Positions 1 to 64,000 of a DNA stretch of 64,000 nt are shown here, piece after piece (position 1 is the stretch's first letter; the number at the start of each line of letters is the position of its first letter). The translations under genes were made by a program, and so were the position numbers. Under the pieces are notes generated by a model. The model was not told the DNA's origin, searched no databases, and saw only the letters and a list, made by a program, of their open reading frames with translations. The stretch is from Paludibacteraceae bacterium (GTDB lineage Bacteria; Bacteroidota; Bacteroidia; Bacteroidales; Paludibacteraceae). The stretch is taken from assembly GCA_024399545.1 (NCBI GenBank), contig JAKSNS010000004.1, positions 1 to 64,000 of the forward strand. The letters are read 5' to 3'.

Positions 1-64
1 GGATTAGTCGCAGAGAGGGGTGGTGTGACGGGATTTGAATTAACAATGGTAAATCGTTATTAAT

Positions 65-116
65 TTTACAGGGGTTGCATTATGATATAAAAATAAGATT
101 GTACCAAGTTATTATT
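65..116 (+). repeat. 52-base dispersed repeat, copy 1
   Basis: This stretch matches 63120-63171 with a single T/C difference over 52 bases. Its last 16 bases (GTACCAAGTTATTATT) recur at 28619-28634. Here it is followed directly by the TTCTATAACGAATTGAG module, whereas the copy at 63 kb is followed by a MITE-like element. The repeats are therefore mosaics of modules. The strand assignment is arbitrary. Confidence 0.85.
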
Positions 117-215
117 GGTTCTATAACGAATTGAGTGAGTTTATTCACTGAATTGGATACTCCCCACCCCCTGCCCCCTCCCCAAGGAGGGGAATACCTT
201 ATAGGTAATGCCTTG

Positions 216-271
216 TTACCCAGGGTTTACACCCTGGGCTGATTTATGTCGCGCCTACAGCGCTTTGAGTT
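216..271. repeat. Two-hairpin dispersed repeat, copy A
   Basis: The first hairpin is CCCAGGGT-TTAC-ACCCTGGG (219-226/231-238) and the second is GCGC-CTACA-GCGC (251-254/260-263), followed by TTTGA. The same architecture, with changed but still paired stems, occurs at 3162-3217 between kdd and kamA. Pairing kept despite base changes suggests the folded form matters. Confidence 0.7.
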
Positions 272-442
272 TGCATACAAAGTTATCACACGAAACATTA
301 TAGAGCCGATAAAGGTCTATAACAAATCAAAAGGGGGAGTGAGGAGAATACACTTCACGCTCATCCTTGGTCAGGTTTGGGTCTATGGCGGTCTCCTCAG
401 ATTACGTAAATATTGATTGCGATTATCCGATGTTGAAAAGGA

Positions 443-1636
443 TCAATACAAAAACCCAAAAGCATAAAGCGGAATTTTATTCCCGTAGGCATACTCAACG
501 TCATCAGCCGCAATAAAACCGTTTTCCACATTGGCAATCTGCTTGCCACCCTTGCTTTTGCCGCCAATCTCTACGGTATATTTGCCATCAATCCTGAAAT
601 CACCTTTACTGCTGTATTCTACACTGTGCTTATACATAAGTTGATTAACAAAAAAAGCTTCCCTCAGAGTACCTGTATTAGGAGCGGCAAGACTCAACAC
701 GTCAGCAATGTTAGTATTCTCAAGATAGATTTTATCAGGTTTCTGCATTTTCTTGAGAGAACTCTCGTCTGAATAAAGAAGGTTGATTAGCCTTGCCCTT
801 TTCAGTGACTGAAGGTAAGACAATACCGTCTGCCTTGAAGTGCCAATCGCAACAGAAAGTTTGGAGATGTCAACCTGCATTGGAACATTTGACGCAAGAA
901 TGGTAAGGAGACTCTTGATTTTACGAATATTCCCAACCTCAACACCGCAATGCAAAGGCAATTCCACCTCAAGAATAAAGTCAATAACCGACTGTAATCT
1001 GGTCTGATAGTCACGTTTGCCTTCCAAGACAAAAGGATAGTAACCATTCTCAAGATAATCATCGAAAAACTCCAAAGGACGGCATTTCTCATTCACCATA
1101 TCGCAAAACTCATCGCCATGGTTAAGCAAATCATCCAACGAGACAGGCTCAATTCTAATGTTCTTGACAAGCCAAAGATACTCTCTGAACGAAAGCCCCT
1201 GCATCTCGTATGGCAGACACCTTCGTGACAAATCAGCATCAGCATTCAGTATGTTGAGGACAGAACTGCCACTCAAAACCAGTTTCAGCTCAGGAAAATT
1301 GTCATAGATTTCCTTGACCTCCCTACTCCAGGTTGGATATTTATGCACCTCGTCCAAAAAGAGATGCTTTCCCCCTCGGACATAAAACTCTTCTGCAAAT
1401 TCAATCAGGGAATGCTGGGTGAAATAACCTCCGTCAAGACTCACATACAAACTTTGTTTATAGTCTATTCCATTGATTTTCAGATATTGCAGCATTAGGG
1501 TCGTCTTACCTATTCCCCTTGCCCCGCGGATAGAAATCAAACGATTGTCCCAATTGATTTCATCCATAATAGACCTAACCATTTTAGTGCTGGTGTGTGC
1601 GATAAGCATTTTGTTGCGTCTAACCAATGACTCCAT
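443..1636 (-). CDS. AAA ATPase with DUF4143-like C-terminal region
   Basis: Predicted 397-residue ATP-binding protein of the orphan AAA_14/DUF4143 type common in Bacteroidota. Visible features are the Walker A motif GARGIGKTT (about residues 38-46), the Walker B motif HLFLDEVH (91-98), a sensor-like LSGSS (about 121-125), a helix-turn-helix-like segment in the middle (VAIGTSRQTVLSYLQSL), and a C-terminal region with an Asp and an EIGGK element that may be a degenerate PD-(D/E)xK fold. A longer reading frame begins at 1663, but a perfect promoter has its -7 box at 1661-1668. A transcript would then start near 1654, so the Met at 1636 is the likely start. Family members' substrates are largely unknown. 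No partner gene is adjacent. Four 33-base repeats lie immediately upstream. Confidence 0.8.
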   Translation of the reverse strand: MESLVRRNKMLIAHTSTKMVRSIMDEINWDNRLISIRGARGIGKTTLMLQYLKINGIDYKQSLYVSLDGGYFTQHSLIEFAEEFYVRGGKHLFLDEVHKYPTWSREVKEIYDNFPELKLVLSGSSVLNILNADADLSRRCLPYEMQGLSFREYLWLVKNIRIEPVSLDDLLNHGDEFCDMVNEKCRPLEFFDDYLENGYYPFVLEGKRDYQTRLQSVIDFILEVELPLHCGVEVGNIRKIKSLLTILASNVPMQVDISKLSVAIGTSRQTVLSYLQSLKRARLINLLYSDESSLKKMQKPDKIYLENTNIADVLSLAAPNTGTLREAFFVNQLMYKHSVEYSSKGDFRIDGKYTVEIGGKSKGGKQIANVENGFIAADDVEYAYGNKIPLYAFGFLY

Positions 1637-1660
1637 AATATCTGCATTTAATTTCGGGTG

Positions 1661-1692
1661 CAAAGATACAACAAATTGTTAATACCACCAAA
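1661..1692 (-). promoter_or_regulatory. Bacteroidota-type promoter of the AAA ATPase gene
   Basis: On the minus strand, TTTG (1692-1689), 20 bases, then TATCTTTG (1668-1661) is an exact match to the Bacteroidota -33/-7 consensus. The expected start of transcription is about 1654. That moves the ATPase start codon to 1636. The first 33-base repeat covers the spacer and the -33 box. Confidence 0.8.
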
Positions 1693-1796
1693 CATTTCCG
1701 TAAGTTTTTTGTAAAGTCCACCTAACAATTTTACAAGCTATTTGTTAAGTCCACATTACAAATACGAATCCGGTTTGTTAAGTCCACATTACAAAT
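1675..1796. repeat. Four direct repeats with exact 33-base period (iteron/operator-like)
   Basis: Repeat starts fall at 1675, 1708, 1741 and 1774. The last two share 23 identical bases, beginning TTTGTTAAGTCCACATTACA. The second is close to these and the first is degenerate. Each good unit is itself an imperfect inverted repeat (TTTGTTAA...TTACAAA). The array sits directly upstream of, and overlaps, the ATPase promoter, as expected for operator sites or iterons. The units abut without spacers. Confidence 0.8.
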
Positions 1797-1805
1797 TGAG
1801 GACAT

Positions 1806-1834
1806 AAAAAAGGCAGCCGAAATCGGCTGCCCCC
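1806..1834 (-). terminator. Rho-independent terminator of the lysine operon
   Basis: On the minus strand GGCAGCCGA and TCGGCTGCC form a 9-bp stem with a 2-base loop (1812-1820/1823-1831), followed by a run of T residues (plus-strand A run, 1806-1811). It lies 30 bases past the kamA stop codon. Confidence 0.9.
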
Positions 1835-1861
1835 ACAAAAAATATAATAAACTTAATACAG

Positions 1862-3100
1862 TTATTTCTTATTACGCTCGTGACGTTCCAGGTCTGCTGG
1901 CTCGATTGAGAGCTGCTTGCCCGCAAGGAGTTTCTCAACACCCTCATACTTGCGGTTCTCGCAATCTGGGCAATGGCACTCTTCCTTGTAGTCTGTAGGC
2001 TCGGTATAGGTAGTGATTACACCCTCGTAGTTACGCAAAATCACACGGTTAGGCGACTGCGAAATAACGTAGTTTGGCATGACTGGAGTCTTGCCGCCAC
2101 CGCCGGGAGCATCCACAACGAATGTTGGCACACAATAGCCGGAGGTGTGACCACGAAGAGCCTCGATAATCTCGATACCCTTTGATACCGGCGTACGGAA
2201 ATGCTCGATACCCATTGAAAGGTCGCACTGGTAGATATAATAAGGACGCACACGAATCTTGACAAGCCCCTGAACGAGCTTCTTCATTATATGTGTGCAG
2301 TCGTTGATGCCACGAAGAAGCACTGTCTGGTTGCCCAATGGAATACCTGCGTCTGCAAGGCGTGCACATGCTGCTGCCGACTCCTCGGTAATCTCCTGTG
2401 GGTGGTTAAAATGCGTGTTCAACCAGAATGGGTGGTACTTCTTGAGCATGTTGCAGAGCTCAGGCGTGATACGCTGAGGGCAAACCACAGGGGTACGTGA
2501 GCCAAGGCGGATAACCTCCACATGAGGAATGGCACGGAGTTTCTTGATGATATACTCAAGACGGTCGTCTGACACCATAAGAGCGTCACCACCCGAAAGA
2601 AGCACGTCGCGAACCTGTGGCGTGCGTGCTATATACTCGATACCCTTCTCAATGTTGTCCATTGGATTGTCAGCATCCTTCTGACCTGCGAAACGACGGC
2701 GGGTGCAGTGACGGCAATACATTGAACACATGTCAGTGATGAGCAAGAGCACACGGTCTGGATAACGGTGCGTAAGTCCGGGAACAGGAGAGTCAGAGTC
2801 CTCGTGAAGTGGGTCGAGAAGGTCTGCCTCTGCACGGTGCAACTCCTTGATGGTAGGGATGCACTGTTTGCGGACAGGGTCGTGTGGATTATTCTGGTCG
2901 ATGAGTGAGAGGTAGTATGGGGTGATAGCCATACGGAGGGATTTCAGCGACTCGCGGACACCCTCTTCCTCCTCAGCGGTCAGTTTGATGTATTTCTTGA
3001 GGTCTTCCAATGTCTCAATGCGGTTGCGCACCTGCCAATGCCAGTCATTCCACTGCTCGTCAGTGACATTTGGAAAAAGTTGTTTTCTGTTAGATGCCAT
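1862..3100 (-). CDS. kamA: Lysine 2,3-aminomutase
   Basis: Radical-SAM, PLP-dependent enzyme converting L-lysine to L-beta-lysine, the first step of anaerobic lysine fermentation. At 412 residues it is close to the characterised clostridial enzyme. The radical-SAM cluster CSMYCRHC has Cys at 125, 129 and 132. The PLP lysine lies in PGGGGK at residue 337, the same number as in the well-studied Clostridium enzyme. It is the last gene of the atoD-kal-kce-kdd-kamA operon although it acts first. It is separated from kdd by 131 bases that hold several hairpins, and followed by a strong terminator. The family also includes EpmB-like and other aminomutases, but the length and the neighbours favour true KamA. 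Confidence 0.96.
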   Translation of the reverse strand: MASNRKQLFPNVTDEQWNDWHWQVRNRIETLEDLKKYIKLTAEEEEGVRESLKSLRMAITPYYLSLIDQNNPHDPVRKQCIPTIKELHRAEADLLDPLHEDSDSPVPGLTHRYPDRVLLLITDMCSMYCRHCTRRRFAGQKDADNPMDNIEKGIEYIARTPQVRDVLLSGGDALMVSDDRLEYIIKKLRAIPHVEVIRLGSRTPVVCPQRITPELCNMLKKYHPFWLNTHFNHPQEITEESAAACARLADAGIPLGNQTVLLRGINDCTHIMKKLVQGLVKIRVRPYYIYQCDLSMGIEHFRTPVSKGIEIIEALRGHTSGYCVPTFVVDAPGGGGKTPVMPNYVISQSPNRVILRNYEGVITTYTEPTDYKEECHCPDCENRKYEGVEKLLAGKQLSIEPADLERHERNKK

Positions 3101-3231
3101 AATGATATTTTTTAGTTATGTGTGATTATGTAGCCCTTACTGGGCTTTAGTTATTTGGCGTAACCACACAGGGCTTGCGCCCTGTGCTATACTATGCCGC
3201 CCTTTCGGGGCTTTGAACTAAAGAATATGCA
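3101..3231. other. Intercistronic region with hairpins between kdd and kamA
   Basis: This 131-base gap in an otherwise tight operon contains a small stem AGCCC/GGGCT (3132-3136/3142-3146) and then the two-hairpin repeat copy B. Such structures may stabilise or separate mRNA segments. That role is inference. Confidence 0.5.
3162..3217. repeat. Two-hairpin dispersed repeat, copy B
   Basis: Stem CACAGGGC-TTGC-GCCCTGTG (3167-3174/3179-3186) is followed by stem GCCC/GGGC (3199-3202/3208-3211) and CTTTGA. Spacing and order match 216-271, while several stem bases differ in a pair-preserving way. Confidence 0.7.
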
Positions 3232-4305
3232 TTATGCGTACAACTCCTCGAAAATCTTGCGGAGTTTCTCGCTCTCGCGGAGTTCCTGAAGAGTGAACTC
3301 AGCGTGACCCTTGGTGTAGCCGTTACCCATAATCATGTTAACGTCAGCACCGATACCTTCAGCACCGAGTGAAGCCTTGGTGAAGCTGGTAGCCATTGAG
3401 AAGAAATATACAACGCCGTCATCCTTCGTGCAGAGGATTGCGGTCATCTCCTGGTCAGGAACGTTGACGCAGTTGATTGTAACGTCAGCCATCTTGCCGT
3501 TGGTAAGTTTGCTTACCAGTTCATAAATCTCGGCAGGAGTTTTGCCTGCAACAGACTCTACAACATCGCAGAAACCAAGTTCCTTGATACGGTTTGTAGA
3601 TTTTGGAGAGTTGGCAAGACCGATAACCTTACCCGTTACGCCTACGCGTTTCTTAGCCTCGTAGCAGCAAAGCATACCCGATTTGCCACCGGCACCGAGG
3701 ATGACAACATTCTGACCATACTGGCAGAGTTTTGCGGTCTGTGCAGGAGCACCTGCAACGTCCAGTGCAGAGAGTGCAAGTTTCTCAGGCATGTCAGTAG
3801 GGATTTTGGCATAGATACCGCTCTCGAAGAGGATAGCCTTACCCTTTATATCTACTTGGTCAATCTCAGGACGGATTTCGAGAATCTCGTCAATGCGGAG
3901 TGGAGTCAACGACAAAGAAACGAGAGTAGCGATGCGGTCGCCCTCCTTGAGGTCGATTTTGCCTTTGAGGGCATCACCTATCTTCTCAACCTTACCGAGA
4001 AGCATACCACCAGAACCTGTACGGCGGTTGCGGTGTTTACCCTGAAGCTCTACGTTGAGGAGCATCTCTTTCTTAATCTCTTCCATGACTTTCTCAACTG
4101 GAGCACCCTCGCCAGCCTGCTGTTTGGCATAGTTGTGAATGTCAGTGAAAGAAGCAGAGTCAATATTAAGGGTCTGAACGTCAATGAGAATTTCGTTATC
4201 CCAAATTTCGTCCATGTTGTTGTTGAGTTTGTTTGCTGGCTGTGGAAGTACGCCAAGTGGTTCGATTACACGGTGAGTACCGAATCTATTACCATGTTTT
4301 TGCAT
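3232..4305 (-). CDS. kdd: L-erythro-3,5-diaminohexanoate dehydrogenase
   Basis: NAD(P)-dependent oxidative deamination of 3,5-diaminohexanoate to 3-keto-5-aminohexanoate, the third step of lysine fermentation. The 357-residue protein begins with the family-typical stretch around RFGTHRVIEP (residues 7-16). It has a GroES-like N-terminal half and a Rossmann dinucleotide loop GAGGKSG (204-210). It lies 25 bases downstream of kce on the same strand. Its substrate must come from lysine 5,6-aminomutase (KamDE), whose genes are not in this window. Confidence 0.93.
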   Translation of the reverse strand: MQKHGNRFGTHRVIEPLGVLPQPANKLNNNMDEIWDNEILIDVQTLNIDSASFTDIHNYAKQQAGEGAPVEKVMEEIKKEMLLNVELQGKHRNRRTGSGGMLLGKVEKIGDALKGKIDLKEGDRIATLVSLSLTPLRIDEILEIRPEIDQVDIKGKAILFESGIYAKIPTDMPEKLALSALDVAGAPAQTAKLCQYGQNVVILGAGGKSGMLCCYEAKKRVGVTGKVIGLANSPKSTNRIKELGFCDVVESVAGKTPAEIYELVSKLTNGKMADVTINCVNVPDQEMTAILCTKDDGVVYFFSMATSFTKASLGAEGIGADVNMIMGNGYTKGHAEFTLQELRESEKLRKIFEELYA

Positions 4306-4330
4306 AATGTATTTCTGTTTTTAATTGTTA

Positions 4331-5164
4331 TTAATTACGTTTTTTGAGACCAAGGATTTCGCGAGCCTCGTCTGAGGTTGCTATCTCACGGCCGAGCTCT
4401 TTGGCTATACGGACAACCTTGGCAACAAGTTCGCCGTTTGATTTAGCCTTAACGCCACGTGCGAGGTTGAGGTTATCCTCAAAACCCACGCGTACGTTAC
4501 CGCCCATGGCTATAGCTGCGGCTGCCATCTGGAAAGCAGAACGGCCAACGCCGGTCACTGTCCATGTTGAGCCGGCAGGAATCTTGTTGACAAGCCATAC
4601 AAGGTTGTCAACAGTGGCAGGAGTACAACCGGGAACGCCAAGCACGAAGTTGAACTGCATAGGAGCACCGGGAACCTCGCCTTTACGTGCCATAGTGAGG
4701 ATAGTGTCAAGATGACCCATCTCGAAGCACTCATACTCAGGCTTGATGCCCTTCTCAATCATACGTTTGCCGAAGGCACGCATGGTTGGCATTGTGTTAT
4801 CGAAGATTTCGTCACCGAAGTTGCAGGTACCGCAGTCAAGGGTCGCCATTTCAGGGATAGGGGTAGTGTTGGTAGAGTCAAGACGCTCGTCAGGAGTCAT
4901 ACCAACGGCACCACCCGTTGAAGGAATGAGGATTACGTTAGGGCAAGCCTTGTAGATGGCCTCCTCGCACTCCTGAAAACGCTTGTGACTCTGGGTAGGA
5001 GTACCGTCATCCTCACGTACATGAAGGTGAACGATGGCAGCTCCTGCGTCAACTGCCGATTTTGCCTCGCGGACAATCTCCTCGACAGTATAAGGAACAG
5101 CAGGATTCTGCTCTTTGGTTACCTCAGCACCGCAAATTGCGGCTGTTATTATAAGTTTCTCCAT
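4331..5164 (-). CDS. kce: 3-keto-5-aminohexanoate cleavage enzyme
   Basis: Member of the BKACE family (DUF849). It condenses 3-keto-5-aminohexanoate with acetyl-CoA to give 3-aminobutyryl-CoA and acetoacetate. The 277 residues match the family length. The zinc-binding HLH pair is His46/His48 in IVHLHVREDDG, and a Glu in VGFED near residue 229 is in place for the third ligand. It is 6 bases from kal upstream and 25 bases from kdd downstream. BKACE enzymes have varied substrates, but the kal/kdd/kamA context fixes this one. Confidence 0.94.
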   Translation of the reverse strand: MEKLIITAAICGAEVTKEQNPAVPYTVEEIVREAKSAVDAGAAIVHLHVREDDGTPTQSHKRFQECEEAIYKACPNVILIPSTGGAVGMTPDERLDSTNTTPIPEMATLDCGTCNFGDEIFDNTMPTMRAFGKRMIEKGIKPEYECFEMGHLDTILTMARKGEVPGAPMQFNFVLGVPGCTPATVDNLVWLVNKIPAGSTWTVTGVGRSAFQMAAAAIAMGGNVRVGFEDNLNLARGVKAKSNGELVAKVVRIAKELGREIATSDEAREILGLKKRN

Positions 5165-5170
5165 AGACTA

Positions 5171-5566
5171 TTAACGTTTAATGCGCTGGCACTCTTTAGG
5201 GGTTACACATGTGCCTGAAGCACGGCAAACAAGGATTGGCTCTTCAAGCTCGTCAGCAGCAGAGGCAGAGATGTCTCCACGGGAAACGACTACTTTGTAA
5301 GCCTCGAACTCCATCTTGCGGGAGGTGTTGCCTATCTTGGTGATACGGCCACGTGCCTCAATGTAATCACCTGCGTATGTAGGAGCCTTGAACTCTACCA
5401 TGTCGTAAGCGCAGAAAAGACCCTCGTCGCCATCGCATTTGATGAGAAGTTCTGTAGCCACATCGCCGAAAAGTTCAAGCATCTTTGCACCATCAACAAG
5501 GTTGCCACCGTAATGGGCATCCTTAGCACCCATTCTGAGACGTATAACTGAAGTTATTTCTTCCAT
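5171..5566 (-). CDS. kal: 3-aminobutyryl-CoA ammonia-lyase
   Basis: A small hotdog-fold protein (131 residues) that removes ammonia from L-3-aminobutyryl-CoA to give crotonyl-CoA. The N-terminal [19 protein letters not shown] (residues 8-26) is typical of Kal. It sits between atoD and kce, and the product of Kce is its substrate. Other hotdog enzymes (thioesterases) share the fold. The operon context carries much of the assignment. Confidence 0.92.
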
Positions 5567-5590
5567 AATAGTATTTTGTTTTTTAGAGAT

Positions 5591-6238
5591 TTAGTAAACA
5601 AGGTAATCAACAAGGATGTTAGGAGTGCGGACATTCTCTGGAGGGATAGAGCCTACAGGCACCACTTCGTCAACCTCAGCGATAACGAGGTCAGCGGCAG
5701 CAGCCATAAGAGGGTTGAAATTCTGAGATGTGCCTTTATAAACAAGGTTACCGCTCTCGTCACCAAGAGAAGCACCGATGAGTGCAAGGTCTGCACGGAG
5801 AGGTTTCTCAAGAAGATAGTCCTTCCCGTCAACGTTGATGATCTGCTTGCCTTCAGCAACAATAGTGCCGAGACCTACAGGAGTGAGGACACCACCAAGA
5901 CCAAAACCGCCGCAACGGATACGTTCAGCAAGAGTACCTTGAGGAACGAGTTCTGTCTCAGTTGTCTTGTTATTCATCTGCTCCTGGTGCCAAGAGTTGC
6001 CACCAACCCAGGTGGCGATGACTTTCTTAATTTGTTTCTTCTCGAAAAGAGGACCTACACCGACAGCGTCAAAAGCAGAGTCGTTGCAAATGAGAGTAAG
6101 GTCTTTGACATCAGTCTTAGCCAATGCCGCAATGATTTTATTGGCAGAACCATTTGCCAAAAAACCACCGAACATAATAGTCATTCCGCTGTGAATCTTT
6201 GCCACAGCCTCTTCAACCGTAATACGTTTCTGAGCCAT
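5591..6238 (-). CDS. atoD: Acetoacetate/butyrate CoA-transferase alpha subunit
   Basis: 215-residue alpha subunit of a class I 3-oxoacid CoA-transferase. It would activate the acetoacetate released by Kce, or transfer CoA from butyryl-CoA. Typical segments are the Gly-rich FGGFLANG (residues 23-30) and the GTLAERIRCGGFG region with the following GVLTPVG (about 137-160). It is the first gene of the operon, 64 bases downstream of a probable start site. The beta subunit (atoA), normally adjacent, is absent on both sides: rpoC lies upstream and kal downstream. A complete enzyme would need a beta subunit encoded elsewhere. Confidence 0.93.
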   Translation of the reverse strand: MAQKRITVEEAVAKIHSGMTIMFGGFLANGSANKIIAALAKTDVKDLTLICNDSAFDAVGVGPLFEKKQIKKVIATWVGGNSWHQEQMNNKTTETELVPQGTLAERIRCGGFGLGGVLTPVGLGTIVAEGKQIINVDGKDYLLEKPLRADLALIGASLGDESGNLVYKGTSQNFNPLMAAAADLVIAEVDEVVPVGSIPPENVRTPNILVDYLVY

Positions 6239-6308
6239 AATATATGTTATTTTTTTTATTATTATACCAGTGAAAAAGAGTGCATGGGTAGCCCGATTTT
6301 TCGCCGTT

Positions 6309-6316
6309 CAAAGTTA
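6309..6316 (-). promoter_or_regulatory. -7 box of the lysine operon promoter
   Basis: TAACTTTG on the minus strand, about 70 bases before the atoD start codon. No good -33 TTTG was found at the usual distance, so the match rests on the -7 box and its position at the head of the operon. Confidence 0.6.
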
Positions 6317-6376
6317 CAAATAATTTTCGAGATAATCACTAAAAATAAGAGGTTTTTTTTAGCATTATAGACAACA

Positions 6377-6407
6377 GTGGAGATACTTGATTATCAAGCA
6401 CCTCCAC
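6377..6407 (-). terminator. Hairpin downstream of rpoC
   Basis: GTGGAG/CTCCAC outer and CTTGA/TCAAG inner stems form a hairpin 21 bases past the rpoC stop codon. No immediate U-tract follows, so it may be a weak terminator or an mRNA 3-prime end stabiliser. Confidence 0.5.
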
Positions 6408-6427
6408 TAATTGACAAGTAATATTTT

Positions 6428-9400
6428 TTATTGATTCACATCCGAAAGGTCGTCAATGTCGGTGACATTACGGCTAACTTCCGCCTTTATCTGATAGTCG
6501 TCCATTGAAGTTACGATAAGGTTGTCGTACTCGCGGAGACCTGTTCCGGCAGGAATCTTATGACCACAGATTACATTTTCCTTCATACCCTCGAGGAAGT
6601 CAACCTTGGCATTGATGGCAGCCTCGTTGAGCACACGTGGAGTCTCCTGGAATGATGCGGCGGAGATGAAACTCTTGGTCTGAAGAGCCGCACGGGTGAT
6701 ACCTTGAAGCATCTGTATGGAAGTCGCAGGCTGTGCGTCACGGGTCTGTACCAGACGAAGGTCACGACGTTTGAGTGAAGAGTTCTCATCACGCAGTTTA
6801 CGCATAGTGACAATCTGACCAACAGAGAACACCTCTGAGTCGCCCTTGTCTGTAACGACTTTCCTACCCCAGATACGGTCATTCTCCTCAATGAAGTCAA
6901 GACGGTCAACCATCTGTCCCTCAAGGAAGCGCGTATCACCGGCATCATCAATCTGAACCTTGCGCATCATCTGTCGAACGATAACCTCAAAGTGCTTGTC
7001 ATTAATCTTAACACCCTGAAGACGATAGACATCCTGAACCTCGTTAACGATATACTCCTGAACAGCGGTAGGACCTTTGATGGCAAGAATGTCGGCAGGA
7101 GTTACGGCACCGTCAGAGAGTGGCGTACCTGCACGGACATAATCACCTTCCTGAACGAGCAATTGCTTGGAGAGTGAGACAAGGTATTTCTTCTCCTCGC
7201 CGGTCTTGGAGGTGACAACAACCTCACGGTTACCACGTTTGAGCTTGCCGAACGTGACTTCACCATCAATCTCGGCAACAACGGCAGGATTTGAAGGGTT
7301 ACGGGCCTCGAAAAGTTCGGTAACACGAGGAAGACCACCGGTAATATCACCGGCACTACCTACAGCACGTGGAATCTTAACGATAAGGTCACCAGGTTTG
7401 ATATGTTGTTTCTCCTCAATCTGAAGGTGGGCACCCACAGGAAGGTTGTATGTCTTGAGAATCTCGCCCGTTGAAGCCACAATCTTGGCGGCAGGAGCCT
7501 TTGTCCTATCCTTAGACTCGATGATGATACGTTCATTCATACCCGTATTATCATCCGACTCAGACTTGAAGGTGTTGTTCTCAATGAGTGACTCAAACTC
7601 TACATCACCCTCAACCTCAGACACTACGACAGCATTATATGGGTCGAACTCGCAAATCTTGTCACCTTTCTTGAGAATATCCTCAGGAGCGACAAAGAGT
7701 TTTGCACCGTAAGGAATTGACTGAGTGGTCAATGGAATACCAGTATTGAGGTCAATAAGACGCATTTCAGCCATACGACCGACAACAACCTGATATTTAG
7801 AGCCTGTTGCATCCTCAACATCTACTGTACGAAGCTCGTCAATCTCTAAACGTCCATCATACTTGGCGATAATGCTATTATCGACAGCAGCGTTAGAAGC
7901 CACACCACCGACGTGGAAGGTACGGAGAGTAAGCTGAGTACCAGGCTCACCGATAGACTGTGCAGCGATTACGCCGACAGCCTCGCCTTTGTTGACCAAA
8001 CGGCCAGTGGCAAGGTTACGTCCGTAACATTTAGCGCAAACGCCATGTTTAGCCTCGCAGGTAAGAACCGAACGGATTTCGACACGCTCAATAGGCGATT
8101 CTTGGATACGTTTGGCTGTTTCCTCGACTATTTCTTCTCCTGCATGGACAATAATTTCGCCGGAAAGAGGGTCAACGATGTCATGAACAGAGACACGACC
8201 AAGGATTCTTTCGTAGAGAGTCACGGCAACCTCCTCATTCTTCTTGATTTCAGTTGCTACAAGACCACGGAGAGTACCGCAATCCTCCTCGGTAATAATC
8301 ACATCATGCGAAACATCGACAAGACGACGGGTGAGGTAACCTGCATCGGCAGTCTTCAACGCTGTATCGGCAAGACCCTTACGGGCACCGTGTGTTGAGA
8401 TAAAGTACTCCAACACTGACAGTCCCTCCTTGAAGTTCGCAAGAATTGGGTTTTCGATAATCTGGTTACCTTCGGCACCTGCTTTCTGAGGCTTAGCCAT
8501 CAGACCACGCATACCTGAGAGCTGACGAATCTGCTCGCGGGAACCACGCGCACCAGAGTCAAGCATCATATAAATAGAGTTGAAGCCCTGATTGTCGGAC
8601 GAAAGTTTCTTCATCACGACATTGGTAAGCTCCTGATTGACGTGTGTCCATACATCAATAATCTTGTTGTAACGCTCACCGTTGGTAAGCACACCCATAT
8701 TATAGTCGTCCATAATGCTGTCAACCTCCTCGTAGCCTTTGCCTACAAGTTGTTCCTTCTCCTCAGGAACGATGACATCCGCAAGGTTGAACGAAAGTCC
8801 GCCCTTGAACGCATTATAGTAACCCATATTCTTAATCTTGTCAAGGAACTGGGCTGTACGGGCAACACCACATCTTTCAATAACATCGCTGATGACGTTA
8901 CGGAGAGACTTTTTGGAAAGAAGTATATTGAGGAAGCCACACTCTTTAGGAACGAACTCATTGACAAGTACACGTCCTACAGTGGTTTTCTCAACAATAT
9001 GGTTAATATAGTTGCCATCTGCATCACGGTCATCAACACGGACGTTGATAATAGCGTGAATATCGACAATCTTCTCATTATAAGCAATCTTGACCTCCTC
9101 AGGAGAGTAGAACGTGAGACCCTCGCCCTTGACGCCCGGACGCTCTTTGGTTATATAGTAAAGACCAAGAACCATATCCTGCGATGGCACGGTGATAGGA
9201 GCACCGTTGGCAGGGTTAAGGATGTTGTGCGAGGCAAGCATCAGCATCTGAGCCTCAAGTACAGCCTCATTGCCGAGAGGCAAGTGCACAGCCATCTGGT
9301 CACCATCAAAGTCGGCATTGAACGCAGTACAAGCCAATGGGTGAAGCTGGATAGCCTTACCCTCGATGAGTTTAGGCTGGAATGCCTGAATACCAAGACG

Positions 9401-10765
9401 GTGAAGCGTAGGGGCACGGTTGAGGAGAACTGGATGTCCTTTCATCACATGCTCAAGGATGTCCCATATCACAGGATCCTTGCGGTCAATAAACTTCTTG
9501 GCTGACTTGACAGTTTTGACGATACCACGTTCAATGAGTTTACGGATGATGAATGGTTTATAAAGCTCAGCCGCCATATCCTTAGGAAGACCGCATTCGT
9601 GCATATTGAGTTCAGGACCAACAACGATAACGGAACGTGCGGAATAGTCAACACGTTTACCGAGAAGGTTCTGACGGAAACGTCCCTGCTTACCTTTGAG
9701 ACCATCGGTAAGTGACTTGAGAGGACGGTTCTGCTCGCTCTTCATTGCGCTGGACTTACGGGAGTTGTCGATAAGTGAATCAACAGACTCCTGAAGCATA
9801 CGTTTCTCGTTACGGAGAATTACCTCTGGAGCCTTAATCTCCATAAGGCGTTTGAGACGGTTATTACGGATGATGACACGACGATAGAGGTCATTAAGGT
9901 CAGAAGTTGCAAAACGACCACCATCCAGAGGCACGAGAGGACGCAACTCAGGAGGAATGACTGGCAATGTCTTGAGAATCATCCACTCAGGCTTGTTATA
10001 TTCCCTTGAGGCACGGAAAGACTCAACGACGTTAAGACGTTTGAGTGCCTCGGTGCGACGCTGCTGCGAACCATCAGTGTTGGCTGTGTTACGCAATTCG
10101 TATGAAAGTTGGTCAAGGTCAAGGCTCTTCAGCATATCATAAATAGCCTCAGCACCCATCTTGCAGACGAATTTCTCAGGGTCAGAATCCTCCAGGAACT
10201 GATTTCCACGATAGTCTCTGTCTATTATCTCCTGAAGTTTCTGGTACTTTTCCTCGTCTATAAGGTCTCCTGCCATCACGCCTTCGTTGATGAGTTTGCC
10301 ATCCTCATCGAATTTTGCTTGGAGTACTCCTGGCTGGAGAACAATATACTTCTCATAATAAATGATAGCCTCAAGCTTCTTTGAAGGAAGACCAAGCAGG
10401 TAGCCTATCTTATTAGGTGTGGAACGGAAATACCAGATATGAGCCACTGGAACAACCAGTTGAATATGACCGGCACGTTCACGACGTACTTTCTTCTCGG
10501 TAACCTCTACGCCGCAACGGTCGCAGACTATACCTTTATACCTGATTCTCTTGTATTTACCGCAATGACACTCGTAATCTTTGGTAGGTCCGAAAATACG
10601 CTCACAGAACAAGCCGTCACGTTCAGGTTTGTACGTGCGGTAATTGATTGTTTCTGGTTTCAAGACCTCACCATGCGAAGACTCAAGAATCTCCTCTGGC
10701 GAAGCAAGGGTGATTCTGATCTTCGTAAAGTTGGTCTTGGCTTTATTATCATGTCTAAATGCCAT
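6428..10765 (-). CDS. rpoC: DNA-directed RNA polymerase subunit beta-prime
   Basis: 1445-residue beta-prime subunit. It carries the N-terminal zinc-binding [16 protein letters not shown] region (about 66-81) and the catalytic NADFDGD (483-489) that holds the active-site magnesium. The length is usual for Bacteroidota, which carry lineage-specific insertions. It starts 12 bases after rpoB and is the last gene of the rplKAJL-rpoBC cluster. Very long antisense frames overlap it and are composition artefacts. Confidence 0.99.
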
Positions 10766-10777
10766 ATTAGATATATA

Positions 10778-13700
10778 TTATTCGAGTTTTATACTTAATC
10801 CCAAACCGCGAAGCTCATGGATAAGGACATTGAGGGACTCAGGGATACCAGCGACAGGCATATTCTCGCCCTTAACGATAGCCTCGTAAGCCTTGGCACG
10901 GCCCATAACATCATCCGACTTGACAGTCAGAATCTCCTGAAGAACACTTGAAGCTCCGAATGCCTCAAGAGCCCAAACCTCCATCTCTCCGAAACGCTGA
11001 CCACCAAATTGTGCCTTACCGCCAAGAGGTTGCTGAGTGATGAGAGAGTAAGGACCGATAGAACGTGCGTGCATCTTGTCATCGACCATATGACCAAGCT
11101 TGAGGAAGTAAGTCACACCTACAGTGGCAGGTTGGTCAAAGCGGTCACCGGTCTCACCGTCGTAAAGATATGTCTTGCCGTATCTTGGAACGCCTGCCTT
11201 GTCGCACCACTCATTGAGGTCGTCAACTGATGCTCCATCGAAGATAGGGGTTGCAAACTTGACACCAAGTTCCTTACCTGCCCAACCGAGAACAGCCTCG
11301 AAAATCTGACCAAGGTTCATACGAGAAGGCACACCTAATGGGTTAAGACATATATCTACAGGAGTACCATCTGCGAGGAACGGCATATCCTCCTGACGGA
11401 CAATCTTCGACACGATACCCTTGTTACCATGGCGACCTGCCATCTTGTCACCAACACGGATTTTACGTTTCTTGGCGACATAGACCTTAGCGAGTTTCAT
11501 AATGCCCGAAGGAAGCTCATCACCGACACTGAGACTGAGTTTCTTACGCTTCAGTTGGGCATCAAGTTCCTTAACCTTGCGCAGATAGTTTGAAATGGTG
11601 TCACGAACGATGTCATTCTTCTGACTATCGGTTGTCCACTTGGTAAGTTGCACACTTGTGTAGTCTATCTCGTTGAGCTGCTTGAGAGTGAATTTCTGTC
11701 CCTTAGGGATGACCTCTGTGTTCATATAGCTCTTCACACCTTGAGATGTCTTACCGGTTATGGTAGCCATCAACTTGGTGACGAGAAGGTTTTTCAGTGT
11801 GGCAACCTCCTCACGGAATTCTTTCTCATATTGTTCGGCAATAGCCTTCTCAGCCTCACGGGTTTTCTTGCGGTTGTTGTTGACAGCCTTCTCATAGATG
11901 TCACGACCAATGATGACACCTTTAAGAGAAGGAGAAGCCTTGAGCGACGCATCCTTGACATCACCTGCCAAATCTCCGAATATTGCACGGAGAAGCTTCT
12001 CTTCAGGGGTTGGGTCAGTTTCACCCTTAGGTGTAATCTTTCCAACCAAAATGTCGCCAGGTATTACATGCGCACCTATGCGTATCAGACCATTAGCATC
12101 GAGGTTACGTGTCGCCTCCTCGCTTACGTTAGGAATATCTTTTGTAAACTGCTCTTCGCCACGTTTGGTCTCGCGCACTTCAAGTTGATACTCACTTACA
12201 TGGACTGAAGTAAATATGTCTTCACGGACGATACGCTCGTTAAGTACGATAGCGTCCTCATAGTTATAACCTTTCCAAGGAATGTAAGCCACCTTGAGGT
12301 TACGTCCGAGGGCGAGTTCACCGCCTTGCGAAGAATAACCCTCGGTCATAATCTGACCCTTGACGACACGTTCGCCACGACGGACGATAGGGCGAAGGTC
12401 AATAGTAGTATCCTGATTGGTACGACGGAACTTTGGCAACATATACTCTTTGACAGGTTCGTCAAAGGCACAGAATTCCTCATCTTCCGTCCTGTCGTAA
12501 CGCACACGGATTTTAGAAGCATCGACAAATTCAATAACGCCATCGCCTTCTGCTGCAACCTGTGTACGGGAATCCTGCATCATCTGACGCTCGATACCTG
12601 TACCTACGATAGGAGCCTCACTGCGGAGAAGTGGAACCGCCTGGCGCATCATGTTTGAACCCATCAACGCACGGTTTGCATCGTCATGCTCAAGGAATGG
12701 GATAAGTGCAGCCGCAATTGAAGCGATCTGTTGGGGAGCGACATCCATCAAGTTAACCTCTGTTGGCGTAACAAGAGGGAAATCAGCCTCTTGACGTGCC
12801 TTTACCTTCGTACGGATGAAAGTACCGTCCTCGTTGAGAGGAGCGTTACCCTGTGCAACTACTGATTCTTCCTCGTCTTCTGCCGTATAATATTTCACTC
12901 TTGTATTGTCAAGATCCACTTTGCCGTCGTCCACCTTGCGGTATGGGGTTGAAATGAAGCCAAGCTCATTAATCTTGGCATAAATGCAAAGTGAGGATAT
13001 CAGACCGATGTTAGGTCCCTCAGGGGTCTCGATTGGACAGAGACGGCCGTAATGCGTATAATGTACGTCACGCACCTCGAAACCTGCACGGTCACGCGAA
13101 AGACCACCAGGACCGAGGGCAGACAGACGACGTTTATGTGTGATTTCAGCCAATGGGTTGGTCTGGTCCATGAACTGCGACAACGCATTGGTACCGAAAT
13201 ATGTATTGATTACGGACGAGATAGTCTTGGTGTTGACTAACTCGGTAGGTGTGAACACCTCGCTATCCCTCACGTTCATTTTCTCACGGATGGTACGTGA
13301 CATGCGGGCAAGACCGACACTGAACTGGTTTGCCAACTGCTCGCCCACGGTACGTACGCGACGGTTGCTGAGGTGATCGATATCATCCACGGTAACCTTA
13401 GAATTGATAAGCTGAATCAGATACTTAATAATTTCAATAATATCCTCGCGCGTGAGCACCCTTGTTTTCATATCGGTGGTCAGGTTGAGTTTCTTATTGA
13501 TTCTGTATCTACCCACCTCGCCGAGGTCATAACGTTTTTCCGAGAAGAAAAGACCGTTAATCACATCACGGGCGGTCTGGTCGTCAGCAGGTTCAGCGTT
13601 ACGCAACTGACGGTAGATGTGAAGCACTGCGTCACGACCCGAGTTTGTTGGGTCCTTTTGTAATGTATTATATATAATCTGGAAATCGTTTTGGTTCTGA

Positions 13701-14596
13701 TCCTCTTTGTGAAGCAAAATCGTAGGGTTCTCAGAATCAACGATAGCCTGTATATTGTCATTTGAAATCAGTTGGTCGCGGTCAACGACGGTCACTGTAC
13801 GTGGTATTGAAGTAACCTCACCAGTAGCCTCGTCGTTGAATTCCTCGTAGTGTACCTTCAATACGCGTCCTGCAAGACGACGCCCCACGAGACGCTTAAG
13901 GTTTGTCTTATTGACTTTGACCTCCTCCGCCAACCCGAAGGTGTCAAGTATATCCTTATCGGTTTCAAAACCGATGGCGCGCAAAAGGGTAGTGACAGGA
14001 AGTTTCTTCTTTCTGTCGATATATGCGTACATGACATTGTTGATGTCAGTAGCGAACTCAATCCAACTGCCGCGGAAAGGTATGATACGCGCCGAATAAA
14101 GTTTCGTACCATTCGTATGGATACTCTGACCAAAGAACACGCCTGGCGAACGGTGGAGTTGTGAAACGATAACACGCTCAGCACCATTGATTACGAATGT
14201 ACCTTTGTCGGTCATATATGGAATGTTGCCTAAATAGACATCCTGGACGACCGTCTCGAAGGAATCATGGTCGGCGTCATTGCACGAGAGTTTCAGTTTC
14301 GCCTTGAGGGGTACGTTATAGGTAAGGCCACGGAGCAGGCACTCGTCAATCGTATATCTTGGTGGCTCTACGTAGTAATCCAAAAACTCAAGTTTGAAGT
14401 TGTTTCGGGTATCCTCTATTGGGAAGTTCTCCGAGAACACTTTGTACAGGCCTTCGTCTTTGCGATGGTCGGTCGAAGTGTCCAACTGGAAGAAATCCCT
14501 GAACGACTTAAGCTGCACCTCCAAAAAGTCTGGATATGGAAAAGGACATATTGTTCTGGCGAAGCTTATTCTTTGATTTTCAGTTTGTTGCGACAT
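10778..14596 (-). CDS. rpoB: DNA-directed RNA polymerase subunit beta
   Basis: 1272-residue beta subunit of RNA polymerase. It contains the rifampicin-region core ([18 protein letters not shown]) and the C-terminal switch/clamp segments ([20 protein letters not shown]). It is preceded by a 118-base gap from rplL that contains a strong hairpin, as is common where ribosomal protein and polymerase expression are uncoupled. Confidence 0.99.
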
Positions 14597-14643
14597 TTGA
14601 ATTTATGATAATTGTTGAATTTAAGAAAGGTGGAAACAAAATA

Positions 14644-14709
14644 CATAAAATGGTTTAGAGACTTGCCCCGAGAGCAAGAATCTAAACCACTGTTCCTGAT
14701 AAACAGGAA
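14644..14709 (-). promoter_or_regulatory. rplL-rpoB intergenic attenuator-like hairpins
   Basis: Two stems lie in the gap. The small one pairs TTCCTG with CAGGAA (14693-14698/14704-14709). The larger pairs TGGTTTAGA with TCTAAACCA (14651-14659/14681-14689), with an inner CTTGC/GCAAG, and is followed on the minus strand by TTTTATG. The position is the same as the attenuator/RNase III site of the enterobacterial cluster. Attenuation here is inference. Confidence 0.65.
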
Positions 14710-14714
14710 ACCTC

Positions 14715-15089
14715 TTACTTAAGTTCAACCTCAGCGCCTGCTTCAGTGAGCTGCTTTTTGAGGTTTTCTGCCTCTTCCTTAGCAAGACCCTCTTTGATTG
14801 TAGAAGGAGCACCGTCAACCATATCTTTAGCCTCTTTAAGACCAAGACCAGTGAGTTCCTTAACGAGCTTAACTACAGCAAGCTTGCTGGCACCAGCAGC
14901 CTTGAGTACTACGTCGAAAGAAGTCTTCTCCTCGACAGCAGGACCTGCTGCGGCAGGACCAGCGGCAACAGCTACTGCAGCAGCAGCTGGCTCGATACCA
15001 TATTCGTTTTTCAAAATTTCGGCCAACTCGTTAACCTCTTTAACAGTTAAGTTTACCAATTGTTCAGCAAAAGCTTTCAAATCTGCCAT
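14715..15089 (-). CDS. rplL: 50S ribosomal protein bL12 (L7/L12)
   Basis: 124-residue stalk protein that recruits translation GTPases. It has an N-terminal dimerisation helix, an Ala-rich hinge (about 36-50) and a conserved C-terminal domain with [12 protein letters not shown]. It is encoded 65 bases after rplJ, whose product anchors it to the ribosome. Confidence 0.99.
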
Positions 15090-15154
15090 TGTCGTAATAT
15101 TTTAATTGTTTATTTTTTAAGTTTAGTGACCTCAGCGTCGGAAGGTCTTATTGA

Positions 15155-15670
15155 TTATTGACGCTCAGCCAAAGTTTTCAGCACGCCATGGATAGTGTTG
15201 CCACCAGACTGAAGGGCGGAAACGACATTCTTGGCAGGGGATTGCAACAGTGCAATAACATCTGCGATGAGTTCGTTTTTGCTCTTGATATTGCAAAGAG
15301 TCTCAAGCTGGTCTGCGCCATAGATTGACTCTTCAACGTATGCAGCCTTCAGTGTTGGCTTCATGTTCTTGCCGTTGAAATCCTTTATAAGGCGGGCAGG
15401 AGCATTTCCGACGTTCGAAAGCAAAACTGCGGTGTTCTCTTTGAGAGATGGATACAGAGGTGAGTAATCACCTTCAAGCTGGTCAAGGGCTTTAATCATA
15501 AGCTTGTTCTTAACCACCATCATCTTGATGTCGGCCTTAAAACAAGCCCTGCGCAATTCGCTGACCTGAGCCGCATTCATACCCGAAGTCTCTGTCAGGT
15601 AGAAATGTGAATACTGCGAAACAACCTCTTTTATTTTTTCAACGATAACGCTTTTATCTTCCTTTTTCAT
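15155..15670 (-). CDS. rplJ: 50S ribosomal protein uL10
   Basis: 171-residue stalk base protein that binds 23S rRNA and L12 dimers. The N-terminal domain includes MNAAQVSELRRACFK. In many bacteria the L10-L12 complex represses its own mRNA. The 12-base gap to rplA here leaves little room for a separate leader. Confidence 0.98.
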   Translation of the reverse strand: MKKEDKSVIVEKIKEVVSQYSHFYLTETSGMNAAQVSELRRACFKADIKMMVVKNKLMIKALDQLEGDYSPLYPSLKENTAVLLSNVGNAPARLIKDFNGKNMKPTLKAAYVEESIYGADQLETLCNIKSKNELIADVIALLQSPAKNVVSALQSGGNTIHGVLKTLAERQ

Positions 15671-15682
15671 AATACCGGATTA

Positions 15683-16381
15683 TTAGTTCTCTTCGAACGA
15701 TTTAACATCAAGTTTTATACCACGACTCATTGTCGAAGAAAGATAAACGCTCTTAACATACGTACCCTTTGCAGAAGATGGTTTCAGTTTCATGATTGTA
15801 TTCATAAACTCGCGGGCATTGCCTGCAATCTGCTCTGGGGTGAATGACACTTTACCGATTGATGTGTGAACGATACCAGTCTTGTCAACCTTGAAGTCAA
15901 TCTTACCTTGTTTTACTTCCTTGACAGCATTGGCGATGTCCATAGTTACGGTACCGCTCTTAGGGTTTGGCATAAGGCCACGTGGACCGAGGATACGACC
16001 GAGTGCACCGATTTTACCCATAATCTGAGGCATAGTGATGATGACATCAACGTCAGTCCAACCGCCCTTGATTTTCTCGATATACTCATCCAATCCTACA
16101 TAGTCTGCGCCTGCAGCCTTAGCATCTGCCTCTTTATCTGATGTACAGAGTGCAAGCACGCGTACCTGCTTACCAGTACCATTTGGAAGGGATACGACAC
16201 CACGTACCATTTGGTTTGCCTTACGAGGGTCAACGCCAAGACGTACGTCAATGTCAACAGATGCATCAAATTTCGTGGTTGTGATTTCCTTTACCAACTG
16301 AGAAGCCTCTTTCAGAGTGTAAGCTTTATTCGCTTCAATCTTCTCAGCAACCAACTTCTGTTTTTTTGTAAGTTTACTCAT
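15683..16381 (-). CDS. rplA: 50S ribosomal protein uL1
   Basis: 232-residue L1, which binds the 23S rRNA L1 stalk and is a translational repressor of its own operon in other bacteria. The signature [14 protein letters not shown] lies in the central domain. It is 21 bases downstream of rplK. Confidence 0.99.
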
Positions 16382-16402
16382 TTCAAATTGAAGTTTTAAA
16401 GA

Positions 16403-16843
16403 TTACATATTTGGGAACTCTCCTTTTACGGAGATACCCATACTTCTCGCTGTACCAGCAACCATCTTCATAGCAGCCTTTACTTCGAAGCAGTTCAGGT
16501 CAGGCATTTTATCCTCTGCGATAGTCTTCACCTGATCCCAACTGATTTCAGCCACTTTCTTACGGTTAGGCTCGGCACTACCTGATTTTGCCTTTGCTGC
16601 CTCAAGGAGCTGTACTGCCACAGGTGGAGTCTTAACTACGAAAGTGAATGTCTTATCTGCGAAATAGGTGATTACTACAGGGAGTACCTTACCAGCCTTA
16701 TCCTGTGTTCTGGCATTGAACTGCTTGCAGAAATCCATTATGTTGATACCCTTGGAACCAAGAGCTGGACCTACGGGAGGTGATGGATTTGCTGCGCCAC
16801 CTTTGATTTGTAACTTAATAAAGCCAGCAACTTCTTTTGCCAT
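16403..16843 (-). CDS. rplK: 50S ribosomal protein uL11
   Basis: 146-residue L11 of the GTPase-associated centre. The N-terminal [20 protein letters not shown] and the C-terminal [10 protein letters not shown] are diagnostic. It follows nusG by 67 bases. Confidence 0.99.
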
Positions 16844-16910
16844 TGTTTTTTTGTTTTTTGTAAGTTGTAAAATAGACGAAGGGGATAACCACTTCCCGTA
16901 ACAGATGCGG

Positions 16911-17471
16911 CTATTCCTTTACTACTTGCGAGAAACTTAACTCCACAGTCGTGTTGCGACCGAATATGGAGACGAGTACTTTCAGTTTCTTCTTCTCGTC
17001 ATTGACCTCATCAATTGTACCGGAGAAACCGTTGAACGGATCGGTGATTACCTTGACGGTATCACCTACATGGAAGCAATATTCATCGCTTTCCCCAATC
17101 TGGTCAAAACTGGTCTGATAACCTTGAAGACGACGGACTTCGGCCGCTGTAAGGCAATTTGGTTCTTTGTTCAAATCATTGCCGACAAAACCCATTATGT
17201 GTGGGATGCTGTCACGCAAAAGACTTGGCAACTCTTTCGCATAGATCGCCTCGATAAAGACATATCCAGGAAAGAGCAGCACCTCTTTTTCCTTTTTCTT
17301 GCCGTCCTGGGTAAGAATAACCTTCTTTTCGGTAGGAGACAACACCTGAGTAACAAAGGAAGCAAGAACCGAATTAGGCTTTGTGATATCAGCCATAATA
17401 TAGTCCCTTACTTTAGCCTCCTTACCACTTATCGTATGCACGGCATACCATTTAGCAACATTCTCAGCCAT
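16911..17471 (-). CDS. nusG: Transcription termination/antitermination protein NusG
   Basis: 186-residue NusG with the N-terminal NGN domain ([15 protein letters not shown], residues 7-21) and the C-terminal KOW domain containing [16 protein letters not shown]. An AGGAGG ribosome-binding site lies at about 17474-17479 on the minus strand. It sits between secE and rplK as in most bacteria. Confidence 0.98.
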
Positions 17472-17489
17472 CGCAAAACCTCCTACGGA

Positions 17490-17678
17490 TTAGATAATCT
17501 TGTAAACCAAGGTCATAAGGTTCTCAAAACCAAGATCCATAACCCATACTATCAGTGCTATAACCACGGAAGCAATTAAAACGACTACGGCACTGTTAGT
17601 GAGCTCCTTCCGAGTAGGCCACGAGGTCTTCTCCTTCAGCTCTTTGTAGGATTCCTTCAAGTAATCGTTAAGTTTCAT
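17490..17678 (-). CDS. secE: Preprotein translocase subunit SecE
   Basis: 62-residue single-span SecE. It starts at MKLNDYLKESYKEL, has the amphipathic KTSWPTRKEL segment and one membrane helix (about 29-48). A longer frame runs to 17726 but would read through the tRNA-Trp gene, so the Met at 17678 is chosen. Confidence 0.96.
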   Translation of the reverse strand: MKLNDYLKESYKELKEKTSWPTRKELTNSAVVVLIASVVIALIVWVMDLGFENLMTLVYKII

Positions 17679-17693
17679 TTTCCTAATTTGTTT

Positions 17694-17769
17694 TGGCACG
17701 GGTTGAGAGACTCGAACTCCCGACACTTGGTTTTGGAGACCAATGCTCTACCAACTGAGCTAAACCCGT
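17694..17769 (-). tRNA. tRNA-Trp (CCA)
   Basis: Minus-strand cloverleaf. Acceptor stem ACGGGTT/AACCCGT, anticodon CCA in loop CTCCAAA, T-loop TTCGAGT, discriminator G. The 3-prime CCA is encoded (plus-strand TGG at 17694-17696). It lies between tuf and secE, the conserved position. Confidence 0.97.
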
Positions 17770-17773
17770 ATTC

Positions 17774-17817
17774 AAAAAGGAGGCGGAAACCAAGCATTCG
17801 CAATTTCCGCTCCTTTT
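17774..17817 (-). terminator. Terminator-like hairpin between tuf and tRNA-Trp
   Basis: On the minus strand AAAAGGAG-CGGAAA pairs with TTTCCG-CCTCCTTTT around a loop of about 14 bases, followed by T residues. It lies 67 bases past the tuf stop and 5 bases before tRNA-Trp. It probably ends part of tuf transcription while letting some pass into secE-nusG-rpl. No separate promoter for tRNA-Trp is visible. Confidence 0.65.
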
Positions 17818-17884
17818 ATTATGTATTGTTTAACACCTGTCTAAACGATTGACGGACAAACCGTCACACCATTCGGAGAAAGTA

Positions 17885-19072
<1,188 letters not shown>

Positions 19073-19099
19073 AACTCGAATTTTTTAATTGTTAATATG

Positions 19100-19171
<72 letters not shown>

Positions 19172-19178
19172 AATAACG

Positions 19179-19261
19179 TGGGCAGTGATGGATTCGAACC
19201 ACCGAAGGCGAAAGCCAGCTGAGTTACAGTCAGCCCCATTTGGCCACTCTGGTAACTGCCC
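19179..19261 (-). tRNA. tRNA-Tyr (GTA)
   Basis: 83-base tRNA with a long variable arm, acceptor stem GGGCAGT/ACTGCCC, anticodon GTA, discriminator A. CCA is not encoded. Only 7 bases separate it from tRNA-Thr(GGT). In the enterobacterial tufB operon a tRNA-Gly lies at this spot. Confidence 0.96.
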
Positions 19262-19273
19262 TTATTTCCCTTG

Positions 19274-19347
19274 AGCCTCTTGTCGGATTCGAACCAACGA
19301 CCCCGAGATTACAAATCACGTGCTCTGGCCAGCTGAGCTAAAGAGGC
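19274..19347 (-). tRNA. tRNA-Thr (TGT)
   Basis: Acceptor stem GCCTCTT/AAGAGGC, anticodon loop TTTGTAA (anticodon TGT). The anticodon stem CGTGA/TCTCG contains one T-T mismatch. Discriminator T, CCA not encoded. It is the first gene of the tRNA-tuf transcript. Confidence 0.94.
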
Positions 19348-19397
19348 ATTGAAACAAGCCGAAAACGGAGAAGCATAGACCCCTTCTTTTCGGCTTG

Positions 19398-19428
19398 CAA
19401 AGTTACGCTTTTTTCGTCACTTGACAAA
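19398..19428 (-). promoter_or_regulatory. Promoter of the tRNA-tuf operon
   Basis: TTTG (19428-19425), 19 bases, TAACTTTG (19405-19398) on the minus strand, a near-ideal Bacteroidota promoter. Transcription should start about 45 bases before tRNA-Thr(TGT). Confidence 0.85.
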
Positions 19429-19514
19429 ACATTTTCGCATTTTTATTTCAAAAAATATCATCTTTTCTGTCAGCAACCTTATTTACAAGCATTTATAGGT
19501 ACGGCAAAAAAGAA

Positions 19515-19805
19515 TTATTCCTTATCTTTTGCCTTTTTCACCTGCCTTTCGAGGGCTTCAAGCGACAAATCCAACGCCTCCTCGAATGTGTCACACGTTT
19601 TCGAAGCAAAGAATTTCCCGTTCGACCCTGTAAAATTAATCTGCACTTCCTTGTTCAGGTTCGTCTCAGGCTTAACCAATTTCATAGTGACGTCAATGAG
19701 GGCGGCATGGGCATCCCAACGCTCCACCTTGGCGACTTTTTTCTGAATGAACTGCTGAAGTTTCTCATTTGGTTCAAACTTAACTGCATTGATTTTGACT
19801 TCCAT
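19515..19805 (-). CDS. hpf: Ribosome hibernation-promoting factor (HPF/YfiA family)
   Basis: 96-residue short-form protein that binds resting ribosomes. The sequence MEVKINAVKFEPNEKLQQF begins the beta-alpha-beta-beta-beta-alpha fold. The frame can be extended to 19868, but AGGAGGTAAT directly precedes the ATG at 19805, which fixes the start. It lies 31 bases after xerC and probably shares its transcript. It lacks the C-terminal dimerisation domain of long HPF. Confidence 0.92.
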   Translation of the reverse strand: MEVKINAVKFEPNEKLQQFIQKKVAKVERWDAHAALIDVTMKLVKPETNLNKEVQINFTGSNGKFFASKTCDTFEEALDLSLEALERQVKKAKDKE

Positions 19806-19836
19806 AATTACCTCCTGTTTAAATGTGATTATATAT

Positions 19837-20727
19837 TCAGCCACGTGGGTGTGACTTCTTGTATTCACCTTTCAACTGCTCGAACGACACGTGCGTATAT
19901 ATTTGTGTCGTCGCCAGCGACTCATGCCCCAACAACTCCTTGATGACATTCAAATCCGCCCCACGGTTCAGCATCGCCGTCGCAAACGAGTGGCGTATCA
20001 CATGCGGGCTTATCTTTGCCTGCGTCGATACCTTCCCCATCACCCTATGCACTATGTTATATATATGTGACGCACTCAGCGCCCTCCCATGGTCATCCAC
20101 AAAAAAATTATCGCACCTCTCTGCGAACATTTCGTCGCGCATCGTCCTGTAATTCGTCATTTTTTCCGCAAGGTCATTGCCGAAAGGCACTATCCTCTGC
20201 TTGTTTCCCTTGCCCAAAACGGTCAGTTTCCCACCCCTAATATCAACGTCAACATCTTTAAGCCCAGCAACTTCCGACCGCCTCAACCCCGTCTGGTATA
20301 TCGTCTCTATCACCATCAGGTTTCTTACGTCGTCAAAGTTACGACTATTTTCCAACATTTCCAAGCATTTGTCCATTTCTTTTTCAAGAAAATAAACAGG
20401 CAGGTTTTTCGACTTCTTAGGCAGTGGCACACCTATCGTCGGGTTTACCGTCTTTTCATCCACCAACCCCTTCAGTATCAGCCATCGGTAGAAGGAGTTA
20501 AGTGCCGAGACTTTCCTGTGTACCGAACTTGCCTTCATCTCCATCTCCCCAACCATCCACATTATCCACCCTCGCACGTCGTCCGACGTCATCGACAAAT
20601 CGTCAAACGACCCTCCTTGCGCCGAAAGCCACTCTGACAGCTGCACAAGGTCCTCCCTATAAGCAAAAGCGGTATGAACCGAGAAATTCCGTTCATACCG
20701 CAGGTATTCTATAAAACCGTCAATCAT
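19837..20727 (-). CDS. xerC: Tyrosine recombinase XerC/XerD
   Basis: 296-residue site-specific recombinase, probably one of the pair resolving chromosome dimers. It has an N-terminal SAM-like core-binding domain (1-90) and a catalytic domain with Arg149 (TGLRRSEV), Lys173, His242-Arg245 (HVIRH), His268 and Tyr277 (IYTHV). The start overlaps the rpsU stop by 4 bases (ATGA). The housekeeping position between rpsU and hpf argues against a phage integrase. Confidence 0.93.
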   Translation of the reverse strand: MIDGFIEYLRYERNFSVHTAFAYREDLVQLSEWLSAQGGSFDDLSMTSDDVRGWIMWMVGEMEMKASSVHRKVSALNSFYRWLILKGLVDEKTVNPTIGVPLPKKSKNLPVYFLEKEMDKCLEMLENSRNFDDVRNLMVIETIYQTGLRRSEVAGLKDVDVDIRGGKLTVLGKGNKQRIVPFGNDLAEKMTNYRTMRDEMFAERCDNFFVDDHGRALSASHIYNIVHRVMGKVSTQAKISPHVIRHSFATAMLNRGADLNVIKELLGHESLATTQIYTHVSFEQLKGEYKKSHPRG

Positions 20728-20915
20728 TCCTCGTCAAGGTGCATATGCTGCACATAGATGGCATGTTGCATTTTCTCGCGCTTGATGACAGATGGTTTGT
20801 CAAATTGCTGACGACGACGGAGTTCTTTTACAACGCCTGTTTTCTCGAATTTACGTTTGAATTTTTTGAGGGCTTTTTCTATGTTCTCGCCCTCTTTTAC
20901 TGGTACTACGATCAT
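20724..20915 (-). CDS. rpsU: 30S ribosomal protein bS21
   Basis: 63-residue basic protein starting MIVVPVKEGENIEKALKKF. The frame extends 11 codons upstream, but the conserved start is Met at 20915. It heads the rpsU-xerC-hpf run. Confidence 0.96.
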   Translation of the reverse strand: MIVVPVKEGENIEKALKKFKRKFEKTGVVKELRRRQQFDKPSVIKREKMQHAIYVQHMHLDEE

Positions 20916-21053
20916 TTTTTGATTCTTTTTTTTAGGTGGGACCATCATTTCGTCAGGTCCCTGTTATTAATTTTCTTTTTTATTATGCACTCCAGGTTGC
21001 CGCATCTTTATAACACGTAATAACACGATGCGCCACCCCTCATTTTGGGAGTG

Positions 21054-21083
21054 CAAAGTTACAACTTATTTTTCAATCGACAA
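21054..21083 (-). promoter_or_regulatory. Promoter of rpsU-xerC-hpf
   Basis: On the minus strand TTG (21083-21081), 19 bases, TAACTTTG (21061-21054). The leader to rpsU would be about 130 bases. Confidence 0.75.
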
Positions 21084-21145
21084 TCTCTTTTTCCAGAAAA
21101 ATTAACAAGTCACCTCCTTTAGAATCCTATAAAGTTGAATACCTG

Positions 21146-21595
21146 TTATTTAATAGCAATTTTATCTATGCGTCTCTGGTGTCTTCCTCCCTCAAAATCG
21201 GTGCTGAAGAAGGTTTTTACCACCTCCAAAGCCTCGTTTTCCTCTATGAAACGAGCGGGAAGTGACAACACATTCGCGTTATTATGTTGACGTGCGAGTG
21301 CCGCAAGCTCCGTTTTCCAGCAAATCGCCGCACGGCAACCCTGGTGTTTGTTCACGGTCATCGAGATACCGTTTGCCGACCCACAGATTGCCACGCCAAA
21401 TTCACATTCCCCCCTCTCAACAGCCGAGGCAAGGGGGTGTGCGAAATCAGGGTAATCGCAACTCTCAGCCGAGTTTGTCCCGAAATCCTCAACCTTTGCC
21501 CCCTGTTTCTCCAAATACTCTTTCACTACGGCTTTCAACTCGAAACCCGCATGGTCCGAGGCAATGCCGATTCTCATATTATTTAATGTCTCCAT
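21146..21595 (-). CDS. rpiB: Ribose 5-phosphate isomerase B
   Basis: 149-residue RpiB/LacAB-type isomerase interconverting ribose 5-phosphate and ribulose 5-phosphate. Motifs: RIGIASDHAGFELK near the start, the FGTNSAESCDYPDFA region, AICGSANGISM with the catalytic Cys, and GGRHQRRIDKI at the end. The family usually starts just before IGIxSDHAG, so the Met at 21577 is an equally good start. The upstream Met at 21595 has no visible ribosome-binding site. Confidence 0.95.
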   Translation of the reverse strand: METLNNMRIGIASDHAGFELKAVVKEYLEKQGAKVEDFGTNSAESCDYPDFAHPLASAVERGECEFGVAICGSANGISMTVNKHQGCRAAICWKTELAALARQHNNANVLSLPARFIEENEALEVVKTFFSTDFEGGRHQRRIDKIAIK

Positions 21596-21625
21596 AAACT
21601 ATATTGTTTCTAATAACGCCGCCAC

Positions 21626-21713
21626 AACGATAGATTAACGATACATTAACGATAGATTAACGATACATTAACGATACATTAACGATAGATTAACGATAGA
21701 TTAACGATAGATT
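21626..21713. repeat. Eight tandem copies of an 11-base unit
   Basis: Eight exact-length units AACGATA(G/C)ATT run from 21626 to 21713. The seventh-to-eighth position of the unit alternates between two forms (G C G C C G G G in order). The array fills the gap between the thiL stop and the rpiB start. The unit length is close to one helical turn. Confidence 0.95.
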
Positions 21714-21728
21714 GACCTATTCCAACCC

Positions 21729-22748
21729 TCAAAACGCCTTCCACCCCTGGGCCTTCAGCGTAAACGTCTGACCGTCCCTCGTCACGAGCAACTGTCCTTC
21801 CTCGGCAGGAGTGATATGACCGATAACATGAACTCCCTCCAGGTCTTTAACCTTATCATATTCCGACAGAGGCACCGTGAAGAGCAACTCATAATCCTCT
21901 CCCCCGTTCATCGCCACTGTCGTCAGGTTCATATTAAACTCCTCCGCCATCGAGGCTGTCTGGTAATCAATCGGAATCTTGTTCTCATACACCGCACAAC
22001 CCACGCCGCTCTCTTTGCAGATATGCATAAGTTCCGACGACAACCCGTCCGAAATATCCATCATTGCGGTTGGCACGACGTTGTGTTCACGCAGGAATTT
22101 CACAGTGTCAATACAAGCCTCAGGCTTCAGTTGCCTCTCAATTATATACTCTTTCCCGGCAAAATCCGGTTGGAAATCCTTATCCCCCATCTCCTGGAAC
22201 ACCTTATTCTCACGCATAAGCAACTGAAGACCCATATATGCAGCCCCCAGGTCACCCGTCACGCAGATAAGGTCGTTCACCTTTGCCCCGCTACGCAGCA
22301 CAGCCTTCCCCTTCTCCACAACCCCCATGCACGTGATGCTTATCGTCAGACCTGTCCTCGACGAGCATGTGTCACCCCCCACCACATCAACCCCTGCCTT
22401 CTCGCAGGCCAAATAAATCCCTGCATACAACTCCTCAATCTGTTCAACCGAAAAACGGTTTGACACTCCTATGCTCACCAACATCTGTGTAGGCGTGGCG
22501 TTCATTGCGCACACATCTGATATATTGACCATCGCTGATTTATACCCCAAATGCTTCAGCGGGCAATACGCAAGGTCGAAATGCACCCCCTCCAACAGCA
22601 TGTCCGTCGTCGTCACAACCTCCTTGTCGCCGTAGTCCATCACCGCACAATCATCCCCCACACCCTTCACCGTAGATGCGTTGTGAGTCTCGAAATCCTT
22701 CGTAAGTCGCTCTATCAGACCAAATTCGCCTAACTCTTCTATCTTCAT
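21729..22748 (-). CDS. thiL: Thiamine-monophosphate kinase
   Basis: 339-residue ThiL, which phosphorylates thiamine monophosphate to the diphosphate cofactor. It begins with the ELGEFGLIERL segment, followed by GVGDDCAV (29-36) and TTDMLLEGVHFD, an AIR-synthetase-like ATP/Mg site. A well-formed promoter lies just upstream. The reverse array of 11-base repeats lies just downstream. Confidence 0.97.
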   Translation of the reverse strand: MKIEELGEFGLIERLTKDFETHNASTVKGVGDDCAVMDYGDKEVVTTTDMLLEGVHFDLAYCPLKHLGYKSAMVNISDVCAMNATPTQMLVSIGVSNRFSVEQIEELYAGIYLACEKAGVDVVGGDTCSSRTGLTISITCMGVVEKGKAVLRSGAKVNDLICVTGDLGAAYMGLQLLMRENKVFQEMGDKDFQPDFAGKEYIIERQLKPEACIDTVKFLREHNVVPTAMMDISDGLSSELMHICKESGVGCAVYENKIPIDYQTASMAEEFNMNLTTVAMNGGEDYELLFTVPLSEYDKVKDLEGVHVIGHITPAEEGQLLVTRDGQTFTLKAQGWKAF

Positions 22749-22772
22749 TGCAATGCTCTAAGAAAACGGCTG

Positions 22773-22802
22773 CAAAGTTACATCAATTTTTTTACATACA
22801 AA
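22773..22802 (-). promoter_or_regulatory. thiL promoter
   Basis: TTTG (22802-22799), 18 bases, TAACTTTG (22780-22773) on the minus strand, 25 bases before the thiL start codon. It is back-to-back with the promoter of the plus-strand protease gene. Confidence 0.75.
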
Positions 22803-22826
22803 TGCGTTTTTCCCATTTTTTATTGC

Positions 22827-22834
22827 TATCTTTG
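22827..22834 (+). promoter_or_regulatory. -7 box of the S41 protease gene
   Basis: TATCTTTG, 21 bases before the ATG at 22856. A matching -33 element is not clear. Confidence 0.65.
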
Positions 22835-22855
22835 ACAAAAATTTCTCGACACTAA

Positions 22856-24412
22856 ATGAGACGACTTTTCTTACCCCTCATATTGCTTGCCGCGCCACTG
22901 TTTTTGGCAGCGCAAAGCGTTAGTAAAGAGGGAATTAAATTAGCCCAGTCACTGTCCTTGATTGAGAGTGCTTACGTTGACACCATTAACTCGGAAAACA
23001 TCGCCGGCGCAGCAATTCGCGCCATGCTCAAGGAGCTTGACCCCCATTCCTCTTATGTCCCTGCCGCCGAAGTGGCTGAAAGCCGCGAAGGGCTTGAAGG
23101 CAATTTCGAGGGTATCGGCGTTACTTTCATGATGCTCAACGACACTATAATGATTGACCAGGTGATTCAAGGTTGCCCTGCCGAAAAAAGTGGGATTTTG
23201 CCTGGCGACCGCTTCACGCACGTTGATGGGAAAGCCATCTCTGGGGTGAAGATGAAATTGTCCGATGTCCCTAAACTCATCCGTGGCCCTAAAGGCACGA
23301 CTGTCAACATAACCGTTTTCCGCCCTTCGATTAACGAGACTATAGAGTTCAAACTGACTCGCGACAAAATCCCAATCCATTCTGTTGACGCCGCTTTTTA
23401 TGTCGCACCTGGTATTGGCTACATCAAGGTCAGCAGTTTCTCGGTAACAACGGCCGAAGAGTTCAGTCAAGCTCTTAACACCCTCAGCAAGAGCGGAAAA
23501 CTCCAAAGTCTCATCATAGACCTCCAATCAAATGGCGGAGGGGTTATGAATGCCGCCATCCAACTTGCCTCTAACTTCCTCCCACGGGGTCGCGAAGTTG
23601 TCTCTATGCGAGGTGTACATCTGCCTACTCAGGTCTCTAAATCTGAAGGCTACAAACAATACGACATACCTGTCGCCGTTCTTGTCAACGAATACACTGC
23701 CTCTGCCAGCGAGATTGTCTCTGGAGCTCTCCAAGATTGGGATCGCGCAACTATCATTGGTCGTCGCACGTTTGGCAAAGGTTTGGTGCAGAGGATTTTC
23801 CCTATGAATGACGGTTCCGAGGTACGACTTACCATCGCTCGTTATTACACCCCTTCTGGCCGCAATATCCAAAAACCATATAAGGGCGGCGTTGACAATT
23901 ATTACAAAGACATCGAGAACAGGTATAAACACGGCGAGATGGTCAACCCTGACTCTGTGCAATTCCCTGATTCGCTGAAGTACTCAACCCTGCTGAAACA
24001 TAGGACTATTTATGGCGGTGGAGGTATCTTCCCTGACATTTTCGTCCCTCTTGACACAGCGTTTAATACCCCTCTATACCGAAAATTGGTCGCAAAGGGC
24101 ATAATCACCAAGTCTTGCCGCCTTTACACGGATAAGAATAGGGAGAAACTCATTAAACAATTCGCCGATTTCGAGGCATTTAACGTAGGGTTCAATGATG
24201 AAGACAAGATAAGGAAGAGCATCGAAGATGAAGCCAAGAAGGAAAAAATCGAGTTTTCCAAGAAAGATATTGAAGAAATCGCAAATACTATCCTCGTTCA
24301 GGCCAAAGCCATTATCGCTCAATCCGTTTACGGCCCTGAATATTATTATCACGTCATCTCTCCTTTGAATGACGAGTTACAGAAAGCAATACAGTTTATG
24401 ACTAATAAATAA
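22856..24412 (+). CDS. S41 family C-terminal processing protease
   Basis: 518-residue exported serine protease of the CtpA/Prc family. It has a signal peptide (about 1-20, ending LFLAAQ), a PDZ domain with the EGIGVT start (about 85-160), and a catalytic S41 domain. The nucleophile lies in NEYTASASE (Ser283 or Ser285) and the Lys in RRTFGKG (Lys308). The C-terminal 120 residues are charged and specific to Bacteroidota members. Likely periplasmic protein quality control or maturation. It is only 3 bases from the following methyltransferase gene, so they are probably co-transcribed. Confidence 0.94.
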   Translation: MRRLFLPLILLAAPLFLAAQSVSKEGIKLAQSLSLIESAYVDTINSENIAGAAIRAMLKELDPHSSYVPAAEVAESREGLEGNFEGIGVTFMMLNDTIMIDQVIQGCPAEKSGILPGDRFTHVDGKAISGVKMKLSDVPKLIRGPKGTTVNITVFRPSINETIEFKLTRDKIPIHSVDAAFYVAPGIGYIKVSSFSVTTAEEFSQALNTLSKSGKLQSLIIDLQSNGGGVMNAAIQLASNFLPRGREVVSMRGVHLPTQVSKSEGYKQYDIPVAVLVNEYTASASEIVSGALQDWDRATIIGRRTFGKGLVQRIFPMNDGSEVRLTIARYYTPSGRNIQKPYKGGVDNYYKDIENRYKHGEMVNPDSVQFPDSLKYSTLLKHRTIYGGGGIFPDIFVPLDTAFNTPLYRKLVAKGIITKSCRLYTDKNREKLIKQFADFEAFNVGFNDEDKIRKSIEDEAKKEKIEFSKKDIEEIANTILVQAKAIIAQSVYGPEYYYHVISPLNDELQKAIQFMTNK

Positions 24413-24415
24413 TTT

Positions 24416-25813
24416 ATGGAACTTTTAGCGAAAACCTATTACGGACTTGAAGAGTGCCTTGCACGCGAACTTACCGAACTTGGGGCGGACAACATCGAGA
24501 TTGGCAACCGCGCCGTCTCTTTCGAGGGCGACCTTAGACTTATGTACAAAGCAAACCTTCAGCTGCACACCGCTTTACGCATCCTCCGTCCCATTGCTGT
24601 TTTCAAAGCCGATTCTGCCGACGATGTCTATGACAATCTCCGCAATTTCGATTTCACCACCGTCATGAAGGTTAACAACACTTTCATCATCAACGAGACT
24701 GTCAATTCCGAGACTATGCACAATTCGCAATTCGTCAAGTACCGCGCTAAGGATGCTTTGGTCGATTTTTTCAATGATAAGTTTGGCAAACGCCCTAATG
24801 TCTCTGTGCAGAATCCTGACATCTGCTTTGACCTTCACGTCTCGCACGATGTCGTTACTCTGTCGCTCGACGCTTCAGGCGATTCCCTTCACCTTCGCGG
24901 TTGGCGTGTTGACCAAACCGTCGCCCCTATTTCCGAGGTCCTCGCGGCAGGTATGATTAAGATGACTGGTTGGCATGGCGAGAAGGATTTCATTGACCCT
25001 ATGTGCGGTTCTGGCACTTTGCTTATCGAGGCTGCTCTTGTGGCGTTGAATATGGCTCCTTGTCTTTACAGACGTAAATTCGCGTTTGAAAAATGGAATG
25101 ATTTTGATGCCGATTTGTTTGATGATGTTTATAATGATGATTCGGCGGAGAGGGATTTCGAGCATCATATTTACGGTTATGATATTGACCCAAAGGCTGT
25201 TGCCATTGCCAATCGTAATGTTAAGGCTGCTGGCTTGTCTAAGTACATTTCCGTGCAGCAGCGTTCTGTGGCTGATTTTACAGATTGCGATTCTCCTGCG
25301 ATTATTGTCACTAATCCTCCTTATGGCAAACGTATCGTTACTGATGATATGTTTGACCTTTACCGTTCTTTTGGTTCTGCGCTTAAGCACCATTTTGTTG
25401 ACAATATCGCATGGGTCATTTCTTCCGATAAGTCGCTTCTCGCTGCTATAGGTATGAAACCGTCAGCGAAATATAAATTGATTAACGGTGCTTTGGAGTG
25501 TGAATTTTGCCGTTATGAGATTTTTGCCGGGAAACACGGCGATTATGTGCGTGAGAAGAAATCCAAGGTTAAAGATAATGAGGAGAAGGAGACTTTATAT
25601 GACAATAAGGTAAAGGTGAAGGGTTTCTCCAAAATCGACAAACAGTTCAAGAAGGACTCTTTCAAGAAGAATGGTCCCAAGTTTGGCAAATCCAACAAGA
25701 ATAAAGAATCCAACAAGAGAGGCAGGGACGATAGGGCAAGGTTTTTTGAAAGCAAGAGGAAAAACAAAGACGCCCACAAAGACAAACGTCGCGACACTCC
25801 TGAGAAGTCTTGA
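24416..25813 (+). CDS. rlmL: THUMP-domain 23S rRNA guanine-N2 methyltransferase (RlmL-like)
   Basis: 465 residues. An N-terminal ferredoxin-like/THUMP RNA-binding region (1-155) is followed by a Rossmann methyltransferase with the SAM motif DPMCGSGTLLIEAAL (194-208) and the NPPYGKR catalytic loop (300-306) for amino-group methylation. It lacks the second, RlmK domain of the enterobacterial fusion. The last 80 residues (about 385-465) are extremely Lys/Arg/Asp-rich and likely disordered RNA-binding tail. By family the product is m2G in 23S rRNA. The exact position is inference. Confidence 0.9.
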   Translation: MELLAKTYYGLEECLARELTELGADNIEIGNRAVSFEGDLRLMYKANLQLHTALRILRPIAVFKADSADDVYDNLRNFDFTTVMKVNNTFIINETVNSETMHNSQFVKYRAKDALVDFFNDKFGKRPNVSVQNPDICFDLHVSHDVVTLSLDASGDSLHLRGWRVDQTVAPISEVLAAGMIKMTGWHGEKDFIDPMCGSGTLLIEAALVALNMAPCLYRRKFAFEKWNDFDADLFDDVYNDDSAERDFEHHIYGYDIDPKAVAIANRNVKAAGLSKYISVQQRSVADFTDCDSPAIIVTNPPYGKRIVTDDMFDLYRSFGSALKHHFVDNIAWVISSDKSLLAAIGMKPSAKYKLINGALECEFCRYEIFAGKHGDYVREKKSKVKDNEEKETLYDNKVKVKGFSKIDKQFKKDSFKKNGPKFGKSNKNKESNKRGRDDRARFFESKRKNKDAHKDKRRDTPEKS

Positions 25814-25955
25814 AACGGCAACAACTCGTTAATGTTTATTAGCCAAATAACTCAATTAAAAAGGGAATACCTATACGAATGATTGCTGCTTTCTTGTACG
25901 ATTGAAAAATTACACAAAAGGCGTTTGACTAATAGATTACTTAAACCGACATAAT

Positions 25956-27194
25956 ATGTTATACATACTGATTGGATTAATAGTTTTCGACTTTGCTTTA
26001 GGCAGGACTCTTTCGATGCTCAACGGACGTTGCGACACAAAGCCCGTCCCTGAGTGCATTCGCGACATTTATAGCGACGAAAAACGTGAACGTCAGGTTC
26101 GTTTCTCACGTGTCGGCAGGCGGTTCAGTTGGATACTCAACAGTGTCGAAACCCTCGCCATCCTTCTTATGATTCTCCTCGGCGGCTATAGGCTTCTTGA
26201 CGAACTGATTCACGGATGGTGCGGCACAATCGAGTCTCCTATGCTTTCTGCCATAGCAATGGCGGCACTGTTTTTCCTGATATTGTCTATATTGTCACGG
26301 CTTCTGAATCTCCCTTTTGACATCTACCACACTTTCGGCATCATGCAGGATTTTGGGTTCAACAAAACTACGCCCAAGACGTTCACCCTCGACATTCTAA
26401 AAAGTATGGGGCTAAACATACTGATAACCACGCTTATATTAGCCGCTGTTGTAAGTATCTATATGCAGATGCCAGACTGGTTTTGGCTTCTTGCTTGGGC
26501 AGTCGTTTCTGGGTTCTCGCTTTTTATGAGCTATTTCTACTCACAACTGATTGTGCCGCTTTTCAACAAACAATCGCCTCTCGAAGAGGGTGAGTTGCGA
26601 AACTCAATAAAAGAGCTGGCTGAGAAATCCAATTTCAGTCTCCGCGACATTTACGTAATGGATAGTAGCAAACGCTCAACAATAGCAAACGCATATTTCA
26701 CGGGGTTTGGCCATAGACGCAGGATTGTCCTTTATGACACTCTCATCGAACAACTTACAACCGAGGAGATTACGGCTGTACTCGCCCACGAGATTGGACA
26801 TTATCGCCACCGCCACACCCTCAAGTCTATCATCGTTTCTTTGGTGACTTCCCTACTTATGTTCTATCTGTTGGGGCTTACGCTTAAATACAATCTCTGT
26901 GCTGCTGCCTTAGGTTGCGTAGCCTCTTTCCATGTGAATATGTACTTTTTCTATACGCTCTACACGCCAATTGAGACTATTCTCTCGCTTGCAGGCAACG
27001 CTCTTAGCCGCAAACACGAGTATCAAGCGGACGACTATACAAAAAAGTGTGGCGTAGCCGAGGCTCAAATCACCGCCCTCAAGAAGTTGTCAGGCAACTC
27101 ATTATCCAATCCTACACCCCACCCTGCCTTTGTCTTTTTCCACTACTCACACCCAACCCTCGTTGACCGCATAAACAACCTGCGACACCCTTAA
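25956..27194 (+). CDS. M48 family membrane metalloprotease (Ste24-like)
   Basis: 412-residue integral membrane protease. It has several N-terminal membrane spans, the zinc motif HEIGH (278-282) preceded by VLA, and the third ligand Glu355 in SRKHEYQADDY. The arrangement is that of CAAX-protease/Ste24 homologues, used in bacteria for membrane protein quality control. No promoter consensus is evident in the 142-base gap upstream. The alcohol dehydrogenase follows after 39 bases. Confidence 0.92.
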   Translation: MLYILIGLIVFDFALGRTLSMLNGRCDTKPVPECIRDIYSDEKRERQVRFSRVGRRFSWILNSVETLAILLMILLGGYRLLDELIHGWCGTIESPMLSAIAMAALFFLILSILSRLLNLPFDIYHTFGIMQDFGFNKTTPKTFTLDILKSMGLNILITTLILAAVVSIYMQMPDWFWLLAWAVVSGFSLFMSYFYSQLIVPLFNKQSPLEEGELRNSIKELAEKSNFSLRDIYVMDSSKRSTIANAYFTGFGHRRRIVLYDTLIEQLTTEEITAVLAHEIGHYRHRHTLKSIIVSLVTSLLMFYLLGLTLKYNLCAAALGCVASFHVNMYFFYTLYTPIETILSLAGNALSRKHEYQADDYTKKCGVAEAQITALKKLSGNSLSNPTPHPAFVFFHYSHPTLVDRINNLRHP

Positions 27195-27233
27195 AAACGA
27201 CTCATAAACAGTATCACAATAATAAATAAAACT

Positions 27234-28400
27234 ATGAACATAGACTTTTCTTATTGCAACCCAACGCAGATTCATTTCGGCAAAACTGCCCTCACCCACC
27301 TTTCACAAGAGTTGGCAAAATACGGCAGTAACGTTCTCATGGTTTACGGCAAATCATCTATCAAGAAAATAGGCCTTTACGACCAAGTCATAAAAATCCT
27401 GCAAGATGCTGGCAAACAAGTCACGGAACTTTCAGGTATTAACTCCAACCCCCGCTACACTCAGGTTCTCGAAGGCGCGCGTCTTGTTCGCGAAAACAGC
27501 ATAGACCTCATCCTCGCCGTAGGTGGTGGCTCGGTTATCGACTGCTGCAAAGGCATTTCCGTCTCATCATACGCCACAGGCGACCCTTGGGAGAGATTTT
27601 GGATTAACAAAGAGACCCCTACCGAAAAAGTCATTCCTATAGGCACAATACTGACAATGGTAGGCACAGGTTCCGAGATGAATTCAGGTTCAGTCATCAC
27701 CAACGAAGAGCAGAAAATCAAGAACGGTGCCGTTTTCCCATTAGCGATGATGACCCCCCGTTTCTCAATCCTCAACCCAGAATACACATTCTCAGTGCCT
27801 AAATATCAGATGGTTTCTGGCATCGCCGACATCTTCTCTCACCTCATGGAGCAATATCTCTCAGGCGACGACGACTGCACAACCGACTATCTCCTCGAAG
27901 GAAACATGCTTGCGCTGATCTCCGCGTCACGCAAAGCCATTGTAAATCCCGAGGACTACGAGGCACGAAGCAACATAATGTGGTGTGCCACAATGGGCTT
28001 AAACAGAATCCTTGGTGTCAGCAAACAGCAGGATTGGGAGGTTCACATGATTGAGCATCAGCTTGGGGCATACACTGATTGCGCACACGGCATAGGTCTT
28101 GCCATAATCTCACCTGCCTACTTCCGCCACGTCTTCCGCCACGGCCTTCACCGCTACGTGCGTTTCGCCAAAAACGTCTGGAAAGTTGACCCGACAGGCA
28201 AAACCGATGAACAGATAGCATTAGAAGGCATCTCGCGTTTCGAGTCATTTATTCGTGAGTTAGGCATCCCCGCAACCCTCCGCGAAGTCGGAGCAACCCG
28301 CGAAATGCTCCCTCTCATAGCCAACTCCACAATCCTCGGCGGAGGCTACTACAAAGTCACCGCAGACGACATCCTCCAAATCTTGAACGACTGCTATTAA
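27234..28400 (+). CDS. Iron-containing alcohol dehydrogenase (butanol dehydrogenase type)
   Basis: 388-residue group III alcohol dehydrogenase. It has an N-terminal nucleotide-binding half with GGGS (97-100) and a C-terminal metal half with ADIFSHLMEQ and the His-rich IEHQLGAYTDCAHG stretch. It resembles NADPH-dependent BdhA/YqhD enzymes that reduce aldehydes during fermentation. The substrate cannot be told from sequence. It probably shares a transcript with the M48 protease upstream. Repeat-rich DNA follows. Confidence 0.93.
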   Translation: MNIDFSYCNPTQIHFGKTALTHLSQELAKYGSNVLMVYGKSSIKKIGLYDQVIKILQDAGKQVTELSGINSNPRYTQVLEGARLVRENSIDLILAVGGGSVIDCCKGISVSSYATGDPWERFWINKETPTEKVIPIGTILTMVGTGSEMNSGSVITNEEQKIKNGAVFPLAMMTPRFSILNPEYTFSVPKYQMVSGIADIFSHLMEQYLSGDDDCTTDYLLEGNMLALISASRKAIVNPEDYEARSNIMWCATMGLNRILGVSKQQDWEVHMIEHQLGAYTDCAHGIGLAIISPAYFRHVFRHGLHRYVRFAKNVWKVDPTGKTDEQIALEGISRFESFIRELGIPATLREVGATREMLPLIANSTILGGGYYKVTADDILQILNDCY

Positions 28401-28449
28401 AAATATTCAGTTCTATAACGAATTGAGCGGGTATTAAGCTGCAAGCCGA

Positions 28450-28511
28450 ACAATCGTGCAAATGAAAGCAGAGTCAAGCTCGCTTGAACTCTGCTGAATG
28501 TAGCCGATTGT
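28450..28511. other. Nested stem-loop after the alcohol dehydrogenase gene
   Basis: Outer stem ACAATCG/CGATTGT (28450-28456/28505-28511) encloses a 13-bp inner hairpin AGCAGAGT-CAAGC/GCTTG-ACTCTGCT (28467-28479/28482-28495) with a 2-base loop and one bulged A. No U-tract follows, so it is more like an mRNA 3-prime structure or small RNA than a simple terminator. Confidence 0.5.
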
Positions 28512-28650
28512 GAATTTATTCAACGCAAAGAGCTTGCTCATTTGCTGAGGCGCAGCGCATTTTATCTAAAATAGACAACAAGATGAGTAAAAGCGGAACA
28601 AGTAAAAAATACATATTTGTACCAAGTTATTATTTTATCATCACTAAGGA

Positions 28651-28714
28651 GAACAGATGTGTTAGCATGATGGTTTTTTCGGAAACTCAAAAGCCATGCA
28701 AAATATGTCTTTGT
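28651..28714 (+). repeat. 64-base direct repeat with internal hairpin, copy 1
   Basis: It begins GAACAGATGTGTTAGCATGA. The internal stem ATGGTTTT/AAAAGCCAT keeps pairing through a G-T wobble relative to copy 2. Copy 2 lies 371 bases downstream. The two flank the MITE-like element. Confidence 0.8.
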
Positions 28715-28783
28715 CCTGACTTCGGGAATGCGTCACCAAAAATATGTTTTACGGGTCGGAAAGAGTAAGACATATAAAAACCT

Positions 28784-28994
28784 ACCCCCAACTTTTTAGG
28801 TGAAATTATTGAAATTATTGAAATCGCATGCAAGCCGAAACCTCAAATGCGCACATAAATGTACACACAAACTCACAACACAAAAGAGCAAGCAAAGAGC
28901 AAGCCCTACCGTACCATAAAAAACAGAAAATCGTATAATGACTTCTCAAACGATTTCAATAATTTCAATAATTTCACCTGAAAAGTTGGAGGGT
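28784..28994. mobile_element. MITE-like element, copy 1 (short form)
   Basis: Inverted repeats of about 40 bases (28788-28826 and 28951-28990) contain AATTATTGAAATTATTGAAAT and its complement. They enclose about 125 bases with no coding capacity. The interior (about 28859-28931) is the reverse complement of 63268-63347. Relative to the 63 kb copy this one lacks roughly 90 bases next to the left arm. No transposase is present and target-site duplications were not evident. Confidence 0.75.
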
Positions 28995-29021
28995 GGTTTT
29001 TCCTCCTGTTTTATCCTTTCA

Positions 29022-29085
29022 GAACAGATGTGTTAGCATGATGGCTTTTTCGGGAACTCAAAAGCCATGCAAAATGTGTCTTTAT
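29022..29085 (+). repeat. 64-base direct repeat with internal hairpin, copy 2
   Basis: Near-identical to 28651-28714. Here the stem is a perfect ATGGCTTTT/AAAAGCCAT. Confidence 0.8.
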
Positions 29086-29216
29086 GTTGCAATGCTTAGA
29101 CATAGCTTCCGCCCTGCCCTATACTTTTTCGCTCTTGCAGAGCTTATTTGAATCTGTACTAACAGGTTACTAATAACACTATCCACTCAAAAAGTTATAG
29201 AGCCGAAACTTTATTT

Positions 29217-30506
29217 TTACATTCCACCTATAGGCTGAACCACGCGACGCGATTTCTCGACATCGAGCATCTGATAAAGCATATTCTTAGGATCATCAAA
29301 AAGTTTCTTATTCGCAAGGTAGTCCTTTTCCTGATAGTCTGAAGCCTGCAAGAAAAGGTTATGACTTAGGCAGCGTTTCAACTGGTCGATATTCATCGAA
29401 CCGTTCGCCCAACGTGAACATTCATCTAGTTTAAGATAACGTTTGCAGTGTTGCCACTCCTCATCAGGCAATCTTTCCAAACCTTTTGCTTCGGGATTTG
29501 CCTCCATAGTCTCCCTATATACAACATCAAGTCTCGGCAAATCAACCCATTGCGACATAGTAGTCTCAAGCAGTTTCAAGTTTTTCTTGTTGCGATCGGT
29601 ATAATAACCAAGATACGCATGGTTTGGAGTTACGAAAATTATAGGTTTCAACCCAATTTTACGCATTACCGAGGCAAAAAAAACACAAGCATCCACACAA
29701 TTCGCCTGACGCAGTTTATAGACCTCCTCAAAGAAACGAATATGCTGAACATTCGCCCTTTTTGCAGGCGAAGAGGTGGTAGAGATTGAAGCGTATGTCA
29801 TTCCACGGTTGAGCGCATAATGCCAAATTGCCTCGACTTGTTTCACAACCTCATCCTTACCAGATTGATAACCAACAATCCTACGGGTAACTCCCTGGTC
29901 AAGCATAGAAGAGATAACACTGTCAATGTATGGATGTTCCTCATTGACATACGCAGTAAACATCCAACGGAAATCATGTATTTCGCCAGCCGTATCTTTA
30001 AGTGAGAGCAGGCATTCGTTGGCGGAACGGTAATTAATCCTGATATTCTTAACATCCACCTCCTCGTCATCTATAATACAGTGTATAGTGAGGTCAACAA
30101 CACCCTGACGACGAATGCGATAGAGGTCATCGTATTTCCATTTTACGATAGGGTGTAACGTGTATCTATGATTTCGTTGTTCAAGGACTTGTTGAACCTG
30201 CGTAGTGTAATTCAACGGTGTTGAATCAATCACCAATGTCATAACAGCATTGTGGCAAGGAGCTGTGGCTTTTACCGTAAAGAATGATGTCTTTTCATTT
30301 ATCACTGAGTCATCAGGGACAAAATGAGAAAGTCCAAGTACGAGGGACGGATAAAAGAGGTTCTCGAAAGAGACATTATAAGTAGCCTGAAAATTGACCA
30401 TCTTTGGGTCATATTTTCTACCACAAGCCGACACAAACAGCATTGTCACCACAAGGAATACGAGTGATAAACGTCTTATATATGGATTTTCAACACGAAA
30501 AGACAT
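29217..30506 (-). CDS. Lipoprotein with transglutaminase-like domain
   Basis: 429 residues. Signal peptide with lipobox VSAC, lipidated Cys28. A beta-rich N-terminal half is followed by a transglutaminase-like region with NCVDACVFF (Cys270 or Cys274) and PNHAYLG (His296), the order expected for the papain-like triad. The acidic third member cannot be fixed. Such domains act as proteases or peptidoglycan/peptide cross-link enzymes. The target is unknown. It is the last gene of the rsmA run, 5 bases after the EF-hand protein. Confidence 0.8.
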   Translation of the reverse strand: MSFRVENPYIRRLSLVFLVVTMLFVSACGRKYDPKMVNFQATYNVSFENLFYPSLVLGLSHFVPDDSVINEKTSFFTVKATAPCHNAVMTLVIDSTPLNYTTQVQQVLEQRNHRYTLHPIVKWKYDDLYRIRRQGVVDLTIHCIIDDEEVDVKNIRINYRSANECLLSLKDTAGEIHDFRWMFTAYVNEEHPYIDSVISSMLDQGVTRRIVGYQSGKDEVVKQVEAIWHYALNRGMTYASISTTSSPAKRANVQHIRFFEEVYKLRQANCVDACVFFASVMRKIGLKPIIFVTPNHAYLGYYTDRNKKNLKLLETTMSQWVDLPRLDVVYRETMEANPEAKGLERLPDEEWQHCKRYLKLDECSRWANGSMNIDQLKRCLSHNLFLQASDYQEKDYLANKKLFDDPKNMLYQMLDVEKSRRVVQPIGGM

Positions 30507-30511
30507 AAATA

Positions 30512-32443
30512 CTATAACCCAAGTTTACCCATTGCCCAAAAATACCAGCAAACCACTAAAGCCGCCATAACCAACATTATAACGATAGCCAAAAGCACCC
30601 ATCTCCACTTTCCGCTTTTTTTCTTGATAGCCCCCTCGAAACGCAAGTCAGGTATCTGAATTTTAGGGACAACCGCAGCCTTGGTCAATGTGTTACCAAA
30701 TAAAATACTAATTATCAAAGAGGTATTCATCGCCCATCCATTGGCATTTAACAACGGAGACAAATCCCTCTTCCTCAGTTTCAACCATGCCAAAACCATC
30801 GACGGACCAGAAATCAGCAGCAGCACGCCTGCTATGGCAATTGGCATTTGCCACCAAGACAAATTAATGAATCCAGTGAAGGCACTTGTCAAAAAACCTC
30901 CGATATACCCAATCGCCATACCGATGGCTGCAAAGATACCACAGAACTTAGCAATATCAAATGCCTGTTTTTTCGATTTTTCCGTATCCTCTATCTGTTT
31001 ATCAACTACCTCAGACGCTTTTTGTATATTCTCCGTAGAGGTGTCAATCTTGGCAGATGCCTCGTCTAATACTTTTTGTTCTTTGGCGGACGCTATCTTC
31101 GAGACTTGGTTTTCAATAAAGTCAATGAATTTCCTATATGGCATATAGAACGCCTGACCAATCGAAATAGGGTTGTCAATAATATGCAGGACTGTAGCAT
31201 CATAGTCATTTCCAGCCCTATCAAAAAACAACGCATGCGTCCCCACACGGATATTCCTAACCCCACCTGAAGTCAAAGCCGCCACAATGTTCATACTCTT
31301 ACCCAAGGTCTTAGACTCGCAATGACAATAAATGAGGAACATTCCAGTATGCCTTGCCTGTTCAACAGAGACGTTCAAGTTATCTATTTTCAGACAAAGT
31401 TTACAACACCTCTGGTCAATATACAACTCACCCGCCTGGAAAATAGCCAACTTCTTGCCATCGTAAAAATCTGAGAAAGTAACATAATTGCACAGCAACC
31501 TATAGAAATCCCTACGCAACATAACCAATTTGCGCATCTCCTCAATTACCGTACGTTTCTCCGCCAAATCCTTCTCTGCCTCCACGACACTCTTCCCAAC
31601 TTCCTCACGACCAGCCATCCATGCCCTGTAAATGCCAATCTTCGCTTTCACCTCACGCCATTGTTCCTCGCTCAACTCCCTCTTTTCGCCGAACATTGGC
31701 ACAAGCACTTCACTGTGCAAGACCTCCATTCTTCTTTTCCATGCAGGGTTTACGTTATTCCAATTAAGCACAGACTTCTCGCCTACCCTTGCCAACGGCA
31801 TTTTCTCCAAAGCGGCACACTCTTCTGAAAGAACGTCCGAGGCAATAGCCTCAACATCAGCCACCTTGACATCCAAAGTCTCAACAGCATTGTCAGCATA
31901 CCTTGCCACAGCACAACGTGCGAAATAATCATCAATCTTGCTTTCAACAGCCTCGATTGCCTTATTAGCAGCATCACTTTTATCACCAAAAGGCAAATTC
32001 TCAGCAGTAGCCTCAGTCGCTTTGTCAATTTTAGCCTTAATTTCAGCGTCAAGTTCGGCAACAATTGCGTCGGCATCACTCACCAACGCTTTTTCCATTC
32101 CCTTGCTCTCCATCAAAGCAGCAATCTTAGCAGCATCGGCATCACTCCTGTTTAATGCAGACAAAGGCAACTCGTCACCTTCCGTAAGCAGGATGTCTAT
32201 ATTGTTCAGCATACGACACAGGTAATTCGTCGTATCGTTTATCTCGTTTATATGAATCGCCCCATCCTTGTTCGAGTCAAGCAGGGTTAACGATTTCTCC
32301 TCAAGTTCCAAACCGCTAACTGGACACGACAGAACCGTCCATAATTTAGGATCAAGTTTAGGCAATCTCTTTATCTCGTCCGCCGTTTCTACTTTCACCC
32401 TCGGCGTTCCGCCTACCATTGAGTATCTCCATTGTTCTGACAT
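30512..32443 (-). CDS. EF-hand membrane protein of unknown function
   Basis: 643 residues. A canonical 12-residue EF-hand loop runs from Asp56 to Glu67 (DSNKDGAIHINE). A long Ala/Lys/Glu-rich helical region follows (about 100-330, likely coiled coil), then a globular part with paired Cys (QRCCKLC), another helix (about 460-500), two or three membrane segments (about 505-570), and a final membrane helix at the C-terminus. There is no signal peptide, so the EF-hand may face the cytoplasm. I do not recognise a characterised family. The gene is tightly coupled to a transglutaminase-like lipoprotein (downstream) and an exported flavodoxin-like protein (upstream). Confidence 0.75.
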   Translation of the reverse strand: MSEQWRYSMVGGTPRVKVETADEIKRLPKLDPKLWTVLSCPVSGLELEEKSLTLLDSNKDGAIHINEINDTTNYLCRMLNNIDILLTEGDELPLSALNRSDADAAKIAALMESKGMEKALVSDADAIVAELDAEIKAKIDKATEATAENLPFGDKSDAANKAIEAVESKIDDYFARCAVARYADNAVETLDVKVADVEAIASDVLSEECAALEKMPLARVGEKSVLNWNNVNPAWKRRMEVLHSEVLVPMFGEKRELSEEQWREVKAKIGIYRAWMAGREEVGKSVVEAEKDLAEKRTVIEEMRKLVMLRRDFYRLLCNYVTFSDFYDGKKLAIFQAGELYIDQRCCKLCLKIDNLNVSVEQARHTGMFLIYCHCESKTLGKSMNIVAALTSGGVRNIRVGTHALFFDRAGNDYDATVLHIIDNPISIGQAFYMPYRKFIDFIENQVSKIASAKEQKVLDEASAKIDTSTENIQKASEVVDKQIEDTEKSKKQAFDIAKFCGIFAAIGMAIGYIGGFLTSAFTGFINLSWWQMPIAIAGVLLLISGPSMVLAWLKLRKRDLSPLLNANGWAMNTSLIISILFGNTLTKAAVVPKIQIPDLRFEGAIKKKSGKWRWVLLAIVIMLVMAALVVCWYFWAMGKLGL

Positions 32444-32456
32444 AGGGCTTATTTTT

Positions 32457-33599
32457 TTAAGGTTTCAACAAATCTCTTCTTATTATCCTGTAATGAGGAT
32501 GGTAGCACTCATTAAACACTTTTGAATGGTGCATACCATACTTCCCTTCTGCCAATCGTGTACTAATCAAAGTCAAATCCTCGGTGAAATTATCAACCTT
32601 GAAATTGTATTCCTTCATAATCGAAAGTATGAAATTCCACTCTTTCAGCCAACCTGCCGTGTCAACCTTCACCTCGACAGACTGCATAAGGTCATTCACA
32701 TAACCTTTGGTATTAATTTCCCCGTTTTTGATTTTCCACAAATCAACCCTCACGTATCTTCCTAACGCACCACACTTCTCCATACCTGTCGCTTCAGCGA
32801 ACATTCCTTTGCAATCCATCTTTTTACCTACGGTCATACTATCCACCATTTTCAACTCGTCTTTTATATATTTCTTAGCCCTACCTTTACTTTCTATAAT
32901 GTGTCCTGCACCAAAATAATCCTGGTAGAAACTTTTATAAACGTCGCAAAGAGTTATCTTAGGGTACCTGCATTTCATCTCCTTAAGCGAAGCCAACACA
33001 TTCATAGAAGTCAATTCACCGTAGTTTGCTATGCTAAACAGATTGCAAACCCAACTCAGCACCTCGCGATGCCCTCCCTTCTCAACTTTGTCCTCTATTA
33101 AGCATAAGCCCTTTTCAACCTCTGCATTTACATATTTCTTGTACAGCAAATCAAGCACGCCGCTCTCCTCACGGCCGCTTGTCATAAAAGGTATCACCCT
33201 CTTACCTGCCAATCTCTCGTCACGGGCAAAAGAAGCCGCAGGTGCCGCCCAATCTCCGAACCAAACAGGGGAACCAATGAAAACCACATCGTAATCTTCC
33301 ATTCGCACCTCTGGAAGTTTAAGCTCTATCCTTATGTTTTTATGAAACTCTGTTTTCGCCCTCAACTCAAACGAGTCAGCATTTTGCGAATAAGGCACGG
33401 CTGGTTCAATCCTCAACAAGTCACCGCCTGTATATCTTGCAATGTATTCAGCCATTGCCTGGGTATGACCCCCTTTAGAATAGTATGCCACAAGTACACG
33501 GAGTCTGCCGTTCCCTGGATTTTTCCCCATCAAGGTTACAGGCATTCCCATAACGAAAAGCATTAGCACAAGAAGTGCCTTGAAAACATTTTTTCCCAT
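32457..33599 (-). CDS. Exported flavodoxin-like protein with unknown C-terminal domain
   Basis: 380 residues. A hydrophobic N-terminus (about 5-25) looks like a signal peptide. It is followed by a flavodoxin fold with the phosphate-binding loop YYSKGGHTQAMAE (about 39-51) and the SPVWFGDWAAP segment that usually contacts the isoalloxazine ring (about 108-118). The last 180 residues do not resemble flavodoxin and I do not recognise them. Most flavodoxins are cytoplasmic, so export and a C-terminal extension are unusual. It is 6 bases from aguB and 13 bases from the EF-hand gene. Confidence 0.78.
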   Translation of the reverse strand: MGKNVFKALLVLMLFVMGMPVTLMGKNPGNGRLRVLVAYYSKGGHTQAMAEYIARYTGGDLLRIEPAVPYSQNADSFELRAKTEFHKNIRIELKLPEVRMEDYDVVFIGSPVWFGDWAAPAASFARDERLAGKRVIPFMTSGREESGVLDLLYKKYVNAEVEKGLCLIEDKVEKGGHREVLSWVCNLFSIANYGELTSMNVLASLKEMKCRYPKITLCDVYKSFYQDYFGAGHIIESKGRAKKYIKDELKMVDSMTVGKKMDCKGMFAEATGMEKCGALGRYVRVDLWKIKNGEINTKGYVNDLMQSVEVKVDTAGWLKEWNFILSIMKEYNFKVDNFTEDLTLISTRLAEGKYGMHHSKVFNECYHPHYRIIRRDLLKP

Positions 33600-33605
33600 A
33601 ATACT

Positions 33606-34481
33606 CTATTTTATGAATCTCTTTAATATGTTACCATACTCGTCAATCCTCCTGTCACGGAAGAAAGGCCACCACCTTCTCACGTTTTCGGAGTGTTTTA
33701 GGTCAATATCCACCATCAAGACGCACTCTTCGTCTTTTGGTGCTTGAGCAAGCAACTCGCCCTGCGAACCTGCCACGAAACTGCTTCCCCAGAATTGTAT
33801 CCCCTTTGTCCTGCCGCTTGGGTCATCCTCATGGCCTGTCCTATTGACAGTCACCACAGGCAACCCATTAGCCACCGCATGCCCCCTCTGCACAGTTATC
33901 CACGCCTCACGCTGACGTTCCTGCTCTTCAATGCTGTCACTGCTTTCGTAACCTATGGCCGTTGGATAAATCAGCACTTCTGATCCAGCCATAGACATGA
34001 GCCTTGCAGCCTCAGGATACCATTGATCCCAACATACCATAACCCCCAAAGTCCCTACGGATGTCTGTATCGGATTAAAACCCAAGTCCCCAGGAGTGAA
34101 GTAGAATTTCTCATAATAAGCAGGGTCGTCAGGTATGTGCATTTTTCTGTATTTCCCGGCAATGCTTCCGTCTTTCTCGAAAACGACAGCTGTGTTATGA
34201 TACAAACCAGCCGCCCGACGCTCGAACATAGAGGTCACAAGTACGACGCCACATTCTCGTGCCACGCCACTGTAGAAATCAGTCCCCTGACCAGGAATAC
34301 TCTCCGCAAGGTCAAAGTTCCTCACATCCTCTGTCTGGCAGAAATATGTGGTGTCGTGAAGTTCCTGAAGAACCACGAGTTCCGCACCTTCTTTAGCCGC
34401 TTTCCTTATTTGTTCAGCCAGTTTCCTTCTATTCTCGTTTTTGTCTGCGCCTATGCGCTGCTGTATCAATGCTGTTTTCAT
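33606..34481 (-). CDS. aguB: N-carbamoylputrescine amidase
   Basis: 291-residue nitrilase-superfamily amidase, converting N-carbamoylputrescine to putrescine. The catalytic triad is visible: Glu40 (VVLQELHD), Lys113 (KYRKMHIP) and Cys150 (VMVCWDQWYPE). The sequence is typical of plant/Bacteroidota AguB. The start overlaps the porin stop by 4 bases (ATGA). The usual partner agmatine deiminase (aguA) is not adjacent. Confidence 0.92.
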   Translation of the reverse strand: MKTALIQQRIGADKNENRRKLAEQIRKAAKEGAELVVLQELHDTTYFCQTEDVRNFDLAESIPGQGTDFYSGVARECGVVLVTSMFERRAAGLYHNTAVVFEKDGSIAGKYRKMHIPDDPAYYEKFYFTPGDLGFNPIQTSVGTLGVMVCWDQWYPEAARLMSMAGSEVLIYPTAIGYESSDSIEEQERQREAWITVQRGHAVANGLPVVTVNRTGHEDDPSGRTKGIQFWGSSFVAGSQGELLAQAPKDEECVLMVDIDLKHSENVRRWWPFFRDRRIDEYGNILKRFIK

Positions 34482-35683
34482 TTCTTTATCTCAAAAGCGG
34501 TAAAATCCACCGTCAAACCAAGCGTAAGGTTATGTCGTTTCAAATCATAATCCTTATAACTGTCATAAGCGACATTAAGTGTTTGGTTCCAGAAAGCGTG
34601 CAATCTGAAAAAACGCTGTTTCTTTATAGGGAACACCTCAACGCCAAAACCGTAGGTCAGCAATTGGTCTTTGTACCTTATCCAATATGGCTCGTCATCT
34701 GACATTCCTTCAAACAGATTCGTACGGTTTTGGTCATAATCCACTTTGCCAAAAACGGTAGCCCAACCTAAAATGTCACCCTTGACATTCAGCACTCCCG
34801 AAAAGTCGCCAAAAGGGTTATGGTTTGCATGGAATCTGTTTGTCCAGTCAAGTTCTATGGTCATTGGCCCTGCCAAAAACCTATTTCCCAAGACAACTTG
34901 ACCCATATAAGTGCCGTCTTTAACCTCCATTACGTTGACGGAATACGAACTTTGAAATATATCATAGTCGCCATACCACAGCAAAGAGTACGAATACATA
35001 CTGTTCGACATTCCTTTACCTACAGTATTGAAAGGCGAGTTGGCTATTTCAGCCACCAACGAGTTTCTACCGTCCTTGAATTTATATCCACCCCTGATTC
35101 CCAGCTGGAAACAATAAACCTGATTCCAGAACTCAGTTGAGTAATATATGTCAATAGGAGCAGCATCGTATTCCCAACCACCAATAGCTATTGGGAATTT
35201 CCCCGCCGCAATGTTCCATCCTGACTTGAAATCGTACTGCATGAACGCCTTGTCTATTGATTTGAACACTGCGTCGATGCTGTTCAAGCGGTTGAGTCTC
35301 TGACGATAGTGGTACGACAACCCTTCGGTTATGTTGCCGTCCAAATAGAATTGCAGGTATTTCCCGGCAAAACCAGACTTATATGCCTCAGCACCATCAA
35401 ATTCCCTTTCTTTTGAAGAACGTGCGTCGAACATTGACTGCCACTCACCACGGAAATCGAAATGGATTTTTATCGGCTGTTTTTTCTTTTCTGGCTTAGA
35501 GATTTCGCCACTCCGCACCTGTGCGATTTTTGCAGTATCGCTTGTGAGAATATACTCCCTGACGACTTCCCTAATTACAATCGTGTCGCGCACAGTGTCA
35601 CGTTTGATGACTACATCCTGTGCCCTGACTACACCCACGGCCATTACAGCCGCCATTAACAGAACTAATTTTTTTAATATCAT
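34478..35683 (-). CDS. Outer-membrane porin-like beta-barrel protein
   Basis: 401 residues with a signal peptide (1-21, ending VVRAQ), a polar linker rich in DTVRDTI-like repeats (about 24-75), then alternating beta strands to a C-terminal FTAFEIKK. It looks like a phosphate-selective porin O/P type barrel. The solute is unknown. It sits 4 bases after corA and overlaps aguB, which suggests co-expression rather than a clear functional link. Confidence 0.75.
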   Translation of the reverse strand: MILKKLVLLMAAVMAVGVVRAQDVVIKRDTVRDTIVIREVVREYILTSDTAKIAQVRSGEISKPEKKKQPIKIHFDFRGEWQSMFDARSSKEREFDGAEAYKSGFAGKYLQFYLDGNITEGLSYHYRQRLNRLNSIDAVFKSIDKAFMQYDFKSGWNIAAGKFPIAIGGWEYDAAPIDIYYSTEFWNQVYCFQLGIRGGYKFKDGRNSLVAEIANSPFNTVGKGMSNSMYSYSLLWYGDYDIFQSSYSVNVMEVKDGTYMGQVVLGNRFLAGPMTIELDWTNRFHANHNPFGDFSGVLNVKGDILGWATVFGKVDYDQNRTNLFEGMSDDEPYWIRYKDQLLTYGFGVEVFPIKKQRFFRLHAFWNQTLNVAYDSYKDYDLKRHNLTLGLTVDFTAFEIKK

Positions 35684-35687
35684 ATCG

Positions 35688-36635
35688 TTATAACCATTTT
35701 TTCAGTTTGAAATATACCAAAATAAACACCACGGTAAGTATCATCAACCCTCCGGCAAACAAGTAGCCATATTGCCACTGCAGCTCTGGCATGTGTACAA
35801 AGTTCATACCATACATGCTGGCAATCAGCGTTGGAGGCAAGAATATCACACTAACGATAGTGAAAATCTTTATTATCTTGTTCTGCTGAATATTGACAAG
35901 ACCAAGAAAAGTGTCCTGAAGGTATTCAAGCCTGTCGAACGAGAACCTGGTGTGCTCAAACAGCGAATTGATATCCTTGATGATTATAGACAGTTTTGCC
36001 CTTGCCTCGACAGGGAACAACTCACAACGGAGCATATTAGAGCATACCCTGCTACGGTCAACGATATTCTCACGGATGAGCATCGTTTTCTCCTGCAACT
36101 CCTTGATGGCTATGAGTATATCGTCCGACACATCGTCATCGTCTTTCAACCTGTTTGACAATGTCGTCACCTCTCGCGTCATGTCCTCAATCATGTCAGC
36201 ATCGTTTTCGACCCTTGTCTCAAGCAGAGCCACCAATACGAAGTATCCTGAAGGGTAGTTCCTTGGGTTTGCGAACATTTTGCGTACAGTCTCGTTGAAC
36301 GACGGCAATTGTTGGTTCCTGACCGTCACCAGAATGTTGTTTTTCATTATGAAAGAGACTGTTTCCTCCTCGAAACTCTCCAAGAGGAAATTCGAGTTAG
36401 CCACAATGCTATCCTCCGTCTCAATGTAACGTGACGACATCTCAATCTCTTCCATCTCCTCTTCTTCCTGAATATATATCTTGAGGAACTGTTCAAGTTC
36501 GCTCTCGACCTCAACGGTCACGTCGTTGAGGTCTATCCACAGTAGTTCAGCAAGTTCGACATCCCTAAGGATGTCCATTGTCTTGGCTATTTTTATCCTG
36601 CCGTTTTCTTTATAGAATATCCTTAATTCCGACAT
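35688..36635 (-). CDS. corA: CorA family magnesium/divalent cation transporter
   Basis: 315 residues. A long cytoplasmic helical domain is followed by two C-terminal membrane helices, with the signature YGMNF (Gly276-Met277-Asn278) at the end of the first. The acidic run EEEEMEEIEM (about 56-65) is notable. It follows rsmA by 17 bases. Ion specificity among Mg, Co, Ni and Zn is not certain. Confidence 0.94.
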   Translation of the reverse strand: MSELRIFYKENGRIKIAKTMDILRDVELAELLWIDLNDVTVEVESELEQFLKIYIQEEEEMEEIEMSSRYIETEDSIVANSNFLLESFEEETVSFIMKNNILVTVRNQQLPSFNETVRKMFANPRNYPSGYFVLVALLETRVENDADMIEDMTREVTTLSNRLKDDDDVSDDILIAIKELQEKTMLIRENIVDRSRVCSNMLRCELFPVEARAKLSIIIKDINSLFEHTRFSFDRLEYLQDTFLGLVNIQQNKIIKIFTIVSVIFLPPTLIASMYGMNFVHMPELQWQYGYLFAGGLMILTVVFILVYFKLKKWL

Positions 36636-36652
36636 GTTAATTTATTTACACG

Positions 36653-37423
36653 TTAATGATTTAGAATTAGGTTCGTCAATGCGACAAACTCCTCGACGCT
36701 TAGTGTTTCCGGTCGTCGGTTGAACACGTCGTCATTCTCAATCCTTTCGTTCAGCAGTTGTTTTAGCGAGTTCCTCATGGTTTTCCTTCGTTGGTTGAAC
36801 GCCCTTTTCACGATGTCAATGAACGCTTTTTCGTCACAACCAAGCGATTTTCTACCATTCCTCGTCATGCGTATCACTGCGGATTTGACCTTCGGCGGAG
36901 GATTGAACACGTGTTCATGTACTGTCATTACGTATTCTATATCGTAGAAGGCCTGAAGCAACACAGACGTAATGCCGTAGGTCTTGTTTCCTGGTCCTGC
37001 GGCAATCCTTTCCGCAACCTCTTTTTGTATCATCCCTGCGCAAATAGGTATTCTATCCCTATTTTCCAACACTTTGAAGAATATTTGCGACGATATGTTG
37101 TATGGGTAATTGCCAATCACCATAAAATCACCATCTCCTGGAAATAATGTCCGCAAATCCAACTTCAGGAAATCACCCTCAATCACTTTCACATCTGCCA
37201 ATTCACGCATGAGATACTCCACTGACTCATGGTCAATTTCGACGGCTGTCAAGCGCTCTCCGTGTATCTCTTTCAGGTACTTAGTAAGCACACCCATGCC
37301 TGGACCAATCTCCAAAACAGGAAGACCATTATCCATAGGAAGAGTCTCGGCAATAGCCTTTGCCACACCCTCATCCGTCAGGAAATGCTGTCCTAAGCGT
37401 TTTTTTGCGTGAACTTCTATCAT
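36653..37423 (-). CDS. rsmA: 16S rRNA dimethyladenosine transferase
   Basis: 256-residue KsgA-type enzyme that dimethylates two adjacent adenines near the 16S 3-prime end. Motifs: RLGQHFLTDEGV (9-20), LEIGPGMGVLTKYL (SAM site) and NYPYNIS (the NPPY-like catalytic loop). It heads a seven-gene minus-strand run with gaps of at most 17 bases. Confidence 0.97.
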   Translation of the reverse strand: MIEVHAKKRLGQHFLTDEGVAKAIAETLPMDNGLPVLEIGPGMGVLTKYLKEIHGERLTAVEIDHESVEYLMRELADVKVIEGDFLKLDLRTLFPGDGDFMVIGNYPYNISSQIFFKVLENRDRIPICAGMIQKEVAERIAAGPGNKTYGITSVLLQAFYDIEYVMTVHEHVFNPPPKVKSAVIRMTRNGRKSLGCDEKAFIDIVKRAFNQRRKTMRNSLKQLLNERIENDDVFNRRPETLSVEEFVALTNLILNH

Positions 37424-37440
37424 AATTCATTTTTTTTTCG

Positions 37441-37448
37441 TACCTTTG
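37441..37448 (+). promoter_or_regulatory. -7 box for the GtrA-like gene
   Basis: TACCTTTG on the plus strand. It implies a start near 37455 and rules out the Met codon at 37446 as translation start. No convincing -33 box was found. Confidence 0.6.
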
Positions 37449-37491
37449 CACACTGATTTTCAGATGAAACCATTCACAATGGTTCAGCCTG

Positions 37492-37523
37492 CAAAGATAA
37501 TAATAAATATCCAAAACACCAAA
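37492..37523 (-). promoter_or_regulatory. rsmA operon promoter
   Basis: TTTG (37523-37520), 20 bases, TATCTTTG (37499-37492) on the minus strand, an ideal match. The start near 37485 lies inside the leader of the divergent GtrA-like gene, so the two transcripts should overlap by about 30 bases at their 5-prime ends. Confidence 0.8.
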
Positions 37524-37550
37524 CAGTTACACAAAAATCCGCCAAAAAAA

Positions 37551-38033
37551 ATGAAACTCCAGTTTTTTCTGCTTCGCATCATCGATTTTTTCTATACGCC
37601 ATTCCGCCGTTTCTGCCCTCGACAAGTCTTCAGATATGGTGTGTCGGGCGGTGCTAACATGCTACTGGACTGGTTTCTCTATTTCGTCATCTACCACATT
37701 TTATATATAGCAACTTCGGGGGATGTCATCTCCCTTCATTTCATCGCCATAACGCCACACATAGCCGCTTTCCTCATCGTGTTCCCTATAACGACCTTGA
37801 CAGGCTTCTGGCTTGCACGGAATATCAGTTTCAACGAATCACTCCTGCGTGGGCGCACGCAACTTGTTCGTTATGTCTCCGTCGTCTTAGCCAACATCCT
37901 CATCAACTACGCTTGCCTGAAATTCTTCATTGAGTTTTGCCACTTTTTTCCTACTCCTTCCAAGATGCTCACAACAGTTATCACCGTGGTTTTTTCCTTC
38001 TTTATGCAAAAATTTTTCACCTTCAAAGCATAA
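37551..38033 (+). CDS. GtrA-like membrane protein
   Basis: 160 residues with about four membrane helices, including the GtrA-type segment FRYGVSGGANMLLDWF (about 26-41). GtrA proteins are small membrane proteins linked to translocation of lipid-linked sugars or cell-surface polysaccharides. An in-frame extension to 37446 would begin inside the -7 box, so the Met at 37551 is chosen. No glycosyltransferase gene is adjacent. Confidence 0.82.
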   Translation: MKLQFFLLRIIDFFYTPFRRFCPRQVFRYGVSGGANMLLDWFLYFVIYHILYIATSGDVISLHFIAITPHIAAFLIVFPITTLTGFWLARNISFNESLLRGRTQLVRYVSVVLANILINYACLKFFIEFCHFFPTPSKMLTTVITVVFSFFMQKFFTFKA

Positions 38034-38187
38034 TTTTTATTCCAAATAAGTTAATAAACCCGATTTAATTTTGTCGATTTCCACAAAAAAAGAACCGACA
38101 CACACCGCCAATTATTTAAAAATCACCATAAAAACAATTTCTTAATAAAAAAACTGCAAAATATTATTCATATTGAATTATTTTTTG

Positions 38188-38195
38188 TATCTTTG
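38188..38195 (+). promoter_or_regulatory. -7 box of the response regulator gene
   Basis: TATCTTTG about 95 bases before the start codon at 38290. It excludes the longer frame start at 38173. The -33 element is weak. Confidence 0.65.
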
Positions 38196-38289
38196 CAGTC
38201 AGTTTCAGACAAGATTAGGGCATTTTGCCCGAATTTACGTTGAAACAAAAAAACCACTTAACAATTCATTATTTATTACCACAAATAGT

Positions 38290-39003
38290 ATGTTAGACAA
38301 CATCAACAAAAGAACAATCCTCCTCTGCGAGGATGATGAAAACCTCGGTACACTTCTCCGTGAGTATCTTATGGCAAAAGGGTTTGAAGTAACATTCATG
38401 CCTGACGGCGAGACAGGTTACGAGGCTTTTATGAATGAGAACCAGAATTTCGACATCTGCATTTTTGATGTCATGATGCCAAAAAAAGACGGCTTTGCAC
38501 TTGCAGCAGAGATACGTAAAGTCAACGGCATAGTTCCTATCGTATTCCTTACCGCAAGGGCACTGAAGGAAGATGTTTTGGAAGGATTCCGCATTGGTTG
38601 TGACGATTACATAACTAAACCATTCTCGATGGAAGAGCTTGTTTATCGTATTGAGGCTATTCTCCGCCGCGTTTCGGGCAAAGACCACCGCAATGCAAGC
38701 GAATTCCAACTCGGCAAGATTCTCTTCGACAGCCAGAAACAGACTCTCACAACACCAGACAAACAGCTTAAGTTGACCACCAAGGAGAACGAACTACTTC
38801 TCCTCCTCGTGCAAAACGCCAACTCAATTCTGCAAAGAGATTACGCCCTCAAAGCTATTTGGATGGAGGACAACTATTTCAACGCACGTTCTATGGATGT
38901 TTATATTACTAAGCTCCGCAAGATTCTTCGCATAGACCAAGATGTGGAAATCATAAACATTCATGGCAAAGGCTACAAACTCATTATTCCTAACAAAATC
39001 TAA
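38290..39003 (+). CDS. rprY: OmpR-family response regulator, RprY-like
   Basis: 237 residues. Receiver domain with acidic pair Asp15/Asp16 (CEDDEN), phospho-acceptor Asp60 ([11 protein letters not shown]) and the YITKPFS lysine. The C-terminal winged helix ends [12 protein letters not shown]. The sequence closely resembles RprY of Bacteroides and Porphyromonas. No histidine kinase is adjacent, so like the Porphyromonas protein it is an orphan here. The start is set by the upstream promoter. Confidence 0.9.
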
Positions 39004-39055
39004 TCGTGAGGGACGGAACACCATTCTTTCATACAAAACAAAAAAACAAAAGAAT

Positions 39056-40654
39056 ATGATAGATCTTAAGAAATATGGCATAACCGATGTAAAGGAAATC
39101 CTTTACAACCCTTCGTACGACATCTTGTATAATGAAGAAACAAAATCAGGCCTTGAAGGTTTTGAATGTGGTAAAGTCACCGAACTTGGTGCAGTCAACG
39201 TTATGACTGGTATTTATACTGGTCGTTCGCCTAAGGATAAATTCTTTGTAATGGACGACGTTTCACGCAATACCGTATGGTGGACTTCTGACGAATACAA
39301 GAACGACAACAAACCAGTGTCGCAAGAGACATGGAATGCCCTCAAGCACATTGCCGTTGACCAACTTTCAGGCAAACGCCTCTTCGTAGTTGACGCATTC
39401 TGCGGCGCAAACCCTTCCACACGCCTTAAGGTACGCTTCATTATGGAGGTTGCTTGGCAGGCACATTTCGTACGCAATATGTTCATCCGCCCTACTGACG
39501 AGGAACTGAAGAATTTCGGCGAGCCTGACTTTACCGTATATACAGCATCCAAGGCAAAAGTTGAGAACTACAAAGAACTTGGTCTTAATTCCGAGACTGC
39601 TGTTGTCTTCAACCTCACCTCACGTGAGCAGGTTATTATCAACACATGGTACGGCGGTGAAATGAAGAAGGGTATGTTCTCTATCATGAACTATCTTCTC
39701 CCTCTCAAGGGTATCGCCGCAATGCACTGCTCGGCAAATACAAATGACAAAGGCGAGACCGCTATTTTCTTCGGACTTTCCGGTACAGGTAAGACTACTC
39801 TTTCTACTGACCCTAAACGTGCGCTTATCGGTGATGACGAGCATGGTTGGGACGACGACGGAATCTTCAATTTCGAGGGTGGTTGCTACGCCAAGGTTAT
39901 TAACCTTGACAAAGACTCTGAGCCTGACATCTATAACGCCATCCATCGCGACGCTTTGTTAGAGAACGTGACCGTTGACGACAAGGGCAAAATTGATTTT
40001 TCAGACAAATCAGTGACCGAGAACACCCGCGTTTCTTACCCAATCTACCACATACAGAACATCGTTAAGCCAATATCAAAGGCACCTGCAGCACGCAAGG
40101 TTATTTTCCTTTCGGCTGACGCATTCGGTGTTCTTCCTCCAGTTTCTATCCTCACGCCAGAGCAGACTCAGTACTACTTCCTTTCTGGCTTTACCGCAAA
40201 ACTGGCGGGTACTGAGCGTGGCATTACTGAGCCAACACCAACTTTCTCTGCATGTTTCGGTGCAGCTTTCCTTTCTCTCCACCCTACAAAATACGGTGAG
40301 GAACTCGTTAAGCGTATGAAACAATCAGGTGCTACCGCATATCTTGTGAACACAGGTTGGAACGGTTCTGGCAAGCGTATTTCTATAAAAGACACCCGTG
40401 GCATAATCGACGCAATCCTTGACGGCAGCATCGACAAAGCACCTACCAAACATATTCCTCTCTTTGATTTTGTTGTTCCTACCGAACTTCCTGGCGTTGA
40501 CACGAAAATTCTTGACCCTCGCGACACTTACGCATCAGCGTCAGAGTGGGATGTCAAAGCACGTGACTTGGCTGGACGTTTCATCAAGAATTTCAACAAA
40601 TTCGAGGGTAACGAAAAAGGCAAGGCTCTTGTTGCCGCAGGTCCAAAGTTATAA
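39056..40654 (+). CDS. pckA: Phosphoenolpyruvate carboxykinase (ATP)
   Basis: 532-residue ATP-dependent PEPCK interconverting oxaloacetate and PEP. In succinate-producing Bacteroidales it usually runs toward oxaloacetate. Motifs: [12 protein letters not shown] (239-250) kinase loop and [11 protein letters not shown] (259-269) metal site, with [12 protein letters not shown] near the N-terminus. A longer frame from 38963 overlaps the regulator gene. The Met at 39056 begins the conserved protein. It lies 52 bases after rprY. Confidence 0.97.
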
Positions 40655-40677
40655 TTTCTCTGCGTAAGGGAGAACGA

Positions 40678-40700
40678 AATATTAGGACAATCCTAATATT
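40678..40700. other. Perfect 10-bp palindromic hairpin
   Basis: AATATTAGGA-CAA-TCCTAATATT, followed by a T-rich stretch (40707-40714). It could end pckA transcription. It also sits at the GC-skew switch of the window. Confidence 0.6.
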
Positions 40701-40725
40701 GAATGTAATTTTTTTCATTTGTTTG

Positions 40726-40759
40726 TAAGGCAGTACCTGGGAAGGCACTGCCTTATTTT
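40726..40759 (+). terminator. Terminator between convergent pckA and the RND exporter gene
   Basis: TAAGGCAGT/ACTGCCTTA (40726-40734/40747-40755) with a 12-base loop, followed by TTTTA on the plus strand. It may work in both directions between the convergent genes. Confidence 0.8.
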
Positions 40760-40784
40760 ATGGGGAACTTTCAGTCAAAAGAAA

Positions 40785-43700
40785 TCACTTTTTCCTTACA
40801 ATTAGTTTGTCACAGAGTGCAAGGAGTGCTGGAAGAATAAGAAGGATGAGAAGTACAGAAGCAAGCGCACCTATTGAGATTGAGTATAGGATTGCCGAGA
40901 CTGTCATATCAGTAATCGTGTAGGAAAGAAGGAAAGGTGTGACAATCATTATTAGTCCCGAGGTAGTTATGGTGTTTATAGCGTTGACGTACGAACGTTT
41001 GATAGAGTCACGAATGTCATATACCCTGCGGTTTTCCCTGTAGAGGTTAGTAAAGAGTATCGCATAGTCGATTGTTGCTCCCATGAGGATACTTTGGACT
41101 ATTAAGTAAGCAACGTATAGTATAGCGTTGCCAGTAAGTCCTGTGACCGCTACGTCAATAAAGACTGCCGTCATTATAAGTGCGACAAGTAGCGCAGGGA
41201 TAACCAAAGATTTGAAAGAGATGGCAACGATTAGGAAAATTGCGAAAATAGTCAGGATTGTGACGATAAGCATCTCGTGGTCAAAGCCTGAACGCATTTC
41301 GGAAAACATATTTGACTCGCCAACAAGGTAGTGGTCGTGCGTGAGACTTTCGTCCGCTATTCTCTGCATATTTTCTATATAATCGTATGTCTCAGGGGAT
41401 TCGTCAGGGTAGTTTGAAATGACGACGGCAAGAGCGTGTTTGTCAGAACGCATCATCCCAAGTCCTGAAACAAGCGAAGCCTGCATCGTAGAGAAACCTT
41501 GTTTTACCGTGTCGTTAATGAAAGCGTCAAAGCGAGGGTCCTGGATTATAGAATCTCCAATGAAAGTAACCATATCCTCGACAGACATTGTCCAATCCTC
41601 GCTGTAGAGGTTATTTGAGCCGTAATAGAGGTAAAGCAAATCAATCATCTTGCTGTCAAGTTTGAAATCAAGGTCGGCTATGATTGCGGACATCTCCTTG
41701 GCAGTAAAGGTCTTGGTAGAGTCAAGAAGCAAATCGAGTTTGGCAAAAGCAGAGTTGCTTTGTTTCTTTGGCGTACTTTTGACACTCTTCTTCTTTGCGG
41801 TTTTAGTGGTGGAAGATTTCTGCGCATCAGTGGCAGACGTGATGGAGTCATTCAAAGCAAGGGAGACGCTATCAACGACAGTAAGAGGAGTGTCAGGAAC
41901 AACCGGCATTGCGGCAAGCAACTCTGGCTGAGAGTCATAGCCACCATCATACTCATCCATTGCTTTATCCATAAGGTCACGAAGTTCGTTAAGTTGTTTC
42001 TTCTCGGACTTCTTAACCATCATAGATACCATTTTTTGCGAGAAAAGTTGGTCGGCTACATAGTGGACGAAATCGTAAGGAGCCATTTTGCCACCTGTGT
42101 AACCTGCCATTTTATAAATTGTTTTCGCCTGACCTTCGTCCATGTTGAGGAAAGCAGCCATTTGAGAGTAAGTCAAAGGTTCGGAGATGCGGTCAACATC
42201 CTCGTAAGGGTTTGTAGGGCGTGGCTTATGGGTAACAGCCTGAGGGGCAGCAATTACCGAGTCAATACCCAAAGAGTCTTTTGCAACAGTTTCGACGACT
42301 ACAGGGGCTGTTTTCTTCGCTTTTTTGCGGTGATGAACCTTAACAGGGACGACAGGAGTAGGTTCAGGGTTCATAAGTTGGTCAAGCATGGCAAGGCCTG
42401 CCTTGGTATCATTGTCAAGGTAAGCAGCCATCATAGACTCTGGTTTATCGCTCTCTACTTTCAGGAAATCATATATTTTGCGTAGGGAGAGTCTAAGTTG
42501 GGAATTGTCAGGGGTATGGCTTGAATAATAGACCAGACGGAGCATAGGCTCGGTAAGTTCAGGAAGTTCGACAGAATCAAGCATACCTTCAGCCAGTTGT
42601 GACATTTCAGTGACCGCCGTAATCATCTTGTCACAAGGATATTGACGTTGAAGAAGTGAAGGATATGAGATAAACATCTCGACATTCGAGTCACTGAGGA
42701 ACTCGTCGGCAATGGCAGGAACCGCGGCACTGTCCTCATTGTTATAGAGAATTACGGAGATATTCTTCTTAGGGAAAACCTTGTCAATCTCGGTGACTTG
42801 GTTTGTGGAGAATTTAATAGGTGTGCTGTTGCGGTAGAAATAAGAGACGACGAGAAGCACCACGAACAAAATCGAAAGGGGGATTCTAGCCTTGTCGGTG
42901 AGGAAAGAGAGTTTATTAGTAGGGATAGGGAGGGAAGCTTTACGAGTGCGGTCAACACCCTTTGAGCACATTACAAGAAGGGCAGGGAGAACGGTATAGT
43001 TACATACTAAACTGCAAACCACGCCTTTAGCGAGAACTATACCAAGGTCAGCGCCAATTTTAAGGCTCATACAGATAAGCACGAGCATACCAACTACGGT
43101 AGTCGCGGCACTTGAGAGGATTGAGGAAGTTGAGAGGCGGATGGCGTTTGACATTGCCGCAACAGCGTCGCCGTTGTCAAGTTTCTCCTGTCGAAAACGA
43201 TTCGCAAGGATAATTGAGTAATCCATCGAAAGGACAAGTTGGAGGACGGCGGCTATGGAATGCGTTGTGACAGAGACAGATGGAAGGAGCGCGTTTGTGC
43301 CAAGGTTCAAGACGACCGCGATTCCGGTTGAGATGATGAACAGGGGAGGTTCAAGCCACGAACGGCACATAGCGAAGAGGATGACGAGGAGGATGGCGAC
43401 AGCGATGGCGAGCATCGTGGCATCAGCAGCGGCACTATCCTGCGAGGTGACAATCTGCACTGAATCAGCGTATTTGTCGCGAAGTTGCTCACCAAAAGCC
43501 CTTTGGTCAAGGTCTTTGACAACCATAAGGCTGAAAAGGGTGTAATTGTCGCTGCTGTCAGTCTGGAGAGAGACGACCTCGGGGAGTGCGAGAAAATCCT
43601 GCGAAAGTTGCGACTTCTTGTCGGAGTCAATGTCCTTGTAGAGAATGCGGACGTCAGCCTGCCCCACCTGCATTGAAGAGGCGGCAGAGAACTCATTCAT

Positions 43701-43862
43701 GATGATTTGGACACCCTTATTCATAGGGGAGTCGTCGGGGAGGTACTTTGTCATGTCATTGTTGACATTCACACGGAAGATGAGGAAGGTGCAGACAATG
43801 GCAAGAAAGAAAGATATAATTAGGAGTAGTATTCGGAATCTAACGAAGAAATTGTTTTTCAT
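40785..43862 (-). CDS. RND/MMPL superfamily exporter
   Basis: 1025 residues with two six-helix membrane halves (about 1-350 and 850-1025) typical of RND/MMPL permeases. A large periplasmic loop (about 360-850) contains low-complexity Lys/Ala/Pro segments (about 510-560 and 690-710) and several helical stretches that look like repeats of one another. No membrane-fusion or outer-membrane partner is adjacent. MMPL proteins often export lipids or hydrophobic molecules. The substrate is unknown. The vWA-like lipoprotein gene lies 18 bases upstream in the same direction and is likely co-transcribed. Confidence 0.88.
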   Translation of the reverse strand: MKNNFFVRFRILLLIISFFLAIVCTFLIFRVNVNNDMTKYLPDDSPMNKGVQIIMNEFSAASSMQVGQADVRILYKDIDSDKKSQLSQDFLALPEVVSLQTDSSDNYTLFSLMVVKDLDQRAFGEQLRDKYADSVQIVTSQDSAAADATMLAIAVAILLVILFAMCRSWLEPPLFIISTGIAVVLNLGTNALLPSVSVTTHSIAAVLQLVLSMDYSIILANRFRQEKLDNGDAVAAMSNAIRLSTSSILSSAATTVVGMLVLICMSLKIGADLGIVLAKGVVCSLVCNYTVLPALLVMCSKGVDRTRKASLPIPTNKLSFLTDKARIPLSILFVVLLVVSYFYRNSTPIKFSTNQVTEIDKVFPKKNISVILYNNEDSAAVPAIADEFLSDSNVEMFISYPSLLQRQYPCDKMITAVTEMSQLAEGMLDSVELPELTEPMLRLVYYSSHTPDNSQLRLSLRKIYDFLKVESDKPESMMAAYLDNDTKAGLAMLDQLMNPEPTPVVPVKVHHRKKAKKTAPVVVETVAKDSLGIDSVIAAPQAVTHKPRPTNPYEDVDRISEPLTYSQMAAFLNMDEGQAKTIYKMAGYTGGKMAPYDFVHYVADQLFSQKMVSMMVKKSEKKQLNELRDLMDKAMDEYDGGYDSQPELLAAMPVVPDTPLTVVDSVSLALNDSITSATDAQKSSTTKTAKKKSVKSTPKKQSNSAFAKLDLLLDSTKTFTAKEMSAIIADLDFKLDSKMIDLLYLYYGSNNLYSEDWTMSVEDMVTFIGDSIIQDPRFDAFINDTVKQGFSTMQASLVSGLGMMRSDKHALAVVISNYPDESPETYDYIENMQRIADESLTHDHYLVGESNMFSEMRSGFDHEMLIVTILTIFAIFLIVAISFKSLVIPALLVALIMTAVFIDVAVTGLTGNAILYVAYLIVQSILMGATIDYAILFTNLYRENRRVYDIRDSIKRSYVNAINTITTSGLIMIVTPFLLSYTITDMTVSAILYSISIGALASVLLILLILPALLALCDKLIVRKK

Positions 43863-43880
43863 TTGCGTTGGTTAGCGATA

Positions 43881-45104
43881 TTACTTGTTTGGTTTCACGA
43901 CCATATTAATAATGTCCCGAGCCATTTTCTTTTCGGCGGAGAAACCGTTTGAGTTGCCGTTAGGGCCGTCAAGGGATTTACTGCCGTCGATTACAATAAT
44001 GAAATATGTGTCGAGATTTGCGAAATTTTCGGTGTTATACTCAGAATTGACAATCCAAAGGTCGCCATCCTGATAGTATTGCGTAACGTCGCGTGGATTT
44101 TCGCTAACGATGAACGCCTTGCCGTCTTTTTCGAGTTCCTCAATACGGAAAAAGACATTAGACTTTGTGGAGTCTTGTTGCGAGATGGCTTGAAGGCCAG
44201 TACCTTCCATTATCGAAAACTGGCTACCCTTAATGTTAATGGACATACCAGAGACTTGTATATTCTCAAGGTTGTAATGCAGAGGGTGTTTGACGAAATC
44301 GCCAGTAATTTCGGCTACCTGGCCTTGGTCGCTGACGAACTTCATACGCACACGTCTTCCGGCATAACTCTTAGGGATACGAAACTCGTAAGAGGAGGAG
44401 ATAAACTTCTGGCGCATTTCGGAGAAAATCTTTTGGAAATCGTCGGCAAAGATAAGCGGAGGGGCGTTGCCAGTTGATGAATAGCGGAAACACTCAAACT
44501 TGGAGCGAAGATAGTCGTGGAAAGAGGCTTCGTCCATATTATTCTCGCGCATGATGTTCTTGATGTCGTCGCCTTCGTAGAGCATAGGATAGACCTCGAA
44601 GGTATTTGAAGACCAGCCCATTGTCTTGCGAAGTTTTTTTTGCAGGTACTCTGGGTAATCCTTAGTTTTGACGGGGATTAGATGTTGCCCCGCGTTTTTT
44701 GCAGCCTGAGCGGAACTGTTGTCAAGGCCGTCTGTGAGGAGGAAAATGTAGTATTTGGTGAAGCGATCGGAGCCTGTCTCGTGACTGCGGATGTATTTTA
44801 TGCGGTCACAGGCGAGTTCCATAGCATAGTAGGCGGAGGTGTTGGTGCCGCGGGGAATTTCGTGGTCGATGAACTGGAGCATAGCGTTTTTGCCTTCTTC
44901 AGTAGTGAGGTTGTAAGGGGCTTTTTGGTCATTGAGGTTCTTGAGCAATCCTTTGTCAGCACCGTAACTTGTCACAGCATTCTGGCTGAAACCGATGACA
45001 TCGCCTTTCAAGTAGCCGTAGTTGACCCTTGAGCATGAGAATGAAGCAAGCAAAACAACAACAAACACGAAGAGCATTGTTGCCTTTGTGTATCTGGTAT
45101 TCAT
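43881..45104 (-). CDS. Lipoprotein with circularly permuted vWA-like motif order
   Basis: 407 residues with a signal peptide and a weak lipobox (SFSC, Cys24). The N-terminal half reads like the later part of a vWA domain: DVIGFSQNAV (35-44), GTNTS (86-90, MIDAS Thr) and FLLTDGLDNSS (121-131, MIDAS Asp). A beta-rich middle (about 235-360) follows. The first strand and helix of a vWA domain, YFIIVIDGSKS (367-377) with the DxSxS metal motif and EKKMARDIINMVV, stand at the extreme C-terminus. Co-transcribed with the RND exporter. Function unknown. Confidence 0.75.
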   Translation of the reverse strand: MNTRYTKATMLFVFVVVLLASFSCSRVNYGYLKGDVIGFSQNAVTSYGADKGLLKNLNDQKAPYNLTTEEGKNAMLQFIDHEIPRGTNTSAYYAMELACDRIKYIRSHETGSDRFTKYYIFLLTDGLDNSSAQAAKNAGQHLIPVKTKDYPEYLQKKLRKTMGWSSNTFEVYPMLYEGDDIKNIMRENNMDEASFHDYLRSKFECFRYSSTGNAPPLIFADDFQKIFSEMRQKFISSSYEFRIPKSYAGRRVRMKFVSDQGQVAEITGDFVKHPLHYNLENIQVSGMSINIKGSQFSIMEGTGLQAISQQDSTKSNVFFRIEELEKDGKAFIVSENPRDVTQYYQDGDLWIVNSEYNTENFANLDTYFIIVIDGSKSLDGPNGNSNGFSAEKKMARDIINMVVKPNK

Positions 45105-45221
45105 CTGACAATAAATAAATTACATAGTGCTATGTATAGTTGCGACACAGCACCACAAAATCAAGCGCGAAGATAGTTGTTTTTTTTGAGATTACCAAAT
45201 TTTATTGGGAAAATATTTGTT

Positions 45222-45872
45222 TCAAGTTTGGCATGTCGTTCTAAGTAGTGGTTTTATAAGATTTGCACTAGTTTTCGAGGCGCAGGTGTTGGAGGGCAAA
45301 AAATTAGAGTTTTCGGAGGGGCAGTGGTCGGGGGGTTGGGCAAAATAGGTTGGTTGCTGGCCGTCGAAGGCAAGACGGTCGGTGAAGATGTTGAGGCGAA
45401 TGAATAGGGTTATGATTTCGGTTGAAAGTCGTGGACGGTTTTTTTCGGTTATTGAGAATTGAGGATGGTTTGTGGTTAGGGTTTTGAGGGCACGAGTGTA
45501 GGATGCGAGGATGAAGTAACGCACTGAGGTGTAGGGGCGTAGATGCTGTGGGTCGTTGTGTTTGTTGTAGTTTTCGGGGTGTCGTGCGAAGTCTGGGTTT
45601 AGGCGGAGGGCGAGGCGGTTGTGTTCGTGCATTCTTTGTTCCCATTCTTTGCGTTTGAAGGGGAGTTTTAGGTCGAGTGAGGTGTAGAGCGAGGCGGTTT
45701 TGAAGATTTGGCGTGTGCGGAGAGTGCCAAGGGTTGGGGGGTTTGTGTTGGGATTCCAGAGGAGGTATGCGTAGGTTTTCCCGTTTATGGTGCGGTAATA
45801 GACGTCACTCTTGCGGCTGAGTTTGCCGGAGATTGAGGAGATTGGCATACGGTCGAAGGTGTAGTCACGCAT
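45222..45872 (-). CDS. Conserved hypothetical protein
   Basis: 216 residues. The N-terminus MRDYTFDRMPISSISGKL and the YYRTINGKTYAYLLWNP segment resemble small proteins of unknown function that I have seen in Bacteroidota, but I cannot assign a function. There is no signal peptide or membrane span. The C-terminal 60 residues are Pro/Thr/Asn-rich. The coding strand is unusually C-rich, the reverse of most genes here, consistent with lying on the lagging strand of this segment. It has its own promoter. Confidence 0.65.
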   Translation of the reverse strand: MRDYTFDRMPISSISGKLSRKSDVYYRTINGKTYAYLLWNPNTNPPTLGTLRTRQIFKTASLYTSLDLKLPFKRKEWEQRMHEHNRLALRLNPDFARHPENYNKHNDPQHLRPYTSVRYFILASYTRALKTLTTNHPQFSITEKNRPRLSTEIITLFIRLNIFTDRLAFDGQQPTYFAQPPDHCPSENSNFLPSNTCASKTSANLIKPLLRTTCQT

Positions 45873-45937
45873 TTTGTTGTTGGTTTGGCTGTAAGTTGTT
45901 GATAATCATATTCACTGTCCGTATGGGATTCGTTGTG

Positions 45938-45968
45938 CAAAGGTAAGGAATATTTTTGATATGGGCAA
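45938..45968 (-). promoter_or_regulatory. Promoter of the hypothetical gene
   Basis: TTG (45968-45966), 20 bases, TACCTTTG (45945-45938) on the minus strand, 65 bases before the start codon at 45872. Confidence 0.75.
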
Positions 45969-46232
45969 GGGTTTTGTGGATTTTTTTTGCTTTATAATGA
46001 ATTGAGCGGGGATTAAATTGAATGATATACATTCCAAAAAGGATTGAGAGGTAATAGTTTGTTATAGGACGCTACGCTTTTATAGAGATCTTAGAGGATA
46101 TGGCTTTGATTATCAATAGGATGGAGATTAGTTATATGGAAGAGTTTTTCGGACGGGCTGAGGGGAATGGGGATTTTCCCGAGGGAAGAATATTTTGATT
46201 ATATGCAAGAACACAAAAAAGATGGCGGAAAA

Positions 46233-46264
46233 TTTGGTGAAATGAAAAATTATGCGTAACTTTG
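46233..46264 (+). promoter_or_regulatory. Promoter of the metal-related cluster
   Basis: TTTG (46233-46236), 20 bases, TAACTTTG (46257-46264), an exact match to the Bacteroidota consensus, 61 bases before the first gene of the cluster. Confidence 0.85.
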
Positions 46265-46325
46265 CAGTCTGATTGAGAGAAGGGAATTAGAATAGAGGTT
46301 GGCAGATTTGTAATGAGAAGGCTAA

Positions 46326-46715
46326 ATGGCTAAGAGGTTGGGACATATCGTTGTCGTTGTTTTGGCAGGGTATCTTGCCATGGTGGGGTGTGGGGTTAAT
46401 GTTCAGCATTATTGCAGCGTGGAGTGCGCAAGGCACCATGTGTGCTGCCACCATCATCACCATACACGACATTGCGGAGTGGAGATTGGGAAGGCTTGCC
46501 ATTGCGGGGTGACACATATTGCAGCACCTGAGGCCAATTTGCCAGTGGATAACGCTTTTGTTCCCGGGATTTGTCGTAACGTCATTTTGGCGGAGAGCTT
46601 GGTTGCAGAACCAGGGTTGACCGCTTGTCATATTCCGTTTCATATCAGTCATGCACCGCCTATCTTGGGCGGAGGAAGGGAGATTATTTCCCGGAAATCG
46701 GTTTTGCTTATTTAA
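46326..46715 (+). CDS. HYC_CC_PP-type Cys/His-rich small protein
   Basis: 129 residues with a hydrophobic N-terminal segment (about 7-22, signal peptide or anchor), HYC at 28-30, CC at 40-41 followed by a five-His run, further Cys and His (CHCGVTH), and a late PP (111-112). This matches the motif order that names the HYC_CC_PP family in Bacteroidota, found near TonB receptors and metal-handling genes. The Cys/His content suggests metal binding at the cell surface or in the periplasm. It heads the cluster and has an ideal promoter. Confidence 0.78.
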   Translation: MAKRLGHIVVVVLAGYLAMVGCGVNVQHYCSVECARHHVCCHHHHHTRHCGVEIGKACHCGVTHIAAPEANLPVDNAFVPGICRNVILAESLVAEPGLTACHIPFHISHAPPILGGGREIISRKSVLLI

Positions 46716-46725
46716 TTTTCTTGGC

Positions 46726-46748
46726 AAAATCCCAAAGGGTGGGATTTT
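46726..46748 (+). promoter_or_regulatory. Hairpin between the small Cys/His protein and the TonB receptor gene
   Basis: A perfect 9-bp stem AAAATCCCA/TGGGATTTT with loop AAGGG lies in the 98-base gap, 11 bases past the stop. Without a U-tract it is more likely a processing or partial attenuation element than a full terminator. Confidence 0.5.
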
Positions 46749-46813
46749 AGGTGGGGTGTGTAGTCTAAAGGACGAAAAAACAGAGTGTATTCTCAAGGAA
46801 AAATAAGCAAAAG

Positions 46814-49069
46814 ATGAAAAAGAAAATTCTTACGATAATAATATTATTAAGCGCACTGTTAGGGGTTAACGCCCAGAGTGACAGCGAGTATGTTTATGGC
46901 TCGGTGGTTGACAGGGCGGGTGAGCCTATGATTGGCGCGGAGGTGCTGTGGGTTGGGACGACGGACGGTGTCCTGACGTTCGTTGACGGGTCGTTTGAGA
47001 TGGAGAGAGTTGAGGGAAGAGATACAATAGTGGTGATGTATATTGGTTTCGTGACTGACACTGTGGTAATCTCGCAGGCAGAGATGCCCCTAAATATAAT
47101 AATGTGTGAGGAGGCTATGGAATTGCAGGAGGTGAACGTGACAGCGGCGGGACCTACGACATTCAACAGCAGGATTACGACAATTCAGACGACGAAGATA
47201 ACAGGGGCGGAACTTTGCAGGGCGGCGTGCTGCAACCTGTCGGAGAGTTTTGAGACGAACGCCTCGGTGGATGTAGCGTATTCAGACGCAGCGACAGGGG
47301 CGAAACAGATAAAAATGCTTGGGCTTTCGGGGATTTACGTGCAACTGCTGGCAGAAAACGCCCCAAGCGTCAGGGGATTGGCTCAAAACTTCGGTATGGA
47401 ATATATACCAGGGTCGTGGATGGAGAGTATCCAAGTGAGCAAGGGAACCGCCTCAGTGATAAATGGTTTCGAGGCAACGACAGGGCAGATAAACATAGAA
47501 TACATAAAGCCAAACACGGGTGACTATATGACGGCTAACGGCGTGATAAACTCTATGTTGGGTGGTGAGGTGAACGTTACAGTTTGCGCGGACGTTGACG
47601 AACATTGGAGCACAGGGACTTTGGCACACTATAAAGGCAACTGGAAGGAGCATGACGCAAACGATGACGGGTTTAAGGACCTGCCAAACCTGAATGAGGT
47701 GAACCTGCTGCACAGATGGTACTACAAAAAAGGGGAACACACCTCGCAATACATAATACGGGGACTTTACGACGAGAGAAACGGCGGAACGATGAAAAAA
47801 CTGCGTGGAGACTCGGAAAGGGAGTACGAAATAGGGATGAAAGCGTGGAGGTTGGAGGCATTGCTGAAACAAGGATACATATTCGACAAAGAGAAAGGGA
47901 CGAGCATTGGGTTGATACTTGGGGCGTCGTACCACGACATAAACAACAGCTACGGACAATACAGACGCTACAAAGGGGGACAGGGAAATCTAAACTTCAA
48001 CGGCATTTTCCAGTCTAACTTTGGAGAAGCACATAAACTAAGCGCAGGAGTGTCAGTGATATTCGACGACTACAAAGAGCATTTGGAGGACAACAACCCA
48101 CTATGCCTACTGCCAGATGGTTGTATGACAAAAAACGGAAGGATAGACGCTGACCGCTGGGAAGTTACGCCGGGAATATTCGCGGAATACTCGTACAAAT
48201 ATGAGGAAAACCTATCAGTTTTGGTGGGCGTGAGGGCAGACTACAGCACGAAATGGGGATTTTTCGCCACGCCAAGATTGAACATAAGATACTCGCCTTG
48301 GGAATGGTGGGCGATAAGAGCCTCGGTTGGTTTAGGTTACAGATCACCGAACATACTGACAGACTATGCACAATTCCTGCCAAGCTCGCGACAAATCATA
48401 GTTGAAGAGAAGATAAAACAAGAGAGGGCTATGAACGCAGGAATAAGTATGTCATTCTATATCCCAATAGCGGACAAAGAGTTACAGATAACGGGAGACT
48501 ACTATTACACTCATTTTATGGAGTGCATGGTGGCTGATATGGACGTTGACCCGCACAAAGTAGTGTTCCATAATTTGGACGGAGGGAAAGCATACTCGCA
48601 TAACGTGCAAGTTGAGGCATCAATGGAGATTTTGAAAGGGTGGAACATGACTCTGGCGTACAGATGGTGCGACGTAAGGACAACCACAAACGGGAAACTG
48701 AGGGAAAAAGCACTGACGAGCAGGTTCAAAGGGTTGATAACCACATCGTATGTCACTCCGCTGAGACATTGGCAGTTTGACTTCACGGCACAATTCAACG
48801 GCGGAGGAAGAATGCCAGAAGCAGGAGAAGAGAAGTTGTGGAAGGAAACATACGGGTGGTACCCCCAGTTGATGGCACAGATAACCAGGTACTTCAAACA
48901 TAACTGGAGCATCTATGTGGGGGCTGAAAACATGACAAACTTTAGGCAAAAAGAACCTATAATAGCGGCAGACCAACCATATTCACAGAACTTTGACGCA
49001 TCTATGCCTTGGGGACCTATTGACGGATGGAAGGTCTATGCAGGGGTCAGATGGGCATTGAAAAGATAA
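46814..49069 (+). CDS. TonB-dependent outer-membrane receptor
   Basis: 751 residues. Signal peptide (1-20, ending GVNAQ), N-terminal carboxypeptidase-regulatory-like beta domain (about 26-100), plug domain (about 105-220, with CCNLSESFETN and SGIYVQLLAE) and a 22-strand-type barrel to the C-terminus. The neighbours (a Cys/His-rich protein and an exported HMA protein) suggest uptake of a metal or metal complex. There is no SusD partner, which argues against glycan uptake. Confidence 0.92.
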   Translation: MKKKILTIIILLSALLGVNAQSDSEYVYGSVVDRAGEPMIGAEVLWVGTTDGVLTFVDGSFEMERVEGRDTIVVMYIGFVTDTVVISQAEMPLNIIMCEEAMELQEVNVTAAGPTTFNSRITTIQTTKITGAELCRAACCNLSESFETNASVDVAYSDAATGAKQIKMLGLSGIYVQLLAENAPSVRGLAQNFGMEYIPGSWMESIQVSKGTASVINGFEATTGQINIEYIKPNTGDYMTANGVINSMLGGEVNVTVCADVDEHWSTGTLAHYKGNWKEHDANDDGFKDLPNLNEVNLLHRWYYKKGEHTSQYIIRGLYDERNGGTMKKLRGDSEREYEIGMKAWRLEALLKQGYIFDKEKGTSIGLILGASYHDINNSYGQYRRYKGGQGNLNFNGIFQSNFGEAHKLSAGVSVIFDDYKEHLEDNNPLCLLPDGCMTKNGRIDADRWEVTPGIFAEYSYKYEENLSVLVGVRADYSTKWGFFATPRLNIRYSPWEWWAIRASVGLGYRSPNILTDYAQFLPSSRQIIVEEKIKQERAMNAGISMSFYIPIADKELQITGDYYYTHFMECMVADMDVDPHKVVFHNLDGGKAYSHNVQVEASMEILKGWNMTLAYRWCDVRTTTNGKLREKALTSRFKGLITTSYVTPLRHWQFDFTAQFNGGGRMPEAGEEKLWKETYGWYPQLMAQITRYFKHNWSIYVGAENMTNFRQKEPIIAADQPYSQNFDASMPWGPIDGWKVYAGVRWALKR

Positions 49070-49098
49070 AAAACAAACAATTAAAAACCAATAAGGAC

Positions 49099-49491
49099 AT
49101 GAAAAAAAGTATTTTGACATTGATGGTCGCTATGGTGTCAGTTTTGACCATGGCAGAGAACAAAACAGTGAAACTTTACATTCCAGGAATGGAGTGCAAA
49201 AACTGCCAAGCAAAGGTTGAAAACGTGCTAAATTACGAAAAGGGAGTGAAGAAACTCACTGTAGAGTTGGAAAAACGCATTGTCACCATAGTTTACGACG
49301 ATGCAAAGACAAATGTGCAAACGTTGCAGGCAGCACTGCTCAAAGACTTGAAATTCAAGTCTCAAGAGGTTAAGGGCGAAGGACATCAGGGTTGCGGCCG
49401 TTCGTGCGGGAACTCATGCGGACACTCATGCGGACACAACCACGGACAGGGCGGATGTGGTCATAATCAAGGAGATAACAACAAAAAGTGA
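49099..49491 (+). CDS. Exported heavy-metal-associated (HMA) domain protein
   Basis: 130 residues. Signal peptide (about 1-18), then an HMA domain with GMECKNC (30-36, metal-binding Cys33 and Cys36), and a C-terminal tail of about 35 residues made of CGHSCGH-like repeats rich in Cys, His and Gly. It looks like a periplasmic metal chaperone or scavenger, probably for copper by family. A frame starting at 49027 overlaps the receptor gene. The Met at 49099 begins the signal peptide. It lies 29 bases after the receptor stop. Confidence 0.9.
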   Translation: MKKSILTLMVAMVSVLTMAENKTVKLYIPGMECKNCQAKVENVLNYEKGVKKLTVELEKRIVTIVYDDAKTNVQTLQAALLKDLKFKSQEVKGEGHQGCGRSCGNSCGHSCGHNHGQGGCGHNQGDNNKK

Positions 49492-49521
49492 TTTTTAGTA
49501 GTAGAAAAATGGAATAATTCT

Positions 49522-49551
49522 TTTGCATATCAAAAATTATTACTAACTTTG
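49522..49551 (+). promoter_or_regulatory. secDF promoter
   Basis: TTTG (49522-49525), 18 bases, TAACTTTG (49544-49551), 54 bases before the secDF start codon. Confidence 0.75.
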
Positions 49552-49604
49552 CACGCTAAATTCAGCGAGGCGAAAATCGTGATAAATAATTAATAAAAAA
49601 CAAT

Positions 49605-52600
49605 ATGCAGAACAAAGGATTTGTAAGATTCATCGCAATTGCGCTGTTGCTCATTTGCCTTTATTACCTGTCGTTTACGTTTGTAACAAGGCACTATGAG
49701 CAAAAGGCACAAGAGATAGCGCAAGGCGACCAGAATCTCTATTACAACTACTTGGATTCAATGTCGGGCGAGGAGGTATTCCTCGGATACACATTGAAAC
49801 AATGCCGCGAGCGTGAGCTCAACCTCGGTCTTGACTTGAAAGGCGGTATGAACGTAACCCTCGAGGTATCAGTATCAGACATCTTGAAATCGTTGTCAGG
49901 CGACAATCAAGACCCATCATTCCAACAAGCCATTCAGAACGCAAAAGCACGTCAGGCACGTTCGGGCGAGAACTTCTTGGTGTTGTTCCGTGAGGAGTAC
50001 AAGAAACTTGAGCCAGACGCACCGTTGGCAGGTATCTTTGCAACATACGACCTGAAAGACAAGATTTCGGCAAGTTCGAGCGACGAAGAGGTGATGGAGG
50101 TATTGCAGGCAGAGATTGACGCAGCAATAGCCAACTCATTCAACGTATTGCGTTCACGTATAGACCGTTTTGGCGTTGTTCAACCCAACATCCAGGCATT
50201 GGACGTTGAAGGACGTATCTTGGTAGAGTTGCCAGGCGTAAAAGAGCCAGAACGTGTACGTAAACTGTTGCAAGGTTCGGCAAACCTGGAATTCTGGCCA
50301 ACTTACAAATATTCGGAAATCGCACCATTCCTTGAGACCGCTGACACAAAAGTGAAAGACATCTTGGCAGCAGGAGTCAAAGAGGAGACAACCGATACAC
50401 TTGTAGCAGACTCGACTGTCTTGTCAGAAGAAGAGTTAGTGGCTGAAAACGTAGAAGAGGCTGAAAACGAGGCTGAAGAGACAGTAGCCGAAGAAGCTGA
50501 CTCGACAGAAGACTTGGCAGCGAAACTGGCAGGTGGCGAAAAGACCCAAGACGAAGCAGCGAAGGGTAACGAGCAGGATATTGAGAAATTCCGCCAGGAG
50601 CACCCACTTTTGGCAGTCCTCAACCCAATACAGAACCAAGGCCCAGTAGTAGGTTACTCGCTAGCACAAGACACGGCTAAGGTAAACAAATACCTTGCAA
50701 TGAAGCAAGTAGCTGACATCTTCCCAGCAGACGCACGCTTCCGTTGGACAGTAAAACCGATAGACCCAGACGCTAAACAATTGGTATTCCAACTGGTAGC
50801 AATCAAACTGGAGAACCCACGCAACGAAAAAGCCCCACTTGAGGGTGATGTAATAACCGATGCACGTTCAGACTTCGACCAATATACAGCATCTGCCACA
50901 GTATCAATGACAATGAACTCAGAAGGTGCTAAAGAGTGGGCACGTCTGACAAAGAACAACGTAGGGCGTGAGGTGGCAATCGTACTTGACAACTACGTAT
51001 ATTCATTCCCTACAGTGAACCAGGAGATTACCGGCGGTAACTCGCAGATTACAGGTCACTTCACAGTAGAAGAGGCAAAAGACTTGGCAAACGTGTTGAA
51101 GTCTGGTAAGATGCCAGCCCCAGCACGTATCGTACAAGAGGACGTTGTTGGTCCATCACTTGGTGAGACAGCCATCCACAACGGTTTGATTTCGTTCGTG
51201 ATAGCATTCATCCTCGTACTCCTCTATATGATAATGTACTATGGATTGATTCCAGGACTCATCGCTGATGGCGCATTGCTGATAAACCTTGTGTTCATTT
51301 TCGGTATTTTGGCATCATTCAAAGCAGTACTTACATTGCCAGGTATCGCAGGTTTCGTATTCACGATGGGTACAGCGGTAGATGCCAACGTGCTGATTTA
51401 TGAGCGTATCCGTGAAGAGTTGCGCACAGGCAAGAACTTCAAGAAGGCAGTAACCGAGGGTTACAGCAACGCACTTTCCGCCATCATTGACGCCAACGTG
51501 ACGACAATGATTACAGGTATCATCTTGTTCATCTTCGGTTCAGGTCCTGTAAAAGGTTTCGCAACCACATTGATGATTGGTATCGTAACTTCCGTATTTA
51601 CAGCAGTATTCCTGACCCGTCTGGTTTATGATAGAATGAACAACAAAGAGAAAGAGCGTAACCTTCAGTTCACTACGAACATAACAAAGAACTGGTTCCA
51701 GAACATACACTTTGACTTCATCGGCAAACGTAAGTTCGGTTATTCACTCTCTTTAGTTTTGATTGTAATCGCCATCGCTTCTCTTTGCATCCGCGGTATG
51801 CAACAAGGTATTGACTTCTCAGGTGGACGTAACTACATCGTAAAATTCGAGAAGCCAGTGAACATTGACGAAATCCGTCCAGTAATGGAGGCTACGTTCC
51901 CTGAAAGCCAGGTAAGCGTAATCACCATGGGTAGTGAAAACCAGATACGTATCTCAACCAACTACGAGGTTTATTCTACCGATGAGAACATGGACGACAA
52001 GATTGAGGAGATGCTCTACACTGCACTGATACCTACAATAGGCAACGACTCAGTAACAAAAGAGTTGTTCGTACAGCGTTACATCGTGAAGAATGACGGT
52101 GTAGAGGAAGCACCAATGAACACGAAAGCAGAGACTTACGGTATCCAAAGTTCGCAGAAGGTTGGTCCTACGGTTGCTGACGACATCAAGATTGCCGCAG
52201 TTTGGGCAATCATCATAGCACTCATTGGTATAGGTCTTTACATATTGTTGCGTTTCCGCAACTGGGCATTCTCGGTTGGCGCAATCACAGCATTGGCACA
52301 CGACGTACTGATTATCCTTGGTATTTACTCATTGTTCTACTCGATAGCAGGATTCTCGATGGAGGTTGACCAGTCATTCATTGCCGCGATTTTGACAGTT
52401 GTGGGTTACTCAATCAACGACACCGTGGTAATCTTCGACCGTATCCGCGAGAATATGAGTCTTTATCCAAAGCGTAAACTTAACGAGCAGATGAGTGAGT
52501 CAATATGCTCGACGTTGAGCCGTACCTTCTCGACTTCATTGTCAACATTCATCGTATTGCTTGCAATATTCATCTTCGGTGGTGAGACCATCCGTGGATT

Positions 52601-52721
52601 CGTATTCGCAATCCTGTTGGGTGTAATCGTAGGTACATATTCAACAATATTCATTGCGTCACCACTCTCATACAGTATCCAAAACTGGAGAGAAAAACGC
52701 AAAGCTGCTAAGGCTGCTTGA
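49605..52721 (+). CDS. secDF: Protein translocase subunit SecDF (fusion)
   Basis: 1038-residue fusion of SecD (about 1-690) and SecF (about 700-1038), proton-driven accessory subunits of the Sec translocon. SecD motifs include LNLGLDLKGGMNVTLEV and the AVDANVLIYERIREEL membrane segment. SecF motifs include GIDFSGGRNYIVKF and GYSINDTVVIFDRIRE. The SecD periplasmic part carries an acidic Glu/Ala insert (about 265-330). Fused SecDF is normal in Bacteroidota. Confidence 0.97.
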   Translation: MQNKGFVRFIAIALLLICLYYLSFTFVTRHYEQKAQEIAQGDQNLYYNYLDSMSGEEVFLGYTLKQCRERELNLGLDLKGGMNVTLEVSVSDILKSLSGDNQDPSFQQAIQNAKARQARSGENFLVLFREEYKKLEPDAPLAGIFATYDLKDKISASSSDEEVMEVLQAEIDAAIANSFNVLRSRIDRFGVVQPNIQALDVEGRILVELPGVKEPERVRKLLQGSANLEFWPTYKYSEIAPFLETADTKVKDILAAGVKEETTDTLVADSTVLSEEELVAENVEEAENEAEETVAEEADSTEDLAAKLAGGEKTQDEAAKGNEQDIEKFRQEHPLLAVLNPIQNQGPVVGYSLAQDTAKVNKYLAMKQVADIFPADARFRWTVKPIDPDAKQLVFQLVAIKLENPRNEKAPLEGDVITDARSDFDQYTASATVSMTMNSEGAKEWARLTKNNVGREVAIVLDNYVYSFPTVNQEITGGNSQITGHFTVEEAKDLANVLKSGKMPAPARIVQEDVVGPSLGETAIHNGLISFVIAFILVLLYMIMYYGLIPGLIADGALLINLVFIFGILASFKAVLTLPGIAGFVFTMGTAVDANVLIYERIREELRTGKNFKKAVTEGYSNALSAIIDANVTTMITGIILFIFGSGPVKGFATTLMIGIVTSVFTAVFLTRLVYDRMNNKEKERNLQFTTNITKNWFQNIHFDFIGKRKFGYSLSLVLIVIAIASLCIRGMQQGIDFSGGRNYIVKFEKPVNIDEIRPVMEATFPESQVSVITMGSENQIRISTNYEVYSTDENMDDKIEEMLYTALIPTIGNDSVTKELFVQRYIVKNDGVEEAPMNTKAETYGIQSSQKVGPTVADDIKIAAVWAIIIALIGIGLYILLRFRNWAFSVGAITALAHDVLIILGIYSLFYSIAGFSMEVDQSFIAAILTVVGYSINDTVVIFDRIRENMSLYPKRKLNEQMSESICSTLSRTFSTSLSTFIVLLAIFIFGGETIRGFVFAILLGVIVGTYSTIFIASPLSYSIQNWREKRKAAKAA

Positions 52722-52742
52722 TAGTACACATTATTATAAATG

Positions 52743-52773
52743 AAGAGACGGAGTGTATTCTTCGTCTCTTTGT
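52743..52773 (+). terminator. Hairpin after secDF
   Basis: AAGAGACG/CGTCTCTT (52743-52750/52763-52770) with a 12-base loop and a short T-rich tail, 21 bases past the secDF stop. It is probably a terminator of moderate strength. Confidence 0.6.
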
Positions 52774-52820
52774 TTCGTAATGTGAATATAAGTAAATCGT
52801 CACCTCTATATGTATATAGT

Positions 52821-53195
52821 ATGCAAGGATCAAGGCAAGAAAAGATTGAGAAAATGTTGCAGAAAGAGTTCGGGGATATTTTCGTACTCTATGCACGCAG
52901 GATAGGGAATGTAATAATCAGTGTTTCAGAAGTTAGGGTAACACCAGACCTCAGCATGGCAAAGGTTTTCCTTAGTACTTTCCCGACAGCAAAAGCAGGG
53001 GAGATTATGGAGAAAGTCGAGGCTGACGCAAAAAGCCTTAGATATGAGTTGGCGCGCAGGCTGAGAAACAACCTAAGAATCATTCCTGAGTTCACATTTT
53101 ATAATGACGAGACAGAGGAGAAACTTGCCCATATAGATGACTTGCTGGCAAGTGCGGGAGTTACGCCGACAGCAATGAACGAAAAAACTGATTGA
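52821..53195 (+). CDS. rbfA: 30S ribosome-binding factor RbfA
   Basis: 124-residue KH-like protein for late 16S rRNA maturation. It starts MQGSRQEKIEKMLQKE and carries ISVSEVRVTPDLSMAKVF. A longer frame from 52740 would run through the secDF terminator hairpin, so the Met at 52821 is used. The stop overlaps the TTG start of the next gene. Confidence 0.93.
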   Translation: MQGSRQEKIEKMLQKEFGDIFVLYARRIGNVIISVSEVRVTPDLSMAKVFLSTFPTAKAGEIMEKVEADAKSLRYELARRLRNNLRIIPEFTFYNDETEEKLAHIDDLLASAGVTPTAMNEKTD

Positions 53196-54394
53196 AAACA
53201 GAGTTATTCATAGCACTGAGGTATCTGTTTGCCAAAAAAAGGCATAATACCATAAACATGGTAACATGGGTTGCCGTGGGTGGGGTCATAGTCGGAACTA
53301 TGTCTATGGTTTGCATGCTCTCCGTTCTTAATGGTTTCGAGAGGGTGATAGAATCGTCATTAACGGCTTTTGACGCAGACATTAAAATAAGTGCGATTGA
53401 GGGGACATGGATAAGTAGGAATGACAGCTTGTTGAGGGGAGTTAGGCGTGAATTGGGAAACGCGGCATTGTGGTGTCCCGTGGTGGAACAAGATGGTATG
53501 GTAGGAGTTGGGGGACAGCATGTGCCAGTGAAAATAAAAGGAGTAGGGGCAAACTATGGTGACATAACAGGAATAGATGCCGTAATATGTTCAGGAAGAG
53601 CGGATTTCTCGCCAGGATACAAAGACGAACCTGTTGGGCTCTTGGGAATTGGGTTGGCGAATAAACTTGGGGTAAGCAGGGATTGTTATACGGAAATTTC
53701 GCTATATGTACCCAAAAACAGGAAAGTAAACATAGCAAGACCAGACGCCAGTTTCACAAAAATGAACTTCGTAAGCGGTGGGGAATTTTATGCCGGTCAG
53801 GAGAAATACGACAACAACTACATAATCTTGCCGATAGACTTGGTGGACAAGGCATATCAATTTGACGGAGAAAAGGTTAACGCATACGAAATAAAGACAG
53901 AAGAAGGTAATGACGAGGTTGAAAAAGTGTTGAAAGAGAGGCTCAAAGGAAAGTACAAAGTGCAGAATAGGATAGAACAGCAGGAAGACTTCTACAAAAT
54001 GAGTCAAGTGGAGAAGTGGTCAACCTTTATGATACTGAGTTTCATTATGTTGATAGCTACATTCAACATAGTCAGTTCGTTATCAATGATACAAATAGAG
54101 AAAAAAGAAGATACAAAACTATTCAGGAACCTCGGAGCAGAGGGGAAGATGGTCCGGAGGATATTCACATTGCAAGGGGTGATGATTTCATTCTTCGGGG
54201 TTATTTCCGGGATAATTTTGGGTGTAATAATAGTGTTGTTGCAGGAGAGGCTCGGATTTATAAAGATGGGTGAAGGTTTTATGGTTAACGCCTACCCTGT
54301 GGAACTTAGATGTCTTGATTTAGTTGCTATATTCTTGGTAGTTATGGCTATGGGGGTAATTGCAGCAAGGCTAACGACAAAAAGAATGGTATGA
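53192..54394 (+). CDS. ABC transporter permease (LolC/LolE-like)
   Basis: 400 residues with one N-terminal membrane helix (about 20-45), a large periplasmic domain (about 50-275) and three C-terminal helices (about 280-395): the FtsX/LolE architecture used for lipoprotein release or mechanotransmission. The start codon is TTG, overlapping the rbfA stop in TTGA. No ATPase gene is adjacent. The stop overlaps the start of the Big2 lipoprotein (ATGA), so the three genes are translationally coupled. Confidence 0.9.
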   Translation: MKTELFIALRYLFAKKRHNTINMVTWVAVGGVIVGTMSMVCMLSVLNGFERVIESSLTAFDADIKISAIEGTWISRNDSLLRGVRRELGNAALWCPVVEQDGMVGVGGQHVPVKIKGVGANYGDITGIDAVICSGRADFSPGYKDEPVGLLGIGLANKLGVSRDCYTEISLYVPKNRKVNIARPDASFTKMNFVSGGEFYAGQEKYDNNYIILPIDLVDKAYQFDGEKVNAYEIKTEEGNDEVEKVLKERLKGKYKVQNRIEQQEDFYKMSQVEKWSTFMILSFIMLIATFNIVSSLSMIQIEKKEDTKLFRNLGAEGKMVRRIFTLQGVMISFFGVISGIILGVIIVLLQERLGFIKMGEGFMVNAYPVELRCLDLVAIFLVVMAMGVIAARLTTKRMV

Positions 54395-55536
54395 TACGAA
54401 AAATTCACATATACCTTTTTGCGGTAATTGTTATATTGTCCACATACGGTTGCGTGGATGAGACAAAGGTGAAAAGCGTGAGTCTCAACCCCGAAGAAAT
54501 GACTTTGTCGATAGGTGAGACAAGACAGATTGAGTTGACAATCAACCCAATATCCTCTGCGATTTACAACTCGAAGATATGGAGCAGCAGCAACCAAAAC
54601 GTGGCAGTCGTAGATAACAAAGGCAATGTAACAGCGGTTTATGCAGGGACATGCGTAATAACGGCGACTGTTGACGGACACAGGGCAAGGTGCAAAGTTA
54701 CGGTTGAGACACCAAGTTATGAACTTGAGATGAGTGAAGGTGCGGTATATACAACAGGGGTTGATGATGAAACTGGTGCTATGACACAAATAGTTAGGCT
54801 TTTTGATGACGGGTTGACGATGAACGAAGATGGGGAGGTGACAGGCAACGGAATGATGATAAACGTGTCATTATGCTCACCTGTAGGCACTGACACACTG
54901 TCCGAAGGCAAATATATCGTGGAAGAGAGCCATAGGGAAATGACGGTTAAGCCAGGAGAAATGAAAGAAGAGGATGGGAGAAATTATGTTACTGGTTCAT
55001 TCTTAGGACAATATACGGACGATGGACTGGTTGTGCTACTACTGACGGCAGGCAACGTAAACATAAGCAAGGACGAAGAAGGAAGATTTACAATAGATTG
55101 CCAAATGGAGGGTGCACAGCAAGAGATAGTCAACGTCAGGTGGCAAGGCAAACCAACGACCTATAAATCAGAGACGGAAGAGCCTGAGAGGATATACTAC
55201 AAAGATATGGTAATCAGCGACACTGTGATGGAGAGCGAAACAAACACACGCCACACATTGGTTACGCTCACTGATGGGAAATCGAAAATAAGAATAAATT
55301 TCAGACTACCGCTATCGACAGAAGAACAACTGCTTGCGGGGAGGTATTCATTAAGTGACCAAGAGGTTTCATACACGATTTCACCAGAGGGAAGTTTCAT
55401 TGAAAAAGACGGAAAAACCATTGATTTACAGAGTGCTAATATAAACGTAACACAGAAAGGCAAAGAGTATTTGGTAGAGGGTAGCATAAAGGGGGAAGAC
55501 GAAAAAGACTACGTGGTGAAAAGCGGTAAGGAATGA
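54391..55536 (+). CDS. Lipoprotein with Big2-type Ig-like domain
   Basis: 381 residues. Signal peptide ending STYGC (lipid Cys21), a bacterial Ig-like Big2 domain (about 28-108, with LNPEEMTLSIGETRQIEL and VTAVYAGTCVITATVDG), then about 270 residues that look like two related beta-sandwich repeats (each with NITL/SKDEEGRFTI- or INVTQKGKEYLV-like ends). A surface or outer-membrane anchored protein of unknown role. Such repeats are common in Bacteroidota surface proteins. Confidence 0.82.
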   Translation: MIRKIHIYLFAVIVILSTYGCVDETKVKSVSLNPEEMTLSIGETRQIELTINPISSAIYNSKIWSSSNQNVAVVDNKGNVTAVYAGTCVITATVDGHRARCKVTVETPSYELEMSEGAVYTTGVDDETGAMTQIVRLFDDGLTMNEDGEVTGNGMMINVSLCSPVGTDTLSEGKYIVEESHREMTVKPGEMKEEDGRNYVTGSFLGQYTDDGLVVLLLTAGNVNISKDEEGRFTIDCQMEGAQQEIVNVRWQGKPTTYKSETEEPERIYYKDMVISDTVMESETNTRHTLVTLTDGKSKIRINFRLPLSTEEQLLAGRYSLSDQEVSYTISPEGSFIEKDGKTIDLQSANINVTQKGKEYLVEGSIKGEDEKDYVVKSGKE

Positions 55537-55581
55537 GGGAAAACGGTGGTGGAAAAAAAATAAAAAAAATGGCGATATTTG

Positions 55582-55613
55582 GTTGGAAGTTACAAAAAAA
55601 AACATTAAATTTG
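55582..55613 (+). promoter_or_regulatory. Promoter of the rseC-rnf operon
   Basis: GTTG (55582-55585), 20 bases, TAAATTTG (55606-55613). The rseC start codon follows 11 bases later, so the leader is very short. Confidence 0.75.
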
Positions 55614-55623
55614 CAGCCGAAAT

Positions 55624-56040
55624 ATGAACGATGAGACAATCAGACATAGAGGTGAAATAATCGCTATAAAAGAGGGAGTTGCGAAAGTTCGGATAATGCA
55701 AACCTCGGCGTGCGCAGAATGCCACGCAAAGGGAGTTTGCACAGCTTCGGACCAGAAAGAGAAGATAATCGAGGTCGAGATGCGCCATGACGACTTTTCG
55801 ATAGGCGATGAGGTGTATGTCATCGTACAGAAGAGCTTAGGGATAAACGCAGTATTGTTGGCTTATATATTGCCGTTTGCGTTGATAATAATCACCATGG
55901 CGATATTAAAGAACTTCATGGCAAACGACCTGCTGATAGGGACAATCTCGTTGGGGATGTTATTGCCATATATAGTGTTGCTCAGGGTGTTTAGAGACAA
56001 ATTGAACGCAAAGTTCAAATTCCAAATCACCGAAATATAA
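55624..56040 (+). CDS. rseC: RseC/MucC family protein
   Basis: 138 residues. The N-terminal part has three Cys (30, 33, 39; ACAECHAKGVC), which may bind an iron-sulphur cluster, and two membrane helices follow (about 75-120). RseC-like proteins are repeatedly found next to rnf genes, where they are thought to help maintain or assemble redox complexes. It precedes rnfB by 27 bases. Confidence 0.9.
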   Translation: MNDETIRHRGEIIAIKEGVAKVRIMQTSACAECHAKGVCTASDQKEKIIEVEMRHDDFSIGDEVYVIVQKSLGINAVLLAYILPFALIIITMAILKNFMANDLLIGTISLGMLLPYIVLLRVFRDKLNAKFKFQITEI

Positions 56041-56067
56041 ACAAACAGAAAACAAAGTAGAACGACT

Positions 56068-57174
56068 ATGAATATAATCACCATTTCAGTCATCATTTTA
56101 GGAGCTATCGGCTGCATAGCGGCAGTCATTTTGTACATAGTAGCTCAGAAATTCAAAGTAGAGGAAGATGTCCGTATCGACCAGATCGTCGAGGTATTGC
56201 CAGGAGCGAACTGCGGTGGATGCGGCTACCCAGGATGTAGGGGATTCTCAGAAGCATGTGTCAAGAGTGACACATTGGAGGGTAAACTTTGTCCAGTCGG
56301 AGGACAGCCAGTAATGCAGAAAGTTGCTGCAATCCTCGGGATGGAGGCAGGCGAGGTCACTCCAAAAGTTGCCGTGGTAAGATGCAACGGCACATGCTCT
56401 AATCGTAAAAAGACAAACACATACGATGGTGCGAGAAACTGTAGGATAGCATCATCGCACTATTCAGGCGACACGGGGTGTGGGTTCGGCTGTTTCGGCT
56501 TTGGCGACTGCCAAGCTGTTTGTCCAGCGAACGCCATAGTTATTGACGAAGACAAAGGCATAGCCGAAATAATGGAAGACAAATGCGTTGGTTGTGGTGC
56601 TTGCGTCAAAGCTTGTCCTCGTTCTATCATTGAGTTAAGGAACAAAGGTCCAAAAGGCAAACGAGTATATGTTGGTTGCGTGAACAAAGACAAAGGTGCA
56701 GTGGCCAAAAAAGCATGCAACGCAGCATGTATAGGTTGCGGCAAATGCGCTAAGACATGTCCGTTCGAGGCAATCACGGTACAGAACAACGTGGCTTACA
56801 TAGACTTCAACAAATGCAAGATGTGTAGGAAGTGTGTGACAGAATGCCCTACTGGAGCGATAAAGGATGTAAACTTCCCAACACCTGCGGTCAAACCAGC
56901 CAAGCCAGCGGCACCTGCAGAAAAGCCAACGGTTGTCGAGAAGCCTGTCATAACAGAAAAACAAGAGGTCATAGAAAAACCAGTTGTTAATGAGCAACCA
57001 AAAGTTGAGGAGCCTATTATCGTGGAACAGCCAAAAGTTGAGAAATCAATAAGTGAGGAGAAGCCAAAAGAAGAGACCCCAAAAGCCGAAGAGACGATAA
57101 TAATCGAGGAGCCAAAAGCCGAAGAAGAATCAAAAGAGAAGACTTCAGAGGCACAGGACCAGTCATTATTCTAA
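56068..57174 (+). CDS. rnfB: Electron transport complex subunit RnfB
   Basis: 368 residues. An N-terminal membrane helix (about 4-26) is followed by a 4Fe-4S domain (NCGGCGYPGCRGF, Cys49, 52, 57) and further ferredoxin-type motifs (CVGCGACVKACP, CIGCGKCAKTCP, CKMCRKCVTECP). RnfB accepts electrons from ferredoxin on the cytoplasmic side. After about residue 274 comes a tail of roughly 95 residues made of Pro/Glu/Lys/Val repeats that is not part of the catalytic core. Confidence 0.96.
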   Translation: MNIITISVIILGAIGCIAAVILYIVAQKFKVEEDVRIDQIVEVLPGANCGGCGYPGCRGFSEACVKSDTLEGKLCPVGGQPVMQKVAAILGMEAGEVTPKVAVVRCNGTCSNRKKTNTYDGARNCRIASSHYSGDTGCGFGCFGFGDCQAVCPANAIVIDEDKGIAEIMEDKCVGCGACVKACPRSIIELRNKGPKGKRVYVGCVNKDKGAVAKKACNAACIGCGKCAKTCPFEAITVQNNVAYIDFNKCKMCRKCVTECPTGAIKDVNFPTPAVKPAKPAAPAEKPTVVEKPVITEKQEVIEKPVVNEQPKVEEPIIVEQPKVEKSISEEKPKEETPKAEETIIIEEPKAEEESKEKTSEAQDQSLF

Positions 57175-57215
57175 AATAATGACCGCAATTAACCAGGTAA
57201 AACAAAATACACGAT

Positions 57216-58547
57216 ATGAGAACATTTAAAATCGGAGGTGTACATCCGAACGACTCAAAACTCTCGTCAGACAAGAGTATAGAGACTATGCCGTTGCCTG
57301 AGAAAGCGGTGATACCGTTGAGTCAGCACATAGGAGCACCAGCGACTCCAGTAGTAGAAAAAGGAGCGCATGTAGTGGTGGGGCAGTTGATAGCCCAAGC
57401 CACTGGATTTATGAGTTCTAACATCCACTCGCCCTACAGTGGAACGATTGAGAAGATAGAGGTGGCAAAAGACGCATGGGGAATGCCATGCCCATCAATA
57501 TTCATCAATGTTGAGGGCGATGAATGGGATGAGGCCATAGACAGGAGTGAAAAGATAAACCGCGAGTGCAAAAACACACCAGAAGAGATAATCAAGAAGA
57601 TAGGCGATGCAGGCATCGTTGGTTTGGGTGGAGCATGTTTTCCAACCCATGTAAAACTCGGTATTCGTCCACCAGCCAAAGCGGAAGTGCTGATAGTAAA
57701 TGGCGTAGAATGCGAGCCATACCTGACATGTGACCATAGGTTAATGTTGGAACACGGCGAGGAGTTGCTAATTGGCGTAACTCTCATTATGAAAGCCATC
57801 AATGTTGAGCGTGCCATCATCGGCATAGAGTGTAACAAGATGGACGCTATTGAGCATCTTAGGGAGTTGGCTGTAAGGTATTTTGGCATAGAGATTATGC
57901 CACTGAAAATGCACTATCCACAAGGCGGAGAGAAACAGTTGATTGACGCATGTATCGGTCGTCAAGTGCCAAGCGGCGCACTGCCAATAGCAGTAGGTGC
58001 AGTGGTTCAAAACGTAGCCACATGCTATGCTGTTTATGAAGCCGTACAGAAAAACAAGCCTCTCATTGAGAGGGTTGTAACAGTTACTGGAGACGAGGTT
58101 AAGAACCCTTGCAATCTCAGGGTAAGGTTCGGAACACCACTGCAAATGCTTGTTGACAAAGCGGGCGGACTACCAGGAGAATACAAGATAATCGCCGGTG
58201 GCCCAATGATGGGGCGTGCCTTCAGCAACATAGACTCGCCGACGTCAAAAAGGACTTCTGGAGTCCTGATTATGCCAAGGGCTAAAGCCAAGAGACAGCC
58301 AGAAGAGAATTGCATAAGGTGTGCTAAATGTGTGAGCGCATGTCCAATGGGCTTGGAGCCATACCTGATAAGCACAATGACCGAGATGAAGATGTGGGAC
58401 GGCGTTGAGGCAGCCCATGTTATGGATTGCATAGAGTGCGGCTGTTGCCTCTACACATGTCCAGCCAACAGGCCATTGCTGGATTATATCAGAATGGGCA
58501 AACAGACTGTCGGCGGCATCATCCGCGGCAGGGCACAGAAAAAATAA
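57216..58547 (+). CDS. rnfC: Electron transport complex subunit RnfC
   Basis: 443-residue peripheral subunit, the NAD(H) site of Rnf. It contains an NADH-dehydrogenase-51-kDa-like region (GLGGACFPTHVKL), an SLBB-like segment, and two 4Fe-4S motifs near the end (CIRCAKCVSACP and CIECGCCLYTCP). It lies 41 bases after rnfB. Confidence 0.97.
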   Translation: MRTFKIGGVHPNDSKLSSDKSIETMPLPEKAVIPLSQHIGAPATPVVEKGAHVVVGQLIAQATGFMSSNIHSPYSGTIEKIEVAKDAWGMPCPSIFINVEGDEWDEAIDRSEKINRECKNTPEEIIKKIGDAGIVGLGGACFPTHVKLGIRPPAKAEVLIVNGVECEPYLTCDHRLMLEHGEELLIGVTLIMKAINVERAIIGIECNKMDAIEHLRELAVRYFGIEIMPLKMHYPQGGEKQLIDACIGRQVPSGALPIAVGAVVQNVATCYAVYEAVQKNKPLIERVVTVTGDEVKNPCNLRVRFGTPLQMLVDKAGGLPGEYKIIAGGPMMGRAFSNIDSPTSKRTSGVLIMPRAKAKRQPEENCIRCAKCVSACPMGLEPYLISTMTEMKMWDGVEAAHVMDCIECGCCLYTCPANRPLLDYIRMGKQTVGGIIRGRAQKK

Positions 58548-58571
58548 CAAACAAATAAAGGAAATAAACTT

Positions 58572-59543
58572 ATGATAGTTTCTCCATCACCCCATATTCA
58601 CAACAACGACAGTGTCCGCCGTGACATGTTGAATGTTCTGATAGCACTATTACCGGCATACATAATAACGCTCTTCTATTTTGGGTCAGGAGCGGTATAT
58701 TTGACGGCGCTATCCATCTGTACCTGTATGCTCTGTGAGCACTTGATACAGAAATTCGTATTCAAAAAACCATCGCAATTAGGCAACCTTTCGGCTATAG
58801 TTACGGGAGCATTGCTGGCATTGAACCTGCCATCCAACCTTGATTGGTGGATTGTAATAATTGGTGCGATAGTTGCGATAGGCATAGGCAAGATGACCTT
58901 CGGAGGTTTGGGACAAAACCCGTTCAACCCTGCTTTGGTTGGACGTGTCTTCCTATTGGTATCATTTCCAGCCCAGATGACCACATGGCCAAAACCATCT
59001 CCAATGCACTTCGAGATTGACTATACCGATGTCGAGACTGGAGCTACGTATCTTACGCAGATGAAAGAAGGGCTTGTGTCGAACCCTGACTACGCCGACC
59101 TGTTCATTGGCTCGATAGGTGGCTCGATGGGTGAGATTTCCGCAATAGCATTGCTTATCGGCTTTATATACCTGATTTGCACGAAGACGATCACATGGCA
59201 CATACCTGTATCAATCGTCACTACAGTCTTTGTTTTCACTGGTATAGTATTCCTCGTCGCTCCTGAAGGACACGCCGACCCACTGATACACATTATGACA
59301 GGTGGTCTTTTGCTTGGTTCCGTCTTTATGGCGACTGACTATGCCACATCGCCAATGACGCACAAGGGACAGTTGATATACGGTGTTGGCATTGGTATCA
59401 TCACATCGGTTATCCGTCTGTGGGGTGCTTATCCAGAAGGAGTATCTTTTGCGATACTTATCATGAACGCCGCCACACCGTTGATAAACCACTATGTAAA
59501 ACCAACTCGTTTCGGCGAGACAGTCAAAAAGGAGGGTAAGTGA
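58572..59543 (+). CDS. rnfD: Electron transport complex subunit RnfD
   Basis: 323-residue membrane subunit homologous to NqrB. The FMN attachment motif is FMATDYATSP (the Thr in DYAT is the expected covalent site). About ten membrane helices. It shares its stop codon with the rnfG start (TGATG). Confidence 0.97.
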   Translation: MIVSPSPHIHNNDSVRRDMLNVLIALLPAYIITLFYFGSGAVYLTALSICTCMLCEHLIQKFVFKKPSQLGNLSAIVTGALLALNLPSNLDWWIVIIGAIVAIGIGKMTFGGLGQNPFNPALVGRVFLLVSFPAQMTTWPKPSPMHFEIDYTDVETGATYLTQMKEGLVSNPDYADLFIGSIGGSMGEISAIALLIGFIYLICTKTITWHIPVSIVTTVFVFTGIVFLVAPEGHADPLIHIMTGGLLLGSVFMATDYATSPMTHKGQLIYGVGIGIITSVIRLWGAYPEGVSFAILIMNAATPLINHYVKPTRFGETVKKEGK

Positions 59544-60199
59544 TGAAAAAGTTAGAATCGACATTTGCCAATATGTTTATAGTGCTCACGGTCATTTCAA
59601 TAGTGGCAGGGGCAGGGCTTGCGGCAGTATTCAAAATGACAGAAGCACCTATCGCCGAGGCTAACCTGAAGAAACAGCAGGAGGCAATAGCCGCCGTGTT
59701 GCCAGAAGGTGCGCAAGTTGGCGAGGCTGAGCAAGTCAACGGCAACAATATCTACAGGGCAACCGACGCACAAGGTGCTTTCGCAGGTATGGCAATAGAG
59801 ATAAACACTAATGGCTTTGGCGGAAACGTCAAGATGATGGTGGGTTTCGACGCAAAAGGTGCATTGGTTGACTATTCAATCCTCGAAATGTCAGAGACTC
59901 CTGGACTTGGTTCAAAGATGGGCGAATGGTTCAGAGAGAAAAGCGACATCCGCGGTGCTTTGGTTTCAGATGGCGAAGTCAAAGTGTCGAAAGACGGAGG
60001 TAAATACGACGCTATCACAGCGGCAACAATATCTTCAAGGGCATTCATGACTGGTGTAAACGCAGCAATGGCTACATTCACTGCCGCTACTGCTGAAGAA
60101 ATACCAACAGATTGGCAGGATGCTGAGGCTTTTGCCGACAGCACTGCAACTGAGACTGAAAACTTTGAGACAACAAAAACAGAGGAGGCAGCACAATGA
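59543..60199 (+). CDS. rnfG: Electron transport complex subunit RnfG
   Basis: 218 residues with one N-terminal membrane helix and an outward-facing FMN domain. The covalent flavin site is the Thr in DAITAATISS. A GTG three bases upstream is in frame, but GGAGGG at 59531-59536 is ideally spaced for the ATG at 59543. The C-terminus is Glu/Thr-rich. Confidence 0.96.
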   Translation: MKKLESTFANMFIVLTVISIVAGAGLAAVFKMTEAPIAEANLKKQQEAIAAVLPEGAQVGEAEQVNGNNIYRATDAQGAFAGMAIEINTNGFGGNVKMMVGFDAKGALVDYSILEMSETPGLGSKMGEWFREKSDIRGALVSDGEVKVSKDGGKYDAITAATISSRAFMTGVNAAMATFTAATAEEIPTDWQDAEAFADSTATETENFETTKTEEAAQ

Positions 60200-60780
60200 A
60201 TTACTTCAAACCACTCGTCAACGGACTCGTAAAAGAGAATCCAACATTCGTGCTGATTTTGGGTATGTGCCCTACATTGGGAACGACCACGTCAGCCATA
60301 AACGGTATGGGTATGGGACTTGCCACCATGGCGGTGCTTATGTGTACCAACACGGTTATTTCAGCGTTGAAGAACCTTATTCCCGACCAAGTCAGGATAC
60401 CTTCCTACATTGTCGTAATCGCTGCGTTCGTGACAATAGTCCAAATGTGTATGCAAGCCTATATGCCTGATTTATACGCAACATTAGGACTATTCATACC
60501 TTTGATTGTCGTAAACTGTATAGTACTTGGACGTGCCGAGGCGTTCGCCGCAAAGAACAATCCATTAGCATCGTTTATGGACGGAATAGGAATAGGTTTA
60601 GGTTTCACGGGTGCGTTGACCATAATCGGCGCAATCCGCGAACTGCTTGGCACAGGCTGTATCTTCGGCTTCAACCTCTATCCAGAGCGTTTCGGCATTC
60701 TGATATTCGTTTTGGCTCCAGGCGCATTCCTCACATTGGGCTACCTCATAGCAATAATCAATAAACTTAGAGCAAAATAA
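60196..60780 (+). CDS. rnfE: Electron transport complex subunit RnfE
   Basis: 194-residue six-helix membrane subunit homologous to NqrD. LGMCPTLGTTTSA lies near the start and VVNCIVLGRAEAFA in the middle. It overlaps rnfG by 4 bases (ATGA). Confidence 0.96.
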   Translation: MNYFKPLVNGLVKENPTFVLILGMCPTLGTTTSAINGMGMGLATMAVLMCTNTVISALKNLIPDQVRIPSYIVVIAAFVTIVQMCMQAYMPDLYATLGLFIPLIVVNCIVLGRAEAFAAKNNPLASFMDGIGIGLGFTGALTIIGAIRELLGTGCIFGFNLYPERFGILIFVLAPGAFLTLGYLIAIINKLRAK

Positions 60781-60783
60781 GCC

Positions 60784-61356
60784 ATGAAAATATTTCTGAT
60801 AATCATCTCGTGCATATTCGTCAACAACATCGTGTTGGCGCAGTTCCTTGGAATTTGTCCATTCCTCGGAGTATCAAAAAAAATAGACACAGCCATCGGA
60901 ATGTCGGCTGCGGTACTCTTCGTGATGACCATTGCGACAATCGTAACATGGCTCATATACACATACGTGCTTATCCCATTGGGTGTTGAGTACCTTCAGA
61001 CCATTTCGTACATATTGGTAATCGCATTCTTGGTGCAGATGGTTGACATCATACTTAAGAAAACATCGCCTTCGCTCTACCAAGCGTTAGGTGTCTTCCT
61101 TCCACTGATTACCACGAACTGTACAATCCTTGGTGTTGCCATAATGGTAATACAAAAGCAGATGGGTTTGTTCGACAGCACCATCTTCGCAATTTCCACG
61201 TCTTTGGGCTTTGGTGTTGCAATGGTTTTGTTTGCGGGTATTCGTGAACAATTGGCATTAACCAAGATACCTGAAGGTATGAAAGGGATGCCAATAGCAT
61301 TGATTACGGCTGGTTTGCTTGCCATGGCGTTTATGGGGTTCTCTGGTGTCTGCTAA
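60784..61356 (+). CDS. rnfA: Electron transport complex subunit RnfA
   Basis: 190-residue six-helix subunit homologous to NqrE, paired with RnfE around a membrane iron-sulphur cluster. Motifs: NNIVLAQFLGICPFLGVS and TTNCTILGVA. It lies 3 bases after rnfE. Confidence 0.97.
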   Translation: MKIFLIIISCIFVNNIVLAQFLGICPFLGVSKKIDTAIGMSAAVLFVMTIATIVTWLIYTYVLIPLGVEYLQTISYILVIAFLVQMVDIILKKTSPSLYQALGVFLPLITTNCTILGVAIMVIQKQMGLFDSTIFAISTSLGFGVAMVLFAGIREQLALTKIPEGMKGMPIALITAGLLAMAFMGFSGVC

Positions 61357-61362
61357 TTCGTT

Positions 61363-62508
61363 ATGTTGAGCAATACGAAATACAAGAAACTGACGGAAGC
61401 ATTGATCTTCCTGCTGATTTTCTTCTTGGTATTCATACCGTTAGGAAACGCAATGGGGTTGAAGAATATGCTCAACACCATAATGCAAACCTCCTATCGG
61501 TTGCTGATTGACACATGCTTCTTCCTTATGGCCATCTGCGTCATTTCAGGAGCTTTGGGCAAATTATTGGTCGAGTTTGGGGTGGTAGATATGCTTGAGA
61601 AACTGCTTCGCCCGCTGATGAAACCAATATTCAACCTGCCTGGCGTAGCAGCCTTGGGTGCTGTGATGACCTTCCTCTCCGACAACCCAGCCATCATAGC
61701 ATTGGCAAAAGACAAGAGTTTTGCCCGGTACTTCAAGAAATACCAATTAGTCTCATTGACCAATTTTGGCACGGCTTTTGGTATGGGGTTGATAGTCATT
61801 GCCTTTATGGCGGGTTTAGGTTTTGGGGGAGGCGCACTAGTTGGACTGCTGGGCGCAGTCTGCGGATGTATAATCTCAACAAGGCTTATGCAGCATTTCA
61901 CGCTGAAAAGTTTCCCTGAATACGACTCTCCAGTCGAGATTGACGAGTTGATGACTGAAGACCAGATAAAGCTTGAGGAGGTAAAACGGGAAAGCAATTT
62001 CATCCGTGCATTAAACTCAATATTGGACGGTGGAAAGACCGGTGTTGACTTGGGTTTCGCCATCATACCAGGAGTTCTGATAATCTCTACGGCAGTAATG
62101 ATTATGACATTTGGTCCTAACGTCGAGACTGGCGTATATACTGGTGCGGCATACGAGGGTGTGAAAATCCTTCCGTTCCTCGCAAGCAAGATTTCAATAG
62201 TCTTCGAGTGGCTCTTTGGATTCACGCAAGCAGAATTGGTAGCATTCCCAATAACAGCGTTGGGAGCTGTTGGTGCGGCTTTAGGGTTAATGCCAGAATT
62301 TATATCGCAAGGCTTTATTGACAATAACGCAGTAGCGGTATGCACGGCAATAGGAATGTGTTGGTCGGGATTCCTCTCAACACACACAGCCATGCTTGAC
62401 TCGTTGGGATACAGACATTTAATATCGAAGGCGATATTGGCGCATACGATAGGTGGATTGTCAGCTGGTATTATTGCTCATTTCGCTTGGGTAATAATCG
62501 CAATGTAA
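61363..62508 (+). CDS. Gate-domain (nucleoside-recognition) membrane protein
   Basis: 381 residues with eight or more membrane helices in two related halves, the first containing ALGAVMTFLSDNPAII and the second FPITALGAVGAALGLM. This is the Gate domain fold shared with nucleoside transporters, SpmA/SpmB and YjiG/YjiH. The solute is not known. It starts 6 bases after rnfA and precedes the operon terminator, so it is almost certainly expressed with Rnf. Confidence 0.85.
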   Translation: MLSNTKYKKLTEALIFLLIFFLVFIPLGNAMGLKNMLNTIMQTSYRLLIDTCFFLMAICVISGALGKLLVEFGVVDMLEKLLRPLMKPIFNLPGVAALGAVMTFLSDNPAIIALAKDKSFARYFKKYQLVSLTNFGTAFGMGLIVIAFMAGLGFGGGALVGLLGAVCGCIISTRLMQHFTLKSFPEYDSPVEIDELMTEDQIKLEEVKRESNFIRALNSILDGGKTGVDLGFAIIPGVLIISTAVMIMTFGPNVETGVYTGAAYEGVKILPFLASKISIVFEWLFGFTQAELVAFPITALGAVGAALGLMPEFISQGFIDNNAVAVCTAIGMCWSGFLSTHTAMLDSLGYRHLISKAILAHTIGGLSAGIIAHFAWVIIAM

Positions 62509-62531
62509 TAAAAAACGATAAAGAATAAAGG

Positions 62532-62566
62532 AAAACAGCCAACCGTTTTTCGGTTGGCTGTTTTTT
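62532..62566 (+). terminator. Terminator of the rnf operon
   Basis: CAGCCAACCG/CGGTTGGCTG (62536-62545/62551-62560), 10-bp stem, TTTTT loop, flanked by A run and T run. Strong and probably bidirectional, 24 bases past the last stop codon. Confidence 0.95.
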
Positions 62567-63119
62567 GTAGAGAAAGGCGGCTTCTATAGGTGAGTTCTAT
62601 AAATTCACAGATAGGAGGAAAAAAGGCCAGTGACGCAGCAAATTTGAAAATGTAAACGAAAAACTGTAACTGAGAGGTTAAATGGCTGAATGTCAATAGT
62701 GAGTTTTTGAAAAATGTCGGAAAACAAACTGCAACTAACACAGTAACTGGGAAGGAGAGTTTGTGAAAAAAGTTTAGACTGAAAATAGAGGAGTAAATAT
62801 TTAACATTTAGACTCGGGATTTACTAAATTAGGGTTACGTTCATCCTTCGGTGCTGCTCCGTTAGGACTATGTTTTTTTTACGTTATGGATAAGAATTAT
62901 ATCAATTGCGACATTTGCGATATTTTGCATATTTTATGAGAATGGCGGTTACAATTAGTTGCAGTTTATTTTTGGCAGTTTTGCGACAAATGAGTATTTC
63001 AATTTTTTCACTGAAAAAGTGGACAAGGGTGAGAATGACTAATTAAATCAGGGTTAAATAATAAATTGGTACGATTTGAAAAGCATATATTGTTGGGAGA
63101 CGACGGAGCAGGCACCGTC

Positions 63120-63171
63120 TTTACAGGGGTTGCATTATGATATAAAAATAAGATCGTACCAAGTTATTATT
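63120..63171 (+). repeat. 52-base dispersed repeat, copy 2
   Basis: One mismatch to 65-116. It is followed after about 35 bases by the MITE-like element. Confidence 0.85.
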
Positions 63172-63204
63172 TCATTATGACTAAACAAGAGGAAAAATCA
63201 CTTC

Positions 63205-63506
63205 ATACCCCCCCCAAGTTTTTAGGTGAAATTATTGAAATTATTGAAATCGGCATAATGCCTTTATGAGGATTTTTCTGTTTTTTATGGTACGGTAGGG
63301 CTTGCTCTTTTCTTGCTCTTTAGTGTTGTGAGTTTATGTGCACATTTGTACGTGTATTTGAGGCTATGCCTCAAATGGCGACTACACCTCAGCCGAGCGC
63401 AAGCTGACGTTTGAAAATCAACAACCTTTTTGAGTTAGCACTGCTTTCGGCGTGCAAGCGATTTCAATAATTTCAATAATTTCACCTGAAAAGTTGGGGG
63501 TAGGTT
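63205..63506. mobile_element. MITE-like element, copy 2 (long form, inverted)
   Basis: Inverted repeats of about 40 bases (63213-63252 and 63459-63500) match those at 28.8-29.0 kb. The interior is the reverse complement of copy 1 plus about 90 additional bases (about 63365-63450), including TGAGGCTATGCCTCA, a small palindrome. The flank CATTCCCGAAGTCAGG (63512-63527) also matches copy 1 (28715-28730), so the repeat unit extends beyond the arms. Confidence 0.75.
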
Positions 63507-63533
63507 TTTATCATTCCCGAAGTCAGGAAACAA

Positions 63534-63563
63534 AAGAGCCAGCCGGTGACCCGACTGGCTCTT
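63534..63563 (-). terminator. Terminator of tRNA-Ser
   Basis: AAGAGCCAG/CTGGCTCTT (63534-63542/63555-63563) with an inner CGG/CCG pair. On the minus strand it is followed by TTTTGTTT, so it ends transcription coming from tRNA-Ser. Confidence 0.85.
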
Positions 63564-63690
63564 CTATTATAAGGTGGGGCAGCAACCTTGTTCCATAACC
63601 ATTCCCCCCAGAGGTTGTGGGATTGATGCCCCCGGGGTCCTCCAACCCCGTTGTCTTCTGTTATTCAAAGGAAAAAACTCCTTTGTCAGG

Positions 63691-63777
63691 CGGAAAGAGA
63701 GGGATTCGAACCCCCGGAACAGTTACCCGTTCACCGCATTTCGAGTGCGGCCCGATCGACCACTCCGGCATCTTTCC
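63691..63777 (-). tRNA. tRNA-Ser (CGA)
   Basis: 87-base class II tRNA. Acceptor stem GGAAAGA/TCTTTCC, anticodon CGA (loop ACTCGAAAT), long variable arm, T-loop TTCGAAT, discriminator G. CCA is not encoded. Confidence 0.96.
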
Positions 63778-63787
63778 AAAAGCGGTG

Positions 63788-63795
63788 CAAAGGTA
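63788..63795 (-). promoter_or_regulatory. -7 box of tRNA-Ser
   Basis: TACCTTTG on the minus strand, 10 bases before the mature tRNA 5-prime end. No clear -33 box. Confidence 0.65.
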
Positions 63796-63841
63796 CGATA
63801 ATTTTTTGACTCTACCAAGAGATTTATCCAAAAATTTTTTG

Positions 63842-63849
63842 TAACTTTG
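63842..63849 (+). promoter_or_regulatory. -7 box of gcvP
   Basis: TAACTTTG, 49 bases before the start codon. A TTTG lies at 63815-63818, but the 23-base spacing is longer than usual. Confidence 0.65.
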
Positions 63850-63898
63850 CCGCCGATTTCATAACCTATCAGAATCATCAAAAAATAAACATAAAGAC

Positions 63899-64000
63899 AT
63901 GTCAAATTCATTTTCTCGCCGTCACATCGGTATCACCGAGCGTGACCTTCCTAAGATGTTGGAAGTCGTTGGTGTCAAGTCGCTTGACGAACTCATTGAC
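63899..64000 (+). CDS. gcvP: Glycine dehydrogenase (decarboxylating), N-terminal fragment
   Basis: The first 34 codons, cut by the window end. They read RRHIGITERDLPKML and VKSLDELID, the conserved start of the glycine-cleavage P-protein. The P-protein decarboxylates glycine with PLP. The rest lies beyond the window. Confidence 0.9.
   Translation, partial: MSNSFSRRHIGITERDLPKMLEVVGVKSLDELID

What the first reader, a model, noticed from the sequence alone, without database searches (positions are those of the whole stretch)
1675..1796. 33-base iteron-like array overlapping the promoter of an orphan AAA ATPase
Four direct repeats start exactly 33 bases apart. Two share 23 identical bases. Each good unit is an imperfect palindrome (TTTGTTAA...TTACAAA), and the first unit covers the -33 box and spacer of a perfect promoter. 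Helical spacing near three turns would put all sites on one DNA face. This looks like a multi-site operator or iteron array. The ATPase has a helix-turn-helix-like segment, so self-recognition is possible. ATPases of this type are abundant in Bacteroidota and mostly unexplained, so a shared upstream array would be a handle on their biology.
Basis: partly seen in the sequence, partly recalled or inferred. Interest (0 to 1): 0.72.

Follow-up and report, generated by a model that had tools for sequence, protein, structure and literature searches.

The report
Private promoter arrays of orphan ATPases
Each member of a very common but unexplained family of bacterial ATPases carries its own private set of evenly spaced DNA binding sites at its promoter, and the DNA letters of the sites change in step with the DNA-reading helix of that same ATPase, which gives a direct way to test what these proteins do.

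Summary
The array is real: four units exactly 33 bases apart (1675-1796), upstream of an AAA_14/DUF4143 ATPase (443-1636, minus strand). Each unit is an 18-bp palindrome (6-base arms, 6-base centre). The promoter-proximal unit covers the -33 box. The unit occurs nowhere else in the genome.

The finding is larger than reported. The genome holds 27 AAA_14 places over the Pfam cut-off, and many have an upstream tandem array, each with its own unit sequence. Over 216 non-redundant homologues, 62% have an array, against about 3% of other genes. Spacings fall mostly at 21-23, 32-34, 40-42 and 51-54 bases, whole helical turns.

Across 77 close homologues, half-site letters read from DNA alone are best predicted by the recognition helix of the ATPase's own winged helix-turn-helix (residues 268, 269, 272). 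The top 12 of 385 protein windows all lie there. Best reading: the ATPase binds its own array and controls its own promoter, with insulated specificities among paralogues. Repression is inferred, not shown.

The family matches PDC-S01, an untested but very common phage-defence candidate. At one locus the gene is bracketed by array units, while relatives lack the gene and keep a bare array, so these may be gain/loss cassettes.

The parts
1675..1796 (-). 33-bp-spaced array of four units upstream of the ATPase gene
1776..1793 (-). unit 1 (distal): TGTAAT-gtggac-TTAACA
1743..1760 (-). unit 2: TGTAAT-gtggac-TTAACA (33-bp segment shared with unit 1; absent in the 88% identical orthologue L035, so probably a recent duplication)
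1710..1727 (-). unit 3: TGTTAG-gtggac-TTTACA
1677..1694 (-). unit 4 (promoter-proximal): TGTTTG-gtggta-TTAACA; covers the -33 box and most of the spacer
1689..1692 (-). -33 box TTTG of a Bacteroidota-type promoter
   Evidence: sequence
1661..1668 (-). -7 box TATCTTTG
   Evidence: sequence
443..1636 (-). AAA_14/DUF4143 ATPase gene, 397 aa from ATG at 1636 (PADLOC PDC-S01)
1175..1546 (-). AAA_14 ATPase domain (Walker A GARGIGKT)
776..937 (-). winged helix-turn-helix, residues 234-287
797..835 (-). recognition helix, residues 268-280; residues 268, 269 and 272 co-vary with half-site positions 1 and 3
446..787 (-). C-terminal PD-(D/E)XK-like domain, residues 284-397, with D346, D350, E356, K362 and Q366 invariant or nearly so
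1806..1834 (-). intrinsic terminator of the preceding lysine 2,3-aminomutase-like gene (1862-3100), which separates it from the array
   Evidence: sequence

Best explanation
The array is the private operator of the ATPase next to it. The ATPase (AAA+, then winged helix-turn-helix, then a PD-(D/E)XK-like domain) binds each 18-bp palindrome, probably as a dimer, through its winged helix. The sites lie a whole number of helical turns apart, so the bound proteins sit on one face of the DNA and can assemble through their AAA+ domains. Bound protein covers the -33 region and spacer, so the gene most likely represses its own promoter until ATP state, oligomer state or a trigger releases it. Each paralogue has changed its recognition helix and its sites together, which insulates about two dozen paralogues in one cell. 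Shown by comparison: the array, its enrichment, its phasing, its overlap with promoters, and the co-variation with the protein's own recognition helix. Inferred: physical binding, dimers and filaments, and repression rather than activation. Unknown: the trigger and the effector activity.
For: Enrichment: tandem-periodicity score of at least 16 in 45/86 first-set genes against 15/435 control genes, of which 4 are the same arrays seen from a neighbour; 58/89 in a second set against 3/267 shuffles; 133/216 non-redundant genes. Two paralogues were checked genome-wide and their units occur only in their own array. Spacing: 79 of 120 arrays at 32-34, 13 at 21-23, 11 at 40-42, 6 at 51-54; helical phase R = 0.77. 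Position: where a -7 box was found, 72 of 101 arrays overlap -33 to -7 and 20 lie just upstream. In the close subfamily 74/91 loci have palindrome chains above all 60 shuffles, 126 of 162 spacings being exactly 33. Self-recognition: column 268 ranks 1 of 327 for half-site position 1 (R with T, K with C or A). Columns 272 and 269 rank 1 and 3 of 333 for position 3: all 14 C arrays have N269 and 13 have V/I272, while 33 of 35 T arrays have L272. A window scan controlled for overall identity puts all top 12 of 385 windows at residues 256-279; within the TG subset the top windows are at 260-284. AlphaFold (pLDDT 91.5) makes 268-280 the recognition helix.
Against: No binding or expression data. The tree-based control has few events: position 3 changes 8 times and gives 4 well-supported independent pairs, nearly all concordant or neutral but too few for significance; R268 changes only once. 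About 38% of homologues show no array at this threshold. Nine arrays lie downstream of the -7 box, where repression would need a roadblock. Gene-less arrays exist.
Confidence: 0.8

Rival explanations
1. The array is mainly the address or end sequence of a single-gene mobile cassette (ATPase plus PD-(D/E)XK-like domain), with promoter control a by-product.
For: Flank-to-flank repeats, nearly all direct, surround 56/211 AAA_14 genes against 5/260 control genes. Own array units lie on both sides in L145, L222 and L247. At the L247 site near-identical or related genomes lack the gene but keep a bare array.
Against: Some of the direct repeats are dispersed repeats, as at L248. Only about 4-8 of 111 arrays have own-unit copies downstream. 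Loss by recombination between array copies explains the empty site equally well.
Confidence: 0.1
2. A separate regulator reads the arrays; the ATPase is only its target.
For: Promoter-overlapping palindromes are typical of ordinary repressors.
Against: Each paralogue has a different unit, so dozens of extra regulators would be needed. Half-site letters follow the ATPase's own recognition helix better than any other part of the protein.
Confidence: 0.05
3. The units act as RNA hairpins or leader elements.
For: Palindromes can form hairpins, and 9 of 101 arrays lie in the 5' UTR.
Against: Most arrays, including this one, lie at or upstream of the promoter and so are not in the gene's transcript. 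No Rfam family reaches its gathering score. Spacings follow DNA helical turns.
Confidence: 0.02
4. Neutral minisatellites left by replication slippage.
For: Unit number changes by whole 33-bp steps, as between the window and L035.
Against: Arrays concentrate upstream of this one gene family, keep palindromic arms and spacing while letters change, and co-vary with the protein.
Confidence: 0.02

Closest known systems
PDC-S01 candidate phage-defence proteins (AAA_14/DUF4143; ATPase with PD-(D/E)XK domain)
   Same: The window protein matches PADLOC PDC-S01 profiles (E 3e-28) and has the same domain build. PMC12988326 calls PDC-S01 the fourth most common defence system across prokaryotes, with validation pending for most such candidates.
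   Different: I found no description of upstream arrays or of self-recognition for this family.
Orc1/Cdc6-adjacent origins with paralogue-specific origin recognition boxes (haloarchaea, PMC3528665, PMC3936714)
   Same: AAA+ protein followed by a winged helix; repeated sites next to its own gene; specificity differs between paralogues. The top Foldseek match is Cdc6/Orc1 bound to origin DNA (2qby).
   Different: Not an Orc1/Cdc6 family member by Pfam; carries an extra PD-(D/E)XK-like domain; sites sit on the promoter with strict helical spacing; no evidence of an origin.
Plasmid iterons with their Rep initiator
   Same: Direct repeats at helical spacing next to the gene of a DNA-binding protein, often autoregulated (general knowledge).
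   Different: No Rep-family domain, chromosomal, palindromic units, many orthogonal copies per genome.
Archaeal AAA+ ATPases SSO1545 (2fna) and PABY2304 (2qen), and STAND/NLR proteins such as CED-4
   Same: Closest solved folds over AAA+ and winged helix (Z 15.7, 15.6 and about 15).
   Different: In NLR proteins the winged helix is not known to read DNA (my knowledge); here its recognition helix co-varies with DNA.

Membership tests
AAA_14/DUF4143 (PDC-S01) | AAA_14 domain over the Pfam cut-off | tested here: met
   93.6 bits against cut-off 27
AAA_14/DUF4143 (PDC-S01) | DUF4143 domain over the Pfam cut-off | tested here: met
   30.8 bits against cut-off 28.1
AAA_14/DUF4143 (PDC-S01) | match to PADLOC PDC-S01 models | tested here: met
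   best E 3.1e-28 over residues 39-358
AAA_14/DUF4143 (PDC-S01) | PD-(D/E)XK fold of the C-terminal domain | tested here: inconclusive
   weak matches to Hjc, tRNA splicing endonuclease and Bax1 (best Z 4.9); acidic and lysine residues invariant
AAA_14/DUF4143 (PDC-S01) | anti-phage activity | not testable with these tools
   none
autoregulatory operator | sites overlap or abut the gene's own core promoter | tested here: met
   unit 4 covers -33; 72/101 arrays overlap -33 to -7
autoregulatory operator | site specificity follows the gene product's own DNA-binding domain | tested here: met
   phylogenetic control small
autoregulatory operator | measured change in promoter activity | not testable with these tools
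   none
plasmid iteron and Rep initiator | Rep-family initiator domain | tested here: not met
   Pfam scan lists only AAA_14 and DUF4143 over their cut-offs
plasmid iteron and Rep initiator | direct repeats at helical spacing beside the gene | tested here: met
Orc1/Cdc6 with origin boxes | AAA+ followed by winged helix | tested here: met
Orc1/Cdc6 with origin boxes | Orc1/Cdc6 sequence family | tested here: not met
   no Orc/Cdc6 model over cut-off in Pfam
Orc1/Cdc6 with origin boxes | replication initiation at the site | not tested
   none

The most novel reading that the evidence does not exclude
AAA_14/DUF4143 genes are self-addressed single-gene cassettes. The ATPase and its PD-(D/E)XK-like domain use the private array both as operator and as the address at which the gene enters or leaves the chromosome, leaving bare arrays behind and duplicated flanks around the gene.
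Probability: 0.18. Interest if true: 0.95.

Novelty: new variant of a known kind. Interest (0 to 1): 0.85.

Why it matters
AAA_14/DUF4143 proteins are abundant in bacteria and archaea and have no established function. A private, readable DNA address for each one turns them into testable systems: binding, promoter control and trigger can be measured on known sites. The recognition helix and half-site pairs look like the start of a specificity code that nature has diversified many times within single genomes, useful for orthogonal regulators in Bacteroidota. The bare arrays and bracketed genes suggest the family turns over by gain and loss, as expected of defence genes.

Tried and rejected
A conserved unit shared by homologues was rejected: units differ between paralogues, while spacing and architecture are kept. 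Rfam elements at the array: none over a gathering score. Sequence matches to solved structures: none meaningful. PHROGs: no convincing match. Mutual information with a reduced residue alphabet hid the R/K column, so the test was repeated on plain residues. Long target-site duplications as a general rule were not accepted: at L248 the direct repeat is a dispersed element with several solo copies, and others resemble dispersed repeats too. The exact unit in G086 outside the locus is a lone match, not an array. An empty-site test at the window locus failed because the neighbouring aminomutase gene was found only in G000 and G002 within the genus. A link to the Porphyromonas BrickBuilt minisatellite elements (PMC4596501, 23-nt repeats) was considered; the paper does not mention an ATPase and I could not test it. 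Arrays in Campylobacterota plasmids look likely (two units 34 bp apart, L324 and L325) but were not tested statistically.

Full report
Observation. Reading the sequence confirms four repeats starting at 1675, 1708, 1741 and 1774, the last two sharing 23 bases. On the gene's strand the functional unit is an 18-bp palindrome: 6-base arm, 6-base centre, 6-base arm. The chain scores 24 against a maximum of 12 in 60 shuffles, and the unit core occurs in the 2.3 Mb genome only here. The proximal unit covers the -33 box (1692-1689) and most of the spacer before TATCTTTG (1668-1661). The preceding aminomutase-like gene ends with a hairpin terminator before the array, so the array belongs to the ATPase gene.

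Paralogues. The genome has 27 AAA_14 places over the Pfam cut-off. Their upstream regions show that many have a tandem array, each with its own unit, for example TAAATCGTGAATTTGGGAGAGT repeated (L012), CCGAAAAGTTGCGGAGTGAAACG repeated (L018), GACTCTTTAATTTTTGTCAT repeated (L016). The L018 unit was checked genome-wide and occurs only in its own array.

Enrichment. A simple periodicity score of the 320 nt upstream gave at least 16 in 45 of 86 AAA_14 genes and 15 of 435 control genes. Among the 15 controls, four are the same arrays seen from a neighbouring reading frame, and most of the rest are a dispersed 11-mer repeat or low-complexity sequence. A second set from other genera of the family gave 58 of 89, against 3 of 267 shuffles (its own neighbouring-gene controls are contaminated by the same arrays, so the controls are used). 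After clustering at 70% identity, 133 of 216 genes have an array. Arrays are far rarer downstream (21 of 204, several belonging to neighbouring AAA_14 genes) and absent inside the genes (0 of 204).

Spacing. Among 120 non-redundant arrays scoring at least 18, 79 have period 32-34, 13 have 21-23, 11 have 40-42, 6 have 51-54 and 6 have 64-66; the remaining five are 16, 18, 27, 47 and 62. The phase coherence at a helical repeat of 10.3-10.5 bp is 0.77, and stays at about 0.5 when the three-turn class is left out.

Close subfamily. Eighty loci from a scan of bacterial and archaeal genomes, plus members from the window's genus, show the 6-6-6 palindrome at 33 bp with different arms: TGTTAA, TGTTTT, TGCTTT, TGCTGT, TGTATA, CGGTTA, CGCTTA and others. 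The nearest named orthologue (89% identical) is in a Candidatus Minthenecus merdequi assembly (L125).

Self-recognition. Half-site letters were taken from DNA only. Against 327 variable protein columns, position 1 (T versus C or A) is best predicted by column 268 (R versus K). Within the TG set, position 3 (C versus T) is best predicted by column 272, with column 269 third. AlphaFold (pLDDT 91.5) places helix 268-280 as the recognition helix of a winged helix-turn-helix. A sliding-window comparison that removes overall protein similarity puts all 12 best windows of 385 at residues 256-279 (best r 0.44, against a mean of 0.01 and sd 0.13; best outside 0.24). Restricted to the TG set, the best windows are at 260-284. 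On a tree built without the helix, position 3 changes 8 times; the 4 supported independent pairs are nearly always concordant or neutral, too few for a significant sign test, and R268 changes only once. A small set of further homologues mostly follows the same pairing, with exceptions in distant relatives.

Structure. The model matches archaeal AAA+ ATPases SSO1545 and PABY2304 and CED-4/NLR proteins (Z about 15). Foldseek's first hit is Cdc6/Orc1 bound to origin DNA. The C-terminal domain alone gives weak matches to PD-(D/E)XK nucleases (best Z 4.9) with acidic and lysine residues conserved. PADLOC lists the family as PDC-S01. PMC12988326 describes PDC-S01 as the fourth most common defence system across prokaryotes, as an ATPase fused to a PD-(D/E)XK domain, and says validation is pending for most such candidates. 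No paper found in the held library describes the arrays.

Mechanism. The simplest account is a private autoregulatory operator read by the ATPase, with helically phased sites that favour assembly of the AAA+ protein on DNA. Repression is the likely sign because 72 of 101 arrays overlap the core promoter, but this is inference. What releases it, and what the PD-(D/E)XK-like domain does, are unknown.

Turnover. Unexpectedly, the two flanks of AAA_14 genes match each other in 56 of 211 cases, against 5 of 260 controls. Some of these are dispersed repeats. At the L247 site, however, the gene is bracketed by units of its own array in G051, G072 and G090. G089, with flanks 97-99% identical, has only the two units once and no gene, and G085 and G084 carry a bare array at 33-bp spacing. 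An exact search in the genus places these units at this site alone, apart from one isolated match in G086. Loss by recombination between array copies and insertion into an array both fit. This is the basis of the novel case, not of the main claim.

Limits. All evidence is comparative. Many genomes are metagenome assemblies. Array detection used one simple score, and homologues were sampled mainly from Bacteroidota.

Noticed in passing
window 21626-21713: Tandem 11-bp repeat TTAACGATA(G/C)A. A three-unit pattern gives 128 matches at many loci of this genome, upstream of unrelated genes and at several contig ends: a dispersed one-helical-turn minisatellite of unknown role.
   Followed up: partly
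window 117-312: About 195-bp dispersed repeat just downstream of the ATPase gene. Full or partial copies lie beside four other AAA_14 paralogues (L003, L007, L019, L025) in about 97 kb of AAA_14 loci, against two partial copies in 394 kb of control stretches.
   Followed up: partly
window 28600-29200 and 63180-63511: Two copies of a complex repeat element rich in short direct and inverted repeats; many further copies across the genome.
   Followed up: no
L332, L335, L336 compared with L247: The syntenic site lacks the AAA_14 gene but keeps a bare array of 2 or 4 units at 33-bp spacing.
   Followed up: partly
L145:2845-2928 and L145:4201-4284: The ATPase gene is bracketed by three units of the same palindrome on each side, the downstream set beginning over the stop codon, next to a convergent ligA.
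   Followed up: partly
L222:1171-1300 and L222:2804-2933: An AAA_14 gene flanked by about 130-bp direct repeats that contain its array (90% identical).
   Followed up: partly
L324 and L325 (Aliarcobacter plasmids): Campylobacterota homologues with two palindromic units 34 bp apart just upstream of the start, so the arrangement is probably not limited to Bacteroidota.
   Followed up: no
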